Assembly (NCBI GenBank): GCA_947446575.1
Contig: CANFHC010000019.1
Coordinates: forward strand, 1 to 60,214
Reading direction: 5' to 3'
Source: Bacteriovoracaceae bacterium
GTDB taxonomy: Bacteria; Bdellovibrionota; Bacteriovoracia; Bacteriovoracales; Bacteriovoracaceae
DNA length: 60,214 nt
The position numbers and the translations under genes are program-made. Each line of letters begins with the position of its first letter. Positions within the stretch are counted from its first letter, which is position 1. Below the pieces are notes generated by a model that searched no databases, was not told where the DNA came from, and worked only from the letters and a program-made list of their open reading frames with translations. Of this stretch, positions 1 through 60,214 are shown one piece after another.

Positions 1-402
<402 letters not shown>

Positions 403-544
403 TTTTTGATTACATGGGTTCTCATTTTATCTGATCTTGTTTTGTGAATGTTTAAAGAAAACGTTTAAGAAAAGATTTGAAATAGAAGCTGTAATAGGCT
501 ATATAACGAATCGACTATATAAATTTGTTAAAAATATACCAGTT

Positions 545-662
<118 letters not shown>

Positions 663-671
663 CTTTATTTT

Positions 672-704
672 AAAAAACCCCGACTTTGTTCGGGGTTTTT
701 TTAT
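672..704 (+). terminator. Intrinsic terminator of the rRNA operon
   Basis: Stem CCCCGA / TCGGGG with loop CTTTGT, extended by A-T pairs, and followed by a run of seven T. It lies 10 nt after the end of 5S and only 24 nt before the start codon of rimM. Confidence 0.9.
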
Positions 705-726
705 TTTTAGCGAGTCTTTAAAAATC

Positions 727-1257
727 ATGAAAAAATCAGAAAATATTCATATCGGACATTGTACAACTCCCCATGGAATCAAGGGAGAATTTTCATTTGT
801 TCTATACAATCAAGATGATTCTGTTTTGCACAATGAAGCGATTGTTTCACTTTTGCCTAGATCAACTTCTAGTTCTGTTCCACAAGATGGGAAAGAGTTT
901 AAAATTAAAAAAATAAGTTTTGGTAATAAGACAATCGTTACTCTTGATGGAGTAAATGATCGAAATATTGTTGAAGCTATGGTCCCATTTGATATTTATT
1001 TCGATCGAGAGAATTTTCCAGAAACTGATGAAGATGAATATTACCTTAATGACCTATTAGGCTTAGAAGTTTTTGATTTTATAACTAAAAAATCTATTGG
1101 TCGAGTTATGGATTTTTATGAAAATGGCGTTCAGGTCGTTTTAAAAATTAAAACAGAAAAAGAGATATTAGAGATACTTTTCATTGAGCAATATGTACCT
1201 ATAGTGGATATTGAAAATGGAAGGATGGAAGTGAATGTTCCGGTGATGATTGAATGA
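727..1257 (+). CDS. rimM: Ribosome maturation factor RimM
   Basis: A 176-residue protein that helps process 16S rRNA and assemble the 30S head, binding S19. The N-terminal RimM domain starts with the family signature PHGIKGEF at residues 15-22, and a PRC-barrel domain follows from about residue 100 (LNDLLGLEVFD onwards). I start at ATG 727 because anything longer would run through the 5S gene and terminator. The stop overlaps the trmD start by 4 nt (ATGA), so the two are translationally coupled. I see no clear promoter in the 24 nt between the rrn terminator and the start, and only a weak ribosome site. Confidence 0.93.
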   Translation: MKKSENIHIGHCTTPHGIKGEFSFVLYNQDDSVLHNEAIVSLLPRSTSSSVPQDGKEFKIKKISFGNKTIVTLDGVNDRNIVEAMVPFDIYFDRENFPETDEDEYYLNDLLGLEVFDFITKKSIGRVMDFYENGVQVVLKIKTEKEILEILFIEQYVPIVDIENGRMEVNVPVMIE

Positions 1258-1997
1258 AAAAAATTTGGATAATTACATTGTTTCCAAATTTTTTTGATTC
1301 TCTGATCAATTTTGGAATTACTGGCTCTGCTCTTCGTGGAGAGCGTGGAAATGGAATAGAAATAAAGACTGTTCAGCTTCGAAATTTTACACCGAAAGAT
1401 TATAAAGGTGTCGACGATTCTCCATATGGAGGCGGCGCGGGCATGGTGATGAGAGCAGATGTATTGAAAGAAGCTTTAATAAAAGGTGTAGTTCTTGAAG
1501 GAAATTACGGAGAGGATTTTAGAACTAAAATTCATGTCGTTTTTCCTGGGCCTCGTGGAAAAACTTGGAATAATTCTTATTGCAAGGATTTTGCGAGACG
1601 TTTTAGTGATGAAAGTTCTAAAGATCTTGTTTTTATCTGCGGGCGCTATGAAGGAATTGATGAGCGATTTTTAAATCTCTATGTTGATGAACAGATTAGT
1701 GTTGGTGATTATATTCTTACTGGGGGAGAAATCCCTACAATGGCAATTATTGATTCGAGCTTACGCTTTTTCAGCGGGGTCTTGGGCAATAAAGAAAGTA
1801 GTATGCAGGAATCTTTTCAAGCGAATCTTTTGGAACATCCTCAATACACTAGACCTAAAGTTTTTGACGGGGTTGAGGTTCCTGAGATACTAACATCCGG
1901 GCATCATAAAAATATTGAAAAATATCAAAAGGAAGAAAGTTTGAGGATTACAAAAGTTCACAGACCAGATTTGTTAAGTATAAAGGACAATGAATGA
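1254..1997 (+). CDS. trmD: tRNA (guanine-37-N1) methyltransferase TrmD
   Basis: A 247-residue SPOUT-class methyltransferase that makes m1G37 in tRNAs reading CNN codons, preventing frameshifts. Family motifs are all present: SPYGGGAGMVM near residue 57, GPRGKTWNN, the knot segment CGRYEGIDER and GDYILTGGE that together bind S-adenosylmethionine. Length is normal. It overlaps rimM by 4 nt upstream and the next methyltransferase gene by 4 nt downstream, so this is a tight rimM-trmD-methyltransferase operon. Confidence 0.97.
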   Translation: MKKIWIITLFPNFFDSLINFGITGSALRGERGNGIEIKTVQLRNFTPKDYKGVDDSPYGGGAGMVMRADVLKEALIKGVVLEGNYGEDFRTKIHVVFPGPRGKTWNNSYCKDFARRFSDESSKDLVFICGRYEGIDERFLNLYVDEQISVGDYILTGGEIPTMAIIDSSLRFFSGVLGNKESSMQESFQANLLEHPQYTRPKVFDGVEVPEILTSGHHKNIEKYQKEESLRITKVHRPDLLSIKDNE

Positions 1998-2554
1998 GAC
2001 TTTATTTGGGATTAGTTCATCATCCGATTAAAAATAAATTAGGGGAGTTGGTTACAACTTCTGTTACGAATTTAGATATTCACGATATCTCAAGAAGCTG
2101 TCGAACATTTGGGGTAAAAAATTATTTTTTAATTACTCCGTTCATGGCCCAGAAAGAATTGGTTGATTCAATTTTAGGTCATTGGGAACAAGATAAGGCA
2201 AATGCTTTTAACCCTGATCGCCAAGACGCTTTGAGTATTGCGAGATGCGTTGATACTATTGATACCGCGATTGCGGAAATTTCAAAAATTGAAGGGAAGA
2301 AACCTTTAATTGCTGTAACGGGGGCCAATTTTGATTCTTTTGACGGTGACGTTTCGCAATTGACAAAAAAACTAGAAGAAGGCAATATGCCTTGTTTTCT
2401 ATTATTTGGAACGGGCTGGGGATTGCATCCCATAGCGCTTGAAAAGGCAGAGTTTAAACTCTCTCCGATTATTTCAAAAAATTCTGATGGGTATAATCAC
2501 TTGTCAGTCAGATCAGCGGTTGCCATTTATTTGGATCGTTTATTTGGAAGTTAA
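1994..2554 (+). CDS. SPOUT-superfamily RNA methyltransferase (Methyltrn_RNA_4 type)
   Basis: A 186-residue protein whose C-terminal half has the trefoil-knot pattern of SPOUT methyltransferases: LLFGTGWGLHP around residues 135-145, then a conserved LSVRSAVAIYLDRL helix at the end. The N-terminal MRLYLGLVHHPIKNKLG is typical of the family that often sits directly behind trmD in delta-type proteobacteria and deep-branching bacteria. The RNA target is not known to me. It overlaps trmD by 4 nt and precedes rplS by 76 nt. Confidence 0.85.
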   Translation: MRLYLGLVHHPIKNKLGELVTTSVTNLDIHDISRSCRTFGVKNYFLITPFMAQKELVDSILGHWEQDKANAFNPDRQDALSIARCVDTIDTAIAEISKIEGKKPLIAVTGANFDSFDGDVSQLTKKLEEGNMPCFLLFGTGWGLHPIALEKAEFKLSPIISKNSDGYNHLSVRSAVAIYLDRLFGS

Positions 2555-2567
2555 CTTTTTTTAAAAC

Positions 2568-2609
2568 CTACTCGGTAAGAACAACACAACGTTGGTCCTC
2601 TGGGAGTAG
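2568..2609 (+). promoter_or_regulatory. Possible rplS mRNA leader stem-loop
   Basis: CTACTC at 2568-2573 pairs with GAGTAG at 2604-2609. Nested inside, GAACAAC at 2579-2585 can pair with GTTGGTC at 2591-2597 with one mismatch around a 5-nt loop. The structure ends 11 nt before the AAGGAG ribosome site of rplS. It could be a ribosomal-protein binding leader, as known for L19 genes in other phyla; no covariation evidence is available here. Confidence 0.35.
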
Positions 2610-2630
2610 CGAAGCGAATAAGGAGTTCAT

Positions 2631-2999
2631 ATGAACTTAATCGACGTAGTAAATCAGGATCACTTAAATCCTAAAGCAAAAGCTCTTCCAGATTTTAAAT
2701 CAGGGGATACAATTGCAGTACACACAAAAATTACTGAAGGCGCAAAATCTCGTATTCAGATTTTCGAAGGTGTATGTATTGGATTCAAACAAAAAGGTGA
2801 CATCAATGGTCACTTTAGAGTTAGAAAAGTTTCTAACGGAATTGGAGTGGAAAGAGTTTTTCCATTTCACTCACCAAACGTTGATAAAGTAGAAATCGTT
2901 CAAAAAGGTAAAGCTCGTAAAGCGAAACTTTACTACCTTCGTGAAAGATCTGGTAAGTCAGCTCGTATCGCAATTGATTACGATAGAAAAGACTCTTAA
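2631..2999 (+). CDS. rplS: 50S ribosomal protein L19
   Basis: A 122-residue basic protein at the 30S-50S interface. Family features are GDTIAVHTKITEG, RIQIFEGVCIGFKQKG, the segment GIGVERVFPFHSP and the basic C-terminal tail with KARKAKLYYLRER. A strong AAGGAG ribosome site lies 5 nt before the ATG. It follows rimM-trmD as in most bacteria and is closed by a strong terminator. Codon use is more regular than in neighbouring genes, as expected for high expression. Confidence 0.98.
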   Translation: MNLIDVVNQDHLNPKAKALPDFKSGDTIAVHTKITEGAKSRIQIFEGVCIGFKQKGDINGHFRVRKVSNGIGVERVFPFHSPNVDKVEIVQKGKARKAKLYYLRERSGKSARIAIDYDRKDS

Positions 3000-3031
3000 T
3001 TTACTATTAAAAGAAAATTTTGATCAAATAG

Positions 3032-3061
3032 AAAAGCCCCTCGTAAGAGGGGTTTTTTTTT
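3032..3061 (+). terminator. Intrinsic terminator after rplS
   Basis: Stem CCCCTC (3037-3042) / GAGGGG (3047-3052) with a GTAA tetraloop and nine T after it. It lies just before rnhB, so rnhB needs another promoter or read-through. Confidence 0.92.
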
Positions 3062-3070
3062 GATAGTTTG

Positions 3071-3820
3071 ATGACGATGTTTGATATAAAATTATTCCGA
3101 AAAAGTTTCAAGAAAACTAGAGTCAACTCAATAGAAAAGAATCATTTTTTTATTGCTGGTTGTGATGAGGTTGGACGCGGACCACTCGCAGGTCCTGTAG
3201 TTGCAGCTTGCGTGAGTCTTCATTTCGAAGAGTACCAAGAAAAAGAAATTAAATTATTATTAAAAGAATGGAGTATTTTTGGAATTAACGATTCAAAAAA
3301 ACTAACTTCAGAGAAGCGGCAGCAAATCATTTCTGACTTACCTATTAAAAGCCCATTAGCGGCCAATCAAATTTATACTCATCACTATTCAAAAAATATG
3401 AGTCTCAAAATCCTAATCAAGGAAATTCCACCACAAACAATCGACGTAATAAATATCTTAAATGCATCTATGTTGGCCATGAAGGAGGCAGCAACTCTTA
3501 GTTGTGATTTTGTTAATCATGGACTTGTTCTAATTGATGGAAATAGAAAATTTTCCAATGAAAGTATAACAGTTGATTTAATGCCTATTATTAGTGGAGA
3601 TGAAAAATCCCTATTGATTGGACTTGCCTCAGTTGTTGCAAAAGAATATCGAGATGAATTGATGAAAAAATATTGTTCACAATTTCCAGGATATCATTGG
3701 AGCTCAAACGCTGGTTACGGAACAAAAAAGCATCGAGAGGCAATTGCGGCTTTAGGAGTAACAGAGCTTCATCGAAAAACTTTTGGCGGAGTTAAAGAAT
3801 TTTATGAGGAAAGGGGATAA
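3071..3820 (+). CDS. rnhB: Ribonuclease HII
   Basis: A 249-residue endonuclease that cuts RNA in RNA-DNA hybrids and removes single ribonucleotides from DNA. The catalytic set is visible: GCDEVGRGPLAGP (Asp-Glu), NDSKKL, LVLIDG (Asp), SVVAKEYRD (Asp) and YGTKKH near the end. I use ATG 3071; a TTG three bases earlier and a second ATG at 3077 are alternatives. A 38-residue N-terminal extension precedes the first motif, and an insertion follows NDSKKL. The gene overlaps the YraN-like gene at its 3' end. Confidence 0.94.
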   Translation: MTMFDIKLFRKSFKKTRVNSIEKNHFFIAGCDEVGRGPLAGPVVAACVSLHFEEYQEKEIKLLLKEWSIFGINDSKKLTSEKRQQIISDLPIKSPLAANQIYTHHYSKNMSLKILIKEIPPQTIDVINILNASMLAMKEAATLSCDFVNHGLVLIDGNRKFSNESITVDLMPIISGDEKSLLIGLASVVAKEYRDELMKKYCSQFPGYHWSSNAGYGTKKHREAIAALGVTELHRKTFGGVKEFYEERG

Positions 3821-4097
3821 GCTAGAAAAAGATTTTTCAATTTTTATCCATGAAATTAATCATCCTGTTCTAATCTCTTCATCGCTTCTTAGGTCTTACA
3901 ATGCTGGTCAAGTTGATGTGGCCGGGCTTTATAAAATAAAAGATGAATGGGTAATATCTCTTTATGAATTGAAGAGTTCATCATGTCCGAATTTTAAGCA
4001 ATGGCAGAGATTAAAACGAGCACAAGACTATTTAAGTAGGGTTTTAGAGATTGGTGTAAAACTTGAAGTAAAGTTTTGCCAAAAAGATGATCCTTAA
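3804..4097 (+). CDS. YraN/UPF0102-like small nuclease-fold protein
   Basis: A 97-residue protein starting inside the end of rnhB (17-nt overlap). The core GQVDVAGLYK...ISLYELKSS has the spacing of the PD-(D/E)XK fold motif (Q/E-x-D, then E-x-K) seen in the YraN family, whose genes usually lie next to rnhB. The normal N-terminal RRGE...A helix is much reduced and the first acidic residue is Gln. So this looks like a shortened, diverged YraN. The start is uncertain: TTG at 3783 would add seven residues. Confidence 0.55.
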   Translation: MRKGDKLEKDFSIFIHEINHPVLISSSLLRSYNAGQVDVAGLYKIKDEWVISLYELKSSSCPNFKQWQRLKRAQDYLSRVLEIGVKLEVKFCQKDDP

Positions 4098-4111
4098 TTA
4101 TCCTTTATCAT

Positions 4112-4546
4112 ATGAAGAAAATCATAATTTCAATAAGTCTCAGTTTTACGCTACTTTTTTCTAGTTCAGCATTTGCTTTAGATCCTAAATTAAAAATTTT
4201 AGGAACAATGGCGAGTTACGGAGTAGTGGGTGGTGCGTTGTTAGGAACTGCAGCATTAGCTTTTGGTTCTGGTGGAAGATCAATTGCCAAAGGTGCTTCA
4301 CTTGGCCTTTATGCAGGATTGATATTTGGTGGTTATGTTATCATGAGCTATGAGATGAAAAAGCGCGGCTATGGAACTGAGCAACAACAGCCAGACTATT
4401 ATCCTGATAGTAGAAGTCCCTACGAGAATCAAACTTCAATTATAGTACCAGAATTATCTGAATATTCGCTGGCAAGTTTAGAAAATAAAAAGGACCCAAA
4501 AAAGGATCCTTTAATTGCGATAAATTTTTTAAACTATCAATTTTAA
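4112..4546 (+). CDS. Exported glycine-rich protein of unknown function
   Basis: A 144-residue protein that I do not recognise. It has a clear signal peptide (MKKIIISISLSFTLLFSSSAFA, cleavage after Ala22-Phe-Ala). A Gly/Ala-rich hydrophobic segment with two likely membrane spans follows (about residues 32-52 and 62-82), and then a polar tail rich in Gln, Pro and Lys. The two Gly-rich spans resemble glycine-zipper hairpins of small envelope proteins. Its stop codon shares TTAA with the stop of the convergent STAS gene. Confidence 0.7.
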   Translation: MKKIIISISLSFTLLFSSSAFALDPKLKILGTMASYGVVGGALLGTAALAFGSGGRSIAKGASLGLYAGLIFGGYVIMSYEMKKRGYGTEQQQPDYYPDSRSPYENQTSIIVPELSEYSLASLENKKDPKKDPLIAINFLNYQF

Positions 4547-4929
4547 TTTTGGTAAGTATTTTTTCTATTACCAAATTTTTGATTTAAATTTTCAGTTTCA
4601 TCTGTATCAAATTCTTCTTCAATAAGTTTAAAAGCATCGAATTGATAAAGTTTAAAAACTTTTAAGAACTCAGTTTTTACGTTCGATAATTTGATTTGAG
4701 ATTTATTTTTGTTTAAAATTTGTAACGTCTCAACAAAAATTCCGATTCCAGATGAGCCAACAAAATCTAATGAATGCATATCAATAGTGATTGTTGAGGC
4801 CGGGTTTTTAGCCGAGAGTTCTTGAAGTTCAAGTCTGAGTGGAAGAGAGTTTTCAAAATCTAGACCTCCATTCATATGAACTGTAATATTACCTTGTGAG
4901 TCTGTTCTGATTTGAGCCTTCATCGCCAT
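4543..4929 (-). CDS. STAS-domain protein (anti-sigma factor antagonist type)
   Basis: A 128-residue single STAS domain protein of the SpoIIAA/RsbV type. The characteristic segment ITIDMHSLDFVGSSGIGIF carries the conserved Ser, the usual phosphorylation site of a partner serine kinase. An acidic tail of about 25 residues follows. No kinase or sigma factor gene is adjacent, so the partner must be elsewhere. A good ribosome site (AAGGAAC) precedes the first of two in-frame ATGs. It is divergent from rsmI and convergent with the glycine-rich protein gene. Confidence 0.85.
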   Translation of the reverse strand: MAMKAQIRTDSQGNITVHMNGGLDFENSLPLRLELQELSAKNPASTITIDMHSLDFVGSSGIGIFVETLQILNKNKSQIKLSNVKTEFLKVFKLYQFDAFKLIEEEFDTDETENLNQKFGNRKNTYQN

Positions 4930-5036
4930 ATTGATCGTTCCTTTTTAAAGGTTAGATGTGCTAGAGTGATTGTAGCACCATACATTAATTTTTCGCACCC
5001 GGGACGCGTTTTGCCTATGAGGTTAGGAGAGTAATT

Positions 5037-5873
5037 TTGTCATCTTTAACTTTAATCACCCTGCCAATTGGAAATTTAAAAGATATAACTTTAAGAGCGA
5101 TCGAAACCTTAAAGTCAGGTACCCACTTTTATGCTGAAGATACGCGCGTATTTAAAAAGCTGATGGAAGGGCTTGAGATTGAATATTCAAATAAATTAAT
5201 TGATTCCTTTCATGATCACAGTGAAGGGAAGATTAAAATTATTTTAGAAAAACTTCATTCTGGAATTGATGTTTACCTTGTATCTGATGCTGGAAGTCCT
5301 ATGATTTCAGATCCGGCCTATCCCTTATTAAAGGCTGTAATGGCGGAGGGATTAGGGATTAAGACAGTTCCTGGAGTCACATCTGTAGTTACGGCATTAG
5401 AGTTAAGTGGATTGCCACCACATCCATTTCACTTTTGGGGATTTATTAGTCGGTCTAAACAAGAGCGAAAAGATTTTTTTCAAGACTTAAGTGTAATGAC
5501 AGGGACTCATATATTTTTTGAATCTCCACACCGAATTTTCGAATCGATTGAATCTTTCTTTTTAATTAATCCTAATGGGGAATTAATTGTTACTCGTGAA
5601 TTAACAAAAGTATTTGAGTCGGTTTATCGATTAACAAAGGAAAATTATAAAGAAGTTGAAAAAATTGTGATGGATAAAGGAGAGTTTGTTGTTCTTTTCC
5701 ATGTTGAAAATAAGAAACATTCTCCAATGAATAATTCTGAAGTAGTCGAATTGGTAAAAGAGTATTTAGGAGGTAAGCCCGGAACTAAAAAATTAGCTAA
5801 AATATTTTCTAAAATTCTGAATTCGGATACAAAAACGGTCTATGACCAACTATTGAAGTTGGAAAATAAATAA
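5037..5873 (+). CDS. rsmI: 16S rRNA (cytidine-1402-2'-O) methyltransferase RsmI
   Basis: A 278-residue tetrapyrrole-methylase-fold enzyme that methylates C1402 in the decoding centre. Motifs are LPIGNLKDIT at the N-terminus, DAGSPMISDP in the SAM site, PGVTSVVTALELSGLP, and FFESPHRI. The start is a TTG, supported by AGGAGA 6 nt before it and by the family N-terminus beginning right there. Usually the second residue block is TPIGN; here it is LPIGN. Transcribed divergently from the STAS gene. Confidence 0.94.
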   Translation: MSSLTLITLPIGNLKDITLRAIETLKSGTHFYAEDTRVFKKLMEGLEIEYSNKLIDSFHDHSEGKIKIILEKLHSGIDVYLVSDAGSPMISDPAYPLLKAVMAEGLGIKTVPGVTSVVTALELSGLPPHPFHFWGFISRSKQERKDFFQDLSVMTGTHIFFESPHRIFESIESFFLINPNGELIVTRELTKVFESVYRLTKENYKEVEKIVMDKGEFVVLFHVENKKHSPMNNSEVVELVKEYLGGKPGTKKLAKIFSKILNSDTKTVYDQLLKLENK

Positions 5874-5957
5874 TTTATTACTTAATTAATTTAAGTTCGT
5901 CTCTAAAGTCCCCGAAAACTCTTTAAGACAAATTATTATTCATACCAGGATAGAGTT

Positions 5958-6722
5958 ATGCTCGTTCGAATCATTGGTGGCCACGGCGGAGTTTCTCCGG
6001 GGTTTAAAGCAACATCTTATTTAATTGATGGAAAACTTTTATTAGATGCAGGCTCCGTTGCTTCTGGAATTCAAATTGAAGAACAGTCGCATATCGATCA
6101 TATCCTCATTTCTCACGCTCATCTCGATCATATTTCTGACTTGGCATTCTTGGCAGATAATTGTTTTGGCATGAAAGGAAAGCCTTTTGAGATTTATGCA
6201 AACTCACCTATAAAAAATGCCATCAAAACGAATTTATTAAATGATATAATTTGGCCAGATTTTACTAAACTTCCAAGTGAAGAAAATCCAACTTTGCGCT
6301 TTCATGACATAACTCCTGAACGGTGGCTTGAGTTAGGAGATTATAGAATTCTTCCGATTCCCGTTAATCATCAAGAAGGATCTTTGGGATTTATTATTGA
6401 AAGAAAAAATGTTGCAGTTGTCTTTACTCAAGATACGGGGCCCACAGATAAAATTTGGGAATATGCTAATAAGCTAACAAATTTAAAGGCCATATTTACA
6501 GAAGTGAGTTTTCCCAATGCACTTTCTAAAGTAGCTAAAGATAGCCAGCATCATACGCCAGCTACAATGAAAGAAGAGATTAAAAAAATGCCAAAAAATG
6601 TTCCTATATTTTTAGGACATTTAAAACCAAATTTTCAACATCAACTCTTTAGTGAAATTGAAGATATTAACGATGAACGAATCACAATCTTAGGATCGAG
6701 TGATACTAGTTACGTATTCTAA
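5958..6722 (+). CDS. Class II cyclic-nucleotide phosphodiesterase-like metallo-beta-lactamase protein
   Basis: A 254-residue metallo-hydrolase with the zinc motif HAHLDH (about residues 54-59), a second ligand in NHQEGS, Asp in TQDTGP and His in the C-terminal FLGHLKP. The combination HAHLDH plus GHLKP is typical of PDEase_II (CpdP/Pde1) enzymes that hydrolyse 3',5'-cyclic AMP. The first residues read straight into the fold, so it is likely cytoplasmic. It is monocistronic between rsmI and a convergent gene 12 nt away. Confidence 0.75.
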   Translation: MLVRIIGGHGGVSPGFKATSYLIDGKLLLDAGSVASGIQIEEQSHIDHILISHAHLDHISDLAFLADNCFGMKGKPFEIYANSPIKNAIKTNLLNDIIWPDFTKLPSEENPTLRFHDITPERWLELGDYRILPIPVNHQEGSLGFIIERKNVAVVFTQDTGPTDKIWEYANKLTNLKAIFTEVSFPNALSKVAKDSQHHTPATMKEEIKKMPKNVPIFLGHLKPNFQHQLFSEIEDINDERITILGSSDTSYVF

Positions 6723-6734
6723 AAAATCACTTTT

Positions 6735-8855
6735 CTAAGGCATTCCTGGAAGAATATACACTTGTCTCGTCGGTATGTTTACCGGTTGAAAACGACCTGG
6801 GACTGGTTTGTTTTGATAAATTATTTCTGGTTTTGCATCAGCTGAAGCATCGTCCTTAGATGAATCACCAGGTTTTTTATCGTCTCGTTTGTCATGACAT
6901 TCTTTTACTTTCTCATCCCAATAGATAGTTCCTGGAGTAACGTCACCACCGGTATCAGCAATTTTTTTATCACAATCGACTTTCTTCTTATCTTCAGCAG
7001 TAGGAAGTGGTTTACAGACTTTCTTCCCTTCATCAAAACCTTGAGAAGGAGTTTTTGCCTTACAAGTTGCTTCTGTTTCTACAACATTTGGAATACAGGT
7101 ATTATTGTCTTTATTAAATTCTTGAGAAGGAGTTTTGGCTTTACAGCTCGCTTCGGTTTCAGCGATTGGGATACAGCTATTTTTCTCTTTATTAAATTCT
7201 TGAGGAGGAGTTTTGGCTTTACAGCTCGCTTCGGTTTCAGCGATTGGGATACAGTTATTTTTCTCTTTATCAAATTCTTGAGAAGGTATTTTTGCCATAC
7301 AGCTTTCTGCAGTTTCAATTGCAACAATACAAAGTCGTTTTTTGCTATCGAAATTTGCAGATGGTTTTTTTGCTTTACAAGTTTCAGCTGTCGCATTTCC
7401 ACAAATAGGATTTTGTACTGATTTTCCGACTTCAGTAACGCTACATGTTTTTTCGTTAGGATTCCAGCTTGATAATTGTGATGTTTTTCCGGCGAAATCG
7501 GTACAAGATTTTTCATCACATGTAGTTAAATCAGCTAGAGGGGTAACTCTATCAATGCATTTTCCATCTTTCCATTCTTTCGTAGGATCGTTCTTACATG
7601 AATCTTCTAATGATAATAATTGAGGAGTTGGAAGAGGAGTTCCTGATAGAGCAAGGTTGGCACAATTAGTTCCATTTGCAATTGTAACTGTTGATAAATT
7701 GCTATTCTTTTTAGGAGAAATTTTAAAGCCTAATCCATCCTCAAAATCAAAACTCAATCCAGCGACACAAGTTGCAGAGGTGGCAGAATTTTTACCGTCT
7801 GTTGTACATGAAAATTTTGTTGAATCGATTGATTGTGAGTTTTTAGTAAAAGGCATATTTTTTACATAAACTGCTTTTGATGTAGGATTTATGTAACATG
7901 TCGGAGGGTTTTGGAGTTTAAACTGGGAATCAATCCAGTCTAGACTAGTTCTGCCACCATTGCCTGTCATTTGGTTAGCATTTATAAAATGAAGAATTGA
8001 TTCAAAATTGTTAAATTCATTTTCTCCAACCGAAAGTGATTTAATAAATTTATCATAATTACATTCCTGAATGACTTCGCCGATATTCAAAATTTTTAAT
8101 TTAGCTTCACAGGCCTTATGATCTTTAATAATTGATCGTAGCTTAGCAATCGAATCTTGAACTGCTTGATCGATTGCAATATTTTCGTCTGAAAGTTGCA
8201 AATTCTCTGTCCCTGAAAGACTTTGAAGTGATTCAATCATTTTATTTAGAGGAGATTTTTTTAATTGCTCTAAATATTGTGTAGCTGGTGTTTTGGGACT
8301 TTTTTCATTGTATTTTGAAAGGGTGCAAAGTCTGTCTTGAGAATGGATTATTAGGTTAGAAAGTAGATAGGTATCTTCTTTAGATAATGTGAATCCAGGA
8401 ATTTTAACTTGTTGTAAAGTATCTAATAATTTCTTTGTATTAATTCCTAAGTCTGCTTTAGTTCCCGCATTTTGGGGATCAAGTGCTTTCAAAAATTTCG
8501 ATACTTCTGGATTATCGGCCAATAATTTTTGTTCTGCTCCATTAATTTCACTTTGGTTATTTAAATGTTGATAAATTTTTTGAACTTTAATGAGAGCATT
8601 CTTGTAATTGTTATAAAGAATTTTTTCAGCAATTTTTCCAGGAGCATTTTCATCTTGTGGAGCGGCAGAATCGTTTGCGACAACTTTTCCGTTTTTTAAA
8701 CTTATATTTTTGCCTGAATACCGAAGCGCATTTTGTAATTTAACGTATTCGTCTTTAAAGTTTTTAATATCAGTTGGCGAGCAATCGTTAGCTGCAAATG
8801 TAAGAGCAGTGTGAGCGAGGCACATTATTAAAATAAGAATTTTATAACATTTCAT
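6735..8855 (-). CDS. Secreted Cys-rich repeat protein of unknown function
   Basis: A 706-residue exported protein that I do not recognise. I start at the ATG at 8855, which gives a clean signal peptide (MKCYKILILIMCLAHTALTFA). The first half is helical and polar. The second half has scattered Cys and then five tandem 26-residue units built on C-x-A-K-x-P-x-Q-E-F-x...C-I-P-x-x-E-T, two Cys per unit. The tail is Lys/Asp-rich and ends in VPGRFQPVNIPTRQVY-type sequence. Paired Cys suggest disulfide-linked repeats outside the cytoplasm. It is divergent from folC. Confidence 0.8.
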   Translation of the reverse strand: MKCYKILILIMCLAHTALTFAANDCSPTDIKNFKDEYVKLQNALRYSGKNISLKNGKVVANDSAAPQDENAPGKIAEKILYNNYKNALIKVQKIYQHLNNQSEINGAEQKLLADNPEVSKFLKALDPQNAGTKADLGINTKKLLDTLQQVKIPGFTLSKEDTYLLSNLIIHSQDRLCTLSKYNEKSPKTPATQYLEQLKKSPLNKMIESLQSLSGTENLQLSDENIAIDQAVQDSIAKLRSIIKDHKACEAKLKILNIGEVIQECNYDKFIKSLSVGENEFNNFESILHFINANQMTGNGGRTSLDWIDSQFKLQNPPTCYINPTSKAVYVKNMPFTKNSQSIDSTKFSCTTDGKNSATSATCVAGLSFDFEDGLGFKISPKKNSNLSTVTIANGTNCANLALSGTPLPTPQLLSLEDSCKNDPTKEWKDGKCIDRVTPLADLTTCDEKSCTDFAGKTSQLSSWNPNEKTCSVTEVGKSVQNPICGNATAETCKAKKPSANFDSKKRLCIVAIETAESCMAKIPSQEFDKEKNNCIPIAETEASCKAKTPPQEFNKEKNSCIPIAETEASCKAKTPSQEFNKDNNTCIPNVVETEATCKAKTPSQGFDEGKKVCKPLPTAEDKKKVDCDKKIADTGGDVTPGTIYWDEKVKECHDKRDDKKPGDSSKDDASADAKPEIIYQNKPVPGRFQPVNIPTRQVYILPGMP
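7010..7399 (-). repeat. Tandem 78-bp coding repeat, five imperfect copies
   Basis: Units inside the Cys-rich gene recur with a 78-bp period: TTACAGCTCGCTTCGGTTTC starts at 7141 and again at 7219. The two central copies are almost identical at DNA level, the outer ones diverged. The near-identity suggests recent duplication and possible copy-number change between strains. Confidence 0.9.
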
Positions 8856-8998
8856 TCCCTTTATTCTCCACCTGAAACGCAATTTGCCTCGAAATATGTA
8901 TATACTAATCGGCTATAACAAATAAAACCTGAGGGTTATTGTCGGGAAAATTAAAAACGGGACTTTCCAACTGCCAATAAAAGTGGCCAAATGGTGAA

Positions 8999-10231
8999 AT
9001 GATGACTGATTTTAATGAAAAATATGAATTTGAGTTACTTGAGTTTATTCAAAATAATTATGGGATAGAGGTCTTCACTCCTGGGCTTGAAAGGACTAAA
9101 GCCCTCTACCTTCCATTTATAAAGGCGTTTAAAGCAAATGGTGTAAAAGTCACAATTATTGCTGGAACTAATGGAAAAGGTCAGACAGCTTATACGCTTG
9201 CTCACTATTTAGGGACCGCTGGATTTAAAACGGCACTATGGACTTCTCCGCATATATTAAGTTTGAGAGAAAGATTTCAATTTAATAATATAGACGTTTC
9301 TTATGAAGAATTAAGTAATGAAATTTATCTGACACATGAATATATTAAGTCAGATCATATTGGTCTTATTGTATCTTTTTATGAATTTTTATTCTTGGTT
9401 TTTTTAAGACTATCCAACAATAAGGCTCGAGGCTTAAAGCATCTTCTGTTGGAAGTTGGCTTAGGCGGCAAGCTCGATGCAGTTAACCATTTTGATGCTG
9501 ATTGTGCTTGTATCACGTCTATCTCCAGAGACCATCAAGCTATTTTAGGTAATCGTTTTGATCTTATTTTGAAAGAAAAAATAGCAGTAGGGAGAAAAGG
9601 TAAGCCACTTTTTACTCAATTTTCTCTCAATTATTTAAACGAAATGACAAAAAGTTACTGCGATGAACATGGATTTTTATGGAAGAAGTTAGAGGCAAAT
9701 GGAAAGAGCTATTTTCAAGAAAATGAGCAAATGGCCCAATCTCTTTTTCATGAACTCGAGCCCGAGACTTCATTTTCAACATCTCTTAATGTGCCACTGT
9801 TTAAAGGGCGCAGAGAGGAGATGACTTTTAATGGAAATACCCTTATCTTTATAGGAGCACATAATATTGATGGCGTCAGAAAGATGATTGAACTCTTATC
9901 TACTGATACCGGAATTAGTCGACCAACACGTATACTGATTAGTTTTTCGAAACGTCCAGTAAATGAAGTTGAAGTAATGATGAAGTCGATGATTGAATTT
10001 TTTGGAAATGAATCAAAACTTTTACTTTGTAGTTTTGAGCATCCCAAGGCCCTAGACTTAGAATTGATTCAGTTGTTAAAAAATAAAATTAACAAAATTA
10101 ACAAAGGACTGTTAGATTTTGTCACCGATTGGAAAACTGATCTTAAAAATACAAAAAATCAGAAAATTTTGGTCTGCGGCTCCTACTATTTTGTCGGCGA
10201 AGTACAGCGTTTTATCCTTTCTCATTCTTAA
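8999..10231 (+). CDS. folC: Folylpolyglutamate synthase / dihydrofolate synthase family protein
   Basis: A 410-residue Mur-ligase-family enzyme that adds glutamate to folates. The ATP loop GTNGKGQTA lies near residue 56. Then come TSPHILSLRERF, the segment VGLGGKLDAVN with the expected acidic site, and SRDHQAILG (His-Gln in place of the common DH). The second domain has FKGRREEM and DGVRKM in the expected places. An ATG at 9002 is an equal alternative start. The 3' end overlaps the beginning of lptD by about 110 nt if the upstream TTG is used there. Confidence 0.9.
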   Translation: MMTDFNEKYEFELLEFIQNNYGIEVFTPGLERTKALYLPFIKAFKANGVKVTIIAGTNGKGQTAYTLAHYLGTAGFKTALWTSPHILSLRERFQFNNIDVSYEELSNEIYLTHEYIKSDHIGLIVSFYEFLFLVFLRLSNNKARGLKHLLLEVGLGGKLDAVNHFDADCACITSISRDHQAILGNRFDLILKEKIAVGRKGKPLFTQFSLNYLNEMTKSYCDEHGFLWKKLEANGKSYFQENEQMAQSLFHELEPETSFSTSLNVPLFKGRREEMTFNGNTLIFIGAHNIDGVRKMIELLSTDTGISRPTRILISFSKRPVNEVEVMMKSMIEFFGNESKLLLCSFEHPKALDLELIQLLKNKINKINKGLLDFVTDWKTDLKNTKNQKILVCGSYYFVGEVQRFILSHS

Positions 10232-12557
10232 CATCTTACTTATTTCAAGCCTATTTGCCCGAGAAACTTTTGAGTTTAACCTAGGGCAAAAAATTAATAT
10301 TCTCTCTGATAAAGCATTTCGAAAATCTAGTGAAAATGAATTTGAGGCCATTGGAAATGTTGTTATTACTCATATGAAAAATTCGATCTATGGAGAAAAA
10401 GCTCGCATAAATTTTACAACAGGAGACGCAGAGATTACCGGGAATGTGCGATATATTGCACCTGAAATGACTTTGTATGGTACTACACTTAAGTATAATT
10501 TTATCTCGCGTCAAATAGATTTAGATAATGCTCGTGTCCTTTCAGAAAACTTTGTTATTACCGGAAAAAAAATTCTTCAGACAAATCCGGAATTTATTTT
10601 TGCTGAAGAAGCAGAATATACTACTTGTCGAGATTGTCCCGAGTCTTGGAGTGTATTTGGAAAAAATGTTTCAATTGAATTAGGAAAATACGTCAAAATT
10701 AAACATGCCTATATAAAAATAAATGGTGTTGTTGCAATGTATGTTCCATACATTGTTTTTCCCATAAAACAAAAAAGAGAATCTGGATTACTTTTTCCGA
10801 TGATTGGATTTAATTCCAAAGAAGGATTTCGTTATCAACAACCTTTCTTTTGGGCAATAGATGATTTTAAGGATGCGACGATTGTACCATCTACCTTTGG
10901 GAATAGAGGATTGGGAGGAGAGTTACAGTATCGTCAAAATATTAGCGAAAAAACTTGGATGGAAATAAATTCACTACAATTAAATGATAAGATTTATGCT
11001 CCTTATAAAATAAATAAAGATATAAGTGGGAATAGTTATTATCGCCATTTTTCAGATTTAGAATTTCATTCAATTTACAATCATAATATCAACAATCATT
11101 TTTATTTCACCAACACATCGGACTTGGATACAATTAGAGATTTAGATTTTTTTGCAAAAGATAAAACACGTGGAACAGAAGTTGGAGGAGGGGGATTTCT
11201 TGAAGGAAGATTAGAGCATTTCTCCTTAACAGCAGAGAGTTATTTTAATAAAAATATGTTTATTTCTGATCCTAGAGAATTTGATGATAAATATGTTCAA
11301 ATTTTACCAAAAATTTCGATTGCTTCTGTGCCCTATAATATTCTCCATACAAAATATCCTTTTGCAAAAAATATTTCAATTGGATTTAATTCCGATTATA
11401 CAGTTTTTAAACAAAACAAAATGGATACTATCGGGGTGATTCGAAATGCTCGTAGGTTAAATTTAGCACCTTATATGAATTGGCAATTAGGTAATGTTGG
11501 TCCTGTTTTTTTCTCACATCAACTCAAATTAGATTATCAAAATTATTCTTTTCCAACTGAATCAGATAAAAAGTTTACTAAAAAAGGACTTATTTTTGAA
11601 ACTGAAGCAAAATTTGAACTCGAAAGGATCTTTGGACTTGCCTACACTGAAGAGAAACCGAAAGAGCAATTAAAAGACATTAACAAAACAGCAAATCAAA
11701 CTACAATTGGATCTTTGCCGAGCTTACAAAATAATAAAGATGAAATTGTAAAAGTAGTCGTTAATAATAGTTATCGACACTCTCAAGAATATAAAATTAA
11801 ACATTATTATTTATCCGATCAAAAATTTACAGGAAACACAAATTTTAGAAATCAAATAGAATCTGATGATGGACAATTTGACTATGTAGATGCCATAAGG
11901 GCCAAGGAGCATGTTACAAACCAAGTGACCGCCCAAGATTCACTTCCATTAAGTAATACTCTTGAATTTCAGTGGAATAATAAGATAATTAGGAAAAAGT
12001 CTAAAGCGTTTGACCCATATATTGATGGTCGGTATTTAAAAGATAATTTTGAATATAACAACATTGCTTTTTTTGAAGTTTCCCAGGGGCTAGATCTTAA
12101 TATTAAATCAAATGAGCTAGTAAATCGATTGACGCGTTTATATATTAACGCCGGCCTTGAATTGGATAAAACAACATTTAGTGTTCAAGAATTTTACTTC
12201 CACAAAACTTCTGAACACAAATTAACCTCTGCTGCTGCCTATAATTTTGATAGAGCAAGTATAGGAGGGAAATTTACATATAATTCCTTTAATTCATCTA
12301 ATACACCTGTCGCTAAATTGTTAGGCTACAATTTTTCATTACAATTAAGCGATTTGGTAACTTTCAAAAACTCTGCCGATTACAATATGCAAACTAAACT
12401 TTTTGCTCAAAGTAATTATTCATTACTGTATGCTCCATTAAACAATTGTTGGAAAATTGAATTTACGTATGCACGAGATTTAATTGATCAAAAATTTGGC
12501 TTACTTTTTTATATAAACTATAACGAAAATAATTTCGCATCAATCAATGTTAGATAA
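10119..12557 (+). CDS. lptD: LPS-assembly outer membrane protein LptD
   Basis: An 812-residue protein that inserts lipopolysaccharide into the outer leaflet. A hydrophobic signal segment (YSVLSFLILNILLISS) is followed by an OstA-type domain (about residues 55-150) and the long LptD barrel, with the conserved VVAMYVPYIVFPI and GLLFPMIG blocks. A CxxC pair sits in TTCRDCPESW. TTG 10119 has AAAGGA 10 nt upstream; TTG 10191 would give a more typical signal peptide, so the start is open. The gene begins inside folC and overlaps the next gene by 11 nt. Confidence 0.9.
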   Translation: MSPIGKLILKIQKIRKFWSAAPTILSAKYSVLSFLILNILLISSLFARETFEFNLGQKINILSDKAFRKSSENEFEAIGNVVITHMKNSIYGEKARINFTTGDAEITGNVRYIAPEMTLYGTTLKYNFISRQIDLDNARVLSENFVITGKKILQTNPEFIFAEEAEYTTCRDCPESWSVFGKNVSIELGKYVKIKHAYIKINGVVAMYVPYIVFPIKQKRESGLLFPMIGFNSKEGFRYQQPFFWAIDDFKDATIVPSTFGNRGLGGELQYRQNISEKTWMEINSLQLNDKIYAPYKINKDISGNSYYRHFSDLEFHSIYNHNINNHFYFTNTSDLDTIRDLDFFAKDKTRGTEVGGGGFLEGRLEHFSLTAESYFNKNMFISDPREFDDKYVQILPKISIASVPYNILHTKYPFAKNISIGFNSDYTVFKQNKMDTIGVIRNARRLNLAPYMNWQLGNVGPVFFSHQLKLDYQNYSFPTESDKKFTKKGLIFETEAKFELERIFGLAYTEEKPKEQLKDINKTANQTTIGSLPSLQNNKDEIVKVVVNNSYRHSQEYKIKHYYLSDQKFTGNTNFRNQIESDDGQFDYVDAIRAKEHVTNQVTAQDSLPLSNTLEFQWNNKIIRKKSKAFDPYIDGRYLKDNFEYNNIAFFEVSQGLDLNIKSNELVNRLTRLYINAGLELDKTTFSVQEFYFHKTSEHKLTSAAAYNFDRASIGGKFTYNSFNSSNTPVAKLLGYNFSLQLSDLVTFKNSADYNMQTKLFAQSNYSLLYAPLNNCWKIEFTYARDLIDQKFGLLFYINYNENNFASINVR

Positions 12558-13095
12558 AGCTAAAATATACATTATCGATTTTGAGGACAGCTTTACTTTC
12601 AATATTGCGACAGAATTATATCATTATGAAAAAGATATAATTGTAGTTCCTCATGATGAATTTTTCTCTAAAAAGAATTTCCTGCATTTTATTAATAATA
12701 TCAAAACACCTACTGCTGTTATTTTAGGGCCAGGTCCCGGCAGTCCGGATGAATATCAAAATTATTTTTTTAATATATTAGAAATGCGCAATCACCCTCA
12801 AATCTTTTTAATGGGGATATGCCTAGGCCATCAGATCATTGGTTTGATGGATGGATTATCAATAAGACCCTCACAAAAACCAATGCACGGAGGTCAAGTA
12901 AAAATTAACTTTGAAAATATTAATATACTCGTTCAACGTTATAATTCTTTAGCAGTTTTTGAATCCACTAAGGGGCAAAAAGAATTACAAATTAGGCAAT
13001 GGGACCGTGGAATATCCTATCAATTTCATCCAGAATCGATAGGGACAGAAAACCGACATTTGTTTTTTAAGGATTTACTTGATTTTATCAAATGA
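12547..13095 (+). CDS. Class I glutamine amidotransferase, PabA/TrpG-like
   Basis: A 182-residue glutaminase domain supplying ammonia to aminodeoxychorismate or anthranilate synthase. The oxyanion loop GPGPGSPDE, the nucleophile in GICLGHQ and the His-Glu pair in FHPES are intact, as is the PMHG segment. Slightly shorter than most members. No synthase partner (pabB/trpE) is in the window. With folC two genes upstream a folate role (pabA) is the likelier of the two, but this is inference. Starts within the end of lptD. Confidence 0.85.
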   Translation: MLDKAKIYIIDFEDSFTFNIATELYHYEKDIIVVPHDEFFSKKNFLHFINNIKTPTAVILGPGPGSPDEYQNYFFNILEMRNHPQIFLMGICLGHQIIGLMDGLSIRPSQKPMHGGQVKINFENINILVQRYNSLAVFESTKGQKELQIRQWDRGISYQFHPESIGTENRHLFFKDLLDFIK

Positions 13096-13116
13096 TCTGA
13101 AGGCAAATTAATCCTT

Positions 13117-13146
13117 TTAACTTAAAAAAGTCTTTTTTTGAGTTAA
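13117..13146 (+). repeat. A/T-rich perfect-type hairpin between pabA-like and TrpF-like genes
   Basis: TTAACTTAAAAAAG at 13117-13130 can pair with CTTTTTTTGAGTTAA at 13132-13146 (about 13 pairs, one wobble, tiny loop). It could act as a weak terminator or mRNA end for the lptD operon, but it is G/C-poor and only 9 nt before the next start codon. Confidence 0.4.
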
Positions 13147-13155
13147 GCTTATTCT

Positions 13156-13833
13156 ATGGGGCAAAAACTACGCATTGAAGGCATTTACGATCAAAGAACT
13201 CTGAAACATTTGAAAGGTTTCGGGCTGAAAGATTTTAGTTTTGATTTTTCACCTAGAAGTTTCAATTTCATTCAAGAATATGTTTTTCTAGAACAACTCC
13301 TTTCTATGATTGATTCAAAAGATAGAGTTTTTCTACATTTTTCTCGTTCAAACGATCCAATGGTTGCTAAACTTATTTTGGATATTAAAATATCTGGTCA
13401 CAACTTAAGCAATGTCTATTTTGAGTTTGATGAATGGGCACCAGAAATAACTCCAAATAATTTTCAATATAATTATTTATTGAATTATGGAAAAGATTTT
13501 AATTCTTCTAAAGATTTGGGACCTAATTTTAGAGGATTTCTTTTTAATTTTGATTTTTTCGAAGAACTTCATGCTAAAAATATCCTTAATTCTTTTGCTA
13601 CCAATTTTTATACGCGCTTCCATTCCCAGATTAGTAATGATTATTTAATGCTTCTAAGAATTGATTGGCATCATAATTTAATTTCTTCTCTGTTTGATTT
13701 ATTTGAATTTAATCTTATTTCTATTCCTATTAATTCAAAAATCGAGATTTGTTACAGAAATGTCGATTTAAAAAAACTAAATAATGAAATGGAAATATTG
13801 CAAAAAAATAATTTTCTCTTTCAGGATATTTAA
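13156..13833 (+). CDS. Unknown protein, faintly TrpF-like
   Basis: A 225-residue soluble protein that I do not recognise with certainty. The N-terminus KLRIEGIYDQ...GLKDFSFDFSPRSFNFI follows the pattern of phosphoribosylanthranilate isomerase (K-I-C-G-I-T...G-F-x-F-x-P-x-S-x-R). The catalytic Cys is replaced by Glu and the later TrpF motifs are not visible. It may be a barrel that has lost that activity. Rich in Phe, Asn and Leu. It lies behind a PabA/TrpG-like gene, and its stop overlaps the surE start by one base (TAATG). Confidence 0.6.
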   Translation: MGQKLRIEGIYDQRTLKHLKGFGLKDFSFDFSPRSFNFIQEYVFLEQLLSMIDSKDRVFLHFSRSNDPMVAKLILDIKISGHNLSNVYFEFDEWAPEITPNNFQYNYLLNYGKDFNSSKDLGPNFRGFLFNFDFFEELHAKNILNSFATNFYTRFHSQISNDYLMLLRIDWHHNLISSLFDLFEFNLISIPINSKIEICYRNVDLKKLNNEMEILQKNNFLFQDI

Positions 13834-14630
13834 TGAATATACTTTTAACTAACGATGATGGTGTTCATGCCCCTGGTCTAAGAATCTTAAGAGAAACTCT
13901 CTCTGAAATAGCCAATGTAATTGTTGTGGCTCCTATGCAAGAGAGATCTACTACTGGACATACACTTACACTTGATCAAACTCTTCGGGTAGTTGAAATT
14001 GAAAAAGATGTTTTTGGATGTAGTGGCTTTCCTGCTGATTGTTCAGTTATGGGTATAGCTCATATTTTTAAGTCCAAAGGGCTTAAGGTTGATTTAGTTA
14101 TTTCAGGGATTAATAGGGGGGCCAATCTAGGTCAAGATATTTTTTACTCTGGAACTGTTGCAGCGGCAAGAGAAGCTGTTTTTCATAATGTACCTGCTAT
14201 TTCTGTCAGCTCCTGCATGGATTTCCATTCAACAGATAAAAACGATTTGTTTTACTATACTGCTTCAAATTTTATTAAAACTCTTGTACAATCAAATATA
14301 TCTGAATTTATTCCCCCAATGACTTTGTTAAATGTAAATGTTCCTTGGGTTTCTGAAGCAGAGATAAGTGGCGTTCGAGTTACAAAAGTTGGTTTACGCA
14401 GATACTCGGAAGATGTTGCTGAGCGAGTCGATTTCCGCGGAAGAAATTATTATTGGATTGGTGGTCTTTATCAGGGATATGAAAAATATCTGGATTCTGA
14501 TTGCCACGCTGTTGAAGAAAAGTTGATTTCAGTCGCGCCAATTAAGTTGATGGATTACGGAACCCCTCATGAAGAACTAATGGGGCAAACTAGAAATTTT
14601 TTAAAAGATTTAGGAATAAACTCTCTTTAA
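13833..14630 (+). CDS. surE: 5'/3'-nucleotidase SurE
   Basis: A 265-residue metal-dependent nucleoside monophosphate phosphatase. The N-terminal NDDGVHAPG supplies the metal-binding Asp pair, APMQERSTTGHTLT gives the phosphate-binding Ser, and SGINRGANLGQD the conserved Asn. YSGTVAAAREA is also typical. Translation is probably coupled to the TrpF-like gene by the TAATG overlap. The NlpD-like gene follows 26 nt later, an order that resembles surE-nlpD in gamma-proteobacteria. Confidence 0.96.
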   Translation: MNILLTNDDGVHAPGLRILRETLSEIANVIVVAPMQERSTTGHTLTLDQTLRVVEIEKDVFGCSGFPADCSVMGIAHIFKSKGLKVDLVISGINRGANLGQDIFYSGTVAAAREAVFHNVPAISVSSCMDFHSTDKNDLFYYTASNFIKTLVQSNISEFIPPMTLLNVNVPWVSEAEISGVRVTKVGLRRYSEDVAERVDFRGRNYYWIGGLYQGYEKYLDSDCHAVEEKLISVAPIKLMDYGTPHEELMGQTRNFLKDLGINSL

Positions 14631-14656
14631 AAATATAATTAGGGACGATTGGTTTA

Positions 14657-15328
14657 ATGGCCAAAATTACAAAATCTATATTTCTTATTATTGTTTTTGC
14701 ATTAATGACTTTTGCCTCTACTTCTTGTTCCACAATGAAAAGTGGGCATTATATTCAAGTCAAACCTACTGATACGCTCGAAACTCTTGCCAAAGAATTT
14801 AATGTCACAAAAGAAAAAATTCAGGAATCTAATTCTGGAAAAAAGATTGAACCAGGTGAATGGGTTTTTATCCCACTTAAGCGTGGTGTTTTAGTTCAAG
14901 ATTTTGATGCAAGAGCATTTGATCCTAAGGCCTATTTAAAATCAGGCGAATTTCTCTGGCCTGTGCCTTCAAGCAACGTAATTAGTTCAGGATTTGGACA
15001 TCGTTGGGGTCGTTCTCACGAGGGAATAGATATCTCTGCTCGCGTTGGGTCCCATATTGTTGCTTCCGCAGAGGGGGTCGTGGTTTACTCTGGAAGTGAA
15101 ATCGGTGGCTACGGGAATATAACGGTTATTGCTCATAAGAATGGCTTCTTTTCAGTTTATGCCCACGCTAAAACTAATTTTACTCACCAAGGACAAAGAG
15201 TCTATCGCGGTCAAGTCATATCTCAAATTGGGATGACTGGTAGAACGACTGGTCCACATTTACACTTTGAAGTTAGAAAAAATGGAGAGGCCATTGATCC
15301 AACTTCTTTTTTAGCAGTTAATCAATAA
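14657..15328 (+). CDS. NlpD-like lipoprotein with LysM and M23 peptidase domains
   Basis: A 223-residue envelope protein. A signal peptide ends in a lipobox-like STSC at residues 21-24. A LysM domain (about 32-76: YIQVKPTDTLETLAKEF) binds peptidoglycan. The LytM/M23 domain (about 95-215) has the complete zinc set: the H-x3-D motif HEGID and HLHFE, plus the YAHA segment. Unlike E. coli NlpD, which has lost these residues and only activates amidases, this one could be an active endopeptidase. It lies behind surE. Confidence 0.88.
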   Translation: MAKITKSIFLIIVFALMTFASTSCSTMKSGHYIQVKPTDTLETLAKEFNVTKEKIQESNSGKKIEPGEWVFIPLKRGVLVQDFDARAFDPKAYLKSGEFLWPVPSSNVISSGFGHRWGRSHEGIDISARVGSHIVASAEGVVVYSGSEIGGYGNITVIAHKNGFFSVYAHAKTNFTHQGQRVYRGQVISQIGMTGRTTGPHLHFEVRKNGEAIDPTSFLAVNQ

Positions 15329-15337
15329 ATTTAAATC

Positions 15338-15937
15338 TTAACGAGTTTTACTGAACATCTCTAATATCTTGATGTACATCAATGCAGTGTTTTTAGCGTC
15401 TTCAAGTGCAGTATGTTTCACTTCACCCATTCCTAAATGTTGCATAAGTTTTGATCCAGAAGAGCATTCTGATGGTAGATACTTGAGGTCAATGAGGGTA
15501 TTTGCTGTAGAAGACAAATCTAGATTTCTATGATGAAAGTATTTTCTCATAAACTCCCATCCTAAATCTCGATTCAAAAAAGGAAGATCAATGGCACTCA
15601 TTGATTTGCCAAAGAGTATTATTTTTTCTTTATTTTCGTTTTTAAAATAGGCCTTCACTTCTTTACTTGTAAGATAGGTTTCCAATTCATCTCTAAAGCT
15701 GTCCATTTGAATACCGAAATTGTGGGCCTTATTGATGAGTTGCTCGTTATGTTCAATTACCCAAGTGGCAAGATTTGGTTTGAGAGAATCAAAAGAGGGG
15801 CATTTAATAAAAAAATTGCGTGCTAGTGATTCTTCTACACGTCTTGTTTCTGTGCAAAATGGAATCATTCCAAATTCTATAACATAATCATTTTCATTAA
15901 GGCCAGTTGCTTCTAAATCAATTGATAAGTAACGCAT
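15338..15937 (-). CDS. DnaQ/RNase T-type 3'-5' exonuclease
   Basis: A 199-residue DEDDh exonuclease. Motif I is SIDLEATGL (Asp-x-Glu), motif II lies in SAIDLPFLNRDLG, and motif III is HTALEDA (His-x4-Asp). Substrate could be DNA or the 3' ends of RNA; no polymerase or helicase domain is fused. The stop is 9 nt from that of the convergent NlpD-like gene, with no terminator between them. Confidence 0.85.
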   Translation of the reverse strand: MRYLSIDLEATGLNENDYVIEFGMIPFCTETRRVEESLARNFFIKCPSFDSLKPNLATWVIEHNEQLINKAHNFGIQMDSFRDELETYLTSKEVKAYFKNENKEKIILFGKSMSAIDLPFLNRDLGWEFMRKYFHHRNLDLSSTANTLIDLKYLPSECSSGSKLMQHLGMGEVKHTALEDAKNTALMYIKILEMFSKTR

Positions 15938-16000
15938 AAATATACGATCTCGGGTTAGTGGGGGGAGTAAGTTTATGCTAAAATATCTTTGAATTTTTGT

Positions 16001-16270
16001 CTACAAATAAGCGACTTCTACAATTGAGACTTCAGCGTCATTGATGAAGTTTTCTAAAGAAATTTGGCAAGAAATTAATTCGTTATTTACAATACATTTT
16101 TTACAAGTGCCTTCGCCGTTGCAGCTAGAGGCAATGGTGATAGCGTTGGCCCTTAAAAAATCCATAAGACTCATATTCTTTAGATTTGAATGAGGTATAG
16201 AGATAGTTTGGACTATTTTATTAGAAGCCAATCCTTTTACTATAATTATTTTATTCAAGGTGAACACCAC
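16001..16270 (-). CDS. Small 2Fe-2S ferredoxin
   Basis: An 89-residue protein with the plant-type iron-sulfur pattern: SSCNGEGTCKKC (C-x5-C-x2-C) followed by a fourth Cys in LISCQ. The usual loop is about 35 residues longer between the third and fourth Cys, so this is a compact member. The start is uncertain: GTG 16270 overlaps the upstream lipoprotein gene by 16 nt, and TTG 16258 would overlap its stop as TTGA. Likely co-transcribed with that gene. The redox partner is unknown. Confidence 0.75.
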   Translation of the reverse strand: MVFTLNKIIIVKGLASNKIVQTISIPHSNLKNMSLMDFLRANAITIASSCNGEGTCKKCIVNNELISCQISLENFINDAEVSIVEVAYL

Positions 16271-17577
16271 AGCTTCGCAGTTGAGCGGTCATCGATTATT
16301 AGACTTCTATCGGCCCGTCCCTGGTTATTAAATGTGGCAGAGCCAACAATATCACCTAAAGCATCTACATGGTAAATGGGGAAATTCATGCTCAAGAAAA
16401 AATCTAACTGAGATTTTCGTCCGCGTTTTGATTCATAAAGTATTCTATCTGGAGAACTTAAAAAAAGATGTCGTGAAAAATTTAAAATTTCTTTTAGGGA
16501 TTGATAAGAACTCACAAGGGCTATGTCATAAGTGACTAGGTGTTTTAAGTGTTGAACTGGATTTCTTCCAGAAGTAGAAAAAAGAACAATATCTTCATCA
16601 TTGTTAAAAAATTGGCAAATGGGAAGAGGATCAATTGGCCCTTTTGAAGAAATTAGATAAGTATCCTTAATGTTTCTTAAAGATTTATCAAGAAGTTCAG
16701 AGCTAAGAGCGATAAAAAAATTTTCACCATCTTTTATGGCGAAGTAATGTGATTTTTTTAGAGAAGAATTAAGTAACTCTTCTCTGAGGCTATTCTCTTT
16801 ATTAATGTCGGTATTACACTTTACTGTTAAGTTGTTTTGCCCAACATCAATATCAGTTAGTGAGTTTTTTGAAATATTAAAATTTGCATCTTGATTCGAT
16901 TTATCATTGTTAAAAAGTGATATAACTTTTTTATAACTAATTCTTTTAAAGGATTCATGTTTGGTGAGTACTTCATCGCCTTTAAAAAAGACTTGGCTAA
17001 ATGAATCTTTCTTTTGCAATTCATTTTTATTTTGAAGTAAAAAGCTTTCGAATTCAGGGCTGACATTTATAGCTTGAGGAACAATTTGATCGAGGCTTTC
17101 GGCCAATGAATTTAGGCTTTTTGAATTATCAAAATTTTTGACAAGATATTCTAATCCTTTAATAAAAGGCATTCTAAAGCTTTCATCTTGCTTAAGGGAG
17201 CTGAAATCAAAATAGTAGGATTTCCCTTTTAAATGTAAAAAATATTGAAGTCTAGCTGATGGGGAAGCCTCGTCTGGTCTCCTGCTCATCTCAATAAGAG
17301 ACAGCATTATAGATTTTTGAATAAACGAATAATTTTTGGTTTCAAATAATTGTCCGATAAAGGGGCTGTAATATTTTAAAGTTGATTCATCTTCTAAAAG
17401 AAGTTGCACTTTATTATTGTCTACACAATACAGGTTTTTTTTATTTTGTTTTACTGGTTCTGAAGTTTTATTTTCAGATATTTCTACGAGGGATTCAACT
17501 TTTTGAGATAAAAAACTGCAGCTAGAGATAACAGAGATGAGTAAAGCCAAGAGCAGTGCTAGAGATTTATTAATCAT
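16255..17577 (-). CDS. Putative lipoprotein of unknown function
   Basis: A 440-residue protein that I do not recognise. From the ATG at 17577 it has a lipoprotein signal (MINKSLALLLALLISVISSC), with Cys20 as the acylation site. The rest is polar, with only two further Cys clustered at LYCV and VKCN and one in the final LWCSP. The last third has beta-rich stretches such as YDIALVSSY. The reading frame is open 21 nt further upstream. It overlaps both the upstream 119-residue gene and the downstream ferredoxin gene, so the three form one operon. Confidence 0.75.
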   Translation of the reverse strand: MINKSLALLLALLISVISSCSFLSQKVESLVEISENKTSEPVKQNKKNLYCVDNNKVQLLLEDESTLKYYSPFIGQLFETKNYSFIQKSIMLSLIEMSRRPDEASPSARLQYFLHLKGKSYYFDFSSLKQDESFRMPFIKGLEYLVKNFDNSKSLNSLAESLDQIVPQAINVSPEFESFLLQNKNELQKKDSFSQVFFKGDEVLTKHESFKRISYKKVISLFNNDKSNQDANFNISKNSLTDIDVGQNNLTVKCNTDINKENSLREELLNSSLKKSHYFAIKDGENFFIALSSELLDKSLRNIKDTYLISSKGPIDPLPICQFFNNDEDIVLFSTSGRNPVQHLKHLVTYDIALVSSYQSLKEILNFSRHLFLSSPDRILYESKRGRKSQLDFFLSMNFPIYHVDALGDIVGSATFNNQGRADRSLIIDDRSTAKLWCSP

Positions 17578-17929
17578 TCTCTTGTGCTCTATCATCAATA
17601 TAGTACAAACCTTCTATCGCTTCTTTGACAGCGGATTTATTTTTTAGTGAATCATGGAAGACGTCTTCTAGTCTTAAGGCTTCGGCCTCAGCATTAGTAG
17701 CTTGCACGATTAATACAATCCACATTCCAGACTGTTTTTCTCCACTAGCTGCTTGGGTAGTAAAGTTTAGAATGCGGTAGCCTTTATTGATAAATTCGTA
17801 AAAAACCTTATCAAATTGTTTTTCTCTGTAACCTGTTGATCGAGGAGGAGGTGAGGGGATAAAGAAGGTAAAAGATTGTATTTTATAGTTCTTATCGAGT
17901 CCCAAGAATGATTTTATTAGATTAAACAC
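17570..17929 (-). CDS. Conserved-looking small protein of unknown function
   Basis: A 119-residue soluble protein without signal peptide. The central block FDKVFYEFINKGYRILNFTTQA followed by GMWIVLIVQA has the alternating pattern of a small alpha/beta domain. I do not recognise a family. It is first in the operon with the lipoprotein and ferredoxin genes and overlaps the lipoprotein start by 8 nt. A run of PSPPPRS near residue 26 is unusual in this Pro-poor proteome. Confidence 0.65.
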   Translation of the reverse strand: MFNLIKSFLGLDKNYKIQSFTFFIPSPPPRSTGYREKQFDKVFYEFINKGYRILNFTTQAASGEKQSGMWIVLIVQATNAEAEALRLEDVFHDSLKNKSAVKEAIEGLYYIDDRAQEND

Positions 17930-18040
17930 GGTTTCTTTCCCGATTAATGTATTTTTATTTTAGTAAATATCAAATTGACACCAATTAATGATAACTCGAT
18001 TTTCCTTAATTGCATGGAAAACTTTACCTACAAAAATATT

Positions 18041-18071
18041 TTTACAATAAAAAAATAATTACGGTTATACT
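18041..18071 (+). promoter_or_regulatory. Promoter of the candidate AGGAU small RNA
   Basis: A -10 box TATACT at 18066-18071 with a -35-like TTTACA at 18041-18046 (19-nt spacer) or TTACAA at 18042-18047 (18 nt). Transcription would begin near 18078, directly before the structured element. The spacer is slightly long, so the promoter may be weak or regulated. Confidence 0.5.
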
Positions 18072-18077
18072 AATAAG

Positions 18078-18154
18078 TGTAAGGGATAGGATGTCCACTT
18101 ACTAGTGGCAGGATGCCAAAAAAAATGGGGCCTTTGCAGGGGGCCCCTTTTTTT
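18078..18154 (+). ncRNA. Candidate CsrA/RsmA-binding small RNA
   Basis: About 77 nt between a promoter and an intrinsic terminator, with no open reading frame. GGAT (18084-18087) pairs with GTCC (18093-18096) around loop AGGAU. TGGC (18106-18109) pairs with GCCA (18115-18118) around an identical AGGAU loop. Between them ACT can pair with AGT around UACU; alternatively CCACT pairs with AGTGG and frees both GGA sites. GGA in a hairpin loop is the binding site of CsrA/RsmA, and CAGGAUG is the repeat of E. coli CsrB. The identity as a Csr-type sponge is inference from structure. Confidence 0.5.
18127..18154. terminator. Bidirectional terminator: small RNA (+) and protease gene (-)
   Basis: GGGGCC (18127-18132) pairs with GGCCCC (18142-18147); seven T follow on the plus strand. 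On the minus strand the same hairpin is followed by a T-run (the A-run at 18118-18125), so it also ends the protease transcript. Confidence 0.9.
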
Positions 18155-18171
18155 ATTCAAAATTCCAAATA

Positions 18172-19011
18172 CTATTTTTTACAAGCTTCAATTTTAATAA
18201 ATGTTGGAAGTCGATTTGCAATTTCACAAGCATTGGGATTAATCGCAGAATAAGCATCCCAATTATCGAATACTGTAGAAGCTCTTCCTTTAACGACAGC
18301 GAAAATTTTAAATTTCCCATTTATTTGTGCAAACAAAGGAGCTCCGCTATCTCCTTCTTCTACTCGGCTTATTGATTTAGAATAGACATAGTTTTTCCAT
18401 TTAAAATCGTTTAGCGTAGCCATTCTTTTTGTATCTGTGCTCATTTCACTAAACGGATTTATGGTTACTGATAGCAAAGAGGCTTGCGGAAGATTTTTAA
18501 TCATACTTGAATGTTCAGTTGGAGAGACGATGTCAGCAATGACGATATTTGCAAATTCTGGAGTTTCTTCATTCCACCAAAGTAATGCCATATCTTCACT
18601 GGGCTCAATTGTTGCTTTTTCTCCTCGTCGAGCGATTTTATCAGTTAGTGAGCGAGGTAGTTCAACATGCACTTCTTTAGTTAATCTGGTTTTTTCAACA
18701 TAACCAATGCGAACAACTTGGCCATCTGTCTTTCTCGTAATGTACTTATATTGTCCGACTTGGATTTCAATTTTTTTCATTCCAGAGATATAAGCTAGCT
18801 TTACACAGTGAGCGGCCGTAATGAGTACATTTTCATTAATTAAAGTAGCATTGCAATAGCCTGGAGTTGAGTCACCTCTGGAGTCAGGAGCTTCGCTTTT
18901 AATTTGCATTACATTAGTCCAGTCGTTCGATACTGCTGGAGATGAATTAGTAAGGGCAAATGCATTTGATATAGTTAAAATTAGAATAAACGCTAATGAT
19001 GTCAATCTCAT
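18172..19011 (-). CDS. Secreted trypsin-like serine protease
   Basis: A 279-residue S1-family protease. A signal peptide (MRLTSLAFILILTISNAFA) precedes the catalytic domain. The triad is complete: His in LITAAHCV, Asp in SEDMALLWW, and Ser in EEGDSGAPLF. I use ATG 19011 because AAAGGAG lies 5 nt before it; a GTG six bases earlier is in frame but would overlap that ribosome site. The enzyme probably acts in the periplasm or outside the cell, which fits a bacterium that digests other cells. Confidence 0.92.
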   Translation of the reverse strand: MRLTSLAFILILTISNAFALTNSSPAVSNDWTNVMQIKSEAPDSRGDSTPGYCNATLINENVLITAAHCVKLAYISGMKKIEIQVGQYKYITRKTDGQVVRIGYVEKTRLTKEVHVELPRSLTDKIARRGEKATIEPSEDMALLWWNEETPEFANIVIADIVSPTEHSSMIKNLPQASLLSVTINPFSEMSTDTKRMATLNDFKWKNYVYSKSISRVEEGDSGAPLFAQINGKFKIFAVVKGRASTVFDNWDAYSAINPNACEIANRLPTFIKIEACKK

Positions 19012-19098
19012 AGGCACTCCTTTGTGAAAAAGCTTGCCGCAATCATCTTATGGATTGATCCCTGATGAAAACTGTCAAATTCAAACATTTCATTAAAA

Positions 19099-19722
19099 CT
19101 AATAGAGGATGCTTATTTCCATTTTTAGATCATCTTTTTTACAATTGGGGGCAAGTCTGATAATTTCAAATTTTTTACCATTGGGTTTAAAAATTCCCAT
19201 CTCGGTAACAACTAAATCGACAACATCAAGACCAGTAAAAGGAAGTATGCATTGTGGAAGGAGTTTTGCCATCCCATCTTTAGAGAAATGATTCATCATT
19301 ATAATGACTTGTTTTGATCCGTTGACTAAATCCATTGCACCACCCATTCCAGTAACTTTTTTTCCTGGAACCATCCAGTTTGCTAAATTTCTTTGGGCAT
19401 CAACTTCCATCCCACCTAGAACGCAATAATCAATATGACCACCACGAATCATTCCGAAGCTCATGGAGCTATCAAAGTAACTGGCGCCTTTTTTTATAGC
19501 AATGGTTTCTTTGCCCGCATTGATTAAAGTAGGTGAGACTTCATCTTTTTTGGGTCTGCCACTTACACCAAAGACACCATTTTCAGAATGGATCATAATA
19601 TTAAGATCACTCGGAATGCGTTCAGCAATCACTGTTGGCATGCCAATTCCTAAATTAACAGAAGAGTACGCCTTAAAAAAAGTAATGACTTCATCTGCCA
19701 TTTCAATATTAGTCCAGGCCAT
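19099..19722 (-). CDS. 3-oxoacid CoA-transferase, subunit B
   Basis: A 207-residue subunit of a family I CoA transferase (ScoB/AtoA/PcaJ type). The catalytic Glu lies in the conserved SENGVFG block. The motifs NLGIGMPT, SFGMIRGGHIDYCVLGG and GKKVTGMGGAMDLV are all typical. It moves CoA between succinyl- or acetyl-CoA and a 3-oxo or short-chain acid. It follows subunit A by 2 nt and is the last gene of the six-gene cluster. The natural acid substrate cannot be read from sequence. Confidence 0.92.
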   Translation of the reverse strand: MAWTNIEMADEVITFFKAYSSVNLGIGMPTVIAERIPSDLNIMIHSENGVFGVSGRPKKDEVSPTLINAGKETIAIKKGASYFDSSMSFGMIRGGHIDYCVLGGMEVDAQRNLANWMVPGKKVTGMGGAMDLVNGSKQVIIMMNHFSKDGMAKLLPQCILPFTGLDVVDLVVTEMGIFKPNGKKFEIIRLAPNCKKDDLKMEISILY

Positions 19723-19724
19723 GA

Positions 19725-20426
19725 TTAATTCTCCGTCACTAAAAATTCAATTTCATTTTTATAATTTTTTCCCTGAAAAATTCGCTGAACAAATAAACCT
19801 GGGAGATGAATGTCATGGGGGTCTATTTCACCAACTTCTACTAATTCTTCGACTTCTACAATTGTTGTTTTAGCGGCCATTGCCATCAAGGGAGAAAAAT
19901 TTCGGGCAGTTTCTTTAAACCAAAGATTTCCAAACGTGTCTCCACGTTGAGCTTTTATAATGGCGAAATCAGCGTGGAGAGCTGTTTCCATTATACAAGG
20001 ACGATCAAATGTTTTTACTTCTTTTCCTTCAGCGATCAAAGTTCCATATCCAGTCGGAGTATAGAATGCTCTAATTCCCATTCCTGCCGCGCGAATGCGT
20101 TCTGAGAAAGTTCCTTGAGGAACTAATTCGACCTCTACAGCTTTACTAAGCATGCGAACTTCTAAGTCAGGATTTCCTCCAACATAAGAGCAATAGGCTT
20201 TTTTAATTTTATCTTGGATGAGAATCTTTACAAGTCCACGCCCAGAGTTTCCAATATTATTGGAGATGACTGTCAGGTCAAAAACATCCATTGTTGTAAG
20301 AGCATCAATACAATTCTCAGCAATTCCACACAAACCAAATCCACCACTCATTAGAGTCATTCCGGACTTGAAATCAAATAAAGCAGCATGAGCATCGCTA
20401 AAAACTTTTGGATTATTTTTATTCAT
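19725..20426 (-). CDS. 3-oxoacid CoA-transferase, subunit A
   Basis: A 233-residue subunit of the same CoA transferase (ScoA/AtoD/PcaI type). Family marks are the glycine loop MSGGFGLCGIAE, TVISNNIGNSGRGL, SYVGGNPDLE, VPQGTFSERIRAAGMGI and AFYTPTGYGT, the CoA-binding side. It starts one base inside the stop region of the aminotransferase gene upstream, so aminotransferase, subunit A and subunit B are made together. This pairing suggests a keto or semialdehyde-derived acid as CoA acceptor. Confidence 0.92.
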   Translation of the reverse strand: MNKNNPKVFSDAHAALFDFKSGMTLMSGGFGLCGIAENCIDALTTMDVFDLTVISNNIGNSGRGLVKILIQDKIKKAYCSYVGGNPDLEVRMLSKAVEVELVPQGTFSERIRAAGMGIRAFYTPTGYGTLIAEGKEVKTFDRPCIMETALHADFAIIKAQRGDTFGNLWFKETARNFSPLMAMAAKTTIVEVEELVEVGEIDPHDIHLPGLFVQRIFQGKNYKNEIEFLVTEN

Positions 20427-21610
20427 TATTCATTGTCCTTTATAACTTGTGTGATTTTAGTCATAGCACTTCTTAATAGCTCAGAACTTATAATAAGCGG
20501 CGGGGCGAGTATTATTCGATTAGTCTGTGCCACTAGGTAGAGACCAGCTTTCATAAATTTTTTGGCATCAATACTTTTATGAAGATCTATCGCACAAAGC
20601 ATTCCTTCAACTCTTATTTCTTTAACTAGTTTTATTTTTTTTATTTTTTCTAATTCTTCTTTAAAAATTATTTCAACATGTTTTAGATTTTTTTGAAAAT
20701 TCTGGTCTTGCACAATTTCTAAGACTCCACTCATCGCTGCGATCCCTAATGGGTGTGCATAATTCGTAAGCCCGCAACAAAGAATATTTTCTTCATAATA
20801 GTCGGCAATTTTTTTCGAGGTCCAAACGGCTCCAAATGGAATCATTCCACCTGTTATACCTTTAGCGAGACAAATAATATCAGCATCAACGTTGTAATGC
20901 ATGTATCCGAAGGATTTCCCTGTTCTTTCAAAGCCGCAAACGACTTCGTCCATTATAAGGAAAATTTTAAATTCATCACATAAGGCACGAAGTCCTTTCC
21001 ACCAAGCCTCACTACCAGCATAGACTCCATTGCCGCCCGTAATAGTTTCAATTATGATGGCCGCAATTTTATTTGGATCAGTTTGAAGAATAATTTCTCG
21101 AGTTTTCTCTAGAGCATCAGCTTCAGTTGGTTCTGGTATTCTCACCACCCAACCTTCGGGGGTTAAATGTGCGGGATTTCTCCAGTCTCCTGTAGCGGCA
21201 AGAGCACCAAGGGTCGCGCCGTGGTAGGAGTTTCTTCTTGCAAGTACAATTTTTTTCTTTGTAACATCACGAGCAATTTTCAGCGCATTTTCAATTGTTT
21301 CAGACCCACCTGTCGTATAAAAAATTTTACCGTGTTCTTTTTTCATATAGCGAAGAAGATTATAAGTAGCTTCATTTTTGTGAGGATAGATTCCTTTGGG
21401 TGAACTCATAGGAATTGTATCGAGTTGACCTTTAATATGCTTAATTATGACTGGGTGATTGTGACCGAAATGGGCTTGATAACTTATAGAGGTCATATCA
21501 ATCAATTCATGACCGCCCACGGTTTGGATTTTTACTCCATCAACACTTTCTATTTCAAAAGTTGCAGCAGAGTTCTGTTTACACCAGGAAATATAATAAG
21601 GAAGTGTCAT
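20426..21610 (-). CDS. Class III pyridoxal-phosphate aminotransferase
   Basis: A 394-residue omega-amino acid type aminotransferase. The cofactor Asp lies in MDEVVCGFERTGK and the Schiff-base Lys in CLAKGITGG. The substrate-side segment TTGGSETIENALKIAR and YHGATLGALA are typical. This fold acts on terminal amines such as GABA, beta-alanine, taurine or diamines; the substrate here is unknown. It lies 15 nt after the C45 acyltransferase gene and overlaps subunit A of the CoA transferase by one base. Confidence 0.9.
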   Translation of the reverse strand: MTLPYYISWCKQNSAATFEIESVDGVKIQTVGGHELIDMTSISYQAHFGHNHPVIIKHIKGQLDTIPMSSPKGIYPHKNEATYNLLRYMKKEHGKIFYTTGGSETIENALKIARDVTKKKIVLARRNSYHGATLGALAATGDWRNPAHLTPEGWVVRIPEPTEADALEKTREIILQTDPNKIAAIIIETITGGNGVYAGSEAWWKGLRALCDEFKIFLIMDEVVCGFERTGKSFGYMHYNVDADIICLAKGITGGMIPFGAVWTSKKIADYYEENILCCGLTNYAHPLGIAAMSGVLEIVQDQNFQKNLKHVEIIFKEELEKIKKIKLVKEIRVEGMLCAIDLHKSIDAKKFMKAGLYLVAQTNRIILAPPLIISSELLRSAMTKITQVIKDNE

Positions 21611-21625
21611 ATAATTAATCCAAGT

Positions 21626-22723
21626 TTATTTTATTTTTTTAAAGTCTGTCCCAACGAGTTCGAATTCATATTCCTTATAATCTTGATCGTGGGCAGGACA
21701 TCCTCTCCAGAAAATGTGTTTTCCTCGAATTAAATCGCTCACTCCACCACCACAAGTAAATGATGGATCTTGGGCCCCATTTTCAAAATGAGAACATATC
21801 GATTTAGGAAATTCATCATGATCTGTTAAAAGATTTTTAAAATCTTCAAGGTCTGTAACTTTATATGTTTTTTTCGAAAGGAGATTATACCGATTAAAAG
21901 TAGTGGAACTCATTGAAGACTTATCTTCTATTTTTTGAATCTCACTGCCCATGCAATGATTCGTGTGAAAAATTCCACCAACCTGACCATGTGCTAATGC
22001 AGAAACTTTTTCAGAAACTGAGGGAGTAATTTCTAAATGTTCACCACCTTCGGGTGTACTAATAATATAATTATGTCCAGACGTGACAGGTGCATTTAAA
22101 AGAGTTGAGCGCATTTCACCTAAGTTTCTTCCCTCAAGTGTTTTTCTCACCAGCAGCGGCCAGATTAAACCAGTTTTAGCATTAATGGTGTTAATATTAT
22201 TAACCCCAATTAATCCGTTATATGTATTAACGCCCATTAAACCCACACAACCAACAAGTGTTAAAACAAGTTGGGCCAGATGATCATTTCCTGCTGGAAC
22301 ATGAACAAGACACATATAGTTTTTAGCTGAGCGGTGCATATCCCAAGTTTGGCCAGAAAGAACTTCCGACGGCGTTTGAATATGAACAGTGGAACATCCT
22401 TCTTCTGGTAAAGTGATATCTCTAAAATCGGTATAGTTATTAAGGATAACAAGATCGGTTACAGTAAGGTTAGATCCTTTTGCGATGCCTTCTATTTCAT
22501 CTGTTATATGAGGGGCAAATTTTCTAGAAAATGCTAATTGTTCGAGGGCCAGTTCATCAAGTTTTTTTGCTAATGCTGGATTCTTGGCCAGCATTAAACC
22601 TCTTCTGATGTCAGCTAATTCTTTTATGGCAATTCTAAATTCTTCACCGTGAGAAATTCCCCATTCTGTAGAACTTTTTCCGGATTGATATTTAATATAG
22701 GGAAATTGGCAATTTGTAATCAT
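21626..22723 (-). CDS. C45-family acyltransferase/hydrolase (isopenicillin N acyltransferase-like)
   Basis: A 365-residue N-terminal-nucleophile protein related to acyl-CoA:6-aminopenicillanic acid acyltransferase. The self-processing site is Gly109-Cys110 in PEEGCSTV; Cys110 would become the N-terminal nucleophile after autocleavage. Other family marks are SGQTWDMH, GVNTYNGLIGVNN and FHTNHC. I start at ATG 22723, which overlaps the stop of the fusion gene as ATGA. No signal peptide. Such enzymes transfer acyl groups from CoA or peptides to amines, or cleave amides; substrate unknown. Confidence 0.85.
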   Translation of the reverse strand: MITNCQFPYIKYQSGKSSTEWGISHGEEFRIAIKELADIRRGLMLAKNPALAKKLDELALEQLAFSRKFAPHITDEIEGIAKGSNLTVTDLVILNNYTDFRDITLPEEGCSTVHIQTPSEVLSGQTWDMHRSAKNYMCLVHVPAGNDHLAQLVLTLVGCVGLMGVNTYNGLIGVNNINTINAKTGLIWPLLVRKTLEGRNLGEMRSTLLNAPVTSGHNYIISTPEGGEHLEITPSVSEKVSALAHGQVGGIFHTNHCMGSEIQKIEDKSSMSSTTFNRYNLLSKKTYKVTDLEDFKNLLTDHDEFPKSICSHFENGAQDPSFTCGGGVSDLIRGKHIFWRGCPAHDQDYKEYEFELVGTDFKKIK

Positions 22724-25700
22724 GAGTTTAAATACTCCTTCATCGCATCGTAAGATGGACAAACAACATAGTATTCACCGGTGTGAACAAACATTTTACT
22801 TTTAGAGCTTGGAAGAGATCCTTTAAAATATCCCATTCCATCTTCAATATTAATGCAGTCTATTTCATAGCGAGAGAGGTCGTTTACTAATTTTTCATGA
22901 AAAAGTTTTGTGGTCTTTTTATAATCAGCAAGATTTTTTTGAACACTAGAAAATGCGTGGTGATAAGTGTTAAATGAAAACTCATCTCCGTCCCATGTAC
23001 TAATCATCATAAGTGGCTGCTCTAGATAATAGGCATCACTTGCGAAGGCCATTCCAGCTTGACCGGAAAAATAAATTAGTCCCGCGTCTGGAGCGATATC
23101 AGCAAAACAAGAAGCAAAGAAATTTTTATGAGAAAATCTATAAAATTGAGAAGCTGTTTCATTGTAGACAAGAGCAACTTTATATTTTGTGGCAAGCTCT
23201 CTTAGAGATCGCAAAAACTCATAAGGCATTTTCTCCATTGTTTTTTGCAGGACAGGCTCTACCCAGACAGCAAGATAAGTTCCTTTGGCAAATTCGCTTT
23301 CAACTTCTTTTAAAATTACAGGAAAATTATTTTCATTTGGATTAGAAAGTTTAGTAACTTCAAAATAAGGATCTACCTCAATACTAAGCGAACGAGCAAG
23401 GGCAGAGCCATTGCCAAAAAAATGATTTTTAAAAGTTAACATTCTTGTAATGTGATTATCTTTAATCGAAGCAGGAGATTTAACCCAAATAGTTTTAGCA
23501 ACTTTGTCTACACACTCAGATTGACCTGAACATGTATAACCATGGCGCAATCCGGGAGGCAGAACTTCAATAATTTCTTTCACACCTTTTAAAAAAGTTT
23601 CGCTTACAAAATTTGAAAGGCAAACTTTATTAACTGCGAATGGCATTTGCATATCAAAGTAATCTTTATTTAAACTGCTAAGTGAAAGCGGAATAGTAGT
23701 TGCTCTCCCTAAATGCAGAGCGGGTTTTTTCCATTCGGCTTTAGTTGTGTAGTAAAGAACGTCTCTATAAGTTTCAAAATCAGGATAATCTTCTCGAATA
23801 TAGCTTTGTTCAATTGCTCCAAGAGACATATTGATATTAATCATAGCACTAGCAAGACGATCGCGATTGCGACCTTGTATGCGTTTAACTCCCTTGGTAA
23901 GGGCCATAGCTGAAAGAGCATATTTAAGTGATCTGCCTAGACCTGTTCCTTGAAGAGATGTATCAACAGTTACATCTAACATATAAAGAGAATCCTCTTC
24001 TTCAAAGTTAGGATCCATGCGCACACCGCGCTCTAGCGGATAAAGTTTCAATGGGCCAGCAAAAGCAATTCCAACTAGTTTTTTATCGCTTTTATTTACA
24101 ATTCCCAAACAAAGTGAATTTTTATTTAAAACAGTGTGCTCAAATTTTTCGATATCAGTTTGTCTTGCTGGTTCGTAAACTTTTTTCTCTAAGTTAATTA
24201 TTTCCTGTCTGTAATTTAAAAAATTATCAGCAGAAATTTCTATCAGATTAACGTCTGATTTTTCAGTCATTAATTTTTCTATTCGATCGAAAACACTTTT
24301 TGTATTTATTTTTTTACCTAAAACTTTTTCAAGCTTAGTTGTTATTAATAAATCGTGCCATTCATAACTTTCACGAGCTTCAATGGCATCTGTATCGAAA
24401 TGCGTAGGCAATGGATGAACTTCATTTAGAAAAAGTTCTCGGCAAATATAGTCGAGTCGATCGAATAAAAAATCTAAGTCTTTTTCTCCAAAAGCAGTAT
24501 TCAATCTAAAACGGAGAGTTTGTGATCCCGCTGGGTAATAGAGAAGGCCGTGTTTAAAACGAAGATCAACAAATTTATTAAGTAGAGCAGGATCGTGAAT
24601 ATCAAAAGCGAATGCTAGTCCATTTATTCTAGGACGAGAGACAAACTGTGAGTGCTTTTTCAAAAGAGCTTTCATGCGAGGAGCGACTAATTTTTCCATC
24701 TCCCAAATTCGAGCTTGGCATTGGTCGAGACTAATAGCATGAGCATAACCTCTAAGAGCTGAGGCCACTGAATACTCTTCACCTTTAAATATATTTTTAG
24801 TTTCGTGATGACTTAGAACAATTCCAATCTGTGCTTTTTTCGCGCAAATAACATAATCAGGATTTAGTTGCTCACCGTGGAGTCCGCGAAGGTTAAATTG
24901 GCGATGCCAAAAAAATTCTTTACCTAGATGAAAGCCAGTTTGAACTTCATCATGAATGACAGGGATTTTAAAAGTTTTTGCCATTAAGATTAAAGCGGTG
25001 TGAAAGCGATCAGAAGAATAACAATCACCACCTTCACATTGCATAGGCTCTATTAATATAGCAAAAAGTTTTTTTGATAATAGTTGCGTGCGAACAGCTA
25101 GAAGCGAATCTACTTCTTTTTTAACCATTTCATCACTTAGCCATTCACTTGGCACTGTAAAATCTTTTAAAGATGCTTCATTCCAAGTCTCACGCCATTT
25201 AGCGGGCATCGTAACATTAATATTTCCATCATTGAGTTCAGGATATTTAACATACTCCGCCAAATAGTTTTTCCACTCAAAAGGTTCACGTTTTGATTTA
25301 TTCCACGTCGCCGCAAGAGTGATCATCATCCGTCCATGAAATGATCCTTCAAACGCTAAAACTTTGTTAGCGTCTTTATTTACTCTCTTATTATAACAAT
25401 AACCTAAAGCAGTTTCATTAGCCTCAGCTCCTGAATGAACAAAAGTTAATGAAGTTTTTTTCCAATTTAATTTTCTGCTGAGAAAATTTTGAAATGCTTG
25501 GCGCATATCTTTAAATTCTTTGGTCGTGTAATCATTCATCCAAGTTTCAAGAAACTCAGTTGTTCCAAAAAAGATAGATGGATTAAAGCCGTGTCCTAAT
25601 GTTGCAATTTGAGAAGCTGCATCCATTAAATAGTGAGTACTACCATCATGAGCTTCTATACCCATATAAGGACCAATTGAGTCCTTGAGTTTGGTCATAT

Positions 25701-25800
25701 AAGTTTTTTTCTCCGCCGGAATCATTTTATTGGCATAATAATGCTTTAAAATTTCTGAGCCATGATTTGCGTCGTCAGCATTTATAATAGGTAATTTCAT
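22720..25800 (-). CDS. Fusion: lysine 6-aminotransferase-like domain, GNAT domain, degenerate aminotransferase domain
   Basis: A 1026-residue three-part enzyme. Residues 1-465 form a class III aminotransferase with HDEVQTGF (283-290) and the Schiff-base Lys in CAKKAQ (321-322), a pattern close to L-lysine epsilon-aminotransferases. Residues 517-690 are a GNAT acyltransferase with the acyl-CoA loop QGTGLGRS (617-624). Residues 720-1026 repeat the aminotransferase C-terminal fold, but YNETASQF (879-886) replaces HDEVQTGF and SGQAG replaces the Lys segment, so it cannot bind PLP normally. The gene is ATGA-coupled to the C45 gene. I know no characterised protein with this layout. Confidence 0.85.
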   Translation of the reverse strand: MKLPIINADDANHGSEILKHYYANKMIPAEKKTYMTKLKDSIGPYMGIEAHDGSTHYLMDAASQIATLGHGFNPSIFFGTTEFLETWMNDYTTKEFKDMRQAFQNFLSRKLNWKKTSLTFVHSGAEANETALGYCYNKRVNKDANKVLAFEGSFHGRMMITLAATWNKSKREPFEWKNYLAEYVKYPELNDGNINVTMPAKWRETWNEASLKDFTVPSEWLSDEMVKKEVDSLLAVRTQLLSKKLFAILIEPMQCEGGDCYSSDRFHTALILMAKTFKIPVIHDEVQTGFHLGKEFFWHRQFNLRGLHGEQLNPDYVICAKKAQIGIVLSHHETKNIFKGEEYSVASALRGYAHAISLDQCQARIWEMEKLVAPRMKALLKKHSQFVSRPRINGLAFAFDIHDPALLNKFVDLRFKHGLLYYPAGSQTLRFRLNTAFGEKDLDFLFDRLDYICRELFLNEVHPLPTHFDTDAIEARESYEWHDLLITTKLEKVLGKKINTKSVFDRIEKLMTEKSDVNLIEISADNFLNYRQEIINLEKKVYEPARQTDIEKFEHTVLNKNSLCLGIVNKSDKKLVGIAFAGPLKLYPLERGVRMDPNFEEEDSLYMLDVTVDTSLQGTGLGRSLKYALSAMALTKGVKRIQGRNRDRLASAMININMSLGAIEQSYIREDYPDFETYRDVLYYTTKAEWKKPALHLGRATTIPLSLSSLNKDYFDMQMPFAVNKVCLSNFVSETFLKGVKEIIEVLPPGLRHGYTCSGQSECVDKVAKTIWVKSPASIKDNHITRMLTFKNHFFGNGSALARSLSIEVDPYFEVTKLSNPNENNFPVILKEVESEFAKGTYLAVWVEPVLQKTMEKMPYEFLRSLRELATKYKVALVYNETASQFYRFSHKNFFASCFADIAPDAGLIYFSGQAGMAFASDAYYLEQPLMMISTWDGDEFSFNTYHHAFSSVQKNLADYKKTTKLFHEKLVNDLSRYEIDCINIEDGMGYFKGSLPSSKSKMFVHTGEYYVVCPSYDAMKEYLNS

Positions 25801-25818
25801 TGATGGGCCTCGATTAAC

Positions 25819-26814
25819 TTACAAAATATTTTTAGCAATAATATCTTTAAAAAATTTCTTAAAAGAATGTCCGTTATTTTCCATCATCTTAGGAAACATT
25901 GATATTGGAGTCATTCCTGGAAATGTATTGATTTCATTTAAGAATATTTCACCTTCATCAGTATAGAAAAAATCTATACGAGAGAGGTGACGAAGTTTTA
26001 AATGACTAAATGCTTTGATGGCATATGCACGCATTTTTTCAATCGCTTCTTTTGGTAATTCTGGGGCCACAATTTCAGTGGTTGTTTTACTATTCGGATT
26101 GTATTTTTCTTCGTAAGAATAAAATTTACTTGGACAATGAATTTCCCCGGGAACGGTCGCAATAATTGCTCCATCATATTCGTAAGTAGAAATTTCTAAC
26201 TCGCGGGCATTAACCATTTTTTCAACGAGAACATAACTTGAGTATTGGAATGCATTTATTAATGCTTGATCTAATTCTGCTTTAGTAAAAACTTGATAGC
26301 AACCAACACTTGATCCTTGTGAAGCGGCTTTTACAAAAATTTTTCCATAACGATCAAATAAATCATAAGCGCGCTTTTTATCTTCCATATCGGTTAAAAA
26401 TTCAAAAGGAGTATTGGGAATTTCCAGAGCATTAAACCACAATTTACTAGTCACTTTATTGAAGCTATTCAAACTGGCTTCTGGTCCACAACCAACATAG
26501 GGAAGATTGGTGAGTTCAAAAAATGTTTGAATTTCACCTGTTTCACCCGGAGGACCATGAATGCAAGGAACAGCGATATGAATATCGATAGTTTTCAAAC
26601 CAACAAGCTGTCGATTGAAATTTAAAGTTACAACATCGCCATATGAATCATCAGCATTTACAACTCGAAAAACTTTGTCTTTGCAGATTTCAACTTTTAT
26701 AACGTTATAAAGGCCAATATCAATTAAATTTTGCTGGATAAACTTAGAAGAAACAAGCGAGACTTCGTGTTCAGTGCCGCCGCCTCCGCAGAGGAGTAGA
26801 ATATTTTTTTTCAT
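25819..26814 (-). CDS. D-alanine-D-alanine ligase family ATP-grasp enzyme
   Basis: A 331-residue ATP-grasp ligase. GGGGTEHEVSLVS at the N-terminus matches the GGxSxEHxVS motif of Ddl. IHGPPGETGEIQ, FVKAASQGSSVGCYQV, ELEISTYEYDG, VPGEI and the metal site FFYTDEGEIFLNEINTFPGMT are all present. It could be the housekeeping Ddl for cell wall synthesis or a dedicated dipeptide ligase, since it heads the unusual six-gene cluster with 18 nt to the fusion gene. No mur gene is adjacent; murI lies 24 kb away. Confidence 0.88.
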   Translation of the reverse strand: MKKNILLLCGGGGTEHEVSLVSSKFIQQNLIDIGLYNVIKVEICKDKVFRVVNADDSYGDVVTLNFNRQLVGLKTIDIHIAVPCIHGPPGETGEIQTFFELTNLPYVGCGPEASLNSFNKVTSKLWFNALEIPNTPFEFLTDMEDKKRAYDLFDRYGKIFVKAASQGSSVGCYQVFTKAELDQALINAFQYSSYVLVEKMVNARELEISTYEYDGAIIATVPGEIHCPSKFYSYEEKYNPNSKTTTEIVAPELPKEAIEKMRAYAIKAFSHLKLRHLSRIDFFYTDEGEIFLNEINTFPGMTPISMFPKMMENNGHSFKKFFKDIIAKNIL

Positions 26815-26830
26815 GGGCCAATCCTTCGTA

Positions 26831-26863
26831 AGGGAAAAAGAAGGGCAATCATTCGCCCTTCTT
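26831..26863 (-). terminator. Intrinsic terminator between thrS and the ddl-like gene
   Basis: AAGAAGGGC (26838-26846) pairs with GCCCTTCTT (26855-26863); on the minus strand the stem is followed by a run of T. It lies 17-24 nt before the ddl-like start codon, leaving no room for a promoter after it. Confidence 0.85.
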
Positions 26864-26882
26864 AATTATTTAACTTTAACTT

Positions 26883-28631
26883 CTATCGTAATTTTGCAGG
26901 TATTTTATCTTCATTTAACTTTAAAAACATTTCTTTAAGTTCCATGATCGTTAAGTTTTTAGAGTTTGCTTCGCCATGACCTCTGATACTAACGGCCTTG
27001 TTTTCCATTTCGCGATCACCAACAACTAACATAAAAGGAACTTTTGATTGTTGAATTTGTCGAGTCTTGTATCCCATTGTTTCATTTCTTTCATCAACTT
27101 TCACTCTCAAGCCTAGATATTTTAATTCTAAGGCCAGAGTCTTACAAAACTCCAGATGTTTATCAGTTGAGACTGGAACAATCACTGCTTGCTCTGGTGA
27201 AAGCCAGAATGGAAAAATTCCAGCGATATGCTCAAGATAAACTCCGATGAATCTTTCAAGGGAACCCAGTAGGGCACGGTGAATAACCACCGGGCGCACG
27301 TCATGACCTTCTTGATTAGTGTATTTTAAATCGAAACGATCTGGTAATTGGAAATCTAATTGGATTGTTCCCAACTGATGCCATCTTCCAATTGCATCGG
27401 CAATTTGAATATCAATTTTAGGGCCATAGAATGCACCATCACCAACATTGATATGGTAAGCGTGCCCAGTTTTATCTAGAGCACCTTTAAGTGCTGCTTC
27501 TGCCTTATCCCAAGTAGCGTCGTCTCCAGCTTTTGATTCTGGGCGAGTTGAGAGACCAATTTTAATTTGATTAAATCCAAAGTGGTCATAGCAAATAAAA
27601 AACATTTCCATTAGTTTTATAATTTCAACTTCAATACCTTCCATTTGAATAAAGATGTGGGCATCGTCCTGACAAAATGAACGTACGCGAGTAAGACCTG
27701 CGACTGCTCCCGCACTTTCATAGCGGTGAAGACGTCCAAAATCAGCATATCTCATTGGTAGATCACGATAAGAATATTTATAGTGCTTGAACATAAGCAT
27801 GTGGCATGGACAGTTCATTGGCTTTAGTGCAAATTCTTTTTTATCTACTTGAGAAAAATACATATTTTCTTTGTAGTGAGCATAATGACCAGATGTATGC
27901 CAAAGTTCAGAATCTAGAAGCATAGGTGTGATAACTTCATCGTAGCCATACAAAACGTAAATTCTTCTCATAAAGGCAACGAGTTCGTTGTAAACAGTAG
28001 TTCCTTTTGGCATAAAAAATGGCGAAGCAGGAGCAACTGATTCAAAATGAAAAAGCTCCATTTCTTTACCTAATTTTCGATGGTCGCGCTTTTTAGCTTC
28101 TTCTAAAAAGATTAAATGATCTTCAAGTTGCTTTTTAGTTGTGAAGCTAGCAGCGTAAATTCTTTGGAGCATTTTATTATTAGAATCTCCCTTCCAATAG
28201 GCACCAGCGGTGTGCAGGAGTTTAAAAAATTTCGGAAGATGCCCTGTGTTCTCTACGTGAGGACCACGGCATAGATCGACGAATTCGCCTTGTTGGTAAC
28301 AAGAGATTTCTTGATCAGCAGGGATATCAGAGACAACTTCAACTTTTAGAGGCTGATTTCTTTTTTTCCAGAAATCTATTGATTCATCGCGATTGAAAAC
28401 CATGCGAGTGATGGGAAGTTTTTCATCGATAATATCCATCATGGTTTTTTCAATTAGAGCGAGATCTTCGTCTCCAATCTTAGCATCTACGTCAATATCG
28501 TAATAAAACCCATTTTCTATCACTGGGCCGATGCCAAATTGAGGATTTTTGTCTTTATAGACTCGATTAACGGCTTGTGCCATGAGGTGAGCAGTTGAAT
28601 GACGTATTGTGTCTAAGTCGTATTTGGCCAT
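26883..28631 (-). CDS. thrS: Threonyl-tRNA synthetase without TGS domain
   Basis: A 582-residue class II synthetase that charges tRNA-Thr. The editing domain begins immediately (DTIRHSTAHLMAQAV, residues 6-20), so the roughly 60-residue N-terminal TGS domain of standard ThrRS is absent. The editing site YQQGEFVDLCRGPH, the zinc-binding KPMNCPCHMLMFK, motif 2 around RLHRYE and motif 3 in VIHRALLGSLERF are present, with the anticodon domain at the C-terminus. No T-box or other large leader structure is seen. Divergent from the TPR regulator. Confidence 0.95.
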   Translation of the reverse strand: MAKYDLDTIRHSTAHLMAQAVNRVYKDKNPQFGIGPVIENGFYYDIDVDAKIGDEDLALIEKTMMDIIDEKLPITRMVFNRDESIDFWKKRNQPLKVEVVSDIPADQEISCYQQGEFVDLCRGPHVENTGHLPKFFKLLHTAGAYWKGDSNNKMLQRIYAASFTTKKQLEDHLIFLEEAKKRDHRKLGKEMELFHFESVAPASPFFMPKGTTVYNELVAFMRRIYVLYGYDEVITPMLLDSELWHTSGHYAHYKENMYFSQVDKKEFALKPMNCPCHMLMFKHYKYSYRDLPMRYADFGRLHRYESAGAVAGLTRVRSFCQDDAHIFIQMEGIEVEIIKLMEMFFICYDHFGFNQIKIGLSTRPESKAGDDATWDKAEAALKGALDKTGHAYHINVGDGAFYGPKIDIQIADAIGRWHQLGTIQLDFQLPDRFDLKYTNQEGHDVRPVVIHRALLGSLERFIGVYLEHIAGIFPFWLSPEQAVIVPVSTDKHLEFCKTLALELKYLGLRVKVDERNETMGYKTRQIQQSKVPFMLVVGDREMENKAVSIRGHGEANSKNLTIMELKEMFLKLNEDKIPAKLR

Positions 28632-28675
28632 TTAAGTCTCCGAAAGAGTGAGAAATATGAAAATTTTACAGTGCT

Positions 28676-28704
28676 AGAATATCAGTCTTACCTTTTTAAA
28701 TCAA
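28676..28704 (-). promoter_or_regulatory. Probable thrS promoter
   Basis: On the minus strand, TTGATT (28704-28699) and TATTCT (28681-28676) are separated by 17 nt. Transcription would start near 28669, giving a leader of about 38 nt, too short for a T-box. Confidence 0.6.
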
Positions 28705-28745
28705 CGAGTTGAATCTTACTTTTAGAAAAATCTTACAACCATCTT

Positions 28746-28774
28746 TTGACGCTGAAAACATCACGTGATATGAC
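28746..28774 (+). promoter_or_regulatory. Promoter with embedded palindrome for the TPR/winged-helix regulator
   Basis: TTGACG at 28746-28751 and TATGAC at 28769-28774 with a 17-nt spacer. A perfect 10-bp palindrome, ATCACGTGAT, occupies 28760-28769, between the two boxes and touching the -10. A protein bound there would block polymerase. The mRNA leader would be about 50 nt. Confidence 0.55.
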
Positions 28775-28831
28775 GTTCAAACTTCACTTTAAATAACAAG
28801 AGAAGTGGTCTTAATTTTGTGGAGAACTCCT

Positions 28832-30100
28832 ATGGTATCAACTCTAGATTTTGGAATTTCAGAAGTGCAATCTGAAGGTCATCCGGCCCTTGGACTTTTT
28901 CAAGACGACACGAAAAAAATTGAGACAGAAATTACAAGTTCTGACATTGGTAGGTCTTATTATCAACTCGGTAAAGTCTATTACGACAAAGCTGATTTAG
29001 ATAAAGCTGAAGAAGCTTTTGTTAAAGCCTTAGCTTTCGCCGATCCTATAAGAGATGGTTTTTCAATATTAAAAACTTACGGTTTTCTTATTCGCCTTGC
29101 TTCTGAAAAATTAGAAGATGCTAAAGCTCAGAAATATATTCTAGAGAGTGAAAAATTAATGGATGCTCTTTCTCGAGCTCTTCCAACTCTTTCATCGGAA
29201 TTTTTCTACAACATGGGTGTCGTAAAAAATTATGGTGGTAACTTTGAAGAAGCTAAGTCTAATTTTGAATTGGCTTATAAAAAATCTTCAGAAGAAAATG
29301 AACCTGAACTACTTTCGAAATGTCTTCTTTCATTAGCAACTAATGCTTTTTATAGAAAAGATTTTGAACTTTCACTTCGTTTCTTAGATCAATTAAATGA
29401 CCTCTTAAAAATCATCAAAAAATTCTATCTTTCTGGAGCTATGTATACATATTACGCTAAAATTTTTATTGAAATGAATGAAAATGAGAAGGCGCTTAAT
29501 TACTACAAACTGGCCAATGAATACTTACAAAGCAAAAAGTGTTGGAACCTTTACGGATACATTCTTTTTGGAAAAGCAACTGCTCTTAAAAAAGCAGGAA
29601 ATTTTGATGAAGCATTGAACATGTTTCACTTGGCACAAGAGTCAATTGATGTTGCTACATTTAAGCGCTTGAATCATTTAATTGAAGCTGAAATTGATGA
29701 TGTTAATGATTCAACAGTTGATCTTTACTTAGATCGTACAAATAGAAAAATCGTTGAAAGATCATTGGGAACAATTGATTTCAAACACAGATTTGTTCTT
29801 CTTGAAATTCTTTTCCTTCTTTCAAAAAATCCTGGAACTTACTTTGATAAAGAGCAACTTGCAAAAATGATTTGGAAAGATGAGTACAACCCATTAATCC
29901 ATGATAAATTAATTTACACGAGTGTTTCACGTTTAAGAAAACTTATTGAACCAATAGAATCTGATTCAAAGAGAAAATATATTATCCGTGGAAAAGATGG
30001 TTATACATTTAACCCGCAAGCTAAGATTCGTTTCCATATGGAAGTTAAAACAAATTCTGAGCGATCAATTGGTAACGTTGATTTAAGCTCACCTGTTTAA
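28832..30100 (+). CDS. TPR-repeat protein with C-terminal OmpR-type winged helix
   Basis: A 422-residue likely transcription regulator. Several TPR-like helical repeats fill residues 40-300 (IGRSYYQLGKVYYDKADLDKAEEAF, FYNMGVVKNYGGNFEEAKSNF-type units). The C-terminal 100 residues resemble a Trans_reg_C winged helix: LLEILFLLSKNPGTYF, KEQLAKMIW, YTSVSRLRKLIEP and IIRGKDGYTF, where the GxGY-type end is typical. There is no receiver domain, so signals may come through protein binding to the TPRs. ATG 28832 is chosen because GGAG lies 7 nt before it. Weakly related in layout to HilA/SARP-like regulators in reverse order. Confidence 0.8.
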   Translation: MVSTLDFGISEVQSEGHPALGLFQDDTKKIETEITSSDIGRSYYQLGKVYYDKADLDKAEEAFVKALAFADPIRDGFSILKTYGFLIRLASEKLEDAKAQKYILESEKLMDALSRALPTLSSEFFYNMGVVKNYGGNFEEAKSNFELAYKKSSEENEPELLSKCLLSLATNAFYRKDFELSLRFLDQLNDLLKIIKKFYLSGAMYTYYAKIFIEMNENEKALNYYKLANEYLQSKKCWNLYGYILFGKATALKKAGNFDEALNMFHLAQESIDVATFKRLNHLIEAEIDDVNDSTVDLYLDRTNRKIVERSLGTIDFKHRFVLLEILFLLSKNPGTYFDKEQLAKMIWKDEYNPLIHDKLIYTSVSRLRKLIEPIESDSKRKYIIRGKDGYTFNPQAKIRFHMEVKTNSERSIGNVDLSSPV

Positions 30101-30108
30101 AAAAGAGC

Positions 30109-30573
30109 GTGACTTCAACATTTAATTTAATCAAAGGCCAGGAAGCTTATTCAAGTGAACTGGCCTTTGTGCTTTTTAAACTCGATCAAGAGTTTTTTCC
30201 GACTCCATGGAATCAAGAATCATGGACGAATTTGTTTTCAGATCACAATCGATTTTTAGTAACTATCAGCAATTCAAGTGGTGAAGTGTCGGGTTTTTGC
30301 CTTTTTGATCTTTCTGTCGCAGATTCCTTTGCGCATCTTTTAAAGATCTTAGTGAATCCAAATAGGCAGCAATCCGGACTAGGGGAAAAATTATTAAATA
30401 CGGCATTAGAGAATTTATTAGGTCGTTCTATTGCTAAATATTTTTTAGAAGTTGAATTAACAAACAGCGCGGCATGTAAGCTTTATGAAAGGTGTGGGTT
30501 TAAAAAAATTCATCAAAAAAAAGATTTTTACGGCCAAGGTCGTGACGCACTTATAATGATAAGAGAGCTTTAG
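30109..30573 (+). CDS. RimI-like GNAT acetyltransferase
   Basis: A 154-residue GNAT protein. FFPTPWNQESW near residue 30 is the conserved start of RimI-type N-alpha-acetyltransferases of ribosomal protein S18. The acetyl-CoA loop NRQQSGLGEKLL and the segment ELTNSAACKLYERCGFKKI fit as well. The start is GTG 30109, nine bases after the stop of the regulator gene, so it is probably co-transcribed. No tsaB/tsaD genes are adjacent. Confidence 0.8.
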   Translation: MTSTFNLIKGQEAYSSELAFVLFKLDQEFFPTPWNQESWTNLFSDHNRFLVTISNSSGEVSGFCLFDLSVADSFAHLLKILVNPNRQQSGLGEKLLNTALENLLGRSIAKYFLEVELTNSAACKLYERCGFKKIHQKKDFYGQGRDALIMIREL

Positions 30574-30586
30574 TGTCAGGGAATGT

Positions 30587-30614
30587 TTGCAAATCCCTAA
30601 AATTTTGTTATAGT
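30587..30614 (+). promoter_or_regulatory. Promoter of the rimP-nusA-infB operon leader
   Basis: TTGCAA at 30587-30592 and TATAGT at 30609-30614 with a 16-nt spacer, close to the sigma-70 consensus. The start would be near 30621, giving a 130-nt leader before rimP that contains a complete intrinsic terminator. Confidence 0.65.
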
Positions 30615-30693
30615 GGCCACGTAGTAACTTTTTAATAGTCCTTATTTTAAGCTTTTAATAGTTTCTATCGCCGAAAATATTTATACAGATATC

Positions 30694-30731
30694 AAGGGTG
30701 GATTTTTTAATTCCGCCCTTTTTTTTTGTTT
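30694..30731 (+). terminator. Leader terminator/attenuator before rimP
   Basis: AAGGGTGGA (30694-30702) pairs with TTCCGCCCTT (30711-30720), one wobble, followed by nine T. It ends about 20 nt before the rimP start and lies downstream of the promoter at 30587-30614, so it sits inside the operon leader instead of at an operon end. Confidence 0.85.
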
Positions 30732-30749
30732 TTTTATAGGATTCTAAGA

Positions 30750-31283
30750 ATGGTTCTTCGCGGTACTCGAAGTGGTTTGGAATTAAAATTTCTTGAGCTT
30801 GCTTCAAAAATTTTGAGTGAGTTGAAATTAGAGATGTATGATCTCGAGTGGAGTGGTCCGTCTGGGGAGCTTCGACTTTTTATTATGAATCCTGCGACTA
30901 AAACAGCTGTACTAGAAGACTGTGTAAAAGTAGATCGCGCATTTACTCCTTATATGGAATCTGAAACTTGGATACCGGAAAACTTCACACTTGAAGTTTC
31001 TTCTCCGGGGTTATTTAGAAATCTTACGACGATTGAGCATTTCAAAGGTGTCGTGGGTCAAGATATAACACTTGGGTTAGCGAAAAAAATAGATGAAACA
31101 ATTTACCCCGATTTTCCGAAAGTACTTCGCAATAATTTAAAAATTAAAGTGAAACTTTTAGAAGTAAAAGATGATTCGATCATGATTGATGCTAGAGGCG
31201 TCTTGATTGAAGTTCCCTTTTCACAAATAAAAAAAGCAAATTTAGAAACAGACTTTAATAATCACCAACCAGAAAAAGAATAA
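30750..31283 (+). CDS. rimP: Ribosome maturation factor RimP
   Basis: A 177-residue protein for 30S subunit maturation. Family marks are LELASKILSELKLEMYDLEW, the block DCVKVDRAFTPYMES, and FTLEVSSPGLFRNL, the last being the RimP signature. The C-terminal SH3-like part has VPFSQIKKANLE. I use ATG 30750, with AGGA 9 nt upstream; a longer frame would run back into the terminator T-run. First gene of the rimP-nusA-infB-rbfA-truB operon, with 14 nt to nusA. Confidence 0.92.
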   Translation: MVLRGTRSGLELKFLELASKILSELKLEMYDLEWSGPSGELRLFIMNPATKTAVLEDCVKVDRAFTPYMESETWIPENFTLEVSSPGLFRNLTTIEHFKGVVGQDITLGLAKKIDETIYPDFPKVLRNNLKIKVKLLEVKDDSIMIDARGVLIEVPFSQIKKANLETDFNNHQPEKE

Positions 31284-31297
31284 GCAGGCAGGTTGAA

Positions 31298-32704
31298 ATG
31301 AATTTCTCAGAATTAGGAAGAATGATAGAAACACTAGGAAAAGACCGCGGAATCGACAAGAGAGTTGTCGTGCGTGCCATTGAACAAGCGTTTCTTGTGA
31401 CAGCTAGGAAAAAATATGGAATCCAAGGCGAATACGAAACTCGTTACAACGACGCTGAAGATGAAATCGAAATTTACCAATACAAAAACGTTGTAGAAGC
31501 AGTAAAAGATCCAATTATAGAAATCACTATTAACGATGCTCGAACATTAGATGAAGCAGTAGAAGTGGGTGATCAGTTAGGGATTCGTATCGAAAACCCA
31601 AGTTTCACACGAGTTGACGTTCAAACTGCTCGTCAAATTATTTTTCAAAAAGTAAGAGACGCTGAAAGAGAAATTTTATTCTCTGATTTTAAACATAGAG
31701 AAGGCGAACTTGTTACAGGTATCGCTCGTCGATATGAACGTGGAAACGTTATTGTTGACCTTGGTAAATCAGATGCAGTTCTTTCAAGAAAAGAGCTTAT
31801 TCCAGGGGAAAATTTTAAAACTGGTGACAGAATTCAGGCGTACCTTTCGGAAGTTGTAATGACAAACAGAGGACCGGAAATCCGTCTTTCTCGTACATCA
31901 CCAATGTACTTAGTAAAATTATTTGAAGTAGAAGTTCCAGAAATTTTAGATGGAAACATTGAAATTAAATCGGCGGCTCGTGAACCGGGACAACGTGCAA
32001 AGATCGCCGTTTATACTAGCGATAAAGACATCGACCCAGTTGGTGCGTGTGTTGGTATGAAAGGATCTCGCGTGCAAAACGTTGTTAACGAGCTTCAAGG
32101 TGAAAAGATTGATATCGTTCGTTGGAATTCTGACATTGAAATTTTCGCTAGAGCTGCTTTAGCTCCTTCGGAAATTACAAATATTCAAGTTGATCACAGC
32201 AATTATTCAATGGACGTAGTTGTTGAAGAAGATCAATTGTCACTAGCGATTGGAAGACGCGGACAAAATGTTCGTTTGGCAGCGATGCTAACTGGATATA
32301 AAATCAACATCATTTCTAAAACTAAGCTTCAAGAAAAAATTAAAAAAGCAGTTGAGAATCTTGTTCAAATTCAAACAGTATCTGATGCTCGCGCACAAAT
32401 GCTTGTTCAAAACGGGATTATGTCAATTGGTGACTTAGCAGCTCTTGATGCTGAGACACTGGCAGCAATGGTTCATGGAAATGTAACCGATGCCGCTAAC
32501 ATATTAAAAGAAACTCATGAAGCAATTGAAAAAGGTCTCGTCAACCTTGCGGACGATGGAGAGGAATTAGTTTCTGCTTCAGCAGTTCCTGCTTATAAAG
32601 GTCTCCTTGATAAGCATAAAGATATGCCAGCTGATGGCAAAGACAAATTCTCTGAAGCAGAAAGACGCTTAAGAGAAGAGCTTGCAGCTTTTAAATTGAA
32701 ATAA
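31298..32704 (+). CDS. nusA: Transcription termination/antitermination factor NusA
   Basis: A 468-residue RNA polymerase-associated factor. The N-terminal polymerase-binding domain covers about residues 1-125. An S1 domain follows (VTGIARRYERGNVIVDLGKSDAVL, about 135-200), then two KH domains with the diagnostic DPVGACVGMKGSRVQNV and LSLAIGRRGQNVRLAA. One helix-hairpin-helix type acidic repeat (ARAQMLVQNGIMSIGDLAAL-like, near 365-400) is present, fewer than in E. coli. The tail ends in a Lys/Glu-rich coil. Confidence 0.97.
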   Translation: MNFSELGRMIETLGKDRGIDKRVVVRAIEQAFLVTARKKYGIQGEYETRYNDAEDEIEIYQYKNVVEAVKDPIIEITINDARTLDEAVEVGDQLGIRIENPSFTRVDVQTARQIIFQKVRDAEREILFSDFKHREGELVTGIARRYERGNVIVDLGKSDAVLSRKELIPGENFKTGDRIQAYLSEVVMTNRGPEIRLSRTSPMYLVKLFEVEVPEILDGNIEIKSAAREPGQRAKIAVYTSDKDIDPVGACVGMKGSRVQNVVNELQGEKIDIVRWNSDIEIFARAALAPSEITNIQVDHSNYSMDVVVEEDQLSLAIGRRGQNVRLAAMLTGYKINIISKTKLQEKIKKAVENLVQIQTVSDARAQMLVQNGIMSIGDLAALDAETLAAMVHGNVTDAANILKETHEAIEKGLVNLADDGEELVSASAVPAYKGLLDKHKDMPADGKDKFSEAERRLREELAAFKLK

Positions 32705-32725
32705 GTTATGTAAACGGAGTTAATA

Positions 32726-35623
32726 ATGCCTAAAAAAGTTTTTGAACTGGCAAAAGAATTAGAGATTGGACCACTAGATTTGGTCGAGTCCCTGAAGTCA
32801 AAAGGGTTCAACGTTAGAAATCACATGGCCGAACTTTCGGATGATGATGTGTCGAAATTTCTTTCTGCCTTAAAAAAAGATAAGGAAGAAAGTAGTGCGG
32901 CAGCTGGCGATGCTAAAAAGAAAGTTGTAAGAAAAAAAGCACCAACGAGTGATGTAAAAGCTGTTGAAAAGAAAACAGTCGAAAAGAAAGCTGTTGAGAA
33001 AAAGACAGAAGTTAGTGAAGGTGCCGTAGCTGCAGCCGGAGCTAAGAAAGCTTCTGCTGTGAAAAAGAAAGCAACAGTTATTCGCCGTAAAACTGATGAG
33101 AGAGACTCTGGTCTTGAATCAGATTTCGAAAGTGACTCTGAAGAGTATCAAGCACAAAACGCTGGATACGAAGACGAAACTCAATTTGAAGATAGTGAAG
33201 AACTTGAAGAATCGACAGAAGAGTCTGATGAAGTTGAAACTGTTCAGGCAAAATCTCCAACTGCTTCATCTGGTGGTTTAAGAGTTGTTTCTAAGCCAGT
33301 CGTTAAAACACCAGTGCCAGTAGCTCCAGTTGCTCCAGTTCCTGAAGTTACAAAAAGACCAAATACAATTATCAATAAAGCAGAAGATAGAAAAATGGGT
33401 GTCGATAGACCGCACCGTTTTACTCCAATCTATACGCCTTCTAAAGACCCACAATTTGTTGAAGCTCAAGCTGAAAAAGAAAGAGAACTTGTTCGCGTTC
33501 GTGCAGCATCTGCTGCCGCTAAAGCCGCAGGGACTACGACTACAGAAGATAGCGACGAGAAAAAGCGTGGCGAAGAAGAAGAAAATAAAAAACGTTTGGG
33601 TGGTCTTGCTTCGATGATGACTGGTAAAAAAGTTATCGCGAGTAAAGCTCAAGCAATCACTATGTCGCGAGCTGAAGAAGAGTTACGCTCATACACTGCT
33701 CTTAGTGGAACAGGTAGACCGATCTATACTCAAATTATGAGAAAAAAGGACTACGTGGGACCAACACAACAAACAGAAAGAACTGAAGTTAAAGAATCTA
33801 AGCGTGTGGTTCAGATTCATAAAGGTGTTGAATTAGGAGAGTTGGCTAAAAAGCTAAGTCTGAAATTTAAAGATCTTATTGATGCATGTTTAGAATTAAA
33901 TTTATTAATTAAAGAAACAGATTATGTTGGTCCTAGTTTAGCCGCAGATATTTGTGCTTTATTCGGTTATAGAGTTGAAGATAAGGCTTTCAATGAAGAA
34001 AAAATTATTGGAAAAGCTGCCATTACAGATGATGAAAAAAGCAAATTTCCAATCCGTCCACCTGTTGTGGCCATTATGGGGCACGTCGACCATGGGAAAA
34101 CAACACTTCTAGACACCATCAGAAAAGCTAAGGTTGCTTCTGGTGAGGCCGGAGGAATCACTCAACATATTGGAGCTTATTCAGTAAACGTTGATGGTGG
34201 AAAACAAGTTACTTTCTTAGATACTCCAGGTCACGCGGCTTTTGCGGCCATGAGACAACGTGGAGCACACGCTACTGATATCGTTGTACTTGTTGTTGCA
34301 GCTGACGACGGAGTCATGCCACAGACAAAAGAATCAATTAAATTTTGTGAGAACGCGGGTGTACCTATTATTATCGCTGTTAACAAAATGGATAAGCCTG
34401 GAGTTAATCCAGATACCGTAAAAAGAGAGTTAACAGAGTTCAACTTGATGCCAGAAGAATGGGGAGGACAGACTCAATATGTTCACGTCTCAGCACTAAA
34501 AGGCCAAGGAATTGATGAACTCTTAGAAGCAATTTTACTGCAAGCGGAAATTCTTGATTTAAGAGCAGACCCTAAAGCTTCAGTTGAAGGCGTTGTAATT
34601 GAATCGAAAATTGAACCAGGTAGAGGACCGATTGCAACGATTCTCGTTCAAAACGGAACATTAGCTAAAGGTGATTATGTTGTTGTAGGAGAGACTTTTG
34701 GTCGAGCTCGTTCATTGACAGATCATTTAGGTGCTCAACTCTCTGAAGCAGGACCATCTACTCCAGTTCAAATTCTGGGATTAGAGGGAACTCCAGCTCC
34801 AGGAGATAGAATCAATACTGTTAAAAATGAAAGAGAAGCTAAAAAAATCGCTGAGAACAGAATTCAAGAAAGAAAACTTTTGGCTGCTGCTCCAGAGAAG
34901 AAAAAAGTGTCTCTTGAAGATTTCTTTGCCAATGCTGCTAAAGAAGGTGAGGAGCAAAAATTCCTTAACCTTATTATTCGCTCTGACGTTCAAGGATCTT
35001 ACGAAGCGATTAAATCTGCTCTTGAAACTCTTGGTAACTCTGAAGTTGCTGTTAAAGTTATCGCGGGTGGAGTTGGTCCAATCACTGATTCAGATGTTCA
35101 AATGGGAGCAACTTCTGGTGGATTCGTTATCGGATTTAACATGAGACCTGTCACTTCAGCTCGTAAAATGGCTGAAGATAAAGGTGTAGATATTAAGAAC
35201 TACTCCGTTATTTATGAACTTATCAATGATGTAAAACTTGCTCTTGAAGGTCTTCTTGATCCTGAATTTGTTGAAGAATTTATCGGTCGAGCGGAAGTTC
35301 GCGAAGTGTTTAACATTCCTAAAGCGGGTGTTATCGCAGGTTCATATGTTATCGATGGAAAAATTGCTCAAGGATGTAACATCAGACTTCTTAGAAATGG
35401 GAAGATCATGCATGACGGGAAATTATCTTCTCTTAAACGTTTCAAAGACGATGCTAAAGAAGTTAAGAACGGTTATGAATGTGGTATTTCTCTTGAAGGA
35501 TTCTCTGACATTAAACAAGGTGATATTTTCGAAGCGTATATGATGATTCAAAAGAAAAGAACATTAGATGATGCTTCAGGAATAACTGTTTCAGGATCTA
35601 AAGAAGCAAGACCAGTTCTGTAG
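32726..35623 (+). CDS. infB: Translation initiation factor IF-2
   Basis: A 965-residue GTPase that places initiator tRNA on the 30S subunit. An IF2_N domain (1-50) is followed by a long charged linker with short VEKK repeats (about residues 70-95) and acidic stretches. A second IF2_N-like block (around 365-425) comes next. The G domain has GHVDHGKTT, DTPGHAAF and NKMD. Domains II-IV follow to the C-terminus, including SDVQGSYEAIKSAL. The 450-residue N-terminal region is long but normal for the phylum. Confidence 0.98.
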   Translation: MPKKVFELAKELEIGPLDLVESLKSKGFNVRNHMAELSDDDVSKFLSALKKDKEESSAAAGDAKKKVVRKKAPTSDVKAVEKKTVEKKAVEKKTEVSEGAVAAAGAKKASAVKKKATVIRRKTDERDSGLESDFESDSEEYQAQNAGYEDETQFEDSEELEESTEESDEVETVQAKSPTASSGGLRVVSKPVVKTPVPVAPVAPVPEVTKRPNTIINKAEDRKMGVDRPHRFTPIYTPSKDPQFVEAQAEKERELVRVRAASAAAKAAGTTTTEDSDEKKRGEEEENKKRLGGLASMMTGKKVIASKAQAITMSRAEEELRSYTALSGTGRPIYTQIMRKKDYVGPTQQTERTEVKESKRVVQIHKGVELGELAKKLSLKFKDLIDACLELNLLIKETDYVGPSLAADICALFGYRVEDKAFNEEKIIGKAAITDDEKSKFPIRPPVVAIMGHVDHGKTTLLDTIRKAKVASGEAGGITQHIGAYSVNVDGGKQVTFLDTPGHAAFAAMRQRGAHATDIVVLVVAADDGVMPQTKESIKFCENAGVPIIIAVNKMDKPGVNPDTVKRELTEFNLMPEEWGGQTQYVHVSALKGQGIDELLEAILLQAEILDLRADPKASVEGVVIESKIEPGRGPIATILVQNGTLAKGDYVVVGETFGRARSLTDHLGAQLSEAGPSTPVQILGLEGTPAPGDRINTVKNEREAKKIAENRIQERKLLAAAPEKKKVSLEDFFANAAKEGEEQKFLNLIIRSDVQGSYEAIKSALETLGNSEVAVKVIAGGVGPITDSDVQMGATSGGFVIGFNMRPVTSARKMAEDKGVDIKNYSVIYELINDVKLALEGLLDPEFVEEFIGRAEVREVFNIPKAGVIAGSYVIDGKIAQGCNIRLLRNGKIMHDGKLSSLKRFKDDAKEVKNGYECGISLEGFSDIKQGDIFEAYMMIQKKRTLDDASGITVSGSKEARPVL

Positions 35624-35630
35624 TTAATTT

Positions 35631-35993
35631 ATGGCAAAAAAAAATAATTTTAAAAAAGATAAATACGAAGAAAGACTGTTGAATGAAATAAACAGTCTTT
35701 TACGTACTGGAATTAGCGATAGCAGACTTCAAAGAGTTAGCATCACTAAAGTTGAACTCTCACCAGACTATGGCTACGCAACTGTTTCATGGGATACTTT
35801 TGACTCTGGAACACGCGGAGATGCAAAAGCTGCGATTGAAGCTGCTACTGGAAGAATTAGATCAGAGCTTGCAAAAGTTTTGGAAGTCAGACATGTTCCT
35901 AGTTTAAGTTTCGTCTACGATAATCAATTCGAAGAAGAAAAGAAGATTATGGATCTTATAAAAAGCAATCAAATACCAACTGACAAAGAGTAG
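35631..35993 (+). CDS. rbfA: Ribosome-binding factor A
   Basis: A 120-residue KH-type protein for late 16S rRNA maturation. The order RLLNEINSLLRTGISDSRL, ITKVELSPDYGYATVSW and RHVPSLSFVYD matches RbfA, although the typical DPRL is SDSRL here. It starts 8 nt after infB stops. It is part of the conserved infB-rbfA-truB order. Confidence 0.93.
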   Translation: MAKKNNFKKDKYEERLLNEINSLLRTGISDSRLQRVSITKVELSPDYGYATVSWDTFDSGTRGDAKAAIEAATGRIRSELAKVLEVRHVPSLSFVYDNQFEEEKKIMDLIKSNQIPTDKE

Positions 35994-36005
35994 TTAAGTT
36001 TTCTT

Positions 36006-36971
36006 ATGAACTTGGACTATACAAAAATCCCACTCGTTTTTAATGTCTATAAACCCGTTGGGATGACTTCATTTAATGTCATTTATCAATTCAAAAAAAA
36101 TCTCAATTTTGATTACGGAAAAATAGGTCATTTTGGAACTCTTGATCCGTTTGCCGAAGGTGTTCTTCTTGTAGGAATTCAAGGAGCGCAAAAATTAAAT
36201 GATTATGTTCATGAATTATTGCCAAAAACTTATAAAGCTCGTGGAATTTTTGGAGTGAAAACGGCTTCAGGCGATTTAACTAATCCTGTTGATTTAGAAA
36301 AGCATATAAGTGATGAATGGAGAAATAAAAGTTTAGAAGAAGTTGAAAAATTTTTATGTGAAAAATTCCTAGGTGAATATTGGCAGCGTCCTCATAGTGT
36401 TTCAGCGACTAAATATGAAGGTAAGCGTCTGTATCAGCATGCGCTGGCCGGAAGAATGATAAAAAAAGATAAAGTTAAAAGAGAGATATATTCGTTTGAA
36501 GTAGTGCGTTTTAATTATCCTTATTTTGAATTCGTTGTCAGTGTTTCCTCTGGAACATATGTGCGGAGTTTATTTGAAGAAATTGCGACTCTTTTAGGTG
36601 GTGTTGGAGCGTTAGAAAAATTAGAAAGGTTGGCCATTGGCGCCGTCGGAGTCGATAGCTCCTTAGATCAATCAAATTGGCCTAATAAAAAAGATAATGC
36701 TTTTGCGCTAGAGCAAGTTGGAATCCCTCTAGATCGAGTTTTAGAACTTGATCAATTTGTTTTATCATTAGGGCAAAGCAAACATTATTTACAGGGCAGA
36801 AGACTTCAATTAGATGACATCGAAAAGCGCGCTAATGCTGAGTTGATTTGTTCGGAGAATTACAACTGGATATACAATGAAGATGGCACACTTTTGGGGC
36901 TTGGCAGACCAGTTGGAAGCGAGATTCACGCGATTTTTAATTTAAAACTTTCAATTTCACAATTTTGCTAA
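36006..36971 (+). CDS. truB: tRNA pseudouridine-55 synthase TruB
   Basis: A 321-residue enzyme that makes pseudouridine in the T-loop of tRNAs. The N-terminal KPVGMTSFNV is the family start, and the catalytic Asp lies in GHFGTLDPFAEGVLLV. Motifs TYKARGIFGVKTASGD, RPHSVSATKYEGKRLYQHA and SSGTYVRSLFEEIA are present, followed by a short PUA-like end. Lies 13 nt after rbfA and ends the operon; I see no terminator behind it. Confidence 0.96.
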   Translation: MNLDYTKIPLVFNVYKPVGMTSFNVIYQFKKNLNFDYGKIGHFGTLDPFAEGVLLVGIQGAQKLNDYVHELLPKTYKARGIFGVKTASGDLTNPVDLEKHISDEWRNKSLEEVEKFLCEKFLGEYWQRPHSVSATKYEGKRLYQHALAGRMIKKDKVKREIYSFEVVRFNYPYFEFVVSVSSGTYVRSLFEEIATLLGGVGALEKLERLAIGAVGVDSSLDQSNWPNKKDNAFALEQVGIPLDRVLELDQFVLSLGQSKHYLQGRRLQLDDIEKRANAELICSENYNWIYNEDGTLLGLGRPVGSEIHAIFNLKLSISQFC

Positions 36972-37049
36972 ACATCTTAATTTCTTATGATAAAATAAAT
37001 GCATACAATAACTGATAATTAGACTCGATCTTTAGACTTAGGAGTTTTT

Positions 37050-37898
37050 GTGAATACGACCTTTATTGCCATGGCAGTGGCGATCTTAATGGGAATTGGA
37101 TTACTCGTTGGAATTGGAGCTTTAAGCTTACTTTCTGGCGCCCTTAATTTTTTATTCGTTAAACCTAAAATTGAAATTTTAAAAAGCAAGTTTGGTGACA
37201 ATGGTTTTGCTTTTAGTTTCAAATGGGATCAAAGTGCAGAGCCAGTTCGTTTTGATCGTGTGAGATTACATTTATTCAATCCATTTGGAAGTCCCGCTCA
37301 ACTAGATATTACTCGTGAATTCGATGCAAGTGGTAATGATTTTGCTCGTGATCTAGATCTTGGTATTGCCATGAAAGAATTGCTTTCTGCTAAAGGACTA
37401 GAAAGTGCAACACTTGAAATTGAAGTAGCAGCTTCTAGAGATAGCGTCACTCATCAGACTTCGATGAAGGGATCAACATTCATTGAAAAAGTGAAATCAG
37501 CGACTAGCTCAGCAGAAGAGTTGAATGAAATATTAGCTACTCCAAAAATGAAAGCAAGATTTGAAATTCCAGATAGAAGTTTTATTTCTCCTCCACTTCC
37601 AAAGACTGCTAAGCAATTAAAAATGGCAACTAATCCAATGTTTGCAGGCGATTTTGCTGGAGCTGTGGCCGGTGGAGTAGCTGCTCCGGTCGCTGATAAT
37701 TATGCAGTTTCAAAAGTTTGGATTGAACCTGGCTGTATTGTTTGTGATGCTTGTGAAGGTATCTTCCCAGAAGTTTTTGAAGTCACTGATTCGACTTGTT
37801 TAATCCGTCCAGGAGCACCACTTGATAATGGGTTGCGCATCCAAGAAGCTGCCGAAGCTTGTCCTGTTGAAGTTATCAAGTTTACTAAGGCAAGCTAA
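37050..37898 (+). CDS. Membrane-anchored protein with C-terminal 4Fe-4S ferredoxin domain
   Basis: A 282-residue protein. One N-terminal membrane helix (about residues 4-36) is followed by a beta-rich cytoplasmic or periplasmic region (residues 40-190) of unknown family. The final 70 residues are a single-cluster ferredoxin with CIVCDAC (C-x2-C-x2-C) and a distal CPVEV Cys, the 4Fe-4S or 3Fe-4S pattern of Fer4-type small ferredoxins. The start is GTG with AGGAG 5 nt before it. It has its own terminator. The electron partner is unknown. Confidence 0.8.
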   Translation: MNTTFIAMAVAILMGIGLLVGIGALSLLSGALNFLFVKPKIEILKSKFGDNGFAFSFKWDQSAEPVRFDRVRLHLFNPFGSPAQLDITREFDASGNDFARDLDLGIAMKELLSAKGLESATLEIEVAASRDSVTHQTSMKGSTFIEKVKSATSSAEELNEILATPKMKARFEIPDRSFISPPLPKTAKQLKMATNPMFAGDFAGAVAGGVAAPVADNYAVSKVWIEPGCIVCDACEGIFPEVFEVTDSTCLIRPGAPLDNGLRIQEAAEACPVEVIKFTKAS

Positions 37899-37935
37899 GA
37901 TCTATTAATATGATTTAAAAATATTTCAAGCAATG

Positions 37936-37960
37936 GCCTGTCTTTATGACAGGCTTTTTT
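37936..37960 (+). terminator. Intrinsic terminator after the membrane ferredoxin gene
   Basis: GCCTGTC (37936-37942) pairs with GACAGGC (37948-37954), loop TTTAT, followed by six T. Confidence 0.92.
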
Positions 37961-38033
37961 ATTTCCGACAAAATTAATCCGGTCAAGTGGATGTGTTCTT
38001 AATAAAAAATTAACCTTACTTTTTTTCTTATTA

Positions 38034-38041
38034 GTCGATAG
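38034..38041 (+). promoter_or_regulatory. Possible sigma-28-type -10 box before the chemoreceptor gene
   Basis: GTCGATAG matches the flagellar sigma-28 -10 box GCCGATAA at six of eight positions and lies 31 nt before the chemoreceptor start. The matching TAAA -35 box is poor (CTTA at the right distance). Weak evidence. Confidence 0.25.
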
Positions 38042-38071
38042 AGAATTTATATAATTTAAGGAGTCGATCAT

Positions 38072-39901
38072 ATGTTTGGTAAGTTGCATTTAAAGTACAA
38101 AATAATGTGCGCTTTCATCGTTGTTTCATTCTTCTCACTAATAGTAGGAGGTATTGGATATTTTTACCTACAAAATGTCATTTCTAAATACGACCATGTT
38201 GTGAATATTAATATGGCGAATCTCGTTAAAATGTCAGACATGAGAGACAATGTTCGAGCAATTAGAGCTCGATTGTTTTTCATAATAGGATTTACAAAAG
38301 GTCATGAGGAAAAAGTAAAAGAATTTCTTGATAGCTTGAAAGGTGAAATCGCTAAATATGAAATTGCAGATAAAGGATATAATGATATTCCATTTGTTGA
38401 TGGTGAAGAAGCCGTTTATAAACGGGTGAATGATAGTTGGAAAATAGTTAAAGAAAAAACAGTTGAGCTAGAAGGGCTATATAGAAAAGAAGGAACGAGC
38501 GAAAAATTAGAGAAAATATTGTTCACTGATATTATACCAGCTACTGACGATTATTTTAAGGCCATTGATGATTTAATGAGTTTTCAAAATAATGAGTCTG
38601 CAAAATGGACAACTGAATCTGACAGAGTCGCGAAAAATGCGACGGCCATTAATATAACAGTTGTAGCAATTGGATTTATAGTGAGTGTAATCTTTGGAAG
38701 TTTATTAACCAAATTACTTACTGGAGAGTTAACTGCTGTTATTAATGAACTCAATTCATCCTCTCCGCAATTGACTGATTCTGCCACTTCTATGAGATCT
38801 TTAAGCTCTCAGCTTTCATCTTGCGCAACAGAGCAAGCGGCAGCTGTTCAAGAAACGGCAGCAAGCATGGAAGAAATTTCAGCAATGATTAGAAGAAATT
38901 CGGACAACGCAAATAATGCTAAAGCATCTTCAACGGCAAGTCTTCAATCTGTAAAAAATGGACAAGTGGCCGTATCTAACATGCTTGGGGCAATGGAAGA
39001 GATAAATCAAAACAACGATTCATTTAACGAATTTATGGAAAAAAATAATGATGAATTAAGTGAAATGGTTAGAGTCATTACGAATATTTCAGAGAAGACT
39101 AAAGTCATTAATGATATTGTTTTCCAAACGAAGCTACTGTCATTTAATGCTTCCGTTGAAGCAGCTCGTGCTGGTGAGCAAGGAAAAGGATTTGCTGTTG
39201 TTGCTGAAGAAGTCGGAAATTTAGCGCAAATGAGTGGTAATGCAGCCAATGAAATTAAAGGACTTTTAGAAGAAAGTATTTTGAAAGTTAATGGCATCGT
39301 AAATACAACAAAAACCCAAGTTGATAAATTAGTGAGCGATGGAAAAGAAAAAATAAAAGTAGGTGTAAATCGAGCTCGTGATTGTGATGCTGCATTAAGT
39401 GAAATTAACGATAATGTATCTTCTGTTGAAGCTCTTGTGGCCGAAGTGGCACATGCCTCTGGCGAGCAGTCACAAGGGATAGAAGAAGTGAATAGGGCGA
39501 TGGGGCAAATTGATGAAGTCACTCATCAAAATACAGCAGCTTCGCAAAGTGTTTCCACAAATGCTACGCAAGTTTTAGAACTTTCTAGTTCTATAAAAGT
39601 AACTTCTGAGAAATTAGTAATTCTTTTACATGGTGGAAAAGTTGCGATGAGCGAGAAAGCTCCGCTGGTAAAGGTAAAAGTTCCGATAGCTATTAAGCCT
39701 GTAATAACTATAAAAGAAGCAAAAGTAAGCTCAACTATTAAAGATAAAGTGCTTCCTATTAAACGAGCTCAAGTTGCTCCTAAAATAGCCGCTGCTGAAG
39801 CTAAGAAAATTGTGAAAGATGAAGTAGTTACGATACCAAGAAAAAAATCTGGTGAATCATCACTGCCAAGCTTTGATGATTCACGATTTGAAGATGTTTA
39901 A
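38072..39901 (+). CDS. Methyl-accepting chemotaxis protein
   Basis: A 609-residue chemoreceptor. TM1 (about 11-33) and TM2 (about 191-213) frame a four-helix-bundle type sensor domain. The cytoplasmic part holds a long coiled coil with the signalling tip [35 protein letters not shown]-type block near residues 350-385, which contacts CheA and CheW. A recognisable HAMP domain is missing: TM2 is followed almost directly by the coiled coil. The last 75 residues are a Lys/Val/Pro-rich tail without a CheR-binding pentapeptide. The stop shares TTAA with the convergent carboxypeptidase gene. Confidence 0.93.
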
Positions 39902-40584
39902 TTTTTAAATGTTTCGATGATATTCGTAGTGAAAAGTTTTTTGAAGGCTTCTTCATTTTCTTTCCAAACACTTTCTAGAGTGACCGTTTCAGAAAGCACT
40001 GGACACTCAAAAGTGAGGACTGGAGACTTTAAAACCTGTGGCCCGTATTCTCCGAGGGATCCAGGCGTTGGATGAGTTAAAAAATCTGCTTCAATTGGGT
40101 ATTTATTAAAGCTTGCTAAAAAATCGGCAAGTTCTTTACAAGCACCATTATAATTAATGACTGGATACCAAGAGTGAAAGCTTAAAATAAACTTAGGCGG
40201 GTACTGTTCAAAAAGAGATACAAGATATTTGTTTTCAGGTTCGCTTAATGGCTCTGTTCCAGGAAAATATTTTTCTTCGCGAGCTTCTGGACTCCATTGT
40301 TTAGATGGAAGATTACGGTTTAAATCAACGCCATTGCCATTAACACGAGATTTTAATTTGAAGCCATCGACATTTACGACTGGAACAACGAGGGTAGGAA
40401 TATCAATCTCAAATGTTTCTTGTAACCATTTAAATAGTTCACTGGCAAGATGAGCACCTTCAACTTCATCACCGTGAACGGCACCTAAAATATAATTATA
40501 TTTTGGAGCTTCTTTAGCCGTCTTATAACTTTTAATTGGCTCGCCCTTAACACTTTTTCCAGGAGTCAGCTCTACAAATTTCAT
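39898..40584 (-). CDS. M14-family zinc carboxypeptidase, MpaA-like
   Basis: A 228-residue peptidase. Zinc ligands are His37 and Glu40 in AVHGDEVEG and the His in ILSFHSW. The Arg-Asn pair in [15 protein letters not shown] binds the substrate carboxylate, and the catalytic Glu lies in LTFECP. This arrangement is typical of MpaA, which trims gamma-D-glutamyl-diaminopimelate from cell-wall peptides. No signal peptide, so it would act in the cytoplasm on imported muropeptides. It overlaps the chemoreceptor stop by 4 nt. Confidence 0.85.
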
Positions 40585-40611
40585 CTTTCTCTTTCCTTGA
40601 TATGATTTAAT

Positions 40612-41106
40612 TTATTCTTTTGTTAAAACGAATATGGCCGATTGTCCGGGAGTTTCCTCCACTTCAATTTCTAGTTCTTTGAATTCGAACTGAAATTTTT
40701 CCATGACTTTATCTCTTATTTGAAAAGCTAAATAGCCAGCGATTCGCTCAGCAGATGTATTTTCAATTGGTAAAATAAGAACGTCTGTTTGGGGAATACT
40801 GAATACACTTTCATCTTTAGTAATGAAAATATAATTTTTTTCGCGAGTTTCAATTCGCAAATCAGGATTGTTTTTTGGAATTAAAAGTTTGTGATCTAGT
40901 GAATCGCAAATTTCTCGGACAATTGGTTTAATGTCGAGAAAGTCAAAAACCATGTCGTCATTGAGCTCGAGTGCATTGCCTTTTATTTGCACGCGATAGT
41001 TATGTCCGTGCAAAGGCTCGCGCGTTCCGTCTTTAAAAAGCATAAAATGCGACGAAGCAAAATTAAAATATTGTTTATAAACTCTTATTGAAAATGCTGT
41101 ATTCAT
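40612..41106 (-). CDS. 6-pyruvoyl-tetrahydropterin synthase family protein (QueD-like)
   Basis: A 164-residue T-fold protein. Zinc-binding His residues are in FASSHF and PLHGHNYRV, and the substrate-binding region includes DHKLLIPKNNP and ENTSAERIA. The catalytic Cys that lies a few residues before HGH in QueD is absent here (KDGTREPLHGH), so the reaction may differ from queuosine-pathway QueD. The length is above the 120-140 of QueD. No que genes or preQ1 riboswitch are near. 27 nt upstream of mpaA-like on the same strand. Confidence 0.8.
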   Translation of the reverse strand: MNTAFSIRVYKQYFNFASSHFMLFKDGTREPLHGHNYRVQIKGNALELNDDMVFDFLDIKPIVREICDSLDHKLLIPKNNPDLRIETREKNYIFITKDESVFSIPQTDVLILPIENTSAERIAGYLAFQIRDKVMEKFQFEFKELEIEVEETPGQSAIFVLTKE

Positions 41107-41129
41107 GGCGAAAGTTTTAACATAAGAGC

Positions 41130-41158
41130 TTTAAAAAGAATAGCTTTGAAGCTAGAAT
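41130..41158 (+). promoter_or_regulatory. Possible promoter for rnhA with very short or no leader
   Basis: TTTAAA at 41130-41135 and TAGAAT at 41153-41158 with a 17-nt spacer. The expected start, about 41165, coincides with the rnhA ATG at 41166. Confidence 0.4.
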
Positions 41159-41165
41159 TCTCAAT

Positions 41166-41825
41166 ATGAAAAAAGCTGAAATACTTAGATATCTTAAGAA
41201 GTTAACCAATGTCCTTGACGGTGACGTTGAGGCCCTGGCCGCTATCAATGTCTTAATAATAAAGACTGAAGCACTTCCTGAAGATAAAAAAACAAAAAAT
41301 TTAACCGAAGCGGAAGAATTTCCCTTACCTAATGAGATGAAAGAGTTATCGAGCGGATTTGCGATTTTTGCCGATGGTGCCTGTCGCGGCAACCCCGGGC
41401 CTGGGGCCTGGGCCACTATAATTCAAGACACTAAAGCTCAAATTATTTTAAAATCTTCGGGTGTAGATGTGCCTACAACCAATAATAAAATGGAGCTTGA
41501 GGGAGTCATTCGTGGACTTAAGGGTCTTATTGAAAAATGGATCGAAGAAGGCGTCTCTGACTGCGAAAGTCCAGTTTTTGTCTATAGCGACTCAAAGTAT
41601 GTTGTCGACGGAATTCAAAGCTGGGTACCCGGATGGAAAAGCCGTGGTTGGAAAAAAGCCGACAATAAGGAGCCTGAAAATTTATTGCTCTGGAAAGAGT
41701 TGGATCAATTAAAATCTCGTTTTGATAATATAAAATTCTTGTGGGTCAAAGGTCACGCAGGACATCCACAAAACGAACTTTGCGATAGTATGGCCAATCT
41801 CGCTTTAGATGAGGCCGGTTTCTAA
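41166..41825 (+). CDS. rnhA: Ribonuclease HI with N-terminal extension
   Basis: A 219-residue endonuclease acting on RNA-DNA hybrids. The catalytic set is visible: Asp in FADGACRGNPGPGAWA, Glu in NNKMELEGVI, Asp in VYSDSKYVVDGI and the last Asp in NELCDSMANLA, with the flexible His in KGHAGHPQNE. The handle region WVPGWKSRGWKKADNKEP is complete. About 60 extra residues at the N-terminus are unlike the double-stranded RNA-binding domain of eukaryotic RNase H1. rnhB lies elsewhere in this window. Confidence 0.95.
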   Translation: MKKAEILRYLKKLTNVLDGDVEALAAINVLIIKTEALPEDKKTKNLTEAEEFPLPNEMKELSSGFAIFADGACRGNPGPGAWATIIQDTKAQIILKSSGVDVPTTNNKMELEGVIRGLKGLIEKWIEEGVSDCESPVFVYSDSKYVVDGIQSWVPGWKSRGWKKADNKEPENLLLWKELDQLKSRFDNIKFLWVKGHAGHPQNELCDSMANLALDEAGF

Positions 41826-41849
41826 AAAATTAATTCATGGAGTGAATAA

Positions 41850-42602
41850 GTGAAAAGTCTTCAAACTCTAATTATAAGCGCAATTTTATTAGTTTCATTT
41901 TCTTGTGCAAAGTCGACCGTTGATGGGCGCGAATATCAAATTGGCGCTTATTTGTGGTTTCAAACTAGTGGAGAGTATAGGGCCCTTTGTCATCAAGCTT
42001 ATAATTTAGCTCGCTTGAAGTTAGATCGTGATTTAGAAGAAAAGCACAATGGCAAACGAGCTGTTGTATTTGATATTGATGAAACGGTTCTCGATAATTC
42101 TTTTAGTGGAGCTTATGAAATTAAAAATAACATTCCATGGGATCAGGAAAGTTTTGACCGTTGGGTTGCGCTTAAAAAAGCGGAGCTTGTTCCAGGTGCT
42201 AAAGAATTTATTGACTATGCAATCTCTAAAAGAGTCGAAGTGATATTTATTTCTAATAGAAAAGAATCCCAAAAAGAAGATACTTTAGAGAATTTTAAAC
42301 GCGTTGGGTTGACAGCTAAAAAGGAAAATCTTTATTTTTTCAATGGGGATTGGAGTAAGGAATCAAGACGTTTTGAAGTATTGAAAAAATATCATGTCGC
42401 ACTTTATTTTGGGGATAATCTAGGAGACTTCGCAAAAGATTGGGACTCTAAAACGTCAGAAAGTCGCCGTGCGTTAGTAGACGCGCGAAAAGAGGATTTC
42501 GGGGATAAATTTATTGTTTTGCCTAATCCTTTATACGGAGATTGGGAAAAATCTCTTCCCAAATTTAATATGAAGTCTGATCTATTAAAAACAATTCCAT
42601 AA
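41850..42602 (+). CDS. Class C acid phosphatase-type lipoprotein (e(P4)/OmpP4-like)
   Basis: A 250-residue HAD-superfamily phosphatase. A lipoprotein signal ends in VSFSC at residues 15-19. The HAD nucleophile is in VVFDIDETVLDNS (D-x-D-x-T), the second motif FISNR and the final acidic motif YFGDNLGDFAKDW. SGEYRALCHQAYNLA near the N-terminus is typical of class C phosphatases, which release phosphate from nucleotides outside the cell. GTG start with GGAG 8 nt upstream. 24 nt behind rnhA. Confidence 0.88.
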   Translation: MKSLQTLIISAILLVSFSCAKSTVDGREYQIGAYLWFQTSGEYRALCHQAYNLARLKLDRDLEEKHNGKRAVVFDIDETVLDNSFSGAYEIKNNIPWDQESFDRWVALKKAELVPGAKEFIDYAISKRVEVIFISNRKESQKEDTLENFKRVGLTAKKENLYFFNGDWSKESRRFEVLKKYHVALYFGDNLGDFAKDWDSKTSESRRALVDARKEDFGDKFIVLPNPLYGDWEKSLPKFNMKSDLLKTIP

Positions 42603-42697
42603 AGAGTGAATGCTTTTCTTGATCTTTCTAAACATACACATTAACGTATTAAGAAATAAATATTTTTTTCACCATAACTTACAAGGAATAGGAAAGT

Positions 42698-43429
42698 ATG
42701 AAAAAGAGAGTTCTTACAAGTTTGACTGTTCTAGCTCTAGTAGCAGTATCAGTAGTTAGTTGTTCAAAAGGAAAGGATCCAAAGACTGAAGAAGAAAAAA
42801 CATTTTACTCAATCGGTACTATGTTTGGTTCACGTCTTACTCAACTTCAAATGTCAGATGCAGAAATTGATTCTTTAGCAGCAGGCTTAAGAGATTCAGC
42901 AAAAGGTGACAAACAAAAAGTTGATCCAATGGCATACCAACAAAAAATTCAAGACATGTTTAAATCTCGTATGGAGAAACAATCTGTCGACGTAAAGAAA
43001 AAAGGTGCTGAATTTTTAGAAAAATTCGTTAAAGAAGGAGCGACTAAAACAGCTTCTGGAATGGCATATAAGCATATTAAAGAAGGAACTGGACCAACTC
43101 CAAAAGAAACAGACATAGTAAAAGTTCACTACCATGGAACTTTAACTGATGGGACTGTTTTTGACTCTTCAAGAGAAAGAGGAAAGGAAGTTTCTTTCCC
43201 ACTTAACCGCGTAATTCGTGGTTGGACTGAAGGTGTTCAATTAATGAAAGTTGGTGGATTAACAAAATTTGTTATTCCTTCTGAACTTGCTTATGGAGAC
43301 GCTGGTGCACCTCCAAAGATTCGCGGCGGAGAGACTCTAGTATTCGAAGTTGAACTTCTTGGAATTGATAAAGCTCCAGCTGCTGATGCAGCTCAGGCAG
43401 CTCCAAAAATGCCAGCTCACAAAAAATAA
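42698..43429 (+). CDS. FKBP-type peptidyl-prolyl isomerase lipoprotein
   Basis: A 243-residue FkpA/Mip-like folding factor. A lipoprotein signal ends in VSVVSC (Cys22). An N-terminal helical dimerisation domain (about 30-120, starting with KTFYSIGTMFGSRL) is followed by the FKBP domain with VKVHYHGTLTDGTVFDSS, VIRGWTEGVQLMKVGG and IPSELAYGDAGAPPKIRGGETLVFEVELL. The tail is Ala/Pro/Lys-rich. It acts on proteins crossing the periplasm. Closed by a strong terminator. Confidence 0.95.
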   Translation: MKKRVLTSLTVLALVAVSVVSCSKGKDPKTEEEKTFYSIGTMFGSRLTQLQMSDAEIDSLAAGLRDSAKGDKQKVDPMAYQQKIQDMFKSRMEKQSVDVKKKGAEFLEKFVKEGATKTASGMAYKHIKEGTGPTPKETDIVKVHYHGTLTDGTVFDSSRERGKEVSFPLNRVIRGWTEGVQLMKVGGLTKFVIPSELAYGDAGAPPKIRGGETLVFEVELLGIDKAPAADAAQAAPKMPAHKK

Positions 43430-43452
43430 GAATGGTTTCAATTTTCTTATAG

Positions 43453-43482
43453 AAAAGGCCCCTACATTTGGGGCCTTTTTTT
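43453..43482 (+). terminator. Intrinsic terminator after the FKBP gene
   Basis: GGCCCC (43457-43462) pairs with GGGGCC (43470-43475), loop TACATTT, flanked by A and T runs (seven T after the stem). Confidence 0.93.
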
Positions 43483-43533
43483 ATGCCTTTTTTGACTAAT
43501 TCGAGTCATTTTTACAAGCTTTTAGCCTTAGTG

Positions 43534-43561
43534 TTGAGAAAAATACTCAATATCCTATACT
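43534..43561 (+). promoter_or_regulatory. Promoter giving a probable leaderless mRNA
   Basis: TTGAGA at 43534-43539 and TATACT at 43556-43561, spacer 16 nt. The next gene starts with ATG at 43568, seven bases after the -10 box, and has no ribosome site. Confidence 0.6.
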
Positions 43562-43567
43562 TTCTTT

Positions 43568-44908
43568 ATGAAAACACTGATTTTTACTTTTGCCCTTTTA
43601 GGAATGAGCCATGCGCTTTTTGCGTTTGATATTACCCATTACAGAAAGACTTTAATCGCCATTGATAATCAAATGGAAGCCGTCCATGAAGACGTGGTAG
43701 CACTTTCCCAGTTGTCAGATTTTTTTAGCGATGAGAATGCAGAATACCAAGAATATTTAATTTCTAAATTTAATAATACTCATAATTTCGTTGGTGCTGA
43801 TATCTATGAAATGCAGCACTTGTTAACTGTAAACCAAAAATTAGTGAGAAAACTTATTACAATTGCTAAAAATCATCCTAACTCGATGATAGAGATTGCC
43901 TCTAATGTTGTTTTAATTAATCAGGCTCAACTATTTTTCAATCAATTTTATCACGCTGATGGACGAGTCAGAAGAGTTTTAAAGGCCGCTCTTAAAAGTA
44001 TTGTCATAGATGATGAACGAGTTCATAAGTGGCGCAATGATGTTGAAGTTATTGAAGATCTTGCTCACGATAATAAATTTTTTCTTTCATTAGAAAAAAT
44101 TAGTAAATCTGATAATCGTGAATTAGCAAAAATTATTTCTGATAAAAAAATAAAAGCAAAAGATATTAACTTCGGCAATCACGGCTACGTTGATTCTTTC
44201 TTTGGAGCGATCAACGGAACATACGGTTATGTAAATTCATTAATGACTAATATTGTAGGTGATACTCGTACGAGAAATGGTCGGCTTTTTAATAATGATC
44301 AGATGAAATTAATTTTAAAACATAAGCTAAAACCCTTAGATGTTTTAATGTGCAGTTCACCTTTTACATTGGCAGGCCTTGCTATTCCAGGACGTTTCGA
44401 TCATGGGGCCATTTATTTAGGTACAGAAGCTCAATTAAAAGAAATTGGTATGTGGAATAATCCGAGCATCATTCCCTATCATGCAGACATCGAAGCAGGA
44501 CGTGTGATTTTAGATAATGTGAGATCTGGTGTTAAGTTAAATGATTTAGAACATTTCTTAAATATTGACGAAGTTTTAGTTATGCGAAGAGATCATGAAC
44601 TTGAAGATATAGACCGCATGGCCTTTCAATATAAAATAGGTCTTGAGCAAGTTGGAAAAAAATATAATTATACGTTTGATATTTTAAAGTTAAATAAATT
44701 ACTTTTTACGGAGCTAATTTACTTAGTTTACAACACTGATGAATTTCCCAATCGCAAAAGATTAGGTCATTTAACAATGTATCCCAATGATATAGTGAAA
44801 ATCCTCTTTAAAGAAAATTCTCCATTTAAGATGATTTTATATATTGAAGGGAGTAAAAATAATCAACTTAATGTTGTAGATAAAGTTGTCTTACAAAAAC
44901 GTATTTGA
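43568..44908 (+). CDS. Exported YiiX/NlpC-P60-like (permuted papain fold) protein, probably inactive
   Basis: A 446-residue protein with a signal peptide (MKTLIFTFALLGMSHALFAF) and a helical N-terminal half. The C-terminal half, from about residue 255, looks like the YiiX/YebB circularly permuted NlpC/P60 fold: KPLDVLMCSS, then FDHGAIYLG with the conserved His. The expected catalytic Cys-x-E-L segment reads LLFTELIYLV, with Phe where Cys is usual, so thiol hydrolase activity seems lost. No ribosome site precedes the ATG. A stop/start arrangement links it to the next gene. Confidence 0.72.
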   Translation: MKTLIFTFALLGMSHALFAFDITHYRKTLIAIDNQMEAVHEDVVALSQLSDFFSDENAEYQEYLISKFNNTHNFVGADIYEMQHLLTVNQKLVRKLITIAKNHPNSMIEIASNVVLINQAQLFFNQFYHADGRVRRVLKAALKSIVIDDERVHKWRNDVEVIEDLAHDNKFFLSLEKISKSDNRELAKIISDKKIKAKDINFGNHGYVDSFFGAINGTYGYVNSLMTNIVGDTRTRNGRLFNNDQMKLILKHKLKPLDVLMCSSPFTLAGLAIPGRFDHGAIYLGTEAQLKEIGMWNNPSIIPYHADIEAGRVILDNVRSGVKLNDLEHFLNIDEVLVMRRDHELEDIDRMAFQYKIGLEQVGKKYNYTFDILKLNKLLFTELIYLVYNTDEFPNRKRLGHLTMYPNDIVKILFKENSPFKMILYIEGSKNNQLNVVDKVVLQKRI

Positions 44909-44917
44909 GTGAATTTA

Positions 44918-45583
44918 ATGACAAAAAATATTCTTTTAGCAGGCTCGAGTGGATTAGTTGGTAATTTAACTTTAGAAAAACTTATCCTCGATTCTTCAAT
45001 TAATAAAATAATTATTGTGGCCAGAACTTCTCAAAATTTTAATAATCCAAAAATCATTGAAATAATCACAGAACTCGATCGCTTATCAGATATCAATTTA
45101 TTAAATTATGGCATTGATCGCATAGATTCTGGTTTATGCGCACTGGGATCTACTATTAAAAAGGCGGGCTCTCAGCAAGCTTTTAAAAATATAGATTATA
45201 CATTAGTATTGAGAGTTGCTGAGTTTGCTAAACGTTTCGGTGCTGAAGAATTTAGTGTGATTTCTGCTCTTGGAGCTGATCGTAATTCTGGAATTTTTTA
45301 CAATAAAGTAAAAGGTGAAATGGAAGAGGGATTAAAGGCCTTGAATTTTAAATTGCTCACAATCATCAGGCCTTCTCTATTATTAGGTGAGAGAAAAGAA
45401 AAAAGAGTGGCAGAAAAAATATTTATAAAATTGTCGCCACTATTAAATAAAACACTTTTTGGCCCATTAAAAAAATACAGAGGTATTGAAGCTCATAAAG
45501 TGGCCACAATTCTTGCTCAGTCTATAAAGAGTCAAGATTGTGGCGTCACTGTTATTGAAAATTCTCAAATGCTAGATATCTAG
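44918..45583 (+). CDS. NAD(P)-binding Rossmann protein, HTATIP2/TIP30-like
   Basis: A 221-residue SDR-related protein. The nucleotide loop is LLAGSSGLVGN at the start. EEFSVISALGADRNSGIFYNKVKGEMEE gives the Ser/Tyr/Lys-type active region of atypical SDRs (Tyr-x-x-x-Lys as FYNKVKGE), and RPSLLLGERKE is typical of the TIP30 family. GTG 44909, directly after the upstream stop, would add three residues. Its substrate is unknown. The stop shares CTAG with the convergent protease gene. Confidence 0.8.
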   Translation: MTKNILLAGSSGLVGNLTLEKLILDSSINKIIIVARTSQNFNNPKIIEIITELDRLSDINLLNYGIDRIDSGLCALGSTIKKAGSQQAFKNIDYTLVLRVAEFAKRFGAEEFSVISALGADRNSGIFYNKVKGEMEEGLKALNFKLLTIIRPSLLLGERKEKRVAEKIFIKLSPLLNKTLFGPLKKYRGIEAHKVATILAQSIKSQDCGVTVIENSQMLDI

Positions 45584-46479
45584 TTAAGTGAGCTTGCTTG
45601 AAACCAACAAGTTGGACGCAATCCAACCTTATCACCGTTTCTCGCCGTACAAGTTCCCATATTTCCATCTGAATCTGAAACATCATCTCTTACACTTTTA
45701 TCACATATAGCAGCTTGAAAATATGTATCAAGACGGCATTGAGCAGCTGGGTGGTTATCGTCAGTCGCAGCTACTTTTGTTTTATCTGGAGTTGTGAAAC
45801 TTACCGCTACTTTTGTATTCATAAGAACTTTGAAAAAGTTTCCAAGTGTAAATCCCGCCATTGCACTTCGCTGACAGATAGCAATTTCACTTGAGTTCGC
45901 AAAACTTTTTTGACAGTTAGACGTCACAACGGCTGGAACTTTTAATTTAGCTACTACACTTGCATTATCCATACCTGCAAAATAATTTCTTAGACATTTT
46001 AAAGTTGCGTAGTAATCGGCCTGTCCTTCATTAGATGCCCATCTAAGCGCTCCATTTGGGTCTTTTTTCTTAGGGAATCCTCCAAGATGATGCCCAAGCT
46101 CATGACAAACAACAACCGCAAATCCGTCTTCTGTCATTTGTGGATGGCGAGCAAGGCCCCCGAACATTGAGACATACCAGATTTTTCCAGTAGCATCGTC
46201 GCGGTGGGCATAAGCGTTTACCGTTCCATCAGTCCAGTTTCGCTCAAATGTTAAATTTCCACCAAAACTTGCAACTTTTTTTGTATAAAGAGCTCCTACG
46301 CGATCGATAACTTTATTAAATTGGATTTCGGTGATTCCACCCATGGCCTTAATTCCTACTGGAATATTCAAACTATTTTCTGCAACGATTCCAGACTTTC
46401 CGTGAAGATCACATGCAAAACTCGCTTGAGTAAGTGCACTTGATAGAGAGAGAATAGAAAGAAGTAATAGAGATTTCAT
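45580..46479 (-). CDS. Secreted zincin metalloprotease
   Basis: A 299-residue exported protein with signal peptide (MKSLLLLSILSLSSALTQASFA). The zinc site is HELGHHLGG (about residues 126-134), and a Glu in SNEGQADYYATLKCL probably gives the third ligand, as in Glu-zincins. Eight or more Cys in the mature part suggest disulfides. A role in digesting extracellular or prey protein is plausible, together with the trypsin-like protease in this window. It ends on the same CTAG as the convergent SDR gene. Confidence 0.85.
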   Translation of the reverse strand: MKSLLLLSILSLSSALTQASFACDLHGKSGIVAENSLNIPVGIKAMGGITEIQFNKVIDRVGALYTKKVASFGGNLTFERNWTDGTVNAYAHRDDATGKIWYVSMFGGLARHPQMTEDGFAVVVCHELGHHLGGFPKKKDPNGALRWASNEGQADYYATLKCLRNYFAGMDNASVVAKLKVPAVVTSNCQKSFANSSEIAICQRSAMAGFTLGNFFKVLMNTKVAVSFTTPDKTKVAATDDNHPAAQCRLDTYFQAAICDKSVRDDVSDSDGNMGTCTARNGDKVGLRPTCWFQASSLN

Positions 46480-46571
46480 AGGGCCCCTCCTAGGTTGGTA
46501 TCTATATTGGAGCAGATAGGTCGGAAACTCGTATACTAAAATATTATGTCAGTCAGATCATGTGAGGTTTT

Positions 46572-46883
46572 GTGTATAAAGTATGCTTTTTTGTCCCCAT
46601 TAAAGATGCTGAAGTTGTTAAAGGTTCAATGTTCAGAGCAGGGGCCGGTAAACTTGGAAACTACGAACAATGCTCATTTGAAGTTTTAGGCACTGGGCAA
46701 TTCAAACCACTTTTTGGCGCTAATCCATCAATTGGTAATATTGGAGAGCTTGAAAAAGTTTCAGAACTTAGGATAGAAATGCTTTGTGCTGATGAATTTA
46801 TAAAAGATGTAATTGAGGCACTTAAAAAAAATCATCCCTATGAAATGCCTGCTTACGATATAATTAAATTAAGTGATTTATGA
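46572..46883 (+). CDS. Stand-alone NIF3/YqfO middle-domain (PII-like) protein
   Basis: A 103-residue protein of ferredoxin-like fold. KVCFFVPIKDAEVVKGSMFRAGAGKLGNYEQCSFE and the end HPYEMPAYDIIKL match the inserted domain of the NIF3/YqfO family and its many stand-alone relatives. Small-molecule or metal binding is assumed for the family, but the role is unknown. GTG start with TGAGGT upstream. The stop overlaps the ATG of the exported Hsp20 gene by 4 nt. Confidence 0.85.
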   Translation: MYKVCFFVPIKDAEVVKGSMFRAGAGKLGNYEQCSFEVLGTGQFKPLFGANPSIGNIGELEKVSELRIEMLCADEFIKDVIEALKKNHPYEMPAYDIIKLSDL

Positions 46884-47497
46884 AAATATTAATTTGTCTT
46901 ATTTTACCATTTATTGTTTTTAGCACAGTCGCAATTTCTCAGACTGATCGTGCTTCTTTAGAGAGGCAACGTCAGATTGAAGAGATTATGAAAGTGCGTG
47001 AAGAAATGATCAAGTCTCTTCTGAATGATTCAGCTTTTCAAAATTTCGACAATCGTTTTGAAGATTTAGTTAAAAAATTTCAGCAAGAGAGTTTTGGTGG
47101 CATGCCTGGAATGGATGAAGGCACAGTCATTGGTGAATATGATTGGCGTGAAACAGAGACTCAGCAAATATTGGTTTTAAAAGTGAAGCAAATTAAAGAT
47201 AGACCTCTTGATATAAAAATTGAAAAGGGACAGATCAAATTAAAAGGGGATGTTGAGTCCGTCGAAGTTGATCACCAGAAGAGAAGAAAACAAGTAACAA
47301 AAGTTCATTTTGAAAGAAGTTTTTCCATTCCTGAAGGGGTAGATCAAAATAATCCTGAATTTGAAACCAAAGACGGGGAGCTACTCATTAAATTTAAAAA
47401 ATTAAATTCATCGAAAGCTCCTCTGAAATCAAAGTCTAAAATTCCTGAAAATAAATTAGAACCAGTTGGTATTGAGAAGGGCGATACCATTATTTAA
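46880..47497 (+). CDS. Exported Hsp20/alpha-crystallin domain protein
   Basis: A 205-residue protein with a signal peptide (MKILICLILPFIVFSTVAIS) before a charged helical region and an alpha-crystallin-type domain (about residues 85-175). Domain marks are LVLKVKQIKDRPLDIKIEKGQIKLKGD, VHFERSFSIPEGVD and FETKDGELLIKFKK. Small heat-shock proteins are normally cytoplasmic; this one appears to work in the periplasm or envelope. The usual C-terminal I-x-I motif could be VGI or IPE in the tail, but is not clear. Coupled to the NIF3-like gene by ATGA. Confidence 0.82.
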   Translation: MKILICLILPFIVFSTVAISQTDRASLERQRQIEEIMKVREEMIKSLLNDSAFQNFDNRFEDLVKKFQQESFGGMPGMDEGTVIGEYDWRETETQQILVLKVKQIKDRPLDIKIEKGQIKLKGDVESVEVDHQKRRKQVTKVHFERSFSIPEGVDQNNPEFETKDGELLIKFKKLNSSKAPLKSKSKIPENKLEPVGIEKGDTII

Positions 47498-47587
47498 AGA
47501 AACAACGTTTTGCTTTTAGTGAAGTCAGTTTTGTAATGAAGCCTTAAATTTTCTAAAAACCCACACCATATGTCGAAAACTTGCAAA

Positions 47588-47611
47588 CTTTAGACCAACT
47601 AAAGCTTTTTG
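47588..47611 (+). terminator. Weak intrinsic terminator after the Hsp20-like gene
   Basis: CTTTAG (47588-47593) pairs with CTAAAG (47599-47604), then CTTTTT. The stem is short and A/T-rich. A second small hairpin, AGACTA/TAGTCT, follows at about 47627-47642. Confidence 0.45.
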
Positions 47612-47654
47612 ATCAGATACCGATAAGACTAAAAATAGTCTTTGCGAGGTATTT

Positions 47655-48176
47655 ATTAAAACGCAAACGGTTCTCTTATTTCTTATGATGACTACTAAGG
47701 CCCTTGCCTTGGAAGAAAGTTACAACAAAGAGCGGTCTTTGGATGTTCCTTATCGTGAACAAGCAGTGATTATCAGTAAAGAAGGATTTTATCCTAATCG
47801 TTTAATTGTTTTTAAAGGTGAGAAAGTTCGCTTTTTTGTGACAGCAGTTGGAGTTGATTCGGCCTGTTTTAATATTCCAGATAAAAATGTTTATAGCACT
47901 GCTAAGCAAGACAAGATTGTTGAGGCGGAAACGTTCTTTGATAAGGTTGGCGTTTTTCAATTTAATTGCCCCAACAATACCTTTACTGGAAGGGTTATGG
48001 TTTTAGAGAAACCATCCGATAGAGATGAGACCATGCGAAGAGGGCTAGCCTCAGACACTGTTAAAGTTTGGAGACCAAAAGATACGCCAACAGAATGGGT
48101 GCAAATAAAAAGAGAAGAGCTCAAAGATCTAAAAGGCATGGGCGATGTGATGGATCTCGATAGTAAGGAAGATTAA
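47655..48176 (+). CDS. Exported cupredoxin-like protein with probable ATT start codon
   Basis: A 173-residue blue-copper-type fold protein. The region EQAVIISKEGFYPNRLIVFKGEKVRFFVT is typical of cupredoxin_1 domains. The possible copper ligands Cys (FNCP) and an early Cys are present, but the usual His pair is not, so copper binding is doubtful. The first ATG (47685) lies in the middle of a signal peptide. From ATT 47655 the sequence MKTQTVLLFLMMTTKALA is a perfect signal peptide, and GAGGT lies 4 nt before it. cpaF follows 2 nt after the stop. Confidence 0.7.
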   Translation: MKTQTVLLFLMMTTKALALEESYNKERSLDVPYREQAVIISKEGFYPNRLIVFKGEKVRFFVTAVGVDSACFNIPDKNVYSTAKQDKIVEAETFFDKVGVFQFNCPNNTFTGRVMVLEKPSDRDETMRRGLASDTVKVWRPKDTPTEWVQIKREELKDLKGMGDVMDLDSKED

Positions 48177-48178
48177 GT

Positions 48179-49321
48179 ATGTCAGTTTTTTCAGATGCAA
48201 TTGACCAGTTTTTGTATCCAATCAAGGAACTTCTTGAAGATGCTGGTGTATCTGAAATCATGATTAACGGTCCTAAAGAAATATTCGTAGAGAAAAAAGG
48301 TCTTGTTTATAAAACTGAAGCACAATTTCATAATGAAGAAGCTTTAGTTTCTGCGATGAGAGCAATTGCTCAGTCGGTAGGAAGAAGAATTGATAAAGAC
48401 AATCCAAGACTAGATGCTAGGCTTCCTGACGGATCACGTATTCACGTTGTGTTGCCACCAATGGCAAAAAATGGCACGACAGTTGCCATCAGGAAATTTT
48501 CAAAAGAAAAATTAACTTTAAATGACCTCATCACTTTTGGATCATTATCAAAAGATGCAGCGAGATTTTTAGATATTTGTATTTATCTAGGAAAAAATAT
48601 AATTGTTTCCGGTGGTACTGGTTCAGGAAAAACGACAATGCTCAACGTATTAGGATCAAGAATTCCCAAAACTCAAAGACTAATCATTATTGAAGATGCA
48701 GCAGAACTCCAAGTTAAAGCAGAGCACGTTGTAAATTTTGAAACAAGAAAAGCTGACTCTGAACGCGGAGTTACGGAAGTGACTATTCGCGATTTAGTTA
48801 TTTCTGCCATGAGACTTCGACCTGATAGAATTATTGTCGGAGAGGTTCGTGGTGAGGAAGCATTAGATCTTATTCAAGTTATGAATACTGGTCACGATGG
48901 ATCAATGGGTACGGTTCACGCTAATAATCCAGTTGATGCTTGTACTCGACTTGAAACTTTATGCTTGATGGGTGATACAAAAATTCCAGCAGATGCCATC
49001 CGAAAAATGGTAGGCTCAGCGATGCAAATTATTGTTCAGTGTTCTCGTTATCATGACGGGGGAAGAAGAACCTCCCATGTTTCTGAAATAATCGGAATTG
49101 ATAAAAATGGAAATTATATTTCACGCGATATCTTTAAATGGGTACAAACCGGGAAAGATCCAGAGACAGGAAAATATTTAGGTGAAATGGTTTCTTGTAA
49201 TTATGTACCAACATTTTTTGAAGATATCATCGTTAATAAATTACCATTTCCCAAGAGCAATTTTCTAGCTCCAGAATGGTACAATCAGAAATTAAAAGGT
49301 GACAAGGGAGAAGCCGCTTAA
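48179..49321 (+). CDS. CpaF/TadA-family secretion ATPase
   Basis: A 380-residue hexameric ATPase of type IV pilus / Tad secretion systems. An N-terminal domain (EDAGVSEIMINGPKEIF, LDARLPDGSRIHVVLPP) is followed by Walker A SGGTGSGKTT (about 142-151), the Asp box LIIIEDAAEL, Walker B RPDRIIVGEVRGEEALD and the His box TGHDGSMGTVHAN. All motifs look intact. No other Tad genes (tadB/C, rcpA, cpaE) lie near, so it works with a system encoded elsewhere. It is translated right behind the cupredoxin gene. Confidence 0.93.
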   Translation: MSVFSDAIDQFLYPIKELLEDAGVSEIMINGPKEIFVEKKGLVYKTEAQFHNEEALVSAMRAIAQSVGRRIDKDNPRLDARLPDGSRIHVVLPPMAKNGTTVAIRKFSKEKLTLNDLITFGSLSKDAARFLDICIYLGKNIIVSGGTGSGKTTMLNVLGSRIPKTQRLIIIEDAAELQVKAEHVVNFETRKADSERGVTEVTIRDLVISAMRLRPDRIIVGEVRGEEALDLIQVMNTGHDGSMGTVHANNPVDACTRLETLCLMGDTKIPADAIRKMVGSAMQIIVQCSRYHDGGRRTSHVSEIIGIDKNGNYISRDIFKWVQTGKDPETGKYLGEMVSCNYVPTFFEDIIVNKLPFPKSNFLAPEWYNQKLKGDKGEAA

Positions 49322-49566
49322 AACTCGATATCTATTCCATCGGGCCCAATTTCACAAGTCACTTCATCTGCTTCTTCTTTTTTTGCTTCAATGACGATAT
49401 TCTTTAAATCAACGACAGAAATTTCAGGATCTAAATCGAAATCTAATGAGATTGCATTAATAAGATTGTGAAGGACTTCATAATCCCTGAGCGTTTTGAA
49501 TTGCTCAATTTTAACTGAGATCGTGTAAGTGTGGTCTTTAGCATCTTGAACTACATCTAATTTCAC
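49318..49566 (-). CDS. Small conserved-looking acidic protein of unknown function
   Basis: An 82-residue acidic protein (KLDVVQDAKDHTYTISVKIEQF ... VTCEIGPDGIDIEF) that I do not recognise. It starts with GTG 49566; AGGAGGG just upstream overlaps the stop codon of a smaller upstream reading frame, so the two are probably coupled. Its stop shares TTAA with the cpaF stop. An alternating hydrophobic pattern suggests a small alpha/beta fold. Confidence 0.6.
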   Translation of the reverse strand: MKLDVVQDAKDHTYTISVKIEQFKTLRDYEVLHNLINAISLDFDLDPEISVVDLKNIVIEAKKEEADEVTCEIGPDGIDIEF

Positions 49567-49575
49567 AGGGCCCTC

Positions 49576-49725
49576 CTAAGGGCTATATGTCAAAAGTTCC
49601 ATTTCGGTGAGATCTTTTATTTTCATCATCGGTAATATAGCTATTACCTTAACCTTCTTTTCTTCTTTTTTCAATTTTTCTAGTTTAGCTTTTAGTTTAG
49701 TATAGTGAGGATTTGATTTATTCAT
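49576..49725 (-). CDS. Short Lys-rich reading frame of 49 residues
   Basis: ATG 49725 opens a 49-residue frame (MNKSNPHYTKLKAKLEKLKK, then VKVIAILPMMKIKDLTEMELL) ending in TAG at 49576-49578. A Lys/Glu helix precedes a hydrophobic beta-like stretch. It has no good ribosome site of its own. Its stop TAG is part of TAGGAGGG, the ribosome site of the next gene, an arrangement typical of translational coupling. Plausible but unproven gene. Confidence 0.45.
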   Translation of the reverse strand: MNKSNPHYTKLKAKLEKLKKEEKKVKVIAILPMMKIKDLTEMELLTYSP

Positions 49726-49924
49726 TTGAAAACTGGCAGAATGCTGAGTGAATTGAGCAACTATTTTTTTAAATAAATTGGATATTTTTTTAAGTGATTT
49801 TCAAAGAGCAGCGTCAGTATCAGATATAGCTAAACTAATATTTAAAAATGTTAGAATCGATCTTCCAAATGAAAACTTATTTTAAAAGTTGATCATTGGA
49901 TTAGGTTTTGGGATAATAATCAAC

Positions 49925-50578
49925 ATGTCATTACGTCAGGAAAAGGCATTATTTATCATCAATCGCCTAGAGGAACTCTATCCAGAAACTCCCATTCCAC
50001 TAGATCATAAGGATGCCTACACTCTTTTAATTGCTGTTTTATTATCTGCTCAGTGCACCGATGAAAGAGTCAACAAAATTACTCCAGGGCTTTTTTTGAG
50101 GGCAGATACTCCACAGAAAATGGTCAAGCTTAGTGTCAGTGAGATTGAGGCCATAATTAAGCCTTGTGGATTGGCACCAAGAAAATCAAAGGCCATATCA
50201 GAATTATCTAAAATTTTAATAGAAAAATATAAAGGTGCAGTTCCAAAAAGTTTTGAGGCCCTCGAAGAGTTGCCAGGAGTCGGACATAAAACTGCTTCAG
50301 TCGTCATGGCCCAAAGTTTTAATATTCCAGCATTTCCAGTAGACACTCATATTCACCGATTGGCCCAGAGATGGGGTCTAACCAACGGAAAAAATGTAGA
50401 GCAAACTGAAAGTGATTTGAAAAAAGTTTTTCCAGAAGACAAATGGAATAAACTGCATCTGCAAATAATTTTTTATGGAAGAGAGTTTTGTAGTGCAAGA
50501 GGATGTGATGGTCTTACTTGTGAAATATGTTCAGCATTTAATGTTCTTAAAAAACATCCAATAAAAACCAAAAAATAA
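49925..50578 (+). CDS. nth: Endonuclease III (DNA glycosylase/AP lyase)
   Basis: A 217-residue base-excision repair enzyme removing oxidised pyrimidines. The helix-hairpin-helix EELPGVGHKTASVVMAQ carries the catalytic Lys, and FPVDTHIHRLAQRWG the catalytic Asp. The C-terminal Cys set reads C-x4-C-x4-C-x2-C (CSARGCDGLTCEIC), not the canonical C-x6-C-x2-C-x5-C of the 4Fe-4S loop. I use ATG 49925 because the family N-terminus begins there; the frame is open 36 nt earlier. It ends one base from the stop of the convergent gene. Confidence 0.93.
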   Translation: MSLRQEKALFIINRLEELYPETPIPLDHKDAYTLLIAVLLSAQCTDERVNKITPGLFLRADTPQKMVKLSVSEIEAIIKPCGLAPRKSKAISELSKILIEKYKGAVPKSFEALEELPGVGHKTASVVMAQSFNIPAFPVDTHIHRLAQRWGLTNGKNVEQTESDLKKVFPEDKWNKLHLQIIFYGREFCSARGCDGLTCEICSAFNVLKKHPIKTKK

Positions 50579-50579
50579 T

Positions 50580-51317
50580 CTAGATTTTAATTCCTTGTGC
50601 GATAGAAGAAAGAAGTTTGGTTAATTCATCTAACATTTCTCTTTTTCTAAAATTAAAATCTCCTACTAATGATGGCTTTTTTGCTGTTCTGGTCTCTTCA
50701 TTTTTATCATTGTAGATATGAATTCGTAGCATTCCGTTACTCAAAAATTCGAATTTAATATCGAGATTAAATGTGATCAGTCGAATTTCTTCTTGATTAG
50801 ATTTCGGATTGACTCCCATAAAGAGGAGAGTTTGAAAAAGAAGTTCGGGATCGGTAAGGCTTTTAACCACCGCTTTTTCAAGCAGAGTGAAACTAGCACG
50901 CATCCATTCAAGTGCTTTGTCTTCAGTAGTTACTTCTGAGGGAGTAAATGTTTTAGTAGAGTCCACATTTTTTAATTTTGTTTGATATGAATGAATCTTT
51001 TTTTCAATTAAATTATCAACTAAAATATTGTAGTCATTAATAAGTGTTGAATCATAAGGGAGAATGCTCGTGCCTTCTGATTCGTGATTTTTCCACAATT
51101 GATGATTTAGAGCAGTTTTTAAATCTGCAATCTTTAAGCTAAAAGCGTCACTGTCGGTAAGAATTTCTAGTTCTTTTGTTAAAAAGCTATTGGCAATAGT
51201 GTTTTTATTAATTGCGAAGGAGATCCATTGAATCTCCAATAGTTCAGTGTGTTGATAAAAGCGAGTCAGGATGTCCGCTATATCTCGATTTAGTATTTTT
51301 CTGAGAAAATTTCTCAC
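50580..51317 (-). CDS. Unknown protein divergent from murI
   Basis: A 245-residue soluble protein that I do not recognise. It is mostly helical in the first 170 residues; the last 80 are a mixed alpha/beta region with NPKSNQEEIRLITFNLDIKFEFL and a helix EMLDELTKLLSSIAQGI at the end. I start at GTG 51317, which has AAGGGT 6-7 nt before it; the frame is open to a TTG at 51383, but that would cover the murI start. It is convergent with nth, 1 nt apart. Confidence 0.65.
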   Translation of the reverse strand: MRNFLRKILNRDIADILTRFYQHTELLEIQWISFAINKNTIANSFLTKELEILTDSDAFSLKIADLKTALNHQLWKNHESEGTSILPYDSTLINDYNILVDNLIEKKIHSYQTKLKNVDSTKTFTPSEVTTEDKALEWMRASFTLLEKAVVKSLTDPELLFQTLLFMGVNPKSNQEEIRLITFNLDIKFEFLSNGMLRIHIYNDKNEETRTAKKPSLVGDFNFRKREMLDELTKLLSSIAQGIKI

Positions 51318-51357
51318 ACTTTTACCCTTAACTTTAATGAGATCTTTGATTAAGATA

Positions 51358-52191
51358 ATGCCTGATATGGAAAGCACTGACAAAAAAATTCAGACTAAAA
51401 TAATTGGCGTCTTCGATTCTGGTATTGGAGGCTTTAGTGTTTTGGGGGAACTTTTCAAGGCCATGCCAGAAGCTACGTACTTCTACATTAGCGATGATGC
51501 TAATGCTCCCTACGGGCCTAGGTCAGATGAATTTATCACGGAACGAGCAGTGGCCATCACAACTGAGCTTTTAGCTCAGGGCGCTGAATTAATTGTCGTG
51601 GCCTGCAATACCGCAACTGCAGCAAGCATTGATCATTTAAGAGAAAAATTTCCTAACATAACTTTTGTTGGAGTTGAGCCGTATTTGAACGCTTATTACC
51701 AAATGCCAGAAGGTTTAAGTGTGGCCCAAAAGAAGATGATGGTGCTGACAACTGAATCTACGGGAAAATCAGAACGATTTAAAAGACTCAAAGAACGCCT
51801 TGATCCCAACTCACAAATTGATCATTTTAGTTTAAAAAATATGGCCCGTCTTATTGAAGATTTTTATTATAACGAAAACGATGTTCTGGAATTTCAAAAA
51901 AACTTTGAAGCGGAACTCACTTTTTTAAAAGACCAAAAATATGCCTATGCCATTTTAGGTTGTACTCATTATCCATTAGTAAGAGATCGCATTGAAAAAT
52001 TTCTTAATTTAAAAACGATTTCTCCCGATGCGCATGTCGCTTCGAGAGTAGCGTCTTTAATTAGTCAAAGTTCAGAACAATTCATTAGTGCTTGTGAAAT
52101 TGATTTTAATTTTCTGACAACGACGAATAATTTATGGAATAAAAAAAACCGAGAGGCCCTCTACGGACCGTTCAAAAGAAAAGGAATATAA
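51358..52191 (+). CDS. murI: Glutamate racemase
   Basis: A 277-residue enzyme making D-glutamate for peptidoglycan. The N-terminal catalytic block [14 protein letters not shown] has the conserved Asp and Ser, [11 protein letters not shown] holds the first catalytic Cys, and [12 protein letters not shown] the second Cys with its His. ATG 51358 or 51367 may be used; neither has a ribosome site, so a very short leader is possible. A 5' extension in the open frame is antisense to the neighbouring gene and not needed. eno starts 1 nt after its stop. Confidence 0.95.
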
Positions 52192-52192
52192 G

Positions 52193-53473
52193 ATGACAAA
52201 GATTACAGAAATCAAAGCTCGCCAAATTCTCGATTCACGTGGAAATCCAACAGTAGAAGTTGATGTCTTCACTGAAGCTGGAAACATGGGGCGCGCTGCT
52301 GTTCCATCTGGAGCGTCAACAGGATCGAAAGAAGCACTTGAACTTAGAGATGGTGATAAAAAATATTATATGGGTAAATCTGTTCTTAAAGCAGTGGCCA
52401 ATATTAAAGAAAAAATTGCACCGAAATTAATAGGCCTGGAAGTGACGGATCAAAAAAAGATCGACCTATTGATGATTGAGCTCGATGGTACTGAAAATAA
52501 ATCAAGCTTAGGAGCCAATGCGCTTTTAGGAGTTTCAATGGCCGCATGCCGGGCCGGAGCTCTCGATTGTAAAAAATCATTAGTTAATTATCTTTTTGAA
52601 AATTTACATGCGCCAAACGCTGCAAAACAATTAGTCATGCCAACACCACTTATGAACATCATCAATGGAGGAGCGCACGCGTCTAATAATCTCGACATTC
52701 AAGAATTCATGATTGTTCCGCATATGAAGAAATCATTTTCAGAAAATCTACGCGCTGGAGTTGAAGTTTTTCATGCGCTTAAAAAAGTTCTTCACGACGC
52801 TCACCACTCAACCAATGTAGGGGATGAAGGTGGATTTGCTCCAGATTTGAAGTCCCATGAAGAAGCAATCGAGTCGATCTTAAAGGCCATTAAAGACGCA
52901 GGCTATACTCCAGGAGTTGATATCTCCCTATCTTTGGATTCGGCAGCATCTGAATTCTACAAAGATGGTAAATATAATATGCAAGGAAAAAGCTTGAGTA
53001 CTTCAGAAATGGTTAAATACTATTCAGATTTATGCTCAAAGTATCCGATATATTCCATTGAAGACGGTTTGGATGAAGCAGATCATCAGGGCTGGATTGA
53101 ACTCACAAAAGTACTTGGATCAAAAGTTGTTTTAGTTGGCGACGATCTTTTCGTAACTAACAAAAAAATCTTTGAAGCAGGAATTAGGGCGGGTGAGGCC
53201 AATGCTATTTTAGTAAAAGTAAACCAAATTGGAACTCTTACTGAAACGTTTGAAGCGATGGAGTTGGGTTATAAAAATAATTATAAGGCCATTATTTCTC
53301 ATCGCTCAGGCGAAACTGGAGATTCATTCATTGCCGATTTAGCAGTGGCAACTGGAGCAGGTCACATCAAGACTGGTTCAGCAAGTCGCTCGGATCGTAT
53401 GGAGAAATACAACCAACTTCTTCGCATTGAAGAGGAACTAGGATCTAAAGCAGTCTATCTACCAGTAAAATAA
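52193..53473 (+). CDS. eno: Enolase
   Basis: A 426-residue glycolytic enzyme converting 2-phosphoglycerate to phosphoenolpyruvate. [15 protein letters not shown] at the start, [40 protein letters not shown], the metal Asp and Glu in SLSLDSA / [36 protein letters not shown], and [18 protein letters not shown] are all intact. It is also a degradosome component in other bacteria. A good AAGGAA ribosome site overlaps the end of murI, so the two genes are co-transcribed. Confidence 0.98.
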
Positions 53474-53495
53474 AGTAGAGAAGATTAAGCTTTAC

Positions 53496-53532
53496 CCATT
53501 GGTCCTCGTTAAAACTAACCAAGGGCCAATGG
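53496..53532 (+). promoter_or_regulatory. Stem-loop covering the ribosome site of the gene after eno
   Basis: CCATTGGTCC (53496-53505) pairs with GGGCCAATGG (53523-53532) with one G-T wobble and a 17-nt loop. The 3' arm ends one base before the start codon region at 53533 and includes most of the AAGGG ribosome site. There is no T-run, so it is not an intrinsic terminator. Confidence 0.65.
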
Positions 53533-54201
53533 ATGATTCATTTTAAGTTAAAAAAATCCATTCAAGAAAACAAAAGTACTAGTATTCGTGAACGCCTTTT
53601 TTTTCACGACCTCATTAACCATACTCACGGGCTTATTCTTTTTTTAAATAGCCGCTTCAATTCTTCTAAAGGAATTGAGGTTTCTGAAATTCCCATGCTC
53701 GAAAAAGAAATTAAGACTCTGCAAAGTTTAATCAAAGATCATTTTCATTTGGGTCATAAAAACCTAGACGATCAGTACGACTGGGTTCCTTATACCGTTT
53801 GTGAAGCGACTATAAAGAGTTTAATGCAGATTTATTTAACGAATAGCAAATTGAATTTTAAGGCCTCTAGAAAAGAGGCGAGGGATCAAACCCTTCTTTA
53901 TTTTCCAACTTTTTTTAGGATAATTAATAATCTCATTAAAAATATGGCAGAGGCCAAAACTGATGATTGTGAGCTTGTAATTTCTTTGACAAATGATCAT
54001 CTGCTGATTGAAACAAAAAACAAAATAGAAGACTGCAATGCTCAAGTGAATTTCATGGGCGTTGGATTAGAATCAATCAAATATCTTGCTCTTGAGTCTG
54101 GTGGTCAATTTACCTATGAAACGGAGAATGGTTTTTGGGTAAATAAGCTACTTCTTCCTACTTCTGTTTCTCAATCAATAGACCACAAAAAAGCCGCTTA
54201 A
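53533..54201 (+). CDS. Histidine kinase-like protein without sensor domain
   Basis: A 222-residue protein. FFHDLINHTHGL at residues 24-35 looks like an H box of a dimerisation domain, FRIINNLIKNMAEAK like an N box, and VGLESIKYLALESGGQFTYETENGFWVNKLLLP like the G2 box and end of an HATPase_c domain. The G1 Asp-x-Gly segment is not clear, so it may not hydrolyse ATP normally. No receiver is adjacent. It could be a phosphotransfer or kinase-like scaffold. Starts right behind the stem-loop. Confidence 0.6.
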   Translation: MIHFKLKKSIQENKSTSIRERLFFHDLINHTHGLILFLNSRFNSSKGIEVSEIPMLEKEIKTLQSLIKDHFHLGHKNLDDQYDWVPYTVCEATIKSLMQIYLTNSKLNFKASRKEARDQTLLYFPTFFRIINNLIKNMAEAKTDDCELVISLTNDHLLIETKNKIEDCNAQVNFMGVGLESIKYLALESGGQFTYETENGFWVNKLLLPTSVSQSIDHKKAA

Positions 54202-54272
54202 ATTTAATTCTTGTCACCAGTACAGATTCTTCTTAATCTATTATTAAGATAAATCTTAAACTGGAGTGAGCT

Positions 54273-54875
54273 TTGGAATTTTTTATCGGTCTAACATTTG
54301 ATCCAAGCTCTATCCATTACAACAAAATTGAAAGTTTTCGCAAACGTTTTGATTCTAAATTTCAAAAAGGCGAAAAACTACAGATGACTCTTCTTCCTCC
54401 GTTTAGCATTGAATTTCTAAACAATCATGAGTTTAATGATTTCGCTGAAGAGCTAACAGATATTTTAGAAGGTCATCTTCATGGCCTAGATGAAATATCG
54501 CAAATTGAATTTAATGGAATAACATTTTCCATGGGGAAAAAAGGAGTACTTGCTCTTACTCCAAAAATATCACCTGATCTTCTTCATTGTCAGGAATCCC
54601 TTTATCACTTTTTAAAAGAATCTGGTGCGCATTTTAAAAAATCAAAAAGTGCTGCCAACCCATTGCTGCCGATTGGACGATTTGATTTTATCGATTTGTT
54701 AGAATCGGCCATTGAAACGGCCAAGATTGAGTTTTCTTCCCCCTTTGTAATGAATGGGACCAGTTTTGTGCTCTTTGAAAAAGGGCCACAACAATGGATT
54801 GCTAAAAATAACCTTTTTGATTTCGATTCTCGAAATCATTTTTTTTTCGTGAATGAATTATGCCAAAATTTCTAA
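54273..54875 (+). CDS. Degenerate 2H phosphoesterase-like protein
   Basis: A 200-residue protein with the layout of the 2'-5' RNA ligase / 2H phosphoesterase family. KLQMTLLPPFSIEF stands where the family has H-x-T-L-x-P-P-F, and LLPIGRF where it has H-x-T-L-G-R-F. Both catalytic His are replaced, so the phosphodiesterase reaction should be lost while the fold may bind nucleotides. The start is TTG with GGAG 7 nt before it. It overlaps the next gene by 16 nt. Confidence 0.65.
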   Translation: MEFFIGLTFDPSSIHYNKIESFRKRFDSKFQKGEKLQMTLLPPFSIEFLNNHEFNDFAEELTDILEGHLHGLDEISQIEFNGITFSMGKKGVLALTPKISPDLLHCQESLYHFLKESGAHFKKSKSAANPLLPIGRFDFIDLLESAIETAKIEFSSPFVMNGTSFVLFEKGPQQWIAKNNLFDFDSRNHFFFVNELCQNF

Positions 54876-56026
54876 GAGCTCTTTTTTTTCTCCCGTTTTT
54901 TCTAGCGATTGATTCATCAAATGCAACTGCAGTTCACATGGGAGGAGCTGAACTTTTGAATGCCAAGGCCTATTCAGTAAATCTAGAGACCAGTGTTTTT
55001 CAAAGTGCTTCTGTATTAGATCAAGACAGAGTTGAGCAAAGTTTTGCTGATAGTGATAAGTTTAGAATGATCGATGGAAATTTTAAAATTTCCTATGGAT
55101 TAAGTCGCAATTTAGAAACCTCATTATTATTTCGCGCTCGAGCTGTGAGCGCAGTTAATCAAGGCATTTCAGCATCGGCCACAGGCCCTGAATCAGCAGG
55201 TGTTGAGGCCAAGTATGGCTTTGATCCTATCGGTAATATTCGCTACGCTCTAGGACTTTATTATCGTCAAACTCTTTACACCAACACCGTTTATGCCACA
55301 CAAGCAACTGTTCCCACTGATACTATTATTTTAGGTGACGATGGAACTGAGTATGGCGTAGGTATTTATGCCACCGCTAATAATCATCCTTGGAAATTAG
55401 ACATGTCGATGATCTATGTGTCTCCACCAAATGATTTAAGTTCGGAAATTCATTATAATTTTGAAGGAATTTATTTTCTTTCAAAGCTCTCTTTTTTAGG
55501 GGGAATTGGTGGAGTCTATTCTATGAATAAAGACCTCGCCCTCTCTAAACCAATTTTGGCCCGTGGACCTAGCAATATGTTCAATTCCCTTAATAGAGAA
55601 TTTATGGCCCCTTATTTAGGTTTTAATTATGCTTTTGAAAAAACTCTTTTTTATGCCAAAGCATCAACCATTGTTTCTGGACGTTCAACCGACAAAGGGA
55701 GTTCAGCAATATTAGGTCTTAAATGGAGCTCAGAGGGAGAAACGGCTGAATCTTTAAAGGTAAATAGTTTTAAAGAATACCATATCGAAGGATCTGTTTT
55801 AAAAGTATCGGCGAGAGGCAATTTTATAAAAATCGACCAAGGGCTATCTACCGATGTAGAAAAAGGCATGAAGTTTGATATTTATCAGACAGATTATTTT
55901 GGCGGTAACGTTTTAGTTGGTAGTGGGGTGGTCTTTGATATCGGATCAGATTGGGCGGTTATCAAACTCCTTAAAAAGTATAAGGAAATTGAAATAAAAC
56001 CTGGTTTTGCGGCCCGAGGGTATTAG
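54860..56026 (+). CDS. Predicted outer-membrane barrel protein of unknown function
   Basis: A 388-residue exported protein with signal peptide (FLRALFFLPFFLAIDSSNATA). Residues 35-280 show the alternating pattern and aromatic ends of a beta barrel (SRNLETSLLFRARAV, RYALGLYYRQTLY, KLDMSMIYVSPP, LGFNYAF). The last 75 residues (LKVSARGNFIKIDQGLS ... VGSGVVFDIGSDWAVIKLL) look like a separate small beta domain, similar in style to the FlgT C-terminal or rubredoxin-like envelope domains. I do not recognise a family. Confidence 0.65.
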   Translation: MPKFLRALFFLPFFLAIDSSNATAVHMGGAELLNAKAYSVNLETSVFQSASVLDQDRVEQSFADSDKFRMIDGNFKISYGLSRNLETSLLFRARAVSAVNQGISASATGPESAGVEAKYGFDPIGNIRYALGLYYRQTLYTNTVYATQATVPTDTIILGDDGTEYGVGIYATANNHPWKLDMSMIYVSPPNDLSSEIHYNFEGIYFLSKLSFLGGIGGVYSMNKDLALSKPILARGPSNMFNSLNREFMAPYLGFNYAFEKTLFYAKASTIVSGRSTDKGSSAILGLKWSSEGETAESLKVNSFKEYHIEGSVLKVSARGNFIKIDQGLSTDVEKGMKFDIYQTDYFGGNVLVGSGVVFDIGSDWAVIKLLKKYKEIEIKPGFAARGY

Positions 56027-56111
56027 TTTCTTGTTTTGATATATTTTGGCATTAGTGTAGAATTTAATTATATTTATCAACTGCTAATATTTAAGATGTG
56101 AGTAATTTAAA

Positions 56112-56843
56112 ATGCAAAGTTTAAAAACTTTATTCCTGGCACTAGTTTTAATCATCGCCATACCAACTTTAGGGCATGCTAAAACTTTCTCAAGTCAATT
56201 CTCAGAGTTTGAACTTCCAACAGGATGGGATTGTGCTCTAGAAGGATCAGAGTGGGTTTGTCAAAGTGATGATAAAGATAGAAAAAAAGAAGCGATCATT
56301 ATTTTAGCTGCAAAATACAGAGGTGAGCAAGATTCACTTGATCTTTATCAAGCCTATTTAAAACAAGCAAAAAGTTTTAATCTTCCAGGCGGAAAGACAC
56401 AAGTTTCTGAAGCTAAATCTGTTGTTATCAAAACTATCAACGGTCAACGTTGGGTAGATGCTCTTCACTTAGCTTCTGAAGTTCCAGGTTTTTACACTCG
56501 CTATCTTGCGACAGTAAAAGATAATTTAGGAATCGCAGTTACATTCTCTGTCGCTAAAGATCATTACGATGCTTACCAAGATATTTTTGAAAAAGTTGTA
56601 GCTACACTTAAAGTTTTTGATCAAAAAGCTTCAGATGGAAAATGGGTACCTAAAAAAGGTGATGATACCGTTCTAGATGGGACAACAGTCATTGGCGAGG
56701 CAAATACAAATCCAGATATCGGAAAACAGAAAAAAGGAACTGGCTCTGATGGAGCAAGTACTACAGAATCAATTCTTTTGGTTGTGGGAGTAGCAGTTGT
56801 TGGATTAATTATTATGCGAGCGAAAAAGAAAAAGAAAAAATAG
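56112..56843 (+). CDS. Exported protein with C-terminal membrane anchor
   Basis: A 243-residue protein of unknown function. A signal peptide (SLKTLFLALVLIIAIPTLGHA) is followed by a globular part (residues 25-170, two Cys in WDCALEGSEWVCQ) and a flexible Gly/Thr-rich linker. The end is a hydrophobic span ESILLVVGVAVVGLIIM and a run of six Lys. This signal / linker / helix / basic-tail layout resembles C-terminal sorting signals of sortase- or rhombosortase-type systems, but the linker has no motif I can name. Confidence 0.7.
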   Translation: MQSLKTLFLALVLIIAIPTLGHAKTFSSQFSEFELPTGWDCALEGSEWVCQSDDKDRKKEAIIILAAKYRGEQDSLDLYQAYLKQAKSFNLPGGKTQVSEAKSVVIKTINGQRWVDALHLASEVPGFYTRYLATVKDNLGIAVTFSVAKDHYDAYQDIFEKVVATLKVFDQKASDGKWVPKKGDDTVLDGTTVIGEANTNPDIGKQKKGTGSDGASTTESILLVVGVAVVGLIIMRAKKKKKK

Positions 56844-56850
56844 ATCATAT

Positions 56851-56882
56851 TAGTGAGGCTGCTTTGTTAGGCAGCCTTACTA
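56851..56882 (+). terminator. Strong hairpin without U-tract after the anchored protein
   Basis: TAGTGAGGCTGC (56851-56862) pairs completely with GCAGCCTTACTA (56871-56882), one G-T wobble. An 8-nt loop. No T-run follows directly (ACAACTCC...), so it may protect the mRNA end or be a Rho-assisted terminator. Confidence 0.6.
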
Positions 56883-56987
56883 ACAACTCCAACTCACCAT
56901 TCTTTTTTAACATTCTTATCCATTTGTCGGATATTTATTACGTACAAACTAAAGGTTAAAGAAAATACTGCAATAAACGAAAAGGCT

Positions 56988-59291
56988 ATGAGGTTTGACA
57001 TGGCCATAGTTTTACAAAATTTCTTAAAAAGAAGTACGTTAAAATTTGTTCTCATTATTCCGTTTGTTTTTTTGATTATTATCTTAGGAACAGTCATTGG
57101 ATATAGATCTTACAAAAATAGTAACGATGCAGTTAAAGAGTTATCGAGAAAAGTCCTCTCGGAAATGGCGGGGCAAGGTGAACTTGCAATCGTTGGTTAT
57201 CTTAACGATACGGATCTGGTGCTGAATGCTTTTGCTCCCGATTATCATGGCGGTAACAAATCTAAATTTGATTATGAAAGCAACGAAGCGATAGAGCAGC
57301 GTTTTTTTGAACTTACAACTATTAGTGATGCAGTTACATATTTATATATAGGACGTCCTAATGGAGATTATATCGGCGTTGATCGCGGTTCTAAAAAAGG
57401 GATTCAAGTAAAAATAAAAGATAGTCAATATAAAGAGCGAACTACTTTTATCGCCAAGGTTCCCGGAGACAGAAGTAAATTTAAATCAGAAGATAAGGGA
57501 TACAATCCACTTACCAGACCGTGGTATATTGCTGCTACATCTTCCAATAAACTTAGCTGGGCACCATTATTTGTTTCCTGGTCTCGAAACGTACTCATGA
57601 TTACAAGAAGCAAGCCTGTTGTCGATGCTGAGGGAAAGTTTCACGGAGTTGTTACGACAGACAGACCTTTAGATAAACTTTCTGAATTTCTGGTTGAGCT
57701 GAAAAAAAAATATCTGACTTTGCGAGCTGATGCTTTTATCATCGAAGCTAACGGTGATCTTATCGCCTCTACATCCGATCCAGTTCCTTATATCAAAGGA
57801 AAAGAAAAAGATTCTTTTACCAGAATTTCCGCTGCAAATTCGAAATCAGAAATTATCCGTTATACGGCAGACTATTTGCGAGAGAACCAAGCAATACTCT
57901 CAAGCAAAAGCTTTGAATCCCATTCCTTTGAAGTAACAAAAGATAGAGTGCACATGTCATTAAAAAAAATCTCAGGGCTCCAAGGCCTTGATTGGTTTGT
58001 TGTCGTTGCTGCACCAGAAAGTGATTTTAATGGAAATATTGTAGCGGAAATGAAACGCACAATTTCATACACTGTGCTGGCACTCCTTCTCTGTATCTGC
58101 ATCGGTTATTTTATTTTGAGATGGGTAACGGATGATCTTGAAGATCTTACTAAGGCTTCAGAGCATTTTGCAATGGGAGAAGAGATTGGGACGCTGCCAC
58201 TTCATCGAAATGATGAGATCGGTACATTAGCAGTTTCGTTTAAAAATATGATGAGACAAATTGAGAAGCAACGTTATGAACTCAAAAAATATAATGAAGA
58301 ACTTGAATTAAGAGTTAAAGAGCGTACTAAAGAACTTGCCGAGAAAAATTTAAAGCTTCAAGAAGAAATTCGCGTACGGAAACTCGCGCAAGAAAAAATT
58401 CTTCAACTATTCAATGTTGTAGAATTAACCGATGAAGCCATTCTTGTTTGTGATACAAGTAAAAATGTACAATATTTAAATCCTGCCTTTATGCGAATCA
58501 CTGGTTATACACTCGAGGATATGAAAGCCGAAAACATGCGATTGTTAAAGTCGGGGCGATATGATGCTAAGACTTACGATATGAGTATTTACGAAAGTAT
58601 TATAAAAAAGCTCAATAGCGGCAGAACTTTTCGCGGTGTTTTAAATGCAATCAGGAAAAGCGGAGAAGTCTACAAATCAGAAGTGACGATTACTCCAGTT
58701 TTCAATGACGAAGGAGAGTTGAGTGCTTATACGGCAGTAGAGAGAGACGTTACGAGTCTAGAAAAAGAACGACAAGAACATATTGATAGATTATCGCTGG
58801 ATAAACTGACTGGCCTTATGACAAGAGAAATTCTTCTCTCGAAAATAGAACCGACAATCTTTAGTCCTGAGGAAACAACAAGAAGGGCCATATTGAAGCA
58901 GGGCCTCGCTATTTTATATATTGATATAGATGATATGAAATTTATTAACAAGAAATATGGATTTGAAGTAGGTGATGAAGTTATCAAAAATGTGGCATCT
59001 AGTTTGTTGAAATGCGCTTTTGAAACTGATCTCATAATTCGCCTAGAAGGTGATAAGTTCGCAGTGATCGTTACTTCCGTCACTTCATTAGAAGCGGTTC
59101 AAGTTGCTATGAAAAGAATAGAAGAGCTTTTCCAGATAGCTTTTAGAATAGACTCACACGTCGTTAAAGTCAGCATATCTATTGGGGCATCAATTTTTCC
59201 GATGGATGGAAAGAACTTTGAATCACTGTTAATTGCCGCGGATGATAGGATGTATGAAATGAAAAAACTGCATAAAAAAATGGTAAGCTAA
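56988..59291 (+). CDS. dCache-HAMP-PAS-degenerate GGDEF signalling protein
   Basis: A 767-residue membrane receptor. TM1 (about 20-42) and TM2 (about 358-377) enclose a double-Cache sensor with the NPLTRPWYIAA block. A HAMP domain (about 378-430), a coiled coil, a PAS domain (about 478-595, NPAFMRITGYTLEDM) and a GGDEF-type domain (about 610-767) follow. The signature reads EGDKF (687-691): the first Gly is Glu and the catalytic Glu is Lys. The RxxD inhibitory site is FETD. It is unlikely to make cyclic di-GMP and may instead be a receptor or scaffold. It overlaps the FHA gene by one base. Confidence 0.88.
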   Translation: MRFDMAIVLQNFLKRSTLKFVLIIPFVFLIIILGTVIGYRSYKNSNDAVKELSRKVLSEMAGQGELAIVGYLNDTDLVLNAFAPDYHGGNKSKFDYESNEAIEQRFFELTTISDAVTYLYIGRPNGDYIGVDRGSKKGIQVKIKDSQYKERTTFIAKVPGDRSKFKSEDKGYNPLTRPWYIAATSSNKLSWAPLFVSWSRNVLMITRSKPVVDAEGKFHGVVTTDRPLDKLSEFLVELKKKYLTLRADAFIIEANGDLIASTSDPVPYIKGKEKDSFTRISAANSKSEIIRYTADYLRENQAILSSKSFESHSFEVTKDRVHMSLKKISGLQGLDWFVVVAAPESDFNGNIVAEMKRTISYTVLALLLCICIGYFILRWVTDDLEDLTKASEHFAMGEEIGTLPLHRNDEIGTLAVSFKNMMRQIEKQRYELKKYNEELELRVKERTKELAEKNLKLQEEIRVRKLAQEKILQLFNVVELTDEAILVCDTSKNVQYLNPAFMRITGYTLEDMKAENMRLLKSGRYDAKTYDMSIYESIIKKLNSGRTFRGVLNAIRKSGEVYKSEVTITPVFNDEGELSAYTAVERDVTSLEKERQEHIDRLSLDKLTGLMTREILLSKIEPTIFSPEETTRRAILKQGLAILYIDIDDMKFINKKYGFEVGDEVIKNVASSLLKCAFETDLIIRLEGDKFAVIVTSVTSLEAVQVAMKRIEELFQIAFRIDSHVVKVSISIGASIFPMDGKNFESLLIAADDRMYEMKKLHKKMVS

Positions 59292-59875
59292 TGAGTATTT
59301 TTATTTTAGCTACGAAAGTTAATGGTGATAAAGTTGAAATTAGGCTTGAAGGGGTAATTTTTGTCGGACGAAGTGCCGACTGTCATTTTGTTTTTGCCGA
59401 CGATGCCCGTATGAGTGGAAGACATGGTAAATTTCAGTTGAGATCTGCCGGGGATATTATTTATACAGACCTCGATTCCAGTAACGGATCTTTTCTAAAT
59501 GATAAAAAAGTAACCGAAGTAAAATTCACAACAAATGATTCGATCAAGCTGGGCAAAACGGTTTTTAAAATTGATGACAAGAAATTGACTGAAGTAGAAC
59601 GTTCCCAAATCGACGGACTCACAAAAGAATTAGAAGTGATAGAAGTTGAAACATGCGTCATCGTCAACGCTGATTTAATTATTCGTCCACAATTTGAGAA
59701 AAATTCCGCTGAAAAAAAGACTTCACTGACTGAACGCTGGAACATGGGCACTGATGTTGACTTAAATTCCAAAAAAGATGAAAGTGAAGAAAAAAAGATT
59801 ATGAAAAAGCATTCTCAAAGTTCTTTCAATTTAGAACTGGACCGCAAAAAAAAAAATAGACTGCACCAGCATTGA
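59291..59875 (+). CDS. FHA-domain protein with possible frameshifted C-terminus
   Basis: A 194-residue protein with an N-terminal FHA domain (about 20-95): FVGRSADCHFVF, SGRHGKF and DLDSSNGSFLN provide the phosphothreonine-binding loops. The rest is Lys/Glu/Ser-rich. At 59846-59856 lies a run of 11 A; losing one A (or shifting +1) would replace the last seven residues by 32 others rich in Pro, Thr and Ser, ending at 59954. The gene is coupled by TAATG to the degenerate GGDEF gene, so the two likely act as a pair. Confidence 0.85.
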   Translation: MSIFILATKVNGDKVEIRLEGVIFVGRSADCHFVFADDARMSGRHGKFQLRSAGDIIYTDLDSSNGSFLNDKKVTEVKFTTNDSIKLGKTVFKIDDKKLTEVERSQIDGLTKELEVIEVETCVIVNADLIIRPQFEKNSAEKKTSLTERWNMGTDVDLNSKKDESEEKKIMKKHSQSSFNLELDRKKKNRLHQH

Positions 59876-60118
59876 ACCCAGTAGTACACCAACTGTTCCA
59901 ACACACTTGTCTGGACGAGATGTTCCCCGAAAAGTATCCTGGAACCGCATTTAATTCATAGTAATAATATATTTATCAATGCCATCAACACAATCATATC
60001 TTTATTAACGGATTTACGTTCTTCATGGGGAATAATTCTGTGGATAATAATTTCGTGATCACTAAGTCTGAATTAATAAACTATATTTTAATTGAAAATA
60101 AAAATACAGGAGCAATCA

Positions 60119-60214
60119 ATGAACTTAAACCTTAAAAATAAAGTTGTTATCATTACAGGTGGTGCCTCTGGTATTGGGGCCGCATCGGCGCTTGCCTTTG
60201 CTAGGGAAGGGGCC
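60119..60214 (+). CDS. Short-chain dehydrogenase/reductase, N-terminal part (cut by window end)
   Basis: The first 32 residues of an SDR oxidoreductase. KNKVVIITGGASGIGAAS holds the TGxxxGIG cofactor loop. AGGAG lies 7 nt before the ATG. The 160 bases upstream hold no gene; the only notable site is a short GTGATCAC palindrome at 60055-60062, which could be an operator but is too short to judge. The active site lies beyond the window. Confidence 0.85.
   Translation, partial: MNLNLKNKVVIITGGASGIGAASALAFAREGA

Follow-up and report, generated by a model that had tools for sequence, protein, structure and literature searches.

A conserved two-hairpin RNA of Bacteriovoracaceae as a probable decoy for CsrA

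The window analysed here is a stretch of 60,214 nt from a Bacteriovoracaceae bacterium, a member of a group that consists mostly of predatory bacteria. An intergenic gene for a small RNA (sRNA) of ~77 nt lies between a minus-strand operon (15338-17929) and a protease gene, whose 3' end faces it (Table 1). The plus-strand letters of the sRNA gene, 18078-18154, read TGTAAGGGATAGGATGTCCACTTACTAGTGGCAGGATGCCAAAAAAAATGGGGCCTTTGCAGGGGGCCCCTTTTTTT. The two AGGAU hairpins and the terminator that an earlier note on this DNA had placed between operon and protease gene are all present. Four proteins are encoded by the operon, which is kept beside the sRNA family-wide: one of 119 aa, one of 447 aa, a ferredoxin-like protein and an exonuclease of the RNase T type. 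Neither the 119 aa nor the 447 aa protein belongs to a Pfam or NCBIfam family, and no known domain was found in the latter. Elsewhere in the window, 22720-25800 on the minus strand encodes a 1026 aa protein in which a class-III aminotransferase is fused to a part that weakly matches GNAT and to a third, unassigned part.

Table 1. Features at the sRNA locus (positions in the window).
Feature	Position	Strand	Basis
sRNA gene, two GGA hairpins + intrinsic terminator, ~77 nt	18078-18154	+	covariance model R1, fold
Putative promoter: -35-like TTTACA 18041-18046, spacer 19, -10 TATACT 18066-18071	18041-18071	+	sequence, homologs
Hairpin 1: GUAAGGGAU / AGGAU loop 18088-18092 / GUCCaCUUAC	18079-18102	+	covariation, loop conservation
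Hairpin 2: UGGC / AGGAU loop 18110-18114 / GCCA	18106-18118	+	covariation, loop conservation
Intrinsic terminator, loop with invariant GCAG 18136-18139	18127-18154	+	terminator call, covariation
Divergent neighbour, 119 aa	17570-17929	-	homologs beside sRNA in 48/67 loci, most genera
Divergent operon gene 2, 447 aa, probable lipoprotein	16255-17598	-	homolog beside sRNA, 60/67 loci
Convergent trypsin-like protease gene	18172-19017	-	Pfam Trypsin

The sRNA is preceded by a putative promoter. Its predicted -10 box is convincing: among 96 homologs, 89 have TATAAT or TATACT, nearly always 3-7 nt before the modelled start. The -35 box of the promoter-like pair proposed earlier is weak and poorly conserved. 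A generic promoter scan produced no entry for this promoter because of the weak -35 box and the 19-nt spacer. The predicted fold of the sRNA (-32.7 kcal/mol) is more stable than that of shuffled sequences (-22.9 kcal/mol; z -3.1), and the RNA matches covariance model R1 over its full length with 85.1 bits. R1 finds the sRNA in 45 of 48 genera of the GTDB family, with matches in 122 of its 129 genomes; a handful of these matches are weak and may be terminators. A plain DNA search finds it in 86 of the 129 genomes, where some of the weakest matches span the terminator only. Named relatives that carry it are Bacteriovorax, Halobacteriovorax and unclassified Bacteriovoracaceae.

Compensatory changes are seen in the stems of the two hairpins. 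In hairpin 1, two-sided changes occur at seven of nine stem pairs among 94 distinct homologs. The stem of hairpin 2 is 100% paired across homologs, with exchanges of GC to AU. In total, 14 of 18 pairs show two-sided changes in 97 aligned homologs. This alignment, which was fitted to the covariance model, contains 239 two-sided pair cells vs 74 in shuffles, and none of 500 shuffles reaches 239. With the pairing partner slid by one column, about 50% of the cells are paired instead of 93%. The covariation result is the same (81 vs 32) in an independent MAFFT alignment, which comprised 45 sequences. The paired stem changes around fixed AGGA loops that the earlier note had proposed to seek with a covariance model are found, with few losses of GGA. 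Instead of retaining the terminator only, homologous spacers keep the GGA both in loop 1 (96/97) and in loop 2 (85/97, as AGGAU/A/C or ANGGAN). Loop 1 is AGGAU in 67 homologs, AGGAA in 22, AUGGAU in five and AGGAC in two, with one loss. Loop 2 is AGGAU/A/C in 73 and ANGGAN in 12 (AAGGAU, AAGGAA, ACGGAU), with 11 losses; one longer form, AAAGGAUU, still contains GGA. Altogether, 12 homologs lack GGA in one of the two loops. Ten of the loop 2 losses belong to one genus, in a Bacteriovorax subclade with AAGAU or ACGAU. This subclade seems to have lost the site by a single-base deletion, because the remaining members of the genus have ACGGAU, and it retains the sRNA. The distance from GGA to GGA is 22 nt in the window and 20-27 nt among homologs (mode 22). 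The pairing CCACT/AGTGG, once suggested as a switch, was abandoned: it comprises 5/5 pairs here, but only 2-4 of 5 in eight homologs of the same genus.

These loops agree with the binding rules of CsrA. CsrB of E. coli repeats CAGGA(U/A/C)G, SELEX with CsrA yielded RUACARGGAUGU, RsmE binds ANGGAN hexaloops, and a single CsrA dimer can bridge two sites over 10-63 nt, preferably over more than 18 nt (PMC7652899). Across homologs, the sRNA loops fit CAGGA(U/A/C)G or ANGGAN, which bears out the likeness to the CsrB repeat pointed out before, and the spacing of 20-27 nt lies within the bridging range. The genome encodes one CsrA (76 aa from ATG) between flgL and fliW in a flgL-csrA-fliW cluster. 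It belongs to PF02599 (89.8 bits), and RsmE (2jpp) is among its matches. Alignment to solved CsrA/RsmE chains covers the fold through to the RNA-binding end, and alignment to E. coli CsrA takes in the HREE segment with R44, as expected of an intact RNA-binding surface.

The same hairpin pair is found on mRNA leaders. Model R2, which comprises the two sRNA hairpins without the terminator, was applied to 339 genomes from across the phylum. Among the 32 best matches other than the sRNA (about E<=1e-3), hairpin 2 covers the Shine-Dalgarno sequence or the start codon in 21. These start sites belong to divIC-like genes (9), flhG (6), flgK (3), flgF (1), fliF (1) and an unassigned gene (1). Three further matches are located ~105 nt before the gene of a conserved membrane protein and one 114 nt before a gene without an assigned name; the other seven are repeats, coding or unassigned. 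FlgK, FlgF, FliF and DivIC were named by Pfam/NCBIfam, and flhG by its MinD-like ATPase and the order flhF-flhG-fliA in the own genome, where flhG is directly upstream of fliA and where the identification of flhF and fliA was visual rather than model-based. In relatives, a GGA hairpin occupies the flhG start in 26 of 30 leaders, nearly always as ACAGGA(N)GU; the 19 flgK leaders from the family that served as negative control all lack an ACAGGAWGU hairpin. In the own genus, only the start-site hairpin of the flhG leader is canonical because the upstream hairpin has a different loop. The divIC-like leader has two copies here, as it does in most relatives. RACAGGAWGTY is not over-abundant in the genome (12 vs 21 control matches); the signal of the motif is its placement and conservation rather than its number. 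Since R2 was derived solely from the sRNA and still found these leaders, sRNA and mRNAs carry the same signal, and its place on flagellar and division start sites suggests that the sRNA copies CsrA-type operators of the lineage. As to the membrane protein (MNVKFGRSLQTYYAV..; no Pfam family), GGA hairpins ~90-105 nt upstream of its gene were observed at L251, L257, L390 and L364.

Conservation across the family, stem covariation and GGA loops that stay fixed put the sRNA far beyond chance. Loop conservation, stem covariation, loops of the CsrB, SELEX and RsmE types, spacing and the hairpins shared with mRNAs argue that 18078-18154 is a non-coding RNA that probably serves as a decoy for CsrA and would free the leaders of flagellar and division genes. 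Judged from sequence, loops, covariation, spacing and shared leaders carry the earlier proposal of an unusually short Csr sponge, from which the CCACT/AGTGG part has been removed; the core idea of a very short Csr-type decoy appears strongly supported. Against a decoy counts that FliW is already present in the lineage as CsrA antagonist.

The terminator gives some ground for a different reading. It consists of a nine-pair stem (18127-18147) followed by 7 T and is conserved, with two-sided changes at five of six stem pairs. GCAG stands in its loop in 96 of 97 homologs, and this motif is specific to the sRNA's own terminator, as it occurs in 70 of 71 sRNA terminators vs 7 of 84 others. An invariant GCAG is beyond what a pure two-site decoy accounts for. 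A third CsrA site in the terminator was considered and rejected: the motif is followed by GG in 62 homologs and by GA in 27, so that the fixed part is GCAG, with no fixed GGA. The sRNA might instead be a base-pairing RNA like McaS which also binds CsrA as a partner or stabiliser and uses GCAG(G) in the terminator loop as a target-pairing seed. Base-pairing sRNAs of E. coli with at least two GGA sites do bind CsrA (PMC7652899). We consider this unlikely, however, for the motif comprises only 4-5 nt inside a terminator loop, and it is the pair of GGA loops, with the spacing between them, that is under the strongest selection.

Leaders and sRNA could also share another protein that binds GGA hairpins; the sRNA would then be a decoy for that protein. 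The f1 genome, in which no CsrA was detected, is an incomplete assembly, so presence and absence of CsrA cannot separate the two options. However, the loops fit CsrA specificity in detail, both as CAGGA(U/A/C)G and as ANGGAN, and the flagellar targets are like those of CsrA in FliW lineages, which makes recognition by a different protein very improbable.

The genomic context points to one orthologous sRNA locus and no mobile element, since the upstream gene order is kept: of 67 loci checked, 60 have the same divergent operon next to the sRNA. The downstream gene varies; the trypsin-like protease gene is found there in only seven loci and other genes elsewhere. That the RNA is a cis element, i.e. 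a leader, attenuator or terminator of neighbouring genes, would suit its conserved position beside the divergent operon but is scarcely credible, because it has a predicted promoter and a terminator of its own, is divergent from that operon, and faces a variable gene on either strand.

The proposed CsrA decoy is, as a rule, represented by one strong R1 match per genome. The search for copies elsewhere in the own genome, suggested by the earlier note, showed a single-copy gene: the two best remaining R1 matches are terminators, one with a repeat fragment. Four intergenic loci, L240 (G000:C39:18473), L224 (G000:C11:41719), L261 and L262, carry a repeat CACAGGATGTGATGT..GCGAGAGGCAGGAGCCGAAGC with GGA hairpins, which adjoins a terminator in two of them. 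Across the rest of the phylum, R1 in its full form yields weak matches only. Intergenic elements with two GGA hairpins in other families of the phylum, L227/L395 (G167:C1:157652) and L226 (G304:C27:15631), have no terminator of the sRNA type and are possible distant counterparts. When 84,980 species were scanned for the pattern, no convincing member emerged outside the class Bacteriovoracia. The matches there had no terminator or model support and were rejected, apart from two repeat-like copies of a GGA-hairpin pair, GAGCAAACAGGA(A/T)GTTTGCC..CCGGCAGGATGCCG, in the Spirochaetes MAG CALMRZ01 (L142 and L154); this pair could represent either a repeat or a Csr-like element that is unrelated.

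The following mechanism can be envisaged. Transcription of the 77-nt sRNA would start at a sigma-70-type promoter of its own and stop at the intrinsic terminator. Its two AGGAU loops, 22 nt apart, would be gripped by one CsrA dimer. On the flhG-fliA and divIC-type mRNAs, CsrA is predicted to grip both hairpins and so to block translation, and in relatives the CsrA-type pair may act likewise on the flgK, flgF and fliF leaders. When abundant, the sRNA would take CsrA off these leaders, and translation could proceed. As each sRNA offers two sites, high expression would be needed to titrate CsrA. It is plausible that flhG-fliA is the main output of this control and that flhG-fliA and divIC connect the sRNA, in its presumed timing, to the life phases. 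In Bdellovibrio, FliA was proposed as global attack-phase regulator (PMC3627812); control of flhG-fliA by CsrA could therefore be a handle on the predator life-phase switch. The full picture, in which a FliW-type CsrA is governed by a minimal one-dimer decoy that copies the flhG-fliA and divIC hairpins and gates the motile attack phase against growth and division, has in our estimate about an even chance of being right.

The established RNA antagonists of CsrA come from Gammaproteobacteria, a group without fliW, and we know of no established RNA decoy for CsrA in a FliW lineage. Such lineages are thought to rely on FliW, and additional use of sRNAs was left open (PMC4682653). If our reading is true, RNA decoy and FliW act in one cell, and the sRNA is the smallest decoy of dimer size. 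Furthermore, the sRNA family comes with a list of predicted targets. In the open-access literature, nothing was found that joins CsrA, sRNA and Bacteriovorax, and nothing relevant on Halobacteriovorax and non-coding RNA.

Rfam searches at gathering and permissive thresholds assigned no family to the sRNA, and none matched at 18 homolog loci. The best chance match, Atu_C8, was rejected (22 bits vs a cut-off of 50), and the CsrB/RsmB model (RF00018) scores 6.8 bits vs a gathering cut-off of 71. TwoAYGGAY (RF01731) is not among the Rfam matches in the window and 18 homolog loci. The consensus of the GacA/UvrY box is TGTAAGN6CTTACA; by inspection for this consensus, 18000-18077 contains no such box.

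Several known systems resemble the sRNA in part. McaS and GadY of E. coli are likewise small RNAs and contain two or more GGA motifs (PMC7652899), but they act by base-pairing, whereas the conserved core here consists of GGA loops and their spacing. In CsrA-FliW systems, the hag and flaA leaders bear CsrA sites at the start regions of flagellar mRNAs; these are cis elements, while the sRNA would be a separate transcription unit that copies such sites. TwoAYGGAY and Bacillaceae-1 also have two GGA hairpins and are the earlier predicted CsrA-binding sRNAs outside Gammaproteobacteria (PMC4333381). They come from Clostridia and Bacilli (PMC4333381), and their sequence and architecture are unrelated to the sRNA described here. 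With CsrB/CsrC and RsmX/Y/Z it has in common that it is a predicted non-coding RNA, has an intrinsic terminator and presents repeated CAGGA(U/A/C)G loops at a spacing suited to a dimer. In contrast to these gammaproteobacterial RNAs with their many sites, it has two sites in 77 nt, shows no sequence homology to them, lacks an upstream GacA/UvrY box and resides in a genome with fliW; FliW is strongly anti-correlated with BarA-UvrY (PMC4682653). Thus, the sRNA likely works like CsrB and RsmZ, outside those families.

Follow-up and report, generated by a model that had tools for sequence, protein, structure and literature searches.

The open reading frame at 22720-25800, on the minus strand of the window (the whole 60,214-nucleotide stretch of DNA analysed here), encodes a 1026-residue fusion protein, referred to here as FUS. 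We propose, with a probability of about 0.64, that FUS is a bifunctional β-lysine N6-acetyltransferase/N6-acetyl-β-lysine transaminase of lysine catabolism, in which a dead C-terminal aminotransferase half completes the active site of a live N-terminal half in cis.

Three domains in one chain

22720-25800, minus strand: FUS fusion protein, 1026 residues; ATG start, TGA stop, homologues in other genomes
24406-25800, minus strand: N domain, residues 1-465, GABA aminotransferase/LAT-type catalytic class III aminotransferase; Pfam, structure and profile matches
23701-24405, minus strand: GNAT acetyltransferase, residues 466-700, core about 517-690; Pfam Acetyltransf_1
22723-23700, minus strand: dead class III aminotransferase fold, residues 701-1026; NCBIfam, profile-profile and PDB profile matches, predicted fold
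22984-23001, minus strand: S934-T935-W936-D937-G938-D939 (STWDGD), C-half counterpart of the STWGGN/NTWLGD motif that reaches the partner subunit; no variation among the 37 homologues

The three-domain architecture, first claimed from the sequence of this window, is well supported by profile matches and the predicted fold (full-chain AF2 model, pLDDT 92.2, pTM 0.92). The same architecture was found in dozens of other genomes, full length and free of stops, which rules out an assembly or frame artefact joining separate genes. The motifs singled out in the first-pass annotation lie in the domains assigned to them: the N domain contains HDEVQTGF (283-290) and CAKKAQ (319-324), the C domain YNETASQF (879-886) and FSGQAG (911-916).

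The N domain combines a DE(V/I/L)..G motif, a Schiff-base lysine and the large domain of fold-type I, as in class III aminotransferases. Pfam Aminotran_3 (PF00202) matches residues 51-450 (2.2e-34; 119 bits against a cut-off of 30.5), and the LAT-type profile matches at E 6e-33. Structure comparison with LAT 2jje aligned 399 residues (Z 33.2, rmsd 2.5), and Z is about 33 both to LAT and to acetylornithine aminotransferase. D284, K321, R157, E251, E256, Q287 and R430/R432 are invariant among the aligned homologues, and K322 is likewise invariant, beside D284 and K321, in all 37; by alignment, K321 is the predicted Schiff-base lysine. The N half thus shares its fold, PLP site, Glu switch and carboxylate-binding arginine with LAT (Rv3290c) and GABA aminotransferase. 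Against the L-lysine 6-transaminase model TIGR03251, FUS scores 76.8 bits, short of the 520.8 set as the cut-off for this NCBIfam equivalog.

The middle segment belongs to the GNAT superfamily by profile and by its Q/R-x-x-G-x-G/A loop. Scanned alone, it matches Pfam Acetyltransf_1 over residues 540-641 (7.6e-5; 23.4 bits against a cut-off of 20.7), and the acetyl-CoA loop, Q-G-T-G-L-G, spans residues 617-622. Eight residues (Y542, R546, Y606, D609, G622, K626, N645 and N657) are invariant in the 37 homologues, with G620 present in 34. Its solved-structure relatives gave weak matches only (E 0.096 or worse). The segment does not match the AblB model TIGR03827 up to an E of 10, and the whole genome contains no match to that model at E 0.1.

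The C domain lacks the first ~63 residues of the fold, the Schiff-base lysine and the PLP aspartate. NCBIfam bioA nevertheless matches the C-terminal third (3.6e-7), a PDB profile search with that third recovered an aminotransferase at 6.3e-9, and profile-profile alignment relates the C half to the N half (E 1.4e-9) and to LAT-type enzymes (E 5e-10). Its predicted fold is LAT-like, with 319 of 326 residues aligned to M. tuberculosis LAT 2cin (Z 27.7, rmsd 3.2). Since profiles and predicted fold agree, the objection that the C-terminal third might be an unrelated fold fails. The suggestion that this second aminotransferase is dead holds across the family of homologues, none of the 37 having a lysine at 911/912 or an aspartate at 880. 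Judged by its sequence, the C domain is related to class III enzymes in fold and ancestry but is not an active one. In a tree, the N halves form one group and the C halves another.

A PLP site probably divided between live and dead halves

In M. tuberculosis LAT, nine residues of the PLP site (Gly128, Ala129, Phe167, His168, Glu238, Asp271, Val273, Gln274 and Lys300) come from one subunit, whereas Ser329 and Thr330 come from the other (PMC9780415). Profile alignment places the equivalents of all nine in the N half of FUS (G124, A125, F154, H155, E251, D284, V286, Q287 and K321), and all are invariant. The counterparts of Ser329 and Thr330 instead lie in the C half, as S934 and T935, and are invariant in 37 of 37 homologues. 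At the corresponding place the N half has G351 and Y352, within R350-G351-Y352, so the Ser-Thr pair has been lost there, and R350-G351 is invariant in the N domain. Whereas in class III homodimers the Ser/Thr of the T-x-x-G-(N/D) motif lies in the same half as the catalytic lysine, in FUS it lies in the other. LAT and GABA aminotransferase are two-site homodimers; a FUS chain, in contrast, pairs a live half with a dead one, divides the residues between the two and carries the GNAT domain in the middle, and it is the dead half that retains the STWGGN/NTWLGD motif. The chain stops soon after the STWDGD motif in three homologues (L040, L041 and L071), which belong to two other families. In the full-chain AF2 model, confidence is below average at the loop carrying the motif (block mean 68).

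It had been proposed that the active site could be completed by a fused pseudo-subunit, inside a single chain. This idea gains strength from the Ser-Thr pair, which does not vary in the dead half and which the live half has lost; the dead half appears, from this residue pattern, to supply what the live half is missing, probably in cis. Each chain would then hold a single PLP site, with Lys321, Asp284 and the carboxylate-binding Arg157 contributed by the N domain. The C domain would stand in for the second subunit of an obligate class III dimer and bring Ser934-Thr935 to the phosphate side of PLP. The site could also be completed between two FUS chains rather than within one.

Among fold-type I PLP enzymes, a dead half or subunit completes the live part in the glycine decarboxylase P-protein and in serine palmitoyltransferase (LCB1/LCB2). 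These differ from FUS in family, and no acetyltransferase lies between their halves. If the proposed arrangement is correct, FUS would be a clean natural example of a single chain that distributes the two sets of class III dimer residues over its halves, one live and the other dead.

The dead site has conserved residues of its own (S758, G759, E762, K766, F795, G796, E881 and Q914), which suggests that it has some ligand or role. They would fit a C domain reduced to a structural or regulatory relic, with the N domains of two chains forming an ordinary homodimer and the β-lysine pathway described below still being right. We consider this unlikely, as an N-N dimer would need the Ser-Thr pair where the N half has G351-Y352, and it is the C half that keeps this motif without variation. 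A tentative elaboration is possible, though not our favored expectation: in an internal half-dead dimer with the GNAT domain between its halves, acetylated β-lysine would pass from the GNAT domain to the one live PLP site, while the dead pocket, facing R350-G351, would bind a second, regulatory ligand. Such an arrangement would assign genes to the acetyl-β-lysine transaminase and deacetylase activities.

Operon genes and the proposed β-lysine pathway

FUS lies in an apparent operon with the following genes.

25819-26814, minus strand: D-Ala-D-Ala ligase (Ddl), first gene of the apparent operon; sole strong Ddl in the genome
21626-22723, minus strand: C45-family autoproteolytic acyltransferase/hydrolase, proposed acetamido deacetylase; NF040521, 7.4e-40
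20426-21610, minus strand: second class III aminotransferase, a stand-alone protein proposed to act as GABA transaminase; Pfam 3.3e-77, position conserved in the family
19725-20426, minus strand: 3-oxoacid CoA-transferase subunit A; TIGR02429, 1.5e-71, above cut-off
19099-19722, minus strand: 3-oxoacid CoA-transferase subunit B; TIGR02428, 1.9e-75, above cut-off

The gene order is kept across the Bacteriovoracaceae, and the CoA-transferase genes are again found beside FUS in another family. The C45 gene adjoins FUS in all four families. We moved its start from TTG 22762 to ATG 22723, where it overlaps the FUS stop (ATGA); its nucleophile, G122-C123 (numbered from the TTG start), is invariant. 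Upstream of the ligase gene is a terminator-like hairpin (26863-26838), and a promoter scan of the region returned fewer sites than in shuffles. We rejected Ddl as a pathway enzyme and treat it as probably housekeeping, because the genome has no other strong Ddl and the gene does not adjoin FUS in other families.

The N6-acetyl-β-lysine route of lysine degradation is known from Pseudomonas enzymology of the 1970s-80s. It comprises a β-lysine acetyltransferase, N6-acetyl-β-lysine transaminase (EC 2.6.1.65), CoA transfer, a thiolase and 4-acetamidobutyryl-CoA deacetylase. We know of no genes assigned to the transaminase or the deacetylase, and a literature search on Bdellovibrio lysine aminotransferase, acetyl-β-lysine transaminase and 4-acetamidobutyryl-CoA deacetylase returned nothing relevant.

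The operon likely encodes this pathway, with substrates, step order and the role of the C45 enzyme assigned by inference. Lysine 2,3-aminomutase (KamA), encoded elsewhere, would convert lysine to β-lysine, whose 6-amino group the GNAT domain would acetylate. The N-terminal aminotransferase would then move the 3-amino group onto 2-oxoglutarate, and the resulting 3-oxo-6-acetamidohexanoate would be activated by the operon's CoA-transferase and cleaved by a thiolase, for which the genome has five strong loci, to acetyl-CoA and 4-acetamidobutyryl-CoA. Finally, the C45 hydrolase, proposed by analogy as an acetamidobutyrate deacetylase, would release GABA for transamination by the second aminotransferase.

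The predicted functions of the operon provide the CoA-transferase, amide hydrolase and second transaminase. As in Pseudomonas, there are an acetyltransferase, two transaminases, a CoA-transferase, an amide hydrolase and, earlier in the route, an aminomutase; the differences are that two steps are fused in FUS and that its substrates are predicted. That FUS physically links deamination and N-acylation, as envisaged in the first-pass annotation, is plausible. If the assignment is correct, it would provide sequences for lysine-breakdown activities known, as far as we are aware, only from classical enzymology.

Distribution and alternative functions

FUS occurs in 58 of 129 Bacteriovoracaceae genomes and in four genomes of three other families. 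A KamA-type enzyme is found in 65 of the 129, including 52 of the 58 with FUS (Fisher p 6e-17, although the genomes are not phylogenetically independent). The six family genomes with FUS and no KamA are all <90% complete, and every family FUS genome that is at least 90% complete has KamA; in one FUS genome outside the family (G078, 90% complete) no KamA was seen. Lysine 5,6-aminomutase is present in 10 family genomes, every one of which has KamA and lacks FUS. The KamA of the present genome scores 281 bits, under the NCBIfam equivalog cut-off of 525; its gene is unlinked to the FUS operon, and no conserved neighbors of KamA were seen in FUS genomes. A plasmid search with the GNAT and C domains gave no match, and one pattern-based scan beyond the phylum returned close relatives only. 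The host itself is a relative of predatory bacteria.

Clostridial and fusobacterial lysine fermentation (KamA, KamDE, KDD, Kce, Kal or Kat) also begins with lysine 2,3-aminomutase. It proceeds, however, through β-lysine 5,6-aminomutase, which is absent from all family FUS genomes. Relatives that lack FUS carry fermentation genes and share the KamA subfamily of the FUS genomes; in one of them, this KamA sits with KDD, KamB, KamC, KamD and KamE. If our reading is correct, Bacteriovoracaceae choose between two β-lysine routes, FUS or lysine 5,6-aminomutase.

These patterns bear on the original suggestion that FUS is a LAT-like lysine 6-aminotransferase acting on lysine (or ornithine), whose GNAT domain acetylates lysine or its product. 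The best solved-structure alignments of the N domain are indeed to LAT and to acetylornithine and GABA aminotransferases, and it keeps the equivalents of LAT Arg170, Glu243 and Arg422; these residues, however, are common to GABA aminotransferase-type enzymes and do not select for lysine. Moreover, this suggestion would not account for KamA co-occurrence, for exclusion of the 5,6-aminomutase or for the presence of a CoA-transferase and a second aminotransferase. We therefore regard this suggestion as improbable: co-occurrence, exclusion, the CoA-transferase and the C45 hydrolase argue that the substrate is probably not lysine and point to β-lysine, acetylated and then transaminated.

A different route from β-lysine or a related diamino acid, with another acyl group or step order (e.g., the stand-alone transaminase acting first), is less probable still. 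The FUS substrates are predicted and C45 enzymes accept a wide range of acyl amides, but the operon content fits the N6-acetyl-β-lysine steps one for one.

Very unlikely is a role in making N6-acetyl-β-lysine as an osmolyte, without lysine breakdown, as in KamA/AblB synthesis: there, too, an aminomutase precedes a GNAT on β-lysine (predicted for FUS), KamA co-occurs and the FUS GNAT could substitute for AblB, but that domain has no AblB match, is joined to an active aminotransferase and has catabolic neighbors (CoA-transferase, hydrolase and second aminotransferase) that would destroy the product, and FUS-less relatives have lysine-fermentation genes instead.

Domain architecture and predicted fold of FUS

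22720-25800, minus strand: open reading frame of the fusion protein FUS (1026 residues, ATG start, TGA stop)

The first-pass annotation described three domains, and this observation is borne out by profile matches and the predicted fold. Pfam places Aminotran_3 at residues 51-450 (2.2e-34) and GNAT at residues 540-641, the latter with 23.4 bits against a cut-off of 20.7 when the segment is scanned alone. The last third has no Pfam family above cut-off; it matches class III aminotransferases in NCBIfam (bioA, 3.6e-7) and, in profile comparisons, both the N half of FUS (E 1.4e-9) and LAT-type enzymes of related genomes (E 5e-10), LAT being the lysine aminotransferase of M. tuberculosis.

The full-chain model has a mean pLDDT of 92.2 and a pTM of 0.92. 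Its N domain aligns to LAT (2jje) over 399 residues (Z 33.2, rmsd 2.5). Predicted alone (pLDDT 91.2), the C domain aligns with LAT residues 64-436 (2cin) over 319 of its 326 residues (Z 27.7, rmsd 3.2); the model shows a class III fold that lacks its first ~63 residues.

Another class III aminotransferase of this genome (contig C14, 18498-19649) lies within a 2193-residue open frame that also has a weak thiolase-family match, a combination suggesting that the frame is perhaps a polyketide-synthase or NRPS fusion.

Active-site residues of the live and dead halves

In LAT, one subunit supplies Gly128, Ala129, Phe167, His168, Glu238, Asp271, Val273, Gln274 and Lys300 to the PLP site, and the other supplies Ser329 and Thr330 (PMC9780415). 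By profile alignment, the first of these sets corresponds to G124, A125, F154, H155, E251, D284, V286, Q287 and K321 of FUS, while R157, E256 and R430/R432 match the substrate-binding residues of LAT; none of these positions varies among the N halves. Ser329-Thr330 of LAT, contributed by the other subunit, aligns with S934-T935 of the C half, which is invariant in 37/37 homologues; the N-half counterpart is G351-Y352. In the C half, position 911 is F, L, M or others but never Lys among the 37 homologues, position 912 is S, G or A, and position 880 has N, H or G replacing Asp. Because the Lys and Asp lie in the N half and the Ser-Thr pair in the C half, the alignment points to a single live site per chain, which could be built only from these two contributions. 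The proposal of a fused pseudo-subunit is thereby supported and sharpened, the contact between the halves being a proposed one; apart from that contact, the architecture is well supported. Three homologues, which belong to two other families, have chains that stop soon after STWDGD, which means that conservation within the dead half extends no further than the Ser-Thr contribution.

The dead site, though devoid of Lys and Asp, retains an invariant S758, G759, E762, K766, F795, G796 and E881 and, mostly, Q914, residues that may hold a ligand there. R350-G351 is kept in the N domain where the facing of the dead C-domain site (22723-23700, residues 701-1026) is expected, and the two together are a possible second ligand site.

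Distribution and gene neighborhood

FUS is present in 58 of the 129 family genomes (20 of 48 genera) and in four genomes from three other families of the same phylum; the named contigs carrying it are Bacteriovorax and Bacteriovoracaceae. In the tree, the N halves form one group and the C halves another, and their main splits match, as expected from one old fusion. FUS is a real, old protein. In one genus (g13, including 9043-11901 of locus L051 in genome G025) the C domain is shortened, giving ~950-980 residues in total, and the pseudo-subunit is more diverged.

The order Ddl-FUS-C45-aminotransferase-CoA-transferase A-B, where Ddl is a D-Ala-D-Ala ligase and C45 an autoproteolytic acyltransferase/hydrolase, is conserved family-wide wherever contigs allow, with Ddl absent beside FUS in one family genome. 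In the window, Ddl and FUS are separated by 18 bases and FUS and C45 overlap by ATGA. C45 also directly follows FUS in three other families, in one of which (L040) both CoA-transferase subunit genes adjoin FUS on the opposite strand. C45 has Gly122-Cys123 in 25/25 sequences (residue numbers count from the TTG start as listed), and inspection by eye revealed no signal peptide.

26838-26863, minus strand: strong terminator-like hairpin between ThrS and Ddl

By its position, this hairpin puts Ddl at the head of the FUS operon, even though Ddl looks like the housekeeping D-Ala-D-Ala ligase; it is the only strong Ddl in the genome.

Lysine aminomutases and the proposed substrate

The N6-acetyl-beta-lysine route of lysine breakdown, described in Pseudomonas in the 1970s-80s, comprises an aminomutase, an acetyltransferase, two different transaminases, a 3-oxoacid CoA-transferase, an amide hydrolase and a thiolase. 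Genes that would cover the same step list are present here, with five strong thiolase loci in the genome. Since the gene set corresponds to these steps, we read FUS as a beta-lysine N6-acetyltransferase and N6-acetyl-beta-lysine:2-oxoglutarate transaminase with a dead subunit built in, the substrate being inferred from context. This reading offers a testable gene assignment. Enzymes deaminating beta-lysine, meaning by direct deamination, have been stated as not known (PMC7241714).

A FUS that acts on beta-lysine would require lysine 2,3-aminomutase (KamA) in the same genome, counted here as a subfamily (ORF length 420-498 aa, TIGR03820 scores of 264-300 bits) or canonical KamA. KamA occurs in 65 family genomes, 52 of which also have FUS (Fisher p 6e-17, uncorrected for phylogeny). 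The six family genomes with FUS and no KamA have a completeness of 68-88%. Of the 13 with KamA and no FUS, lysine 5,6-aminomutase is present in ten, and completeness is 56-85% in the remaining three; FUS and lysine 5,6-aminomutase never share a family genome. This co-occurrence and exclusion, together with the operon content, point away from lysine itself, so the substrate first proposed is probably wrong. The KamA of the window's genome retains both Asp residues that mark lysine specificity (in HDM and CDAPGGGG).

Outside the family, KamA is found in three of the four FUS genomes. In the fourth (G078, 90% complete), which has the FUS-C45 pair, none was detectable, reflecting either an assembly gap or another substrate source.

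The FUS-less genome G037 has the same KamA subfamily alongside KDD, KamB, KamC, KamD and KamE, a gene set known from lysine fermentation (PMC3149608). There (contig C11, 6150-15397), KamA is divergent from KDD-KamB-KamC-KamD-KamE, after which a HemL-like class III aminotransferase comes next, and the cluster resembles the lysine fermentation clusters of Cloacamonas and Fusobacterium. A second, shorter KamA-family protein of the window's genome (~347 aa; contig C17, 28008-28922) is probably the EF-P lysylation enzyme EpmB.
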